From NCBI GenBank assembly GCA_026710055.1, contig JAPORV010000408.1, positions 1-37,238 on the forward strand: a stretch of 37,238 nt of DNA, read 5' to 3'. The position numbers and the translations under genes were made by a program. The DNA is from Aestuariivita sp. Its GTDB lineage: Bacteria; Pseudomonadota; Alphaproteobacteria; Rhodobacterales; Rhodobacteraceae. This document shows, piece after piece, positions 1 through 37,238 of the stretch (position 1 is the stretch's first letter; every line of letters begins with the position of its first letter). The notes under the pieces were generated by a model. That model had not been told where the DNA came from, did not search any database, and worked only from the letters and a program-made list of their open reading frames with translations.

Positions 1-158
1 GGCGAAGATTTGCTGATTTGGGGCAAATCTTGGGTGTAATTGCTGATATTGTCCCAAATACCCGCAATCTTCGCCAGAGAAAAATGACAAAAGAGTCAAG
101 TTATTCGCGTTTTAATATCGAATTTAGGGTTTTTTTTACAGACACTAACTATAACATT
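1..158. repeat. Copy A of a dispersed ~140-bp intergenic repeat containing a long hairpin (GGCGAAGATT ... AATCTTCGCC)
   Basis: Perfect 10-bp inverted repeat 1-10/66-75; colinear similarity to 18772-18909, including GGGCAAATCTTGGG, AATCTTCGC-AGAGAAAAAT and ACAGACACTAA blocks. Left edge may be truncated by the window. Confidence 0.6.
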
Positions 159-456
159 TGTGCGTACGCGTCATGCACATTTTTGACTATTGAATAATTG
201 GCTAATTGCATTACGAACGCTAACACCCGAACATGTCGACCGTTCGCACCCGAACCTTAAAAATAGTTGCCATTATACCGTTGAACGGTTTTGCAAAATG
301 TGAAATGACGCACGACATAGTCACCGAACACTTTTGCAAGGGCGACTTGCAAACGCATTGCCGGTCTGTCCTGCCATAGAATTGAGGTTGCTTCGAAAAG
401 CGAAATCCACTGGAAAGGTCTGGATGCACGCAGCATCCCAAACGCTGATTGCTTGA

Positions 457-674
457 GGGTGTGGTTCTCATATGGTGTGGGGCAAATTTTGTAAACCATT
501 GATATGACACGATAATTATTTGTCAAATTTCGCTCATCACGCAAGATTCACCTGATTTTGCGAAACATCGTCCGATCGATCTACATTTTTCCCTATCTGA
601 CCTGTTTCGCCGCTGCTATTTGCTTTTGTTGGGAATGTGGTAGAGTGCTCCCACACCATATGAGAACCACACCC
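457..674. mobile_element. 218-bp MITE-like non-autonomous element
   Basis: Perfect 25-bp terminal inverted repeats GGGTGTGGTTCTCATATGGTGTGGG (457-481) and its reverse complement (650-674), flanked by an 8-bp direct repeat TTGCTTGA (449-456 and 675-682) as a target-site duplication. Confidence 0.8.
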
Positions 675-1530
675 TTGCTTGATATTACACTGGATGTCCA
701 AAACATCCATTTGAGAGGCTTGTACGGCGCGTTGTAAGCGCGGCGGACGGCTGATTTTTGAGCATTCGTCCGTACCCGCATTCGTGTGTCCAGAATGCTG
801 CTTGTAACACCGTAAGCCAAGGTCTTCGGGCCAATCTCGTTTGTTTCCGCCAACCGGCGTATTCGAAGTGCGTTGAAGGTTTCTTGGTGAAAGGTGCACT
901 GATGAGCGATGGTTGCCAATTTCTTCGTGCATTTCGCCCGTCGGAATGTGGCCCTTAGAGAACATCGCCGTCTTAAGGCCCTTGCTTGACGGTCGGCGGG
1001 TCATATTGACCCACCAAAACATCAATTCAAACAGCGCGCCCATGTTGAGCGGGTGAACGCAGCGTGAAAGGACAGCGATGGGGGCCGACCTCTCTGGGTT
1101 CCGGGTGCGGTGAACGTCGCGTGTGATTTGTTTTTCGGTATCTTCGCCTTGACTGTTGATCAGTGACGAAAACTATGCACCTAACAGCACCCTTCATTCT
1201 GTCTTTGACGTGGACGTGCAAGCCCACGGGCTTCGCTGGCGTGGATGTTCGCATGATGTCCGATATGATAATAATGTGAGCTGATTTTATCGAATAAATC
1301 AGCTTCTGAGGGCTTGCATCCATCGAGCGATTGCTGAAATTTTATCTTACCCTCTCTTCTGGTATCGCATCCAAAATTTCCGCCAACTTTTGCAAGTAGC
1401 TCCTCAGAGCCTCCTTTTTCAAAATTTTAGACTGATCTAATACCAAAAAAACCAGAATCATTCTGCATTCAGTCAACGAACGAGTAAAGCAACACAGTTA
1501 ATGCCACAAAACTCTAATCATTTCCCTTTG

Positions 1531-3456
1531 TCATTTCTCTGTTATTTTTAATTCAATTCGCCGATTCTGTGCTCGTGCAACATCCGTTGACTGAGGATTA
1601 ATCGGTTGAAATTCGCCAAACCCATTTGCAGACAACCGGTTCGGCGGAAACCCCAACCGGTCAATCATATATCGCACGACTGATAGCGCCCGCGCTTGAC
1701 TGAGTTCCCAATTGTCGGAAAATTGATAACCGTCTGTTAACGGTTTATCGTCGGTATGCCCGTTGACTTGAATGACCCAGTCAATATCAGTCGGAATTTC
1801 GTCAATAATTGAGTTCAACACGTTGGTAACAGTGGCGATTTCAATCATCCCTTCGGTCGATAAGTCAGCACTTGCAGTGGCAAACAGTACCTCTGAGGAA
1901 AAGATGAACCGATCCCCGACAATTTGAACACGATCCTGTCCAGATAATACCTCTCGCATTCGCCCAAAAAATTCTGATTGATAATCTTCAAGATTTTGCT
2001 TTTCTTCCGCTAGTTTTCGTGCTTCTTCTTCGATCCTCATTCGCTCAGCTTCTTCCAATTGCCGCCGTTTTTTCTCTTCCGCAACAGCGCGCGCAAGTGC
2101 TGCATTAAGTTCTGAACCTAAAGACTGAATTTGTACTCTCGCAGCTTCATCACGCTCGCGAGAGTCAGCAAGTAGCACTTGTAGAGTTTCAATTTGATCT
2201 CGAAATTCCAAAACCTGTTGATTAACGAGTGCGAGTGCACGACGACTTTCAGCAGATAAAGCTTCTTCACGTGATAGAGCTGCATTGGCTGTGGCGAGTA
2301 AAATCGCGCGCTGTTCCGCAAGATCAAGTTGTTGATCGGCGAGCGTTTCGGCGGCCTGGCGAGCGGCCATCACTTCCAATAAGTCATTTTGTAATTGCTC
2401 TTTGTCAGCTTGGTTGTCACGCAACTCATCGGTAAGTTGTTTTTGCTCTCCTATTAACGACTGTAGGCGTAATTTTAGCGCTGTAATTTCCACCTCATTA
2501 TCATTAAGTATCACCTCCAAGCCTGTTACTTTCTCACGCGCGTCGTCCAACAATGCCTGCAATGCAGATTGCTCCACAAGTTGCTGTTGCGTATTCTCAA
2601 TTTGCGACAATGCAGCAATAAGCTGCTGACTTAAGTCTTCACGAGTACTCTGCGCAGCTGCCAATAATGTCAGTGTTTCTTCCGCCTGCGCTCTTTGCTG
2701 CTCTAACGCAAGCGTCATCGAAGACAGTTCACTATCAGACTTTTCAAGTCGTGACCGCAGAACTCTCGCCGCCTCAGCTTCGACAATTCGCGCCGATTCT
2801 TCTTCCGATAACTGTATTTCAAGGTCACCTATTCGATTCTGTGCTTCGGATTTCTCGATTCTAAGTTCCTCTATCAGCGACTCTAACGCTTCACGTCTGG
2901 CCGCCGCCAAACGCGCTGCTTCAGTTTGGGCATTAATTTCTGAACGTAACTCTACGAGCGCTACATTTAAGGATTTTTGTTCTGACTCGAGGTTATCACG
3001 CGCTACCTCCAATTCCGCAATTGTTGTAACATTACGCGACTGATTAGCGAGTAAAGAAACAATCTGCCGTTCAAAATCAGAAATTCGTGACTGAGATTCT
3101 GCCAACGCTGTATCTTGTGTAGCACGCTCTTCTTGCAAACCTTTAATCTGAATAATTTGCGTTGCTATTTGGTCTTCGGCCCGATTTAGATCAGACGTTA
3201 ACGTACCAATGTTTTTTTCTAACTGGCTAGAACGTTGTTCTTCAAGTTCAAGTAATTCAGCTAATGCAGAAATTCCTTCTTCCAAACCATCCAATTCACT
3301 TTCCTGAGTAGAGATAGTCTCCCGGAGCACAAATTGAACCAACATAAAAATCGACAAAACAAAAATCAAAACCAGCAAAAGACCAGTCATTGCATCAACA
3401 AATCCAGGCCAAATTGCACCTTGTAACCTCTGCCCAGTGCGCCTTGCTAGCGCCAT
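1531..3456 (-). CDS. Membrane-anchored coiled-coil protein with C-terminal OmpA/MotB-like peptidoglycan-binding domain
   Basis: N-terminal TM segment (FVDAMTGLLLVLIFVLSIFMLVQFVL), long coiled coil, C-terminal VNGHTDDKP...NWELSQARALSVVRYMI...GFGEFQPI...NRRIELKI typical of the OmpA C-terminal family. Confidence 0.88.
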   Translation of the reverse strand: MALARRTGQRLQGAIWPGFVDAMTGLLLVLIFVLSIFMLVQFVLRETISTQESELDGLEEGISALAELLELEEQRSSQLEKNIGTLTSDLNRAEDQIATQIIQIKGLQEERATQDTALAESQSRISDFERQIVSLLANQSRNVTTIAELEVARDNLESEQKSLNVALVELRSEINAQTEAARLAAARREALESLIEELRIEKSEAQNRIGDLEIQLSEEESARIVEAEAARVLRSRLEKSDSELSSMTLALEQQRAQAEETLTLLAAAQSTREDLSQQLIAALSQIENTQQQLVEQSALQALLDDAREKVTGLEVILNDNEVEITALKLRLQSLIGEQKQLTDELRDNQADKEQLQNDLLEVMAARQAAETLADQQLDLAEQRAILLATANAALSREEALSAESRRALALVNQQVLEFRDQIETLQVLLADSRERDEAARVQIQSLGSELNAALARAVAEEKKRRQLEEAERMRIEEEARKLAEEKQNLEDYQSEFFGRMREVLSGQDRVQIVGDRFIFSSEVLFATASADLSTEGMIEIATVTNVLNSIIDEIPTDIDWVIQVNGHTDDKPLTDGYQFSDNWELSQARALSVVRYMIDRLGFPPNRLSANGFGEFQPINPQSTDVARAQNRRIELKITEK

Positions 3457-3474
3457 GGTTAATTTCTCCTTGGA

Positions 3475-4677
3475 CTAATCTAATTTTTTGGAATCTGATC
3501 GAAGCCTTTGACCGACACGATTCCCAGCAAACATTTCTAGTGCAGTATCAATTTCTTTATGAAGGACTGACAAAAGTTCTTGTCTCCCCGATGCAATTTC
3601 TTCAAGAATACGTAGCATTTGTACGTCAATCGATCGTAGTCGCATGCGTGTTTCTGCATTTAACTCCTCATCATTAACATGTGTTAACAACTCTGTTATG
3701 CGATCTTGACCCGTTGATAATTCTCCCAAAATTCGCAATGCCTGATTCTCATCTTCAAGGCTGGAAACAAGCGTCTCTAAAGATGAGGTTAAAGAGTGCA
3801 ATCTTTCGTCTAAATTCTTGAAGTTTATATCGATCTGCTCATTGCCTTTCTGTAATGCATCAATCTGTTGTGATAGCTGGGTCAATACAATAGGAATGTA
3901 GGAATTATCTTGAAGGGCTTCCTCCGATACAGCGAAGCTAAGCCGCGTTATAGAAGATAACCATTCCTCTAACTCTCGATAAAAGCGGGTTTGTCCATGT
4001 CCGGCAAAAAGTTCGAGCAGTCCGACAATCAATGATCCCGCCAATCCAAGCAGTGACGATGCGAAAGCCACTCCCATACCGCCCAACTGGGTTTCCAGTC
4101 CGCTCATTAAACGACTGAATATTATACTCCCAGTTTCACCCGGAGCAGGTACTAAGTTACGAATGATGTCAACAACTGCGGGAATAGTCGTTGCTAGGCC
4201 ATAAAATGTACCTAATAGCCCAAGAAAAATCAGCAAATTTACAATATATCTTGAAATATCGCGAGATTCCTCAATACGCTGAGCAACGGAATCCAGAATT
4301 GACCTAGATGATACCGGATTTATTTGCAAGCGCTCACCACCGGATCGCAAAACTGCTGCTAAGGGCGTCAAGAGCGTTGGTGAGGCTCCCAATGAACGAT
4401 CATTACCAGACGGATTCATGTCAGAAGCCGTTAATCTTTCAATCCACTTCACCATTCCAATTAACTGAAAAACTTGCCAGAAACAAACCATCACACCGAT
4501 AAAAAAGACAAATAAAATAAACCCATTCAGATAATAATTGGCCAGAAAAATCGGCAAAACGCGAGGTAACGCCAAGAAAACTCCTCCTGCCGACAAACCC
4601 AAAACAAGCAACATAACCAAGATCTGTTTGATTGGCTTCGAAAATCGTGGTTGCTTTTCTTGACTGAAGTTTAACAT
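3475..4677 (-). CDS. MotA/TolQ/ExbB proton-channel family protein
   Basis: Multiple TM segments with LLGTFYGLATTIPAV and LETQLGGMGVAFASSLLGLAGSLIVGLLEL; adjacent to the OmpA/MotB-like partner. Confidence 0.8.
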   Translation of the reverse strand: MLNFSQEKQPRFSKPIKQILVMLLVLGLSAGGVFLALPRVLPIFLANYYLNGFILFVFFIGVMVCFWQVFQLIGMVKWIERLTASDMNPSGNDRSLGASPTLLTPLAAVLRSGGERLQINPVSSRSILDSVAQRIEESRDISRYIVNLLIFLGLLGTFYGLATTIPAVVDIIRNLVPAPGETGSIIFSRLMSGLETQLGGMGVAFASSLLGLAGSLIVGLLELFAGHGQTRFYRELEEWLSSITRLSFAVSEEALQDNSYIPIVLTQLSQQIDALQKGNEQIDINFKNLDERLHSLTSSLETLVSSLEDENQALRILGELSTGQDRITELLTHVNDEELNAETRMRLRSIDVQMLRILEEIASGRQELLSVLHKEIDTALEMFAGNRVGQRLRSDSKKLD

Positions 4678-4858
4678 TCGTTAGTGCCTGATCTTCTTTT
4701 TGAGCAATGGTGAGTGATAATTCCATTGACTAAATTTACCAACACTCAATTCTCATCACTTGTAACGCTTGATTTTTCAAGGTTACGAATAAACTACCAG
4801 AATCATGTCAAAAAGTCAAAACCAATAGCGAAATATTGTAACTCGTTGTTTAAGAATG

Positions 4859-5779
4859 TCAGCTGCTGCCTCTTTCACGACCAAAATTAGGCGCACTTGT
4901 ATCTTGCCCTGCTTCAATGATTCCTCGACGAATTGAACGAGTCCTAGTCAAATACTCTTGGATTTGATTGCCATCCCCAATACGAATTGCACGTTGTAAT
5001 GCGAACAACTCTTCGGTAAAGCGACCAAGAATTTCTAAAGTTGCATCTTTATTGGTTAAGAAAATATCCCGCCACATAATTGGATCTGATGCAGCAATTC
5101 TAGTAAAATCCCTAAATCCTGCCGCAGAATAATTAATAACTTCTTCATCTGTTACACGTCTCATATCATCCGCAACACCAACCATTGTATAAGCAATGAG
5201 ATGTGGCGCATGACTTGTCACAGCCAGTACTAAATCATGGTGATCGGGGTTCATCAACACAGTCTTCGACCCCATTGCTTCCCAAAAACTCTGCAAACGA
5301 TCAATAGCATTTTCATTTTTCGGTTCAACAGGAACGATCATACACCAGCGATTTTCAAAAAGTTCTGCAAACCCAGAAGTAGGACCCGATTGCTCGGTTC
5401 CGGCGATTGGATGCGCTGGCACAAAGTCTACGTGAGGTGGCAAATGTTCTGAGACTTGTTCAATAACATATCGCTTTACCGACCCAACATCGCTTACTGT
5501 AGCATACGACTTTAAAGCGGGCGAGATTGTCTTTGCGACTTCTCCCATTGCTCTTACCGGCACGCACAAAACCACCAAATCTGCTCCGTCAACCGCATCA
5601 GTTGCCGTCTCACACACGCGATCACAAAGACCAATTTTCCGAGCAATCTCACGCGTTTTGTGCGTTCTTGCATAACCAACAACTTCGTTTGCAAGTTTTT
5701 TTCGTTTAATTGACCAATACATTGAAGAGGCTATCAAGCCTAAGCCAATGAGTGTAATACGATTGTAAATCACTGGCAT
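4859..5779 (-). CDS. tyrA: Prephenate/cyclohexadienyl (arogenate) dehydrogenase
   Basis: N-terminal Rossmann ITLIGLGLIASSM, VSDVGSVK, FVPAHPIAGTEQSGP motifs; overlaps hisC end. Confidence 0.9.
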   Translation of the reverse strand: MPVIYNRITLIGLGLIASSMYWSIKRKKLANEVVGYARTHKTREIARKIGLCDRVCETATDAVDGADLVVLCVPVRAMGEVAKTISPALKSYATVSDVGSVKRYVIEQVSEHLPPHVDFVPAHPIAGTEQSGPTSGFAELFENRWCMIVPVEPKNENAIDRLQSFWEAMGSKTVLMNPDHHDLVLAVTSHAPHLIAYTMVGVADDMRRVTDEEVINYSAAGFRDFTRIAASDPIMWRDIFLTNKDATLEILGRFTEELFALQRAIRIGDGNQIQEYLTRTRSIRRGIIEAGQDTSAPNFGRERGSS

Positions 5780-6885
5780 GTCGTTTCCAAAGCAAGTTTG
5801 ACCGAATTCAGCACACGATCATTATCATCAGGAGTACCAACAGTAATTCTTAAAGCCTCAGGCATTTTATAGGCCTTAACATCACGAACAATAATACCCT
5901 GACTCTTTAAGAAATTATTGACAAAATCAGCAGTCTTTTTGTTGTTAAACCTCGCAAGGACAAAATTAGTATAACTCTTGTCACATTTAATCCCTAATTG
6001 CCTAAACCCGTCACATAACCGCATTCGCTGCTGTGAATTTATATCTCTGCACTTTTTGACATAGACTTGATCAAGAATCGCGGCTTCCGCACCTGCAAGA
6101 GCAATGTTAGACATATTAAAAGGTCCGCGGATACGATTTAGTACGTCAATCACGCTTGCAGATGCATAACCCCAGCCAACTCTCAATCCTCCCAGACCAT
6201 AGATTTTCGAAAATGTCCGAGTCATAACCACATTCTCATATTTTCTCACAAAACCTGCACCGCCATCAAACCCCTCAACGAATTCTGCATAAGCGCCGTC
6301 AAGTACTAATAAACAATTCGTAGGAAGCGAATCACATAGTTGCGCGATTACATCTTCTTCCAGCATCGTACTCGATGGATTGGCAGGGTTAGCAATATAA
6401 ACCAATCGCGTCTTCGGAGTTATTGAATCCAAAATTGAAGAAATATCAACACATCGCTCAGTTTCTTTCGCCTCAATTGGATATGCACCTACAATATGTG
6501 CAATTGTTGGATATAGTAAAAAACCATGTTCGGGATAAACAACTTCAGTACCACTATCGGCATAAGCTAGCGCCAGTAGGGTAAGAATTTCATCCGATCC
6601 GACACCAATAATGACTTGATCAGGATTCAGCCCGTGTAGTTCCGCAATGCGTTCACGGAGGGTGGTATGATTCCGAGACGGGTATCTGTGTACTTTTGAC
6701 GCCGCCGAAGCAATAGCATTTACTACCTGCGGACTTGGACCGACTGGGTTTTCGTTGGAAGACAACTTCAAAACATCTGAAAGTCCATCAATGTGTGATT
6801 GTCCGCCCAAATACGGAGAAATTTTCATCACACCTGAATTTGGTTTAAGTAATAACATTAACCTTTTTCCATCATTTTCCTTCAC
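5770..6885 (-). CDS. hisC: Histidinol-phosphate aminotransferase
   Basis: LSSNENPVGPS, TRTFSKIYGLGGLRVGW (PLP lysine), LRITVGTPDDNDRVL. The true start may be the internal Met at MKISPYLGGQSH (~6828). Confidence 0.9.
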   Translation of the reverse strand: MKENDGKRLMLLLKPNSGVMKISPYLGGQSHIDGLSDVLKLSSNENPVGPSPQVVNAIASAASKVHRYPSRNHTTLRERIAELHGLNPDQVIIGVGSDEILTLLALAYADSGTEVVYPEHGFLLYPTIAHIVGAYPIEAKETERCVDISSILDSITPKTRLVYIANPANPSSTMLEEDVIAQLCDSLPTNCLLVLDGAYAEFVEGFDGGAGFVRKYENVVMTRTFSKIYGLGGLRVGWGYASASVIDVLNRIRGPFNMSNIALAGAEAAILDQVYVKKCRDINSQQRMRLCDGFRQLGIKCDKSYTNFVLARFNNKKTADFVNNFLKSQGIIVRDVKAYKMPEALRITVGTPDDNDRVLNSVKLALETTCQ

Positions 6886-7110
6886 TTATCTCCCTTTTTC
6901 ATAACTTACTATACTGATTACAAATGTCACAGCAAAATTATCAAGAATTGATTTCGAAATCCCATACAAAGCCTTGACAGATTTATTGAAATGGTTATTA
7001 TAGGTTTTTTTATTGGTGTTGGTGGCCTTTGTAAAAAGATGCCTGTCGCCTTGGAATTACATCCGATGGAAAGGACAACGCCCTCTTTAAGTCTATAGAG
7101 GAGATCAGCC

Positions 7111-7731
7111 GTGACAAAACGCACGTCTGCCAAGTACAAAATTGACCGCCGAATGGGTGAAAATATTTGGGGTCGACCAAAATCACCGGTAAATCGCCGT
7201 GACTACGGACCAGGGGAGCATGGTCAGCGCCGAAAAGGTAAATTATCTGACTTTGGCATTCAATTGCGCGCCAAACAAAAACTCAAGGGATATTATGGCG
7301 ATATTACTGAAAAGCAATTCCGTCGAATATTCGCTGAAGCTGAACGGCAGAAAGGTGATACCGGAGAAAATCTTATCGGATTACTAGAGCGTCGTCTTGA
7401 TACTGTTGTGTATCGAGCGAAATTTGTATCTACGATTTTTGCTGCTCGACAATTTGTTAATCACGGACACATTACGGTAAACGAACAAAAAGTGAATATT
7501 CCGTCTTTCAGAGTGAGCGAAGGGGATATCATTGAAATTCAATCACGCTCAAAGCAACTTGCAATTGTATTGGAAGCAACTCAATTGCGTGAAAGAGATG
7601 TGCCTGATTACATTGACGTTGATCATTCAAAAATGACAGCAAATTTCTTGCGAACTCCTCATTTGAATGATGTGCCATATCCAGTATTTATGGAACCCAA
7701 TCTAGTTGTTGAGTTTTATGCGAAAAACTAA
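7111..7731 (+). CDS. rpsD: 30S ribosomal protein S4
   Basis: [64 protein letters not shown]4 RNA-binding domain [11 protein letters not shown]...[12 protein letters not shown]. Confidence 0.98.
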
Positions 7732-7828
7732 CCAATTTACGACTTGTAACCCATCTTTTATATTTAGAATATCGCATATTTGTTATTCTTACATGTGAAT
7801 TAAAAATAAGTACTGATTCGTCAAACGA

Positions 7829-8059
7829 ATGACGGCATCTTAGCTTAATTGTAACTATTCAGGTATGGATCAATCTATATATAGTACTTAATTTATAATG
7901 ATATGCAGTATATAGATGCTTTATTTCGTTAAATTGAATTTCTGCATGAGAACAATTGAGAATAGATAGATAAAATAACTCAGTGTGGTATACATGATAT
8001 CGAAATTACTATATTTAGTACCTGAATAGTTACGCTTAATTAAGAAATATTGTCGTCAT
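7829..8059. repeat. Large imperfect palindromic intergenic element (MITE-like)
   Basis: Perfect 15-bp inverted repeat GTAACTATTCAGGTA (7851-7865) / TACCTGAATAGTTAC (8019-8033), with imperfect extension outward (GATGACG/CGTCATC-like ends) and inward. Confidence 0.5.
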
Positions 8060-8333
8060 CAAGATTGTTTTTCAAATCGATCAGCGAGAAGTCGCTGTTG
8101 ATGAAAATGGTTAAGCTAGTAGTCATTGATCATGCTAACAACAACAAATAAAAATACTCGTTTTATTTTTAGTTCTTCTTCCAACTTGATGACACAATCT
8201 TCGACTTGTTTTTCAGATCATATGAAAAAAATCACTTCTTTCAAAACAATATCAAAAAAAATCGCGGCAGCAAGTTAAACAATCTGACACTTCTCGTTGA
8301 CAAAACAAAATATTCTGCTCACAACTCTGAGAG

Positions 8334-8987
8334 TTAAATGGCCTGACTTAATTTTGCGGCTTCAGCTGCTAAAGCTTCAATATCACCCCAACACGCATTA
8401 CCGATCATCTCTCGCTGAGCCACCCAGCTTCCACCAACACAACTGACATTACTCAGCGCCAAATAACGTACAACATTACGCGGATTAACACCGCCAGTCG
8501 GACAAAACTGAATCTGCGGAAGAGGTTCAGCCAAAGACTTGAGAACGGAGACTCCACCAGATGCCTCAGCAGGAAAAAACTTTAACATATTATAGCCCCG
8601 CGATAACAATTGCATCGCTTCGCTAGCCGTCGCTGCCCCAGGCAAAAGTGGTAAACCGTACTCTTCACATGCGTTTAACAATTCATCCGTTGCACCGGGT
8701 GATACGCCAAATTTAGCGCCGGCTAATTTGGCATTCCGAACATCATTTGACGTCAGCAGGGTTCCAGCACCAACATAGGCATTTTCAACATCAATCATCG
8801 CGCGAATTGATTCTAGCGCAGCCGGTGTACGAAGCGTAACCTCCAAAACGCGTAATCCTCCCCGCACCAAGACTTCAGCTAGTATTCTTGCCGTTCTTAC
8901 GTCCTCAACAACCAGTACAGGAATAACAGGAGCCATACCGCATAGCCCACGCATTAATTCACTAGATCGTTGCGGTGGCATACTCAT
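8334..8987 (-). CDS. eda: 2-dehydro-3-deoxy-phosphogluconate (KDPG) aldolase
   Basis: MAPVIPVLVVEDVRTARILAEVLVRGGLRVLEVTLRTPAALE...VGAGTLL...FFPAEASGG...FCPTGGVN. Confidence 0.95.
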   Translation of the reverse strand: MSMPPQRSSELMRGLCGMAPVIPVLVVEDVRTARILAEVLVRGGLRVLEVTLRTPAALESIRAMIDVENAYVGAGTLLTSNDVRNAKLAGAKFGVSPGATDELLNACEEYGLPLLPGAATASEAMQLLSRGYNMLKFFPAEASGGVSVLKSLAEPLPQIQFCPTGGVNPRNVVRYLALSNVSCVGGSWVAQREMIGNACWGDIEALAAEAAKLSQAI

Positions 8988-10801
8988 CGGTCAAATTCAA
9001 AAATTGTTGCGCCAGCCGTTGCGGCATTTACCGAATTACGAAAAGTTGAAAACAACTCACGCCCAACTCCATATTGATTGGCAGTAAGATCAGTGATCAT
9101 CGCAGGACGGGAAATGAAATCACCCGTCAGATTATCAATAACACCGTTAATGGCATCAACACGCAGAATATCGCCATCCATTACTTTCGCAAGCGGGCCA
9201 CCATCACAAGCTTCTGGACATACATGAATAGCAGCAGGAACCTTACCTGAGGCACCCGACATACGACCATCAGTAACTAATGCAACTTTCTGGCCTCGTC
9301 CCTGTAAAATAGATAATACAGGCGTAAGGCTATGCAGTTCTGGCATACCGTTGGCCCTTGGCCCTTGAAACCGAACAACAATCACGACATCATCGGTAAA
9401 CTCACCAGCATTAAACGCGTTTTTAACTTCAGTTTGATCATGAAAAACGCGTGCAGGTGCTTCAACCAGGCGATGTTCGGAAGAAACCGCTGATACTTTC
9501 ATAATGCATGTTCCTAACGAACCACATAACTGTTTAATTCCGCCGGTAGGTTGAAACGGATTATCTACAGAACGCAATACTGAATCATTTGCACTTTCTT
9601 TAGGACATTCCCGATAGTTCAACTTATTGTCAATCAAAAATGGTTCTTTTGTATATTGCTCAAGACCTTCACCAGCTATTGTAATTGTGTCAGGATGCAA
9701 TAGACCTGCTCGCAACAAATCTCTGATCATCAATCCAAGACCACCAGCCGCATGAAAATGATTAACATCTGCCAGACCATTTGGGTAAACCCGTGCCATC
9801 AAAGGCGTAACCTCACTCACATCTTCAAAATCTTCCCAATCAATCAAAATTCCACCTGCCCTCGCCATAGCAACAAGATGAATTAATAAATTTGTAGATC
9901 CCCCAGTAGCATTTAGACCAACCATTGCATTAACAAAGGTACGCTCATCAAGAACACTACCAACAGGTGTATAACAATGGCCAGTAGCACTTAATCTTAG
10001 TGCCTGACAGGCACTTTCTGCAGTCAACGCAGTTCTTAACGGTGTATTCGGCGTTACAAAACTTGCACCTGGAAGATGTAATCCCATGAATTCCATTAGC
10101 ATTTGATTTGTATTTGCCGTTCCATAAAACGTACAAGTACCGGGACTGTGATAAGCGGCCATTTCAGCAGCAAGCAATTCCCCTCGACCAATTTTTCCTT
10201 CAGCAAACTGCTGCCTAACCTTAGCCTTCTCATCATTGGCAAGACCGCTTTGCATTGGTCCGGCAGGAATAAATACGGCTGGCAGATGACCAAAAGTTTG
10301 AGCAGCAATGACTAATCCGGGTACAATTTTGTCGCAAACACCCAAAAAAACAACTGCATCAAAAGTATTATGGCTAAGCGCAACAGAAGCAGCCAGTGCA
10401 ATGACGTCACGAGAAAACAGGCTTAATTCCATGCCGAATTCGCCCTGAGTAACACCATCACACATTGCAGGAACGCCGCCAGCGACCTGCGCAGTGCCAC
10501 CTATTTCTCGAACAGCTGCCTTAATCATTTGAGGATAAGTCTCAAACGGTTGATGAGCCGATAGCATATCATTGTAAGCAGTTACAATCGCCAGATTACC
10601 AGCTTTTCCGTCTGTTAGTATTGATTTATCTTGACCTGAAGCAGCATAGGCGTGGGCTTGCCCACTACATGACAAATGCGAACGCGCCACCCCTTTTGAT
10701 TTTGCAGCATTGATTCGATCCAGATAGCGTTCTCGAGTGACTTCGCTTCTCCGAATAATGCGTTCAGTTACTTTTTGAATATTTGCATTCAGTTTCATCA
10801 A
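8984..10801 (-). CDS. edd: Phosphogluconate dehydratase
   Basis: 605 aa; IlvD/Edd signatures [78 protein letters not shown]. Confidence 0.96.
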
Positions 10802-10809
10802 TAAGCCTA

Positions 10810-12324
10810 TTAACAGATGTCACGCCATTCTCTGCCATCACGATGTAACAGGGACGTAGCTTGATCAGGTCCAGAGCTCCCGTTTTGATAAAACGCTGGC
10901 AGCACGTCGGTTTGCTCCCATTCAGCGATAATGGGATCTACCCACGCCCACGCCGCTTCAACCTCATCACCACGCATGAACAATGTTTGATCTCCTCGAA
11001 TAACATCCATAATCAAACGTTCATAAGCATCCTGCGAATTGCCGCCTGTCCCAAGTGTATTTGCGAATGTCATATCAAGCGAAACATCAGTCAATCGAAA
11101 TCCACCTGGGCCAGGTTCCTTAATCATATTATGTAATTTTATCCCTTCATTCGGTTGAAGTCGAATAATCAGAGCATTACTTTTTCGTTCTTCAGAGATC
11201 GGAAAAATCATATGAGGGGGATCACGAAAAATAATAGCAACTTCTGAACTTTGCGACTTTAATTTTTTGCCAGTCCTTAAATAAAAAGGCGTAGAAGCCC
11301 AACGCCAGTTACCAATATTTACCTTCATCGCAACAAAGCTCTCAGTATTGCTATCAGGATTATTGACGTGATTACGATAAGTTTCATTTCCGGTCTTATC
11401 ACGATACTGGCCCCGTACTATATCTGTCGGCAATACAGGTTCCAATGACTGAATAACTTTAACTTTTTCATCACGAACAGAATTTGGTTCAAACCTTGCA
11501 GGTGGTTCCATCGCAATAAGGCAAAGTAATTGCATCAAATGATTTTGAACCATGTCACGCATGGCTCCAGATCTATCATAATAATCTCCCCGACCACTAA
11601 CTCCAATAGTCTCCGCAACTGTGATTTGAACATGATCAATATGTGTCGAATTCCATAATGGCTCCCAAAGTGCGTTAGAAAAACGTAATGCCATCAGGTT
11701 TTGAACAGTCTCCTTTCCAAGATAATGATCAATTCTATAAATTTGATGTTCTGAAAAAAGATTCAAAAGTTCGTTATTCAATGACTTTGCAGCAATCAGA
11801 TTATGTCCAAATGGTTTTTCAATAAGGATCCGGCAATCCGGGTTTGCAAGACCAGTTGCATGTAACTTCGACGCAATTAAACCAAAAAAGGACGGCGAGA
11901 CGGAAAAACAAAACACTCTTTTGACATTTGATCGCAGCGCTCCCGACACATCACTCCAACCGTCTTCACCATGAACATCTACACGAAAATATGTCAGTTT
12001 TTCGAGAAAACTCTTCAAAAGTTTTGGCTCTTTGACTGCCAATTGTGTAAATTCGATCAAATTGTCGCGAACCAAAGTCTTGAACGCTTGCTGATTAATT
12101 TCTCTTCTTGCAACACCAAGAATACGCGCTTCATCTGGCATTTGCCCAACTGCATAACGATGAAATAATGCTGGAAGAATCTTTCGGCGAGCCAAGTCAC
12201 CAGTCGCACCAAAAATAACGATGTCGAAAGAATCAACTGGAATTACTCGAGAAACCAACTTTTTTTCCGCTAATGTCTTTAAATTAACTATGTAATAACT
12301 GACCAATCCGTCGACCGGTATCAA
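10810..12324 (-). CDS. zwf: Glucose-6-phosphate 1-dehydrogenase
   Basis: IVIFGATGDLARRKILPALF; active-site RIDHYLGKETVQNLMALRF. ORF start overlaps the end of gap; a downstream start is possible. Confidence 0.95.
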   Translation of the reverse strand: MIPVDGLVSYYIVNLKTLAEKKLVSRVIPVDSFDIVIFGATGDLARRKILPALFHRYAVGQMPDEARILGVARREINQQAFKTLVRDNLIEFTQLAVKEPKLLKSFLEKLTYFRVDVHGEDGWSDVSGALRSNVKRVFCFSVSPSFFGLIASKLHATGLANPDCRILIEKPFGHNLIAAKSLNNELLNLFSEHQIYRIDHYLGKETVQNLMALRFSNALWEPLWNSTHIDHVQITVAETIGVSGRGDYYDRSGAMRDMVQNHLMQLLCLIAMEPPARFEPNSVRDEKVKVIQSLEPVLPTDIVRGQYRDKTGNETYRNHVNNPDSNTESFVAMKVNIGNWRWASTPFYLRTGKKLKSQSSEVAIIFRDPPHMIFPISEERKSNALIIRLQPNEGIKLHNMIKEPGPGGFRLTDVSLDMTFANTLGTGGNSQDAYERLIMDVIRGDQTLFMRGDEVEAAWAWVDPIIAEWEQTDVLPAFYQNGSSGPDQATSLLHRDGREWRDIC

Positions 12325-13291
12325 TCATCCGATTGGAAAAACCCCACTCGTTATCGTACCAACCGACCACACGAATAAGACCATCCTCCGTCACCGCAGT
12401 TTGCGAAGGCGCAAAACAAACAGAATGAGGGTCGTGATTAAAGTCTACCGAGACCAACGGAGCCTCATCATAGGCCAGTATCCCTGCCAGCGATGTTCGA
12501 GAGGCTTTATCCATTAGTGAATTGATTTCATCTTTCTTTGCCGTTTTTTCTGGAACAAAAGTGAGGTCAACCATTGAAACATTCGGGACGGGAACACGCA
12601 CGGCAGATCCTTCTAACTTACCTTTTAACTGGGGAAGAACGAGTGCAATTGCTTTTGCCGCTCCCGTTGATGTCGGTGTCATTGAAAGTGACGCCGCCCG
12701 ACTACGATAAAAGTCACGATGATTTGCATCATGAGTTGGTTGGTCTCCCGTGAAAGCATGAATTGTCGTCATGTAACCAGTCTTTATCCCGAAGGTTTCA
12801 TCTAACACCATTGCCATTGGCGCCAGACAATTTGTCGTACAAGATGCATTCGAAATAACATGATCGTCTTTTGTCAACATATGATCATTTACACCAAATA
12901 CGATTGTACGGTGCGCATCATTGCAAGGCGCTGAAACCAGCACTCTCCGCGAACCATTATTAAGATGCAACTTTGCTTTTTCACATGTGGTAAATAAGCC
13001 GGTACATTCGAAAGCAATTTCGACATCTTGCCAAGGTAACTCACTAGGATTTCGAATAGCACTTAATTGAATGGCATGCCGACCAACAGTTAATTTATCT
13101 CCAGACAAACTCATTTGTTCATTCAATCGACCATGCACACTATCATATTTTAACAAGTGAGCAAGCGTTTCTGGTGGTGCAAGATCATTCACTGCAATGA
13201 CATCAATATCGTCAATACCCTGTTCAATTACAGCACGTAACACATTCCTACCAATGCGTCCAAAACCATTAATTGCGATTTTTATAGCCAT
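12284..13291 (-). CDS. gap: Type I glyceraldehyde-3-phosphate dehydrogenase
   Basis: MAIKIAINGFGRIGRNVLRA, SNASCTTNCLAP active site, WYDNEWGFSNRM. Confidence 0.96.
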   Translation of the reverse strand: MAIKIAINGFGRIGRNVLRAVIEQGIDDIDVIAVNDLAPPETLAHLLKYDSVHGRLNEQMSLSGDKLTVGRHAIQLSAIRNPSELPWQDVEIAFECTGLFTTCEKAKLHLNNGSRRVLVSAPCNDAHRTIVFGVNDHMLTKDDHVISNASCTTNCLAPMAMVLDETFGIKTGYMTTIHAFTGDQPTHDANHRDFYRSRAASLSMTPTSTGAAKAIALVLPQLKGKLEGSAVRVPVPNVSMVDLTFVPEKTAKKDEINSLMDKASRTSLAGILAYDEAPLVSVDFNHDPHSVCFAPSQTAVTEDGLIRVVGWYDNEWGFSNRMIDTGRRIGQLLHS

Positions 13292-13755
13292 AAATTTACT
13301 TTCTTTGCTCCATTTTGTTGCCTAGTTTTCGCAAGCACCCAATAAATAACTTTTGTATTTTATTCTCTCAAATCTACCGATCTAAAATTATTTTTGGTTG
13401 TTCTAAATTATCGCAGCGACAGAACTGGCTGTAAATGATCATAAATTGAAATAACGTTAAAACGATACATACGCAATTGGTTACCCGACTGGCTCTCATT
13501 CTACGGTTCTTAGATTGGGTTAACAATACAATTATTTCCACCTAACAACCGTATAAACTCGCGATGTATTTCCTGACATCCTAATGGCTATTTTCAATAC
13601 GAACCATTCACATTCATAGTCCACCAGAAGTCTAAAATTTTGTGCCGTGGCTCTCCTTAAGATTATTCCGCCATAAGCAAGTACCGCTTAGCACATTGAC
13701 ATTCAAAATTCAGTCAATCCAACATACGAATCCTATCGACATCATGGATGCTAGA

Positions 13756-15540
13756 TTAGTCACTAACCACACTCACTTGCAATCCAAGTTCCAAGAGTTG
13801 ATCACGCGTTGTATCCGAAGGCGCACTCATCATTAAGTCTTCACCACGTTGGTTCATAGGAAACATAATCACTTCGCGAATATTTTCAGTATCTGCCAGA
13901 AGCATCACAATTCTGTCTATCCCAGCCGCACAGCCACCATGCGGTGGTGCGCCGAACTGAAATGCCGTCGCTATACCGCCAAATCGTTGATGCAAGTCAT
14001 CAGCACTGTATCCAGCGACTGCAAAGGCCTTTGTCATGATGTCTGGATCGTGATTACGGATTGCACCACTCAAAATTTCAAAACCATTACAGGCCAAATC
14101 ATACTGATACCCTATTACGCTCAGTGGATCACCATCTAATGCCGTCAATCCGCCTTGTGGCATTGAAAAGGGATTATGTTCAAAATCAATTTGCCCGGTG
14201 AGTTCATCGCGCGCAAAAATTGGAAAATCAACAATCCAAGCAAAGGCAAACCGATCTTCATCCAATAATCCAAGCTCTCTTCCAATAACATCGCGGGCTA
14301 ATCCCGCAATTCGATTGAAGCTTACTGGCTTGCCAGCAAGAAAAAAAACCGAATCACCAACGCTTAAACCTAACTGCGTGCGAATGGCTTCTGACTTATC
14401 ATGACCAATATTTTTCGCTAATGGACCAGCAGCTTCAGCTTGCCCATCCGCTTCACGCCAAAAGATGTAACCCATTCCCGGCAAACCTTCAGTTTGCGCC
14501 CAACTGTTCATTCGGTCACAAAATTTTCGTGATCCACCGCCCGGTGCCGGAATTGCCCGCACTTCGGTGCCCGTTTGCTCCAGAATTTTTGCAAAAATCG
14601 CAAACCCACCTTTTTCAAAATGCTCGCTAACCACCTGCATTTTGATCGGATTGCGTAGATCAGGTTTATCAGTACCGTAATACAACATGGAATCGCAATA
14701 AGAAATTTGCGGCCAGATTTTGGGACCATCAACTTGTTTTTTACCACCGAACTCTACAAATATATCAGCCAAGACCGGTCCTATGATATCGAATACATCT
14801 TGTTGCGTAACGAAGGACATTTCCATGTCCAATTGATAAAAGTCCGTTGGTGCCCTGTCTGCCCGGGGATCTTCATCACGAAAGCAGGGAGCAATTTGAA
14901 AATATTTATCAAATCCGCTCACCATAATCAACTGTTTAAATTGCTGCGGTGCTTGTGGTAGCGCGTAGAACTTGCCTGTATGCAATCGTGATGGAATCAA
15001 GAAGTCACGCGCCCCTTCTGGTGAGGATGCCGTAATAATCGGAGTTTGAAATTCTCTGAAACCCTGATCCCACATACGCCGTCTCATTGATGCAATAACA
15101 TCAGAACGCAAAATCATATTTTTTTGCATAATATCACGGCGTAAATCTAAAAAACGATACCGCAAGCGTGTTTCTTCTGGATATTCTTGATCACCAAATA
15201 CAATAAGGGGTAATTCGTTTGCCGAACTTAAAACCTCCAAATCAGAAATAAATACCTCGATTTCACCGGTTGAGATTTTTGGATTTATCAATGCATCATC
15301 ACGCGCCTTTACATCACCGTCAATACGAATGCACCATTCGTTACGGAGTTTTTCCACCTCGTGAAAAACGGGACTATCTGGATCACATAACACTTGAGTA
15401 ATTCCGTAATGATCACGCAAATCAATAAACAAAATACCTCCATGATCGCGCACCCGATGCACCCACCCAGACAATCTCACAGATTGACCAACATGTTGTT
15501 TTTTGAGTTCAGCACAGTTATGGCTACGATAAGCATTCAT
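13756..15540 (-). CDS. aspS: Aspartyl-tRNA synthetase
   Basis: [46 protein letters not shown]; class II motifs [48 protein letters not shown]. The ORF track extends to 15576; MNAYRS (15540) is the likely start. Confidence 0.97.
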
Positions 15541-16034
15541 TGTTGATATCCCCAAAAAAATTGAATTGTGCGGCAATAAACAACAAAGAATATGAAATCA
15601 AGAACAGACATTCAATGTTAAAACAACAGCCCCATCTTACAAAAAATTATTCTGTGAAGGTAAAATTCACAAACAATTGCGTCCAAGAAGTCGATGTCAT
15701 TTTCAGGCATCTTCATAGCTTAAAATATAAATGCGAAAGGGATAGATAAATAAAATGCAGTAGCGAGGCACGGCAATCAGCCTTGATCCTGATGAATCGG
15801 AAGTTACCATCATAGGGTTTCTGCCCAGAAATTTCACACAACGGTAGCACAGATGCACAATAAGCGGATGAACACTTCCAACAGCGAACAGAATACTGCA
15901 ATTGCTACCCGAACAAAAAAACCGATCTATTCTTTGATACCCTAAATACTGATTTCACAATTCAATAGGTCGAGCGGACTGCCGACTTTCTTTAGATAAA
16001 CTACCCTCTCATGGAGTAGCTCCTCACAAAGAAG

Positions 16035-16307
16035 GACAAAGTGCGACATATGAGAACTTTGGATTTCGTCTAATGTACACAAAATTTGAACTAATTGTTA
16101 GTCACGCGACAGGATACGCATCTGGAGCATTGAAAGATTCTTTGGGGAAAGTGTTCAAAAAGAGACATTTTTTGAACACTGATCGCCTTGAATATCCTCC
16201 CCAGAAATCCACTTCTCAAAAAGGTGCTGATTTCCTGAGATCTAAAATTGAATCAAATTCCTTGTACATTAGACAAAATCCAAAGTTCTCATATGTCACA
16301 GATTGTC
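16035..16307. repeat. Palindromic (MITE-like) element with ~34-bp near-perfect inverted repeats and internal hairpin
   Basis: GACATATGAGAACTTTGGATTTCGTCTAATGTAC (16045-16078) matches the reverse complement of 16264-16297 with one mismatch; weaker extension outward. Central perfect 12-bp hairpin AGTGTTCAAAAA (16150-16161) / TTTTTGAACACT (16169-16180). Confidence 0.7.
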
Positions 16308-16432
16308 TCTTAGTTGGGATACACCCATAATACATTCAACCTTGTTTCCCAATGCCCCTATTTGCATGTATCCGGAATCAATGATAGTAAGAAAACACCC
16401 GCCTTTATTGTGCACGTTTCAGGAGGAGGCCA

Positions 16433-18001
16433 ATGACCCGTCAACGCCTGCCCACTGGCATCCAGGATTTCGAAACCATTCGGAGTGAAAACTTCTATTA
16501 CGTCGATAAAACGCCACTCATTCAGAAGCTTGTCACCGATGGTCGTCATTATTTTCTCTCCCGGCCCCGGCGATTTGGTAAGAGTTTACTAATTAGCACA
16601 CTCAAAGCATTGTTCGAAGGGCAGGAGGTCTTGTTCAAAGGGTTGGACATTCATGATCACTGGGATTGGTCGGTCACCTATCCAGTGGTGCGCTTGAGCT
16701 TTGGTGGAAAGTATCATGAGCCTGAAGAGATTGAAGGAGATATCATTGAGCAACTGGAGAGCGTCGAACGCGCATATGATCTTGCGCCAGCTTTAACCTC
16801 TGACACGGGTCCCCGACGTCTACGCAACCTTCTTGACCGTCTCCACCACATGACAGGTCAGCGGGTGGTGGTTCTTGTTGATGAATATGACAAGCCAATC
16901 TTAGATGTTCTTGAACATCCAGAACAAGCGTGCGCCAATCGGGAGTATCTGCGGGGGTTTTACGGGATCATCAAGGACAGTGCTGAACATGTGCGCTTTG
17001 TGTTTGTCACGGGTGTGAGTATGTTCTCCAAAGTCAGTTTATTCTCGGGGTTGAACAATCTCAAGGACATCAGCCTTGATCCCCGTTTTGCTACCATCTG
17101 CGGGTATACTGACGCGGATATTGATACGGTGTTTGCTCCTGAGTTGGAGGGATTGGACCGGAATGCCATCCGTCAATGGTACAATGGCTACAACTGGCGT
17201 GGCACCGAGCGAGTTTACAATCCCTATGATGTGCTCTTGTTGTTGGATCATCGGGAGTTTCGCCCTTATTGGTTTGAAACAGGGAACCCGGCGTTCCTGT
17301 TGAAAATACTGAAGGAGAAGTCCGTCAGTTTAAGGGAATTGGAGAACCGGATGGTCGACAGGGCGCTGATCTCGAAGTTTGATGTGGATTCGATCAGTGC
17401 CGAAGCTCTGTTGTTTCAAACGGGGTATCTCACCATCACAGACGAGAAACAAGAAGGGCATCGGACCCTCTATTGTTTGGATTATCCCAATCGGGAGGTG
17501 CAACTGAGTTTGAATGATGAGTTGCTGGTCTATCTTAATCCAAAGGATATCGTTCCTTTGGACGAAGGGAAGACATTGCGGGACCTGCTAGAGGTCAACG
17601 ACTTTAGAGGGTTTACGGAGACCCTGAAGGCGTATTTTGCGAGTATTCCGTATCAATGGCACACAACGGGGGACATTGCGCGCTATGAGACGTGGTATGC
17701 GGGTTTGTTGCATATGGGGTTTCGGGCGATTGGTGTGGATGTACGCTCGGAGGAGGCCTCCAGCCGTGGTCGGGCTGATCTGGTTATTTTAACGGGTGGT
17801 CAGGTGTTTATCGTTGAGGTCAAGATGGTGGAAACCGCTATGGAGACTGAGGGGGCGTTAGAGGCGGCTCTTGCTCAGATGCGGGACAGGGGGTATGCTG
17901 AGAAGTATAAGGGTCGGAAAGAGCCTATTCATATGATTGCCATCGCTTGTGGTCGTGAGGCGCGTAATCTGTTGGACATCCGAGTTGAGCCGGTGGGATG
18001 A
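16433..18001 (+). CDS. AAA-ATPase-like / PD-(D/E)XK nuclease-family protein
   Basis: RLPTGIQDFETIRSENFYYVDKTPLIQKL...YFLSRPRRFGKSLLISTLKALF (Walker A-like), VVVLVDEYDKPI (Walker B), C-terminal RADLVILTGGQVFIVEVKM (PD-(D/E)XK-like). Strong RBS AGGAGGAGG. Confidence 0.9.
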   Translation: MTRQRLPTGIQDFETIRSENFYYVDKTPLIQKLVTDGRHYFLSRPRRFGKSLLISTLKALFEGQEVLFKGLDIHDHWDWSVTYPVVRLSFGGKYHEPEEIEGDIIEQLESVERAYDLAPALTSDTGPRRLRNLLDRLHHMTGQRVVVLVDEYDKPILDVLEHPEQACANREYLRGFYGIIKDSAEHVRFVFVTGVSMFSKVSLFSGLNNLKDISLDPRFATICGYTDADIDTVFAPELEGLDRNAIRQWYNGYNWRGTERVYNPYDVLLLLDHREFRPYWFETGNPAFLLKILKEKSVSLRELENRMVDRALISKFDVDSISAEALLFQTGYLTITDEKQEGHRTLYCLDYPNREVQLSLNDELLVYLNPKDIVPLDEGKTLRDLLEVNDFRGFTETLKAYFASIPYQWHTTGDIARYETWYAGLLHMGFRAIGVDVRSEEASSRGRADLVILTGGQVFIVEVKMVETAMETEGALEAALAQMRDRGYAEKYKGRKEPIHMIAIACGREARNLLDIRVEPVG

Positions 18002-18104
18002 GGATTCCAGACAACGGCATTGTTGCAACCTAGACCAACTGTATTGAATTGATCGAAATATGACTTTAATTTTTGACGTATATTTTTCCTTCACAAAGCT
18101 GGAT

Positions 18105-18435
18105 GGTTGAAAAATCTACTGTCTTCACAAATGATAAACCATCAATTCAATAATTTCTGGATACTAGGAGCATAATCTCGTTGGCTCAGATTTCTTCACG
18201 ATATTTGCGCAACAGATCGTTGTTCGAGATCAAGCCGGACTGTAACAACTAAGTGATGAAGATCCCCGTCCCCGTAAACGGATCCAAGATATGAACTGCG
18301 TGGAATCTGGGGGGGGCTGTCCAAACCACTCCTATAGGATATCATTAACTGAGTGGAGGATGATATCCACAATCTCGGTGAGAGTATAGACGATACCCAG
18401 TCACTCAACACACGTCAACATCGGACAAAGAAAGT
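18105..18435 (-). pseudogene. Decayed fragment of a Type ISP-like restriction helicase/N6-adenine methyltransferase
   Basis: Minus-strand conceptual translation: LGIVYTLTEIVDIILHSVNDIL*EWFGQ-(frameshift)-AVHILDPFTGTGIFIT*LLQSGLISNNDLLRKYREEI*ANEIMLLVSRNY*; contains the DPFTGTG SAM-binding motif context typical of these enzymes, with several in-frame stops and a frameshift near an 8-bp homopolymer. Confidence 0.82.
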
Positions 18436-18771
18436 CCGGGGGCGATGTGTGCAGGATCGGATTGGTGTTGACATTCTAAGGCATGATGTCCCGCATTTAG
18501 ACGATCTGTTGCGGAAATACCTGCAGAAAATGATCCTACTGCACATTTTTTCACTCTCATCCCGCAAACCCTCCCAAAGCACCTGATAACATCGAAATAG
18601 TCGCCCCGTCACGGGCGATATCTCGTGCACGCACGCACCACAATACAACTCCATGTCAACAAAAAAACGAGGAAAAACAGAGTGAGATTGCCTTGACGTT
18701 TCGCCAAGATGGGGTTGTGTATGGAAGTTTTTTCGCGTAATATCGCCTTTCTTGTTTCATTCTGGAGAATG

Positions 18772-18909
18772 ATTGGCGATTTTGGGCAAATCTTGGGAAA
18801 TTTCAAAGTATTGAACCAAATATCGGAAATCTTCGCGAGAGAAAAATAACAGAAACGTCAACTTTTTCAGCGCATTAACAACGAATTTATGATTTTTAAC
18901 AGACACTAA
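18772..18909. repeat. Copy B of the dispersed ~140-bp repeat, abutting the cfa start codon
   Basis: Colinear similarity to 1-158; ends in ACAGACACTAA immediately before ATG at 18910. Confidence 0.6.
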
Positions 18910-20139
18910 ATGGGAAATGCAGAGATGTGGATGAACCTGTTGGATAGTATTGCCCGTCGTCTTATTCAGCGCGGAACACTGCAATTGACATATCCTAATG
19001 GGGAGACACGTCACTATGGGGCCGGAAACGAACAAACAGCGGCTTTCGAGATTCGCACTGCTAGCCGTGTGCGTTCCTTATGTTTGAATCCTGAATTAGC
19101 GCTTGGCGAAGGTTATATGGACGAAACCATTGTTGTTGACGGCGTAGACGGACTTGAGAACCTAATGAGACTATTGTTACGTAACCAAAGTGAAAAAGCC
19201 TTTCCAAAATATATTCGCGCGCTCAACAAATTTCGATTCTATGCACGGACTTGGTTACAACGAAATACTTCCAACTCAGCGAAAAACAATGTTAGGCATC
19301 ATTATGACATTTCAGATGATCTATATCGGTTGATGCTTGACACTGACATGCAATATTCCTGCGCCTACTTTAGCCGACTCACAATGAGTCTAGAAGAAGC
19401 GCAAGAAGCAAAAAAACGACATATTGCTGAAAAACTGTTGATTCAAAAAGACTGCAAAGTACTGGATATAGGTTGCGGATGGGGCGGTATGGCTTTGACA
19501 TTAGCGAAGGATTACGGAGCTCATGTGACTGGCGTTACGCTCAGCGAAAACCAGTTATCGACCGCAAAAAAAAGAGTAGAAAAATGTGGACTATCAGATC
19601 GTATCTCTTTTCGTTTAGTGGACTATCGCGATCTTGTTGATCGCTATGATCGAATTGTCAGTGTCGGCATGCTAGAACATGTTGGGTTACCGCATTACAC
19701 TGAATATTTTTTGAAGGTTGCTGAATTGCTAGAAACTGATGGTATCGCGTTAATTCACTCCATTGGGCGGGTTGGTCCGCCTAAATCTCACTCACCCTGG
19801 CTCCACAAATATATTTTTCCCGGTGGTTATGTGCCCTCTTTATCAGAATTAGTTCCTGCATTGGAAATATCCGGTTTATGGCAAACCGACATCGAAATTT
19901 GGCGATTACATTATGCCATGACCATACGTGAGTGGCGAAAAAGATTTTTGGCTAATCTAGAAATTGTTCAAAATTGGTATGACGAGAGATTCATTCGTAT
20001 GTGGTGCTATTACCTAACCGCTTGTATCATGGCTTTTGAAGAACAAGAACAGGCTGTCTATCAACTACAATTAGCACATCGCCGTGATGTAGTACCACTA
20101 ACACGTGATTATCTTCATCGTACTAACGATTCCGATTGA
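18910..20139 (+). CDS. cfa: Cyclopropane-fatty-acyl-phospholipid synthase family protein
   Basis: RHHYDISDDLYRLMLDTDMQYSCAYF, VLDIGCGWGGMALTLAKDYGAHVTGVTLSENQ, GMLEHVG, HKYIFPGGYVPSLSE. Confidence 0.94.
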   Translation: MGNAEMWMNLLDSIARRLIQRGTLQLTYPNGETRHYGAGNEQTAAFEIRTASRVRSLCLNPELALGEGYMDETIVVDGVDGLENLMRLLLRNQSEKAFPKYIRALNKFRFYARTWLQRNTSNSAKNNVRHHYDISDDLYRLMLDTDMQYSCAYFSRLTMSLEEAQEAKKRHIAEKLLIQKDCKVLDIGCGWGGMALTLAKDYGAHVTGVTLSENQLSTAKKRVEKCGLSDRISFRLVDYRDLVDRYDRIVSVGMLEHVGLPHYTEYFLKVAELLETDGIALIHSIGRVGPPKSHSPWLHKYIFPGGYVPSLSELVPALEISGLWQTDIEIWRLHYAMTIREWRKRFLANLEIVQNWYDERFIRMWCYYLTACIMAFEEQEQAVYQLQLAHRRDVVPLTRDYLHRTNDSD

Positions 20140-20467
20140 AAATCATCGTCAAGTAACACGAAATACAAATTCAATTATTACCGTTTGCTATACAAAAAAT
20201 TTCCTGTTGAACAAGTAAATTGGTGTCACCGAGTTGATCAATTTCCATCAATTATTTGGATGGAAAATAAAATTAACAATATCAGTTCCCTATCGTAGTT
20301 ATTTTTACATCATTGGTAGCTATATCACATTACGTCTCATTGAACAAATGCTTCATGGTTTTTTCGTAATGCAAGATTTCCACCTACACACTTGCTTATC
20401 GTCGCGCCATGCCTATAAATCAGGCTAGTTTGAGTATACAGACTCTAACCCTTCAATGGAGTAGGTC

Positions 20468-23400
20468 ATGCCGAAAAGAACTGATATTTCGTCAATAATG
20501 ATCATCGGCGCAGGTCCAATTGTTATTGGGCAAGCCTGCGAGTTTGACTACTCTGGTACACAAGCCTGTAAATCCCTCAAAGAAGAAAACTATCGTGTGA
20601 TTTTAGTTAATTCTAACCCCGCAACAATAATGACTGACCCAGGGCTTGCAGATGCGACCTATATTGAACCAATCACACCGGAATTTGTCGCAAAAATCAT
20701 TGAAAAAGAGCGTCCAGATGCTTTGTTACCGACAATGGGTGGTCAAACTGGTCTAAATACATCGCTCACCCTTGATGAAATGGGAGTACTGAAAAAATTT
20801 GGCGTAGAATTAATTGGTGCAAAGCGCGAAGCAATTGAAATGGCCGAAGATCGCGCGCTATTTCGGCAAGCCATGACTAGAATTGGGCTTGAGAATCCTC
20901 GATCAAGTATTGTCACCGCGCCTCAGGGCTCCAATGGTCGTGACTATGATGCAGGTATTGCTGATGCGTTTGACGCCTTAGAAAATGTCGGGTTACCGGC
21001 TATCATACGCCCAGCGTTCACGCTTGGTGGCACAGGTGGCGGTGTTGCATACAATCGCGAAGACTACATCCAATGTTGCCGTACTGGAATGATGGCATCG
21101 CCTACGGGTCAGATTCTCATTGATGAAAGCCTACTGGGGTGGAAAGAATTTGAGATGGAGGTTATTCGCGACAATGCTGATAATGTGATTATCGTTTGCT
21201 CAATTGAAAATGTAGACCCCATGGGTGTGCATACTGGAGACTCAATTACAGTAGCGCCCGCGCTCACACTGACTGACAAAGAATATCAAATGATGCGCAA
21301 CGGGTCGATAGCCGTCTTGCGTGAAATCGGAGTGGAAACAGGGGGTTCAAACGTTCAATGGGCAATTAATCCAGAGAATGGCCGTATGGTGGTTATTGAG
21401 ATGAATCCACGCGTATCTCGCTCTTCCGCACTTGCATCAAAGGCCACGGGGTTTCCGATTGCCAAAGTTGCCGCAAAACTCGCAGTTGGTTTTACCCTTG
21501 ATGAGTTAGACAATGATATCACACGAGTAACACCAGCAAGTTTTGAACCAACCATCGACTATGTTGTTACAAAAATCCCAAAATTCGCATTTGAAAAATT
21601 TCCCGGTGCAGACCCGAATCTCACAACGGCCATGAAATCCGTAGGTGAAGCAATGGCCATTGGTAGAACAATTCACGAGTCTTTTCAAAAGGCACTTGTA
21701 TCAATGGAATCTGATCTTACTGGGTTTGATGAAATCAACATTGAGGGTTCGCCTGATGAAACTACAATCATCAAGGCACTTTCTCAGCAAACCCCCGACC
21801 GATTTCGCATTATTGCGGAAGCAATGCGAGCTGGTTTGGATGATGATCTTATTCAGTCAGTGACAAAATATGATCCATGGTTCCTGGCCCGAATTAGAGA
21901 AATAATTGCCGTGGAAAAAGAAATCCAAAAACAAGGATTGCCGACAACTGAAGAAGGCTTAAGATTTGCAAAAATAATGGGATTCACTGATACACGGCTT
22001 GCGAAACTTTCAGGACAAACTGAGTCCGATGTTCGTCTCTTGCGCTATCAGCTTGGCGTTAGATCAACATTTAAGCGTATCGATACTTGCGCTGCGGAAT
22101 TTGAGGCGCGAACCCCCTACATGTACTCTACTTATGAACATCCGATGATGGGCGAATTGGAATGTGAAGCACGGCCAACAAATGCCAAGAAGATTATTAT
22201 TCTTGGCGGCGGCCCGAATCGCATTGGTCAGGGAATAGAATTTGATTACTGTTGCTGTCATGCTTGCTTTGCGCTATCGGCTGCAGGGTTTGAAACCATT
22301 ATGATTAATTGCAATCCAGAAACAGTTTCAACAGATTATGATACATCTGATCGATTATATTTTGAACCCTTAACTTTTGAACATGTTACCGAAATAATTC
22401 ATGTCGAACAGCAAAATGGCACACTGCATGGCGTGGTTGTTCAATTCGGCGGACAAACCCCCTTAAAATTAGCTGGTGCATTGCATGATGCTGGCATTCC
22501 AATTCTCGGAACCACATCCGATGCGATTGACTTAGCAGAAGACAGAGAACGGTTTAAAAACCTCATTAAGCAACTGGAATTAAAACAACCACCAAACGGT
22601 GTTGCAACGACTCAAGAAGAAGCTATCAAAATTGCAAATGATATTGGCTTCCCACTGGTCATTCGTCCGTCATATGTGCTTGGTGGAAGAGCCATGGAAA
22701 TTGTTCGAGATGATTTTGATTTCAAAAGATATATTTCAGATGCCGTGGTTGTTTCAGGTGATAATCCAGTCTTGTTAGATAGATATCTTGATGAAGCTAT
22801 TGAAGTTGATGTTGACGCCCTCTGCGATGGGGAAAATATTCACATTGCTGGTATTATGCAGCATATTGAAGAGGCAGGTGTTCACTCTGGTGATAGTGCT
22901 TGTTGTCTTCCTCCGCATACACTTTCAAATCAGATACAAGAGGAATTATCACGACAAACGAAAGCCTTAGCAAAAGCTTTAAAAGTCGTTGGTCTCATGA
23001 ATATCCAATTTGCGATTAAAAATAATGATGTCTATCTTATTGAGGTCAACCCGCGCGCATCTCGAACGGTTCCATTTGTTGCAAAGGCGACTGATTCTGC
23101 CATTGCTTCAATTGCATCACTTATCATGGCAGGACGCTCACTTTCAGAATTTGCGTTACGCGAGCCTTATGATTCGCAAAATGCAAACTATGATACTGTT
23201 CTCCCTCTTGCGGATCCAATGACACTCGCCGATCCTAATATGCCATGGTATTCAGTCAAAGAAGTTGTTCTACCGTTTACACGATTTCCAGGTGTTGATA
23301 CGTTATTAGGCCCAGAAATGAAATCGACCGGCGAGGTCATGGGATGGGATCGGGATTTTCCTAGAGCTTTTCTAAAGGCACAATTCGGTGCAGGTGTTAT

Positions 23401-23803
23401 TTTGCCGATATCTGGTTGTGCATTTATTTCAATTAAAGACAAAGATAAAAGAAGTGACATTCTTCAGTCAGCGCAAAAGCTCATTCAGTTAGGGTTTTCG
23501 CTTGTTGCGACACACGGTACACAAGCCTGGCTTGTTGATTGCGGATTAGATTGTACGTTAATAAAAAAAGTTTATGAAGGTCGACCAGACGTCACAGACT
23601 TGATGAAAGACGGTGGTGTACAGTTAGTAATGAATACGACAGAAGGACGGCAAGCGGTTGAAGATAGTAAATCCATTCGGTCAATTGCCTTAAGTGATAA
23701 AATTCCTTACTTTACAACCGCTGCTGCCTGCCATGCGGCGGTGCTCGCTATTGAAGCACAAACCACCGATGACATTCAGGTAAAAGCACTTCAGGGTACG
23801 TAA
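20468..23803 (+). CDS. carB: Carbamoyl-phosphate synthase large subunit
   Basis: 1111 aa; [58 protein letters not shown]; two ATP-grasp halves; second half [22 protein letters not shown]. Confidence 0.98.
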
Positions 23804-23865
23804 TGAAAACACCTTCTAGACTTAAAGATGTTGTGTACTTTTTGTGAATTAATTGGTAAGTTCTT

Positions 23866-24759
23866 GTGAGGAAATCATTAACCAAAGACAGTAGTGAAAT
23901 TGAGGAAACACTTCTGTCCTTAACACATCGTGTGAAAATATGTGCGTTTCGAATACTTCTCAGAACGGGCAAGGTACGAGCAACAATACCAATGTTACGG
24001 GGTGTTTGGGGAGCAACACTCAAGAATTTTGAACCTGTTGTTTATCGCACAATATTTGAAGGTTACCGCTCAATCAATGCTTCGGAAAAAGGAAGATTTA
24101 AACTACCACTTTATATTTTACGTCCGGCGCACCCCGATCCAGATTTTGCTCCTGCGGTTGAGCTAATTTTTTTGGGAAACGCTTGTTATCATGCAACTGT
24201 TGCAATCAAAGCATTTAGGCAAGCAGTTGTGAACGGACTTGGGCCAAGACGTACAATATGTGACATTCAGGAAATTCGTCGAATTTATCCCAGCGAAACG
24301 CTAACTGATAAAATTGTCATTTCAGACTTAGGCTGTTCCGCACAGATGTTCATCCAAACTACACCCCGAAATCATGGACTACGACTAAATTTTTACGTTC
24401 CGCTGAGATTATTGCGTCGAAAACAACTCATACATTCGCCAAATTTTACCGACATTATTGCCATTTCTTTGGAGAGGCTTTACGCCTTATCTTGTATGAA
24501 TATACATAAAGACTTTAAAGATCACATTTTAAACATTGCGCATTCTACTCCTGCATTTGCTTGGATTGGTCAGCGACAAGACTTAATACGTTGGTCAGGA
24601 CGGCAGAAAACACTACTTGAATTACGAGGTATTGTTGGATATTTAGATCTACCTAATGGGGCTGGCCCTTTTCGACCTCTTTTGGCAGCTTCTGAATGGA
24701 TGCACATTGGCAAGGGAACTGTTTTTGGTTTAGGACAATTAAATTTAACGAAACGCTAA
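23866..24759 (+). CDS. cas6: Cas6 family CRISPR pre-crRNA endoribonuclease (RAMP fold)
   Basis: C-terminal glycine-rich loop HIGKGTVFGLGQLNL typical of Cas6; first gene of the Cmr operon; GTG start. Confidence 0.8.
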   Translation: MRKSLTKDSSEIEETLLSLTHRVKICAFRILLRTGKVRATIPMLRGVWGATLKNFEPVVYRTIFEGYRSINASEKGRFKLPLYILRPAHPDPDFAPAVELIFLGNACYHATVAIKAFRQAVVNGLGPRRTICDIQEIRRIYPSETLTDKIVISDLGCSAQMFIQTTPRNHGLRLNFYVPLRLLRRKQLIHSPNFTDIIAISLERLYALSCMNIHKDFKDHILNIAHSTPAFAWIGQRQDLIRWSGRQKTLLELRGIVGYLDLPNGAGPFRPLLAASEWMHIGKGTVFGLGQLNLTKR

Positions 24760-24774
24760 TGACGAAAGAAGGAA

Positions 24775-27357
24775 ATGTTTGAAATTGATTGGAAGATGCT
24801 GCTTCAAGTATGGCTACATTGGCCTATTGACAAGGCATTGAATGAACAAAATTATATCAAACGAGCACAACGCTACGCCGAAGCTGCAGTCGGAACAATC
24901 AATAATCAAACTTCTGATACTAGTGATAAATTGCTATGCAATACATTATCTGAAGTTATTGAAGAAATTCCGCCGATAGTCATGGACGGTTTTGATTCAA
25001 CACTAACAGATAACGAGAGCAATGGTCTTTGGACTGTTCATCCTTTAAGCGCCCAAGAGAAAATCCTTCCATATTTATCGGTTAATGAAGAATTAGTCAT
25101 CAATGCAATTGATAGAATCGTTAAAAAAGAAAAGAAATCTCCAAAATCTCTGTTTTTTGCAATTTGGAGAAATTTAGCTGACGAACTCGATTTTCCTTTG
25201 AACACTCTTCCTGCAGATTCACGATTTCCCAATTATCCACTAATCAATTACTCAGATATCAAAGCAGGCGTGTGGGCGAGCACCGCTAATGAAAGTAGCG
25301 ACCGAGCATTTTTATCATTTGCTCTTAGCCCTGTTCAACATTTTATTGCTTCCGCAAGAACTTTACGCGATTTATGGACAGGTAGCGTTATTTTATCCTG
25401 TATAGCGTTTGCTGCAATGCGCCCAATTCTTCAAAACCTTGGCCCTTCAGCAATTGTATATCCGTCGCTGCGAGGAAACCCGCTGATGGATAATTGGCTA
25501 CGTAATGAAATAAAACTCACTAACCTACTCCAAAAACATGATAAAATTAATCGAAATCCATCAATCCCTCACCGATTTCTAGCTTTGGTTCCCTGGGGAA
25601 ATGAAGGTCAATTAGCGAATGACATTGCAGAGAGATGCAAAAAAGCAGCGCGTGATGAATGGCTTAAAATTTCCGAAATTGTACGAAGTCGACTTTCTGA
25701 AAAGACAAGTATTACATTCGAAGGTTGGGACAATGCTTGGATAAATCAAATAGCTGATGTTTTTGACTTTCACACAACCGTAGTGCCCGCAAGTCAACTT
25801 CCTGAAAAGAAAATTATCAATCTTCTTGGTGGAAAAAGCTTTACCGACATATTTCCAAGAGCAAATAAAATTCGAGAGTTCGTTGAAGCAATACAACAGA
25901 CAAATGAGGGAAACCATAATTCAATATCCGTTGGCCAATGGCAGATACAAGTTGATATGTCAGCAAGGATTATGCAAGCAGAGCGGATGATTCGTCATAT
26001 TCCAGTTGCTCACAAGAATAATTTATCTAAAAATAGCCCTCAAAAATGTAGTCTATTAGGAACATATGAACAAATGGGACCGCCTGATTTCTCGGACGCC
26101 AAATCTTTTTGGAGCGATGCAACGGAAAATTGGCAATTTAACGGAGTACGACTTCATGAAGGCGAGAGATTTTCTTCTATTGCCCTAACTAAACGTTTTG
26201 CGATGCCATTATATTTGGCTCAGCATCTTGGAATTGAGAAAAATGGTGGTCGATTCCCCGATACAGCAACTGTTGCCGCAGCAAACTGGCTAGTAGAATG
26301 CGGAATTAATTGGCAGGATGAAGACGAATGGAATGGACGTTGGTTGCATGAAAACCAAACCGATTTGCAGCGCAGTGGTGAGAATCTTGCTCCAAAAGAT
26401 TTACAAGAGCGTTTGAGACCTAAGTTAAAAGAAAGGTCAGTGCCTACTTATTATGCAATTTTAGTTATGGATGGTGATGATTTGGGACGCTGGCTAAGTG
26501 GTGAACTTATGCCAAAATTAAAGAGTATCATACATCCTGAATTGCGTGCTTGGTTTGAACAATCTAACGATTCAAGAATAAAGGAAGGACTAAAAACACC
26601 CCTATCGACCGGACCTGTTCTTTATGCAACTGTAAGCAATATTCTTGGGCAGTTCGCCACAACCATTGCACCAAAAATCGTTGATAAATATTCTGGGACA
26701 TTAATTTATTCAGGTGGCGATGATTTGTTAGCGTTACTTCCTGTAAGTCAAGCAGTTTCTTGCGCACGCTCATTGCGTGACGCTTATCAAAAGGGAAATA
26801 ATCGCGATTTCTCCGGTATGGGAGAAAAAGCAACCCTTTCTGCTGGCCTTGCAATTGTTCACTACAAAGAAGACCTTCGCCTTGCTCTATCAGCGGCACG
26901 TAGTGCTGAGGCTGCTGCTAAAAAACGACACGGCAAAGACTCATTAGCATTGCAATTTATGCGACGCTCCGGCGAACATTCTACTGCGCCTATTGACTGG
27001 GAAGGAATAGAATGGTTTGCTAATCTAATTAAATTTTTTAAAGACAATGTGAGTAATCGCTGGACATATTTATTACGATCATTGCTTCCTGTACTGTCGT
27101 CATCAGAACTGCCCGATGAATTAATTGAATTGGAAATTAAACGACTTTGCAATCGAATAGATAACAACCAATCTCATCACAATACCGGAGATCATCAAGA
27201 TTTTGGATTGTTGATTTCTAAGTATTGGCAACAATACCGGAAGTTTAGGGAAAGTCGCTTAAGTTCAAATCCAGATCTAAATTTTGGGGATATTTTGTTC
27301 GATTTTACCATACTTTGCCAAGGTGCAGCATTTATTTCTCGTGGGCGTGATGACTGA
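24775..27357 (+). CDS. cmr2: Type III-B Cas10/Cmr2
   Basis: GGDD cyclase motif in GTLIYSGGDDLLALLPVSQAVSCARSLRDAY; ILVMDGDDLGRWLSGE; FALSPVQHFIASARTLRDLWTGSVILS; N-terminal WLHWPIDKALN aligns with the Cmr2 HD segment but lacks HD. Confidence 0.95.
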   Translation: MFEIDWKMLLQVWLHWPIDKALNEQNYIKRAQRYAEAAVGTINNQTSDTSDKLLCNTLSEVIEEIPPIVMDGFDSTLTDNESNGLWTVHPLSAQEKILPYLSVNEELVINAIDRIVKKEKKSPKSLFFAIWRNLADELDFPLNTLPADSRFPNYPLINYSDIKAGVWASTANESSDRAFLSFALSPVQHFIASARTLRDLWTGSVILSCIAFAAMRPILQNLGPSAIVYPSLRGNPLMDNWLRNEIKLTNLLQKHDKINRNPSIPHRFLALVPWGNEGQLANDIAERCKKAARDEWLKISEIVRSRLSEKTSITFEGWDNAWINQIADVFDFHTTVVPASQLPEKKIINLLGGKSFTDIFPRANKIREFVEAIQQTNEGNHNSISVGQWQIQVDMSARIMQAERMIRHIPVAHKNNLSKNSPQKCSLLGTYEQMGPPDFSDAKSFWSDATENWQFNGVRLHEGERFSSIALTKRFAMPLYLAQHLGIEKNGGRFPDTATVAAANWLVECGINWQDEDEWNGRWLHENQTDLQRSGENLAPKDLQERLRPKLKERSVPTYYAILVMDGDDLGRWLSGELMPKLKSIIHPELRAWFEQSNDSRIKEGLKTPLSTGPVLYATVSNILGQFATTIAPKIVDKYSGTLIYSGGDDLLALLPVSQAVSCARSLRDAYQKGNNRDFSGMGEKATLSAGLAIVHYKEDLRLALSAARSAEAAAKKRHGKDSLALQFMRRSGEHSTAPIDWEGIEWFANLIKFFKDNVSNRWTYLLRSLLPVLSSSELPDELIELEIKRLCNRIDNNQSHHNTGDHQDFGLLISKYWQQYRKFRESRLSSNPDLNFGDILFDFTILCQGAAFISRGRDD

Positions 27358-28525
27358 ATTTTACTGCTCCGAAACGGAATATACCCAATTGTGGTTGAGT
27401 TTAGACCCCGTCGATACACTGTTTTTCCGTGATGGCAGGCCATTTGATGAAAAGACTCGTGCCGTATCTGGATTGCCAAATCCACAGATTTTAGCTGGTG
27501 CGCTTCGAACCGAATTACTACGTTCTATTGACATTAACTTCAAGTCGCTAAGTGAGGCTATCGGCAACGGGAATACCTTTGAGACAGCTGCATTTGACGT
27601 TGGAGGCAAGATTGGCGCAGAAATTGCTCAAGCAAGATTTCGTGGACCTTATATTAGTTACAAAAATAGCAATACGGATAAAGATGAAATTTTATACCCG
27701 GTTCCATGTACCCTGCGTTTGTTTGAGAACAATGAAAAGGGGAAGGAGGTCGTCAGGTTGGATCCACTTGATACCGAGAATTCACTTCCTGGTTGGAAAA
27801 ATCAAAATGGAGGGATGCAACCACTCTGGGCGATGACAAACAATATTTTGAGATTACCTGAACAGGAATGGATAACATGTGAAGGCATGAAGGATTTTTT
27901 ACTCGGTAAAGTGCCATCAATAAACTCTTTGGTCTCATCAGATAGTCTTTACGGATTTGAGGATCGAACTGGCATTACGATTGATTCTAAATTTGGCACT
28001 GCAAAAGAGGGAATGCTATACGCAACTCGTCGGCTTGTTCTAAAACCGAACATTAAATTCTGGGCAAGCGTAATTGCATCACCTCAAGTTATAACATTAT
28101 TACTGGAGTCCAATAATCCACGACTTTTACCTTTCGGAGGAGAGGGGCGACAAGTAATTCTCAATAGTTGTGCAAATAATTTTAAACCGCTAACTGCTCA
28201 GATCGAGCTTCCTCAAAATGAAAAAAATGGTAGAATTCTTGTTCTTACAACACCCGGTCACTTTGGAAGCTGGCGGCCTAAAAGCCTTCGCGTACTTTCC
28301 GCAGCAGTCTCAGAACATGTTGCCATTTCAGGTTGGGATCTTGCGCTTGATGGACCTAAACGGACGCGCTTCGCCGTGCGAGAGGGATCTGTTTATTTCG
28401 TGTCACCTGAAACCTTTAAGGAAGATATGATGTCATTTCCTTATGGCTTGGGTGATGTTTCAGACACCGCCCTTGGATGGGGTGATTATTGTGAAGGAGT
28501 TTGGTTTCATGCAAACAACCTCTGA
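27350..28525 (+). CDS. cmr3: Type III-B Cmr3 RAMP protein
   Basis: WLSLDPVDTLFFRDGRPFD typical Cmr3 N-terminus; ATG at 27350 overlaps cmr2 stop (ORF track starts upstream at 27284). Confidence 0.92.
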   Translation: MTEFYCSETEYTQLWLSLDPVDTLFFRDGRPFDEKTRAVSGLPNPQILAGALRTELLRSIDINFKSLSEAIGNGNTFETAAFDVGGKIGAEIAQARFRGPYISYKNSNTDKDEILYPVPCTLRLFENNEKGKEVVRLDPLDTENSLPGWKNQNGGMQPLWAMTNNILRLPEQEWITCEGMKDFLLGKVPSINSLVSSDSLYGFEDRTGITIDSKFGTAKEGMLYATRRLVLKPNIKFWASVIASPQVITLLLESNNPRLLPFGGEGRQVILNSCANNFKPLTAQIELPQNEKNGRILVLTTPGHFGSWRPKSLRVLSAAVSEHVAISGWDLALDGPKRTRFAVREGSVYFVSPETFKEDMMSFPYGLGDVSDTALGWGDYCEGVWFHANNL

Positions 28526-29402
28526 GATAACGTTAATGTTTCTTCATTGCCTAACTGCAATTCATCCAGGAAGTGGAAGAGCAATGGATGTAGTTGACTT
28601 ACCAGTGCAGCGTGAACGTCATACCCAATGGCCGACGATACCTGCATCCACCCTGAAAGGCGTACTTCGAAGTTCCAATCAATCGACAGATGAAGAATGG
28701 GTTTTGGCAGCATTTGGGTCAAAATCCGATAATAATAATGCCAATGCCGGTGCTATTTCCATATCTGATGCTCGAATCATTGCGTTCCCCGTACGCTCGT
28801 TAAAAGGTGTATTCGCGTGGACGACATGCCCAGCAATACTTGATCGCCTCAGACGAGATATCACTATTGCGAATTATCCACCTATAGAATCTTTTGATTT
28901 TTCTAATGTTTCTGGTAATCAAGTGCTTTGTCCTAAAGATAGTCCACTTTTGATTGAAAATTCACGAATGCTGCTTGAGGAATTTGATTTCGAGAGAGTT
29001 GGTCATGATCAGGGAATTGGTGATTGGATTGCTCAGCATTCCGTTCTTGACCAACCAACTGCAAAACGAATACAATCACATATGGTTGTGGTATCCGACG
29101 ATGCTTTTGGTCATTTCGTTCGACATGCAACAGATATTTCTGCTCGTATTGCTTTAGATTCAGAAACCCGCACCGTTAAACAAGGTGCTCTATTTTATGA
29201 AGAGCATTTGCCACCAGAAACAATTTTTTATGCACTGATCTCATCTACAGATAGTCGCCGTGAAACATATTCTGCAAAAGCAATAAACATTATTCAAAAG
29301 ATATGTGATGAAACATCAAGAACACTTCAAATCGGCGGGAATTCAACACTTGGCAAGGGACTGTGTGCAGTTCGAATAGAAAACAAAAGTGAGTTGTCAT
29401 GA
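28509..29402 (+). CDS. cmr4: Type III-B Cmr4 RAMP protein (target-RNA-cleaving backbone subunit)
   Basis: HPGSGRAMDVVDLPVQRERHTQWPTIPASTLKGVLR typical Cmr4 with conserved Asp; C-terminal GGNSTLGKGLC. ATG at 28509 overlaps cmr3. Confidence 0.93.
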   Translation: MQTTSEITLMFLHCLTAIHPGSGRAMDVVDLPVQRERHTQWPTIPASTLKGVLRSSNQSTDEEWVLAAFGSKSDNNNANAGAISISDARIIAFPVRSLKGVFAWTTCPAILDRLRRDITIANYPPIESFDFSNVSGNQVLCPKDSPLLIENSRMLLEEFDFERVGHDQGIGDWIAQHSVLDQPTAKRIQSHMVVVSDDAFGHFVRHATDISARIALDSETRTVKQGALFYEEHLPPETIFYALISSTDSRRETYSAKAINIIQKICDETSRTLQIGGNSTLGKGLCAVRIENKSELS

Positions 29403-29824
29403 CGGTAATTCAGACACTTGAACAACGGCGCGCTCGCCATGCTTGGGAATCTGTGCAAATGGCAAAAACACTACCTTCTGCTGGTGATTATAGTCGAGAA
29501 GCCAAGCGTCTTCCCATTCAAATAATGACAGCAGGACTTGGTCATGCTATTGCCTTTTTGGATGCCAAAGGGGGAGCAGGTAAGGAGGTTGCGGATAATG
29601 TAGCGTTTTGGGTATTGGAATTACTTAAGAGAACATCCGAAAAGCGAAGTCATGGCGAAAAACCTGCACAAAAAAACCAAGCTAGAGAACTATTAAAAAA
29701 AATAATTGAAAATGACTCTGATTGGTTACGCAGATCAACCGAAGAATCAATTTCTTATCTAAAGTGGCTCTCAAGAATTGCAGAGATAGAGCTGAAAGAT
29801 GAAAATCCTGCACAGGAACTTTGA
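29399..29824 (+). CDS. cmr5: Type III-B Cmr5 small subunit
   Basis: LEQRRARHAWESVQMAK...YSREAKRLPIQIMTAGLGHAIAFL typical Cmr5; ATG overlaps the cmr4 stop. Confidence 0.92.
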   Translation: MTVIQTLEQRRARHAWESVQMAKTLPSAGDYSREAKRLPIQIMTAGLGHAIAFLDAKGGAGKEVADNVAFWVLELLKRTSEKRSHGEKPAQKNQARELLKKIIENDSDWLRRSTEESISYLKWLSRIAEIELKDENPAQEL

Positions 29825-31926
29825 TTATGGAAAATGGATCAGATCTTTTTTTGTCTAAATCAGTCAAGCGACTTCTGAACTCCAATCAATTTCACGACGA
29901 TCACAAGCATCCTGGTCTTCTACTAGATAAATTCTCGTGGTCATCTTCGCAAGAAAATCAGAAGAAATGTATCAATAAAGTACGTGGTTGTACCGGTGAT
30001 AAAGAGCTATTGACGAATTTACGCAGAAGACGCACAGCGATATTCAATGAATTAAATATAATCCAATTGCATGGTCAAACATCAGGTTCTTTAGCACTTC
30101 ATCTTTCCAGAGCTAATGCTCACGAAAATGTCGGGTTTGCGCTGCATCCAACATATGGCTTTGCTTATTTACCTGCAACCAGTTTGAAAGGAGCAACTCG
30201 TACTTGGGCTGAGGAGGTTTGGAAATCAAGCCAAAATCATACTGATCAAGAAGAGACCCAAAACAAAATTGATACTGTTTTTGGTACTACATTGTCTGCT
30301 GGACGAATCACTTTTCACGATGCTTGGCCGATAAACTGGCCTAGCTTGAACTGTGATATCCTTAACTCCCATCATACAGAGTATTATCGGAGCGCAGGCG
30401 AGACATTTCCACGCGATACCGAAGAACCAGTACCGGTATATTTTCTTTCTATAATGGCCGGATCTAAATTTGAGTTCATATTATCTGACCGAGAAAATGA
30501 CTCTACAGAAATGCTCGAATTAGTTAAAAGCTGGATGTGTAATGCTTTAGAACGATCAGGAGTTGGCGCAAAAACTGCATCAGGTTACGGGCGCATATCG
30601 TTCAGCGACAATACTCATTATACTTCATCTGTTGAGATATTTCCGAGCAAGTTTATGCGCAGTGAGTATTCTTTAATTTTGTTGTCCCCAGCTTTTCTAG
30701 CCGGTGCAGACCAAAGAGACTTTGATTGCGATTTACGTCCTGCAAGCCTTCGCGGAGTTCTTCGTTGGTGGTGGAGAACTATGCATGCTCATCACTTAAG
30801 TTCTTCTGATCTTGCACAACTTGAAGCACTTGTTTGGGGTGATACAAATAAAGGGAGCAATGTAAGTCTATCAATATTGTCTGATAGAATGAATGTAGAC
30901 GCAATTTCCTATAACAAAAAAGAAATAGGAGAACGACATAGACTCCCAAAGCCAAAAAATAGAAAAACAATTCAAGGCCTCTTTTATATCTCGTACGGAA
31001 TGGATGACACCAAAAATGCAAATGGACGATACTTTCGAATGCCGGATGATAAATGGACACTGACTCTAACTACAAAGGAGGTCCGCAAAGATAATATAAA
31101 TATTCCAGCAATCACAATAATGAAACAAATAGAAGCCTCGCTTTGGTTATTGACTCATTTTGGTGGAATAGGTTCTAAATCACGAAAGGGATTCGGTTCA
31201 TTTGAGAGTGTTAGAGTTAAGGGAATTAATTCAATTGAAGATTGTAAGAAAATTAGTTTTGAGTTTCGCAACCTGTGTGAACTTAATTGCCAAGATAATC
31301 GCTCAAGGGGTCTATCTACATTAGAAAGTTTACTTGAACCTATTGAAATAGAAACTTCGGTGAACTGTCCGTGGAATACTTTAGATACAATTGGATCTGT
31401 ATATCAGAAATTCATAAAAAGTTTGCCAAAGGAACAACGTCAAGATTTTGGTCTTCCACGAAAAAAATTATCTATGAACAAACGCTTTGCATCTCCCGTG
31501 CATTGGAGTCTTGCGCGTAAAGCCAATAAAAATTTAGTGATTAGGATGGTAGTTTTTGCGCAGCAATCTAAAACAACAAGTCCATTTGAAAAATCAAAAA
31601 GTAACTTTAAAGAATTTCGAAATACTATCAAAACTGAATTAGAATCCCTAAATTCGCAGCCACAAACTAACATAATCCCACCTCTACTACCACAACGACA
31701 AAAAAGTCAACTGAAATCAGGAGAAGAAGTTAAAGCAATACTTCTTGAAAAAAAAACAAAGAAGGGCGGTTGGAGAGCTCAGGAGTTGGTGTCTCGAATT
31801 ACTGGTAATATACAAAATTATATAGAAATGCCAGCCGACCTTAAACCTGGTGATGAGGTTACTCTAATTGTAAAAATACCCAATCCAACAAATGCAGCGT
31901 TTGCATGGCCAACGCCAAAAAATTAA
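29821..31926 (+). CDS. Cmr6-Cmr1 fusion RAMP protein with C-terminal OB-like extension
   Basis: 701 aa. N-terminal half: Cmr6-like ALHPTYGFAYLPATSLKGATRTWAEE and GVGAKTASGYGRI. C-terminal half: Cmr1-like LILLSPAFLAGADQRDFDCDLRPASLRGVLRWWWRTMHA and GGIGSKSRKGFGSF. Tail GEEVKAILLEKKTKKGGWRAQ...LKPGDEVTLIVKIPNPTNAAFAW. Confidence 0.88.
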   Translation: MIMENGSDLFLSKSVKRLLNSNQFHDDHKHPGLLLDKFSWSSSQENQKKCINKVRGCTGDKELLTNLRRRRTAIFNELNIIQLHGQTSGSLALHLSRANAHENVGFALHPTYGFAYLPATSLKGATRTWAEEVWKSSQNHTDQEETQNKIDTVFGTTLSAGRITFHDAWPINWPSLNCDILNSHHTEYYRSAGETFPRDTEEPVPVYFLSIMAGSKFEFILSDRENDSTEMLELVKSWMCNALERSGVGAKTASGYGRISFSDNTHYTSSVEIFPSKFMRSEYSLILLSPAFLAGADQRDFDCDLRPASLRGVLRWWWRTMHAHHLSSSDLAQLEALVWGDTNKGSNVSLSILSDRMNVDAISYNKKEIGERHRLPKPKNRKTIQGLFYISYGMDDTKNANGRYFRMPDDKWTLTLTTKEVRKDNINIPAITIMKQIEASLWLLTHFGGIGSKSRKGFGSFESVRVKGINSIEDCKKISFEFRNLCELNCQDNRSRGLSTLESLLEPIEIETSVNCPWNTLDTIGSVYQKFIKSLPKEQRQDFGLPRKKLSMNKRFASPVHWSLARKANKNLVIRMVVFAQQSKTTSPFEKSKSNFKEFRNTIKTELESLNSQPQTNIIPPLLPQRQKSQLKSGEEVKAILLEKKTKKGGWRAQELVSRITGNIQNYIEMPADLKPGDEVTLIVKIPNPTNAAFAWPTPKN

Positions 31927-31961
31927 CTCGCACAAAGCTGAAAAGATTTAAGGGAAATTTT

Positions 31962-33275
31962 ATGACAACCAACGATAAAGTACTCGTTTTGACAGTAGGA
32001 ACAGGAAATTGGAAAGATCTAGACGCAACTCTTTTCAAACCAATGGAAAAGAGCCTGCGAGATGGAACTTGGAGCAAGATAATCCTACTGCCGTCTACAA
32101 AAACAGAAGAAAATGCTATTCAATTTCGAAGTCGTATGTCAGAATACGCCATAGAAATAAAACCTCTGCCAGAGGCTGAACAAGAAAACAATGCCGATTC
32201 CTGTTTCAACCATTTTGACAAAGTGCTAAGTGAAGTTTGTCAACACCATTGTAAAACTAAACTAATGATTGATTTTACGCGCGGTACTAAAGCCATGAGT
32301 GCTGCGATAGTATTAGCCGCCGTGCGGCATCAAGTACCAAGACTACGGTATGTTGCTGGCCCGCGTGATGATCAAGGAATGGTTATTTCTGGCAAAGAGA
32401 CGGTGACTGAGGTTGAAACTACGAAAGCAACATGGCGTCTTAAAATTGAAGATGCAAAGAAATTAATGAATAAACATACCTTTTCAGCAATCCATGAACT
32501 CTTGCCTGATGTTGAAAATTCAAAACTCTCGGAAGCATTCGTACCGCAAGAATTTCAGAGTGAAATATCCAGATTGATAAGATTTGCAAACTTCTGGACG
32601 GCTTGGGACAGACTTGACTATGCCGTGGCGGTTGCATGCACATGTAAATTTAAGGAAAGCGAGCATCAAAAACTTCAAAATGAAATCAGTTGGCTCAAAT
32701 GCTTAAAAAACGAACCACAGGAAAGTAACACTCCAGATTATCATAATGACATGGCAAAATGGCTACTTTATGTAGCTTTCGATCTTTTGGAAAACGGATA
32801 CCGGAGAATTAAACAGCATCAGTTTGAAGATGCCCTTCTTCGAGCTTATCGTATAGTCGAAATGATTGGTCAAGTACGGTTATTCGAGAAAGATTACAAT
32901 AGTGCTTGCCTTGATCCATACGATAATTACATAGCCAAGTTTCGCTTAAAAAATAAAAAAAAATCGGCGGACTTCGGATCAATAGAAGTAAACGGTCGTA
33001 AAAAGCTAACCGCATCGCGCTTCATTGCTGCTAGGTTCTTAAACTATCTAGGTGATCCTTTAGGACAGAAATTAATTGACTTTGATAAGTCGACCAAGAC
33101 ACATATCAATACGAGTAATCGAAATCATAGTATTTTAATTCATGGGTTTTCTGCAACCAGCACTAATGCAGACCACCTTAATAAACTCTACGATCAAATT
33201 AAAAAATTACTAATTGAATTCTATCCAGAAATGGCTTCCAAATTCAAATTAGACCGGTTTGGATATTTCTTTTAA
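31962..33275 (+). CDS. CARF-domain CRISPR ancillary protein (TIGR02710/Csm6-Csx1-like) with C-terminal HEPN RNase motif
   Basis: CARF: VLVLTVGTGNWKDLDATLFKP and LMIDFTRGTKAMSAAIVLAA. HEPN RX6H: RNHSILIHG. Start chosen at MTTNDK after AAGGGAAATTTT; the ORF track begins at 31905. Confidence 0.88.
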   Translation: MTTNDKVLVLTVGTGNWKDLDATLFKPMEKSLRDGTWSKIILLPSTKTEENAIQFRSRMSEYAIEIKPLPEAEQENNADSCFNHFDKVLSEVCQHHCKTKLMIDFTRGTKAMSAAIVLAAVRHQVPRLRYVAGPRDDQGMVISGKETVTEVETTKATWRLKIEDAKKLMNKHTFSAIHELLPDVENSKLSEAFVPQEFQSEISRLIRFANFWTAWDRLDYAVAVACTCKFKESEHQKLQNEISWLKCLKNEPQESNTPDYHNDMAKWLLYVAFDLLENGYRRIKQHQFEDALLRAYRIVEMIGQVRLFEKDYNSACLDPYDNYIAKFRLKNKKKSADFGSIEVNGRKKLTASRFIAARFLNYLGDPLGQKLIDFDKSTKTHINTSNRNHSILIHGFSATSTNADHLNKLYDQIKKLLIEFYPEMASKFKLDRFGYFF

Positions 33276-34321
33276 TGCCTACGCTTTACGTTACTGAACC
33301 TGGATCGGTAGTAAGACGAAGAACAGGCTCATTCATTGTCACTTGCAATAAGGAAGAAAACCAATCGATAAGTGAACCCAGCAAAAAAAAATCTATTCGA
33401 CTTGAAGTTGAACCCCATCGTCTGGAAATGATCGGTTTAGTCGGTCGAGTGCATATAACTGCAGAAGCCACAAGGATGTGCCTGGACAATGATATTGCAG
33501 TGTCATGGCTTTCTAGAAATGGGAAGCTTCGCGGCAGGTTGGTTCCAGAACTATCGCGCACTGCTGATCTACGCTTGTTACAATATCAAACTATTAATAA
33601 TGTTACGGGTACTTTGAAGCTATGTAAAGCGATTATTGATGCCAAACTTGCGAATGCTGCAAGTCTGATTTCAATGATAAGGTCAAACCGCCCAAAAGAA
33701 CCGCGCTTTTCTCATGCTATTGCACATCTTGGTCGATTACGAGAAAAAGTATCCGAGATAAATGACCTTCAAATTTTGCTTGGATGTGAAGGAGAAGGCG
33801 CAGCACAATATTTTTCTGTTCTTGGCTTAGCATTTTCTGGTGATATTACTTTTGAAACTCGTCGACGCAGACCACCACCGGACCCTGCGAACGCGCTACT
33901 ATCTTTAGGTTATGTCTTGTTGGCAAATCTTATCGCCGGAATGCTAGAAGCACGTGGTTTTGATCCTTATATGGGAGTTTTTCATAAGCAGCGATCCGGC
34001 CGTCCATCGCTTGCGCTTGACATAATGGAGGAATTTCGCCATCCAGTTGTTGATCGTTTTGTCTTAAGATTATGTAATCGACGCCAATTAAAATCTGATG
34101 ATTTTGAAACTAACCAAAGACATACAGGAACACGTCTTAAGCGAAACAGCTTAAAGCAATTTTTTCGAGAATGGGAGAAATTTCTAGATAATAAAATGGC
34201 CAACCTTGATAGCGACTTAACTGTTGAAGAAGCACTTCATCGTCAGATTAACAGATTCGCTGATTATTTGCGTGGAAGAGATTTATATCAACCTTTGCTA
34301 CTTAGGGAAGCTGATGAGTAG
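33275..34321 (+). CDS. cas1: CRISPR-associated endonuclease Cas1
   Basis: RLEMIGLVGRVHITAEATRMCLDNDIAVSWLSRNGKLRGRL; metal-ligand regions LGCEGEGAAQYF and GVFHKQRSGRPSLALDIMEEFRHPVVDRFVL. Confidence 0.96.
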   Translation: MPTLYVTEPGSVVRRRTGSFIVTCNKEENQSISEPSKKKSIRLEVEPHRLEMIGLVGRVHITAEATRMCLDNDIAVSWLSRNGKLRGRLVPELSRTADLRLLQYQTINNVTGTLKLCKAIIDAKLANAASLISMIRSNRPKEPRFSHAIAHLGRLREKVSEINDLQILLGCEGEGAAQYFSVLGLAFSGDITFETRRRRPPPDPANALLSLGYVLLANLIAGMLEARGFDPYMGVFHKQRSGRPSLALDIMEEFRHPVVDRFVLRLCNRRQLKSDDFETNQRHTGTRLKRNSLKQFFREWEKFLDNKMANLDSDLTVEEALHRQINRFADYLRGRDLYQPLLLREADE

Positions 34322-34601
34322 ATATATTGTTTGCTATGATATATCGGATGACAAGCGGCGTCAGCGTATAGCTTCAATTCTTGATTCTTACGGTGATCGA
34401 GTTCAAGAAAGTATTTTTGAACTTCCCGTAAACTCTAAATTGTTGCAAGAGTGTAAAACGTTAGTTATGAAATCAATGGACATTAAACTAGATAGCTTGG
34501 TAATATACACTTTGTGTAAAAACTGTGATGAAAAGGCGCTTTATTTTGGTAAATTGTGCGCTACTGAGCGGATAGGAAGTGAAAATGTATTTATCGTATA
34601 A
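34314..34601 (+). CDS. cas2: CRISPR-associated endoribonuclease Cas2
   Basis: MSRYIVCYDISDDKRRQRIASILDSYGDRVQESIFELPV; 95 aa; ATG overlaps the end of cas1 (ORF track start 34224 is upstream). Confidence 0.95.
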   Translation: MSRYIVCYDISDDKRRQRIASILDSYGDRVQESIFELPVNSKLLQECKTLVMKSMDIKLDSLVIYTLCKNCDEKALYFGKLCATERIGSENVFIV

Positions 34602-34800
34602 GGCGGGACTTTTTCGTAATCTTAAAAAGAGTTAATTTAATGCGATGTTTACGAAGGACTATAAGTTAATGATTTTTAATGTTTTTCTGTAACGAAAAAA
34701 TATTTCTCAATCTGGCGCGGAATGAAAAACAAGAATTTAATTGACATTACGAAAAAAGTCGTCATAAACTATTGAGTTTTAGTGATAATTTCACCCCGTA
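34602..34800 (+). promoter_or_regulatory. AT-rich CRISPR leader with candidate pre-crRNA promoter
   Basis: Non-coding AT-rich gap between cas2 and the first repeat; TTGACA at 34741-34746, 16-nt spacer, CATAAA at 34763-34768, ~30 nt upstream of repeat 1. Confidence 0.6.
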
Positions 34801-36792
34801 GTTGACTGAACCGCCCCGCTTTTGAGGGGATTGAAATCTCAAATACTCTCCGCTTTCCGTAACAACTGCCGTGATATTGACTGAACCGCCCCGCTTTTGA
34901 GGGGATTGAAATATGCCTTCTCTGACACACCTCAACTGTTCTTTTACCGGTTGACTGAACCGCCCCGCTTTTGAGGGGATTGAAATCTATCAGAGCTTTA
35001 TGCTCTTTCCAGGATTCGATCTCGAAGTTGACTGAACCGCCCCGCTTTTGAGGGGATTGAAATATTAATTTTTTCAATTGCGACAAATAACGTCATCCAA
35101 AGTTGACTGAACCGCCCCGCTTTTGAGGGGATTGAAATCAAAGTGGGGTTCAGTTATTTTGATGGTGGTTATGCGTTGACTGAACCGCCCCGCTTTTGAG
35201 GGGATTGAAATATTTCCTCATTTTTTATCTGATGAAGACGATCAAGATTTGTTGACTGAACCGCCCCGCTTTTGAGGGGATTGAAATCGCGGAATCGTTC
35301 TATAGACATAAAAAAGTCCTTTTAGTTGACTGAACCGCCCCGCTTTTGAGGGGATTGAAATACAAAAAATTGATTGTCTTCGCCATCTATTTTTTTCTTA
35401 GTTGACTGAACCGCCCCGCTTTTGAGGGGATTGAAATAGTTGAACATGCTCTCCCTTTTCATTAACAGATCTAATGGTTGACTGAACCGCCCCGCTTTTG
35501 AGGGGATTGAAATAAGACTGCCTTTTTCAAGGCGTCTCCTAAGAATTCTGTTGACTGAACCGCCCCGCTTTTGAGGGGATTGAAATCTCCAGCTCTTCAA
35601 CTAAGGGGCGCATCAGATAGGGGGTTGACTGAACCGCCCCGCTTTTGAGGGGATTGAAATCATAGCAATGGCTTTATCCCGGTATAAATAAGATCTGTTA
35701 AGTTGACTGAACCGCCCCGCTTTTGAGGGGATTGAAATGAATGGAAAGAGCTTTTGCTCTTGATCCATCTGTTTCGTTGACTGAACCGCCCCGCTTTTGA
35801 GGGGATTGAAATCAAAAAGTTTTTTCATGGTTTTAATGCGGGCATTCACTTTGACTGAACCGCCCCGCTTTTGAGGGGATTGAAATCACACAAACATCCG
35901 GATCGTCGTCATTTTGATAATACATGGTTGACTGAACCGCCCCGCTTTTGAGGGGATTGAAATCCATTCAGGGAATTTTCCTTCAACCTCAACGACTTCC
36001 GTTGACTGAACCGCCCCGCTTTTGAGGGGATTGAAATCTCGATTATTTTCCTCATACCTCTTACGCGCTTTAAAAGTTGACTGAACCGCCCCGCTTTTGA
36101 GGGGATTGAAATTTTTGGAAGTTGATTCTCTGTATTCTATGCCGTCAACAAAGTTGACTGAACCGCCCCGCTTTTGAGGGGATTGAAATTCCACAATCAA
36201 GGATCTTGCGTTATAGATAATCTCTTTGTTGACTGAACCGCCCCGCTTTTGAGGGGATTGAAATTTCTTTTTAATGTATCCTCAACCAATTCACGTTGAT
36301 CTTCGTGTTGACTGAACCGCCCCGCTTTTGAGGGGATTGAAATGTTACAGTGTGCCCACTCAATGCTAAAATAATCCTCGTTGACTGAACCGCCCCGCTT
36401 TTGAGGGGATTGAAATTTGGGCCCATTTTTGTGGACCCAATCGGGAAGTCCTCTTGTTGACTGAACCGCCCCGCTTTTGAGGGGATTGAAATCTGTTTGC
36501 TCCTCTTCAGGAGCAGTGGAAGTTTGTTCTGTGTTGACTGAACCGCCCCGCTTTTGAGGGGATTGAAATACTACGGTGAGCCCAACTCCGCCGCAGACTT
36601 TAACCGTTGACTGAACCGCCCCGCTTTTGAGGGGATTGAAATGCAGAATGAAAAGTCAATAAATTTGAGAGATGTTGTTTAGTTGACTGAACCGCCCCGC
36701 TTTTGAGGGGATTGAAATTAAGCGACTTTTTGACTCCAAATTTCTTTGACGCTTTGTTGACTGAACCGCCCCGCTTTTGAGGGGATTGAAAC
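34801..36792 (+). CRISPR. CRISPR array, 27 repeats / 26 spacers
   Basis: Repeat GTTGACTGAACCGCCCCGCTTTTGAGGGGATTGAAAT (37 nt; CCCC/GGGG stem); spacers 36-42 nt by hand count; first repeat 34801-34837, last 36756-36792 (ends GAAAC). First-base variants at 34876 (A) and 35850 (T). Confidence 0.99.
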
Positions 36793-36829
36793 ACTACTTG
36801 GTTTTTACCCAAGTAACAGGAACAAGCCG

Positions 36830-37090
36830 ATGACTGGAATAAATCAAAAAAAGCAAACCCAACGCAGAACGGCGACCACAGAAATCTGTAAGAAGTGCAA
36901 ATCACATAATGTAAAAGTGGTTCGCAAAACGAAAAAATTGGCAAGGATGGGCGGGATAGCACTGGGAGGCACAGCTGGCTGGTGCACAAGGGCAAGCGTT
37001 GCTGCGGTGGTAAGAGGGGCGCTAGGACTTATCGGAGGAGGAGGAGGAGGATCGGCAATCGGCGCGGTTGCTGGTGCCACCTGCCCATAA
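36830..37090 (+). CDS. Small Cys-/Gly-rich hypothetical protein (CxxC plus glycine-rich hydrophobic C-terminus)
   Basis: 86 aa: ...EICKKCKSHNVKVVRKTKKLARMGGIALGGTAGWC...ALGLIGGGGGGSAIGAVAGATCP; possible RBS ACAGGA 36815-36820. Confidence 0.5.
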   Translation: MTGINQKKQTQRRTATTEICKKCKSHNVKVVRKTKKLARMGGIALGGTAGWCTRASVAAVVRGALGLIGGGGGGSAIGAVAGATCP

Positions 37091-37172
37091 GCTAAATTAG
37101 CTCTCAACAAGCCTAAAAAGGTGGTTTATAAGAGCCCGAATGGTTCTTTTTCTCATTCGGAGTTCCCTCACC

Positions 37173-37238
37173 ATGACACCTCTTGCACCAATCCGCCAGA
37201 CGTTATTTTCGCCGGAAGGTCAACAGATCTTAGCCGAG
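37173..37238 (+). CDS. Start of an ORF running off the window edge, unknown product
   Basis: ATG at 37173, open for 22 codons to the end (MTPLAPIRQTLFSPEGQQILAE). Confidence 0.3.
   Translation, partial: MTPLAPIRQTLFSPEGQQILAE

Follow-up and report, generated by a model that had tools for sequence, protein, structure and literature searches.

Close to one end of the window (the whole 37,238-nucleotide stretch analysed, which is contig C182 of host genome G000, a marine alphaproteobacterium), a short non-coding unit lies between inverted repeats, and the question it raises is which transposase moved it and how it was formed. The initial annotation described a 218-bp MITE with 25-bp perfect terminal inverted repeats (TIRs) and an 8-bp target duplication, and at 449-682 the sequence reads exactly as described: the element occupies 457-674 (218 bp) and is flanked by the 8-bp duplication TTGCTTGA. 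The 25-bp end matches the window exactly twice, once per strand and with 0 mismatches each time, and 0 matches are expected in a shuffled window (100 shuffles, up to 3 mismatches allowed). The features are as follows.

449..456, no strand: left copy of the target-site duplication, 8 bp, TTGCTTGA (direct read).
457..481, plus strand: left terminal inverted repeat, 25 bp, GGGTGTGGTTCTCATATGGTGTGGG, of the left (L) type of the parent insertion sequence (IS) (direct read and pattern match).
457..652, plus strand: homology to the IS left end with its untranslated leader, IS bases 1 to about 196 (sequence matches).
489..516, plus strand: promoter-like TTGTAA-16-GATAAT, a weak candidate for the promoter of the parent's transposase.
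650..656, no strand: junction CCCACAC, common to the IS leader and the inverted left TIR (sequence comparison).
650..674, minus strand: right terminal inverted repeat, 25 bp, which repeats the parent's left end, and not its right end, in inverted orientation (diagnostic positions).
675..682, no strand: right copy of the target-site duplication, TTGCTTGA (direct read).

The interior of the MITE consists only of IS leader, without the transposase gene. Its single promoter-like site compares with 0.8 expected by chance, and long reading frames enter the element on the minus strand only, the longest of which (537-1043) had no match in NCBIfam. The element is inserted at the end of the contig, in non-coding DNA rich in repeats, approximately 0.85 kb past the 3' end of a minus-strand run of chromosomal genes (peptidoglycan-binding protein, prephenate dehydrogenase and hisC). 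Comparison of the window flanks with the parent IS revealed no IS body beside the MITE. The element had been called non-autonomous, with no partner transposase in the window; the parts examined agree, and the parent is located elsewhere in G000. Two other repeats were observed in this region. The first bases of the contig (window 1-151) belong to the end of a different high-copy repeat that appears to be an IS; among 195 first-look candidates about 40 were scored as copies (90-100% identical), and many lie at contig ends. In other copies a minus-strand frame, MRTSFAIQPLLGNTATRQLTF..., starts just past it. Window 1062-1431 is a further dispersed repeat whose relatives on C75, C42 and C47 are 68-81% identical to it, the one on C47 (L114) adjoining an IS right end.

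The genome-wide TIR search proposed in the initial annotation was carried out on G000 (3.84 Mb in 508 contigs). It gave 67 TIR-like ends (31 forward, 36 reverse; up to 3 mismatches), and a reversed control pattern gave 0 matches. Using the 218-bp element as query, two kinds of match were obtained: complete units, and matches to bases 1 to about 196-200 only, which are mostly at contig ends and diverge beyond that point. Instead of a fixed element with no other copies, 14 complete MITEs of 217-218 bp, 89-100% identical, were found, and target duplications at differing sites flank 13 of them. Eight of these duplications are exact 8-bp repeats (TTGCTTGA and, beside it, GTTTGGAA, GATCTTAC, TTTTCGAC, CATCTCGC, GCGTTGTG, TGACCCAA and ATTGGCTC), three are 8-bp repeats with one mismatch, and two are exact 9-bp repeats (TTGTAAAAG and TTTCTAATC). 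The lone MITE without a duplication, on C240 (L032), abuts a left-end IS fragment, an arrangement suggesting that one insertion nested in another and that the site was later rearranged. The element is therefore a real multi-copy MITE, with 14 complete copies of which 13 carry duplications. A plasmid collection searched with the MITE as DNA query gave chance-level short matches only, and a 24-base end query found none in viral contigs. All matches to the MITE in genomes G001 and G002 are IS-type left ends, with no MITE junction among them.

The partial matches identify the parent. Bases 1 to about 196 of the MITE are the left end of an IS together with its untranslated leader. This IS is present in G000 as dozens of broken-up copies, with 88-95% identity to MITE bases 1-196/200; in G001 and G002 the IS copies show 66-79% identity to bases 1-195. 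The left TIR at 457..481 matches IS left ends in G000 and has 2-4 mismatches against those in G001. Past the shared part the IS continues with a leader of about 50 bp and then a frame beginning MTIMPHETDLCK..., and the longest G000 piece yields 124 further residues, for which Pfam and NCBIfam gave no match. The left part of the MITE also matches twelve places in G001, which is of the same genus, and a search of genome contigs with the partial transposase gave one relative, JAPORY010000026.1 (Aestuariivita sp. isolate CAR2_bin_10). In G001 (taken as Aestuariivita sp. CAR2_bin_10), contig C112 carries a complete IS of 1,739 bp (locus L103) with TAAGATCA on both sides as an 8-bp duplication, a 22-bp imperfect terminal repeat and an intact transposase frame of 506 codons. 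At many contig ends in G000, a transposase C-terminus homologous to that of L103 (62-79% identical in the main set) is followed by a right-type terminal repeat, and the L103 IS and the G000 right end share about 76% identity. Among 298 genomes sampled from the host's family, six had a match to the IS transposase at E <= 1e-20, one of them from another genus with 62% identity.

No complete IS is present in the G000 assembly, where left and right ends are found on separate contigs. Left-end contig C284 and right-end contig C155 have the exact octamer TTACCCAA in common at the edges of the IS, which is what the left and right flanks of a single insertion should show; by our own estimate, about 0.012 such exact matches are expected by chance among 800 contig pairs. 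That so many contigs end in the parent IS helps explain the fragmented assembly. All three G000 IS copies that reach codon 31 (L052, L051 and L053, on C19, C42 and C360) have an in-frame TGA there, in the context LAAL*QK and near the start of annotated ISKra4 relatives. The TGA could represent decay, a later start or read-through, and because it is found in all three copies, an active transposase source within G000 is only putative. Other IS remains were also observed. C75 (L078) and C265 (L087) carry older, decayed relatives with stops (protein 41-46% identical), the one on C75 retaining a left end. On C209, L071 (1-5514) contains a decayed copy of the G001-type IS with a leader that is 75% identical, and a different ISKra4/ISH6-like transposase fragment downstream of it. 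At L123 on C67 two IS right ends lie almost back to back, with the end of one IS copy beside the C-terminal region of another.

The L103 protein matched positions 4-420 of the 422-position NCBIfam ISKra4 profile at E=1.2e-34; its score of 120.2 bits is below the NF033572 cutoff of 205 bits. The only other NCBIfam model matched at E <= 0.01 was ISLre2, weakly (3.1e-07); IS256, IS1595 and IS66 gave no match at this threshold. Two annotated ISKra4 transposases, plasmid-encoded in Candidatus Thiodictyon syntrophicum and in Pseudanabaena galeata, served as references for an alignment in which L103 shows 27-28% identity to each, and its D241, D320 and E433 align with D, D and E of both references, so placed that they would be the catalytic residues. 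ISKra4 is the nearest named family but the score is below the NCBIfam cutoff, and the transposase is therefore called ISKra4-like, a label based on the NCBIfam profile and the two aligned members. In the initial annotation the families IS1595, IS66 and IS256 had been named as compatible with the duplication, and all three do make 8-bp (or 8-9-bp) duplications. Movement of the MITE by a transposase of one of these families is nevertheless very improbable, since the IS whose left 196 bp it shares encodes a transposase matching ISKra4 and ISLre2 only (E <= 0.01). IS256 (p-MULT 1) belongs to the same Mutator-like superfamily as ISKra4 and shares 8-9-bp duplications with the parent IS (PMC3942029).

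Elements of the Mutator-like superfamily have repeats of 18-39 bp and duplications of 8 or 9 bp (Guerillot et al. 2014, PMC3942029), and L103, with the TAAGATCA duplication and its 22-bp imperfect inverted repeat, fits both ranges. Like the ISKra4 group (p-MULT 4, PMC3942029), the parent has a transposase whose homology extends along almost the entire ISKra4 model, with the DDE residues aligned, 8-9-bp duplications and terminal repeats of about 22-25 bp that start with GGG. Unlike that group, its transposase scores 120 against a cutoff of 205 with the low identity given above and carries about 45-55 additional residues at its N-terminus, and the IS is without clear promoter targeting (11 found against 6.6 expected in 82 flanks, P=0.06, not significant, using a crude consensus), insertion beside sigma-A promoters being a trait of several ISKra4 members. 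Judged from sequence, the parent of the MITE is a divergent ISKra4-like insertion sequence. No paper on a published ISKra4-derived MITE was found in the literature searched.

The two ends of the parent IS are unequal, the left being GGGTGTGGTTCTCATATGGTGT and the right GGGTGCGATTCTTGTATGGTGT. In G001 they read GGGAGTGGTTCCCATATGGTGTGGG and GGGTGCGAATCTTGTATGGTGT; in G000 the left end is GGGTGTGGTTCTCATATGGTGTGGG and the right-end consensus GGGTGCGATTCTTGTATGGTGTGCTAAC, which differ at 4 of 22 positions (6, 8, 13 and 14). At these four positions the right ends of all 14 MITEs carry T, G, C and A, whereas 15 of 15 IS right ends have A, T and G at positions 8, 13 and 14, and 12 of the 15 have C at position 6. 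A search allowing up to 3 mismatches found no MITE interior joined to a right-type end, only left-type copies. By these diagnostic positions, both ends of the MITE are copies of the parent's left end, and with the left type at both ends in 14 of 14 copies, a plain internal deletion does not account for the MITE. It resembles other bacterial MITEs (reviewed in PMC10969869) in being short and non-coding, with inverted ends, a target duplication, many copies and a related full-length IS, and differs from them in that its ends are perfect and both of left type while those of the parent differ at 4 of 22 positions.

The sequences at the junction indicate how the founder could have formed. Most copies of the IS have ...GAGTGCTCCCATAC... 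in the leader, and two have ...GAGTGCTCCCACAC...; the left end, when inverted, is ...CCCACACCATATGAGAACCACACCC, and the MITE has ...GAGTGCTCCCACACCATATGAG...; at the junction itself the leader has CCCACAC in two IS copies and CCCA in most others. The founder would have arisen once from the left ~196 bp of the parent, when the leader became joined, at the short CCCACAC match, to an inverted copy of the left terminal repeat; deprived of the right end and of the entire transposase gene, it would then have spread. A single joining at CCCACAC would be the simplest history. That every copy has the same junction speaks for a single origin, which we infer for the whole family; in a tree of left ends the MITEs do not fall in one clean clade, there being too little signal to show one origin. 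A different history, to which we give about one chance in four, is a plain internal deletion running from CACAC in the leader to the CACAC of the right end, with the right TIR later converted to the left type. CACAC indeed occurs in the leaders of two IS copies (CTCCCACAC) as well as in the right end of the IS (GCACACC), and four later changes would suffice, but the left type is found at fixed diagnostic positions in all 14 MITEs, no right-type intermediate was found with up to 3 mismatches, and two steps are invoked where one is enough. Deletion and conversion would keep the same parent and the same mobilisation, differing solely in how the founder formed.

Very probably, the MITE family was moved in trans by the transposase of this divergent ISKra4-like (Mutator-superfamily DDE) IS, from a founder made of the left end at CCCACAC. 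The parent's transposase would bind the terminal repeats at both ends and cut out or copy the 218-bp unit, which would insert at a staggered cut whose filling leaves the 8-bp (sometimes 9-bp) duplication. The mechanism may be cut-and-paste or by way of a circle; homology with the Mutator-like superfamily (PMC3942029) suggests that transposition probably proceeds via a circular intermediate.

The window copy differs from the consensus of the 14 copies at 7 of 218 sites, none within the ends, and the other complete MITEs differ at 6-19 sites; this is no burst of identical copies. The transposition had been described as recent, a description that these differences, together with a best other copy that is 95% identical, leave weakly supported. 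No empty site (expected to read ...AACGCTGATTGCTTGATATTACACTGG...) was found in relatives; in G001 and G002, both of the same genus, the left flank (window 185-371) had no counterpart. It is possible, with a probability that we put at around one in five, that the family is a dead, fixed repeat or one kept for a host role as an RNA hairpin, promoter or terminator. The 89-95% identity of the other complete copies to the window copy and the stop codon common to three IS copies fit a dead family; perfect duplications at scattered sites, however, are the mark of transposition, and death of the family would address its present state only and leave its origin unexplained. As for a host role, the paired ends of the element fold strongly, but they do so because they are inverted repeats, which alone account for the fold, and no known RNA family (Rfam) was found in the element region at E <= 1.

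A previously unassigned MITE is thus given its parent, and a divergent ISKra4-like element is added. The MITE is genuine and ordinary in kind; its left/left architecture is instructive. In the Mutator-like superfamily, the orientation in which an element inserts is believed to depend on its ends being unequal (PMC3942029), and for this reason duplication of a single end of an asymmetric IS in inverted orientation, for instance by template switching at CCCACAC, may have created a left/left substrate that is better or free of orientation. We regard this proposal as tentative, somewhat less likely to be right than wrong; if true, it would explain why the symmetric form spread over a plain deletion. 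The asymmetric parent and its symmetric left/left derivative are a natural pair for studying end recognition by Mutator-like bacterial transposons, and the same pair bears on how MITEs are born.
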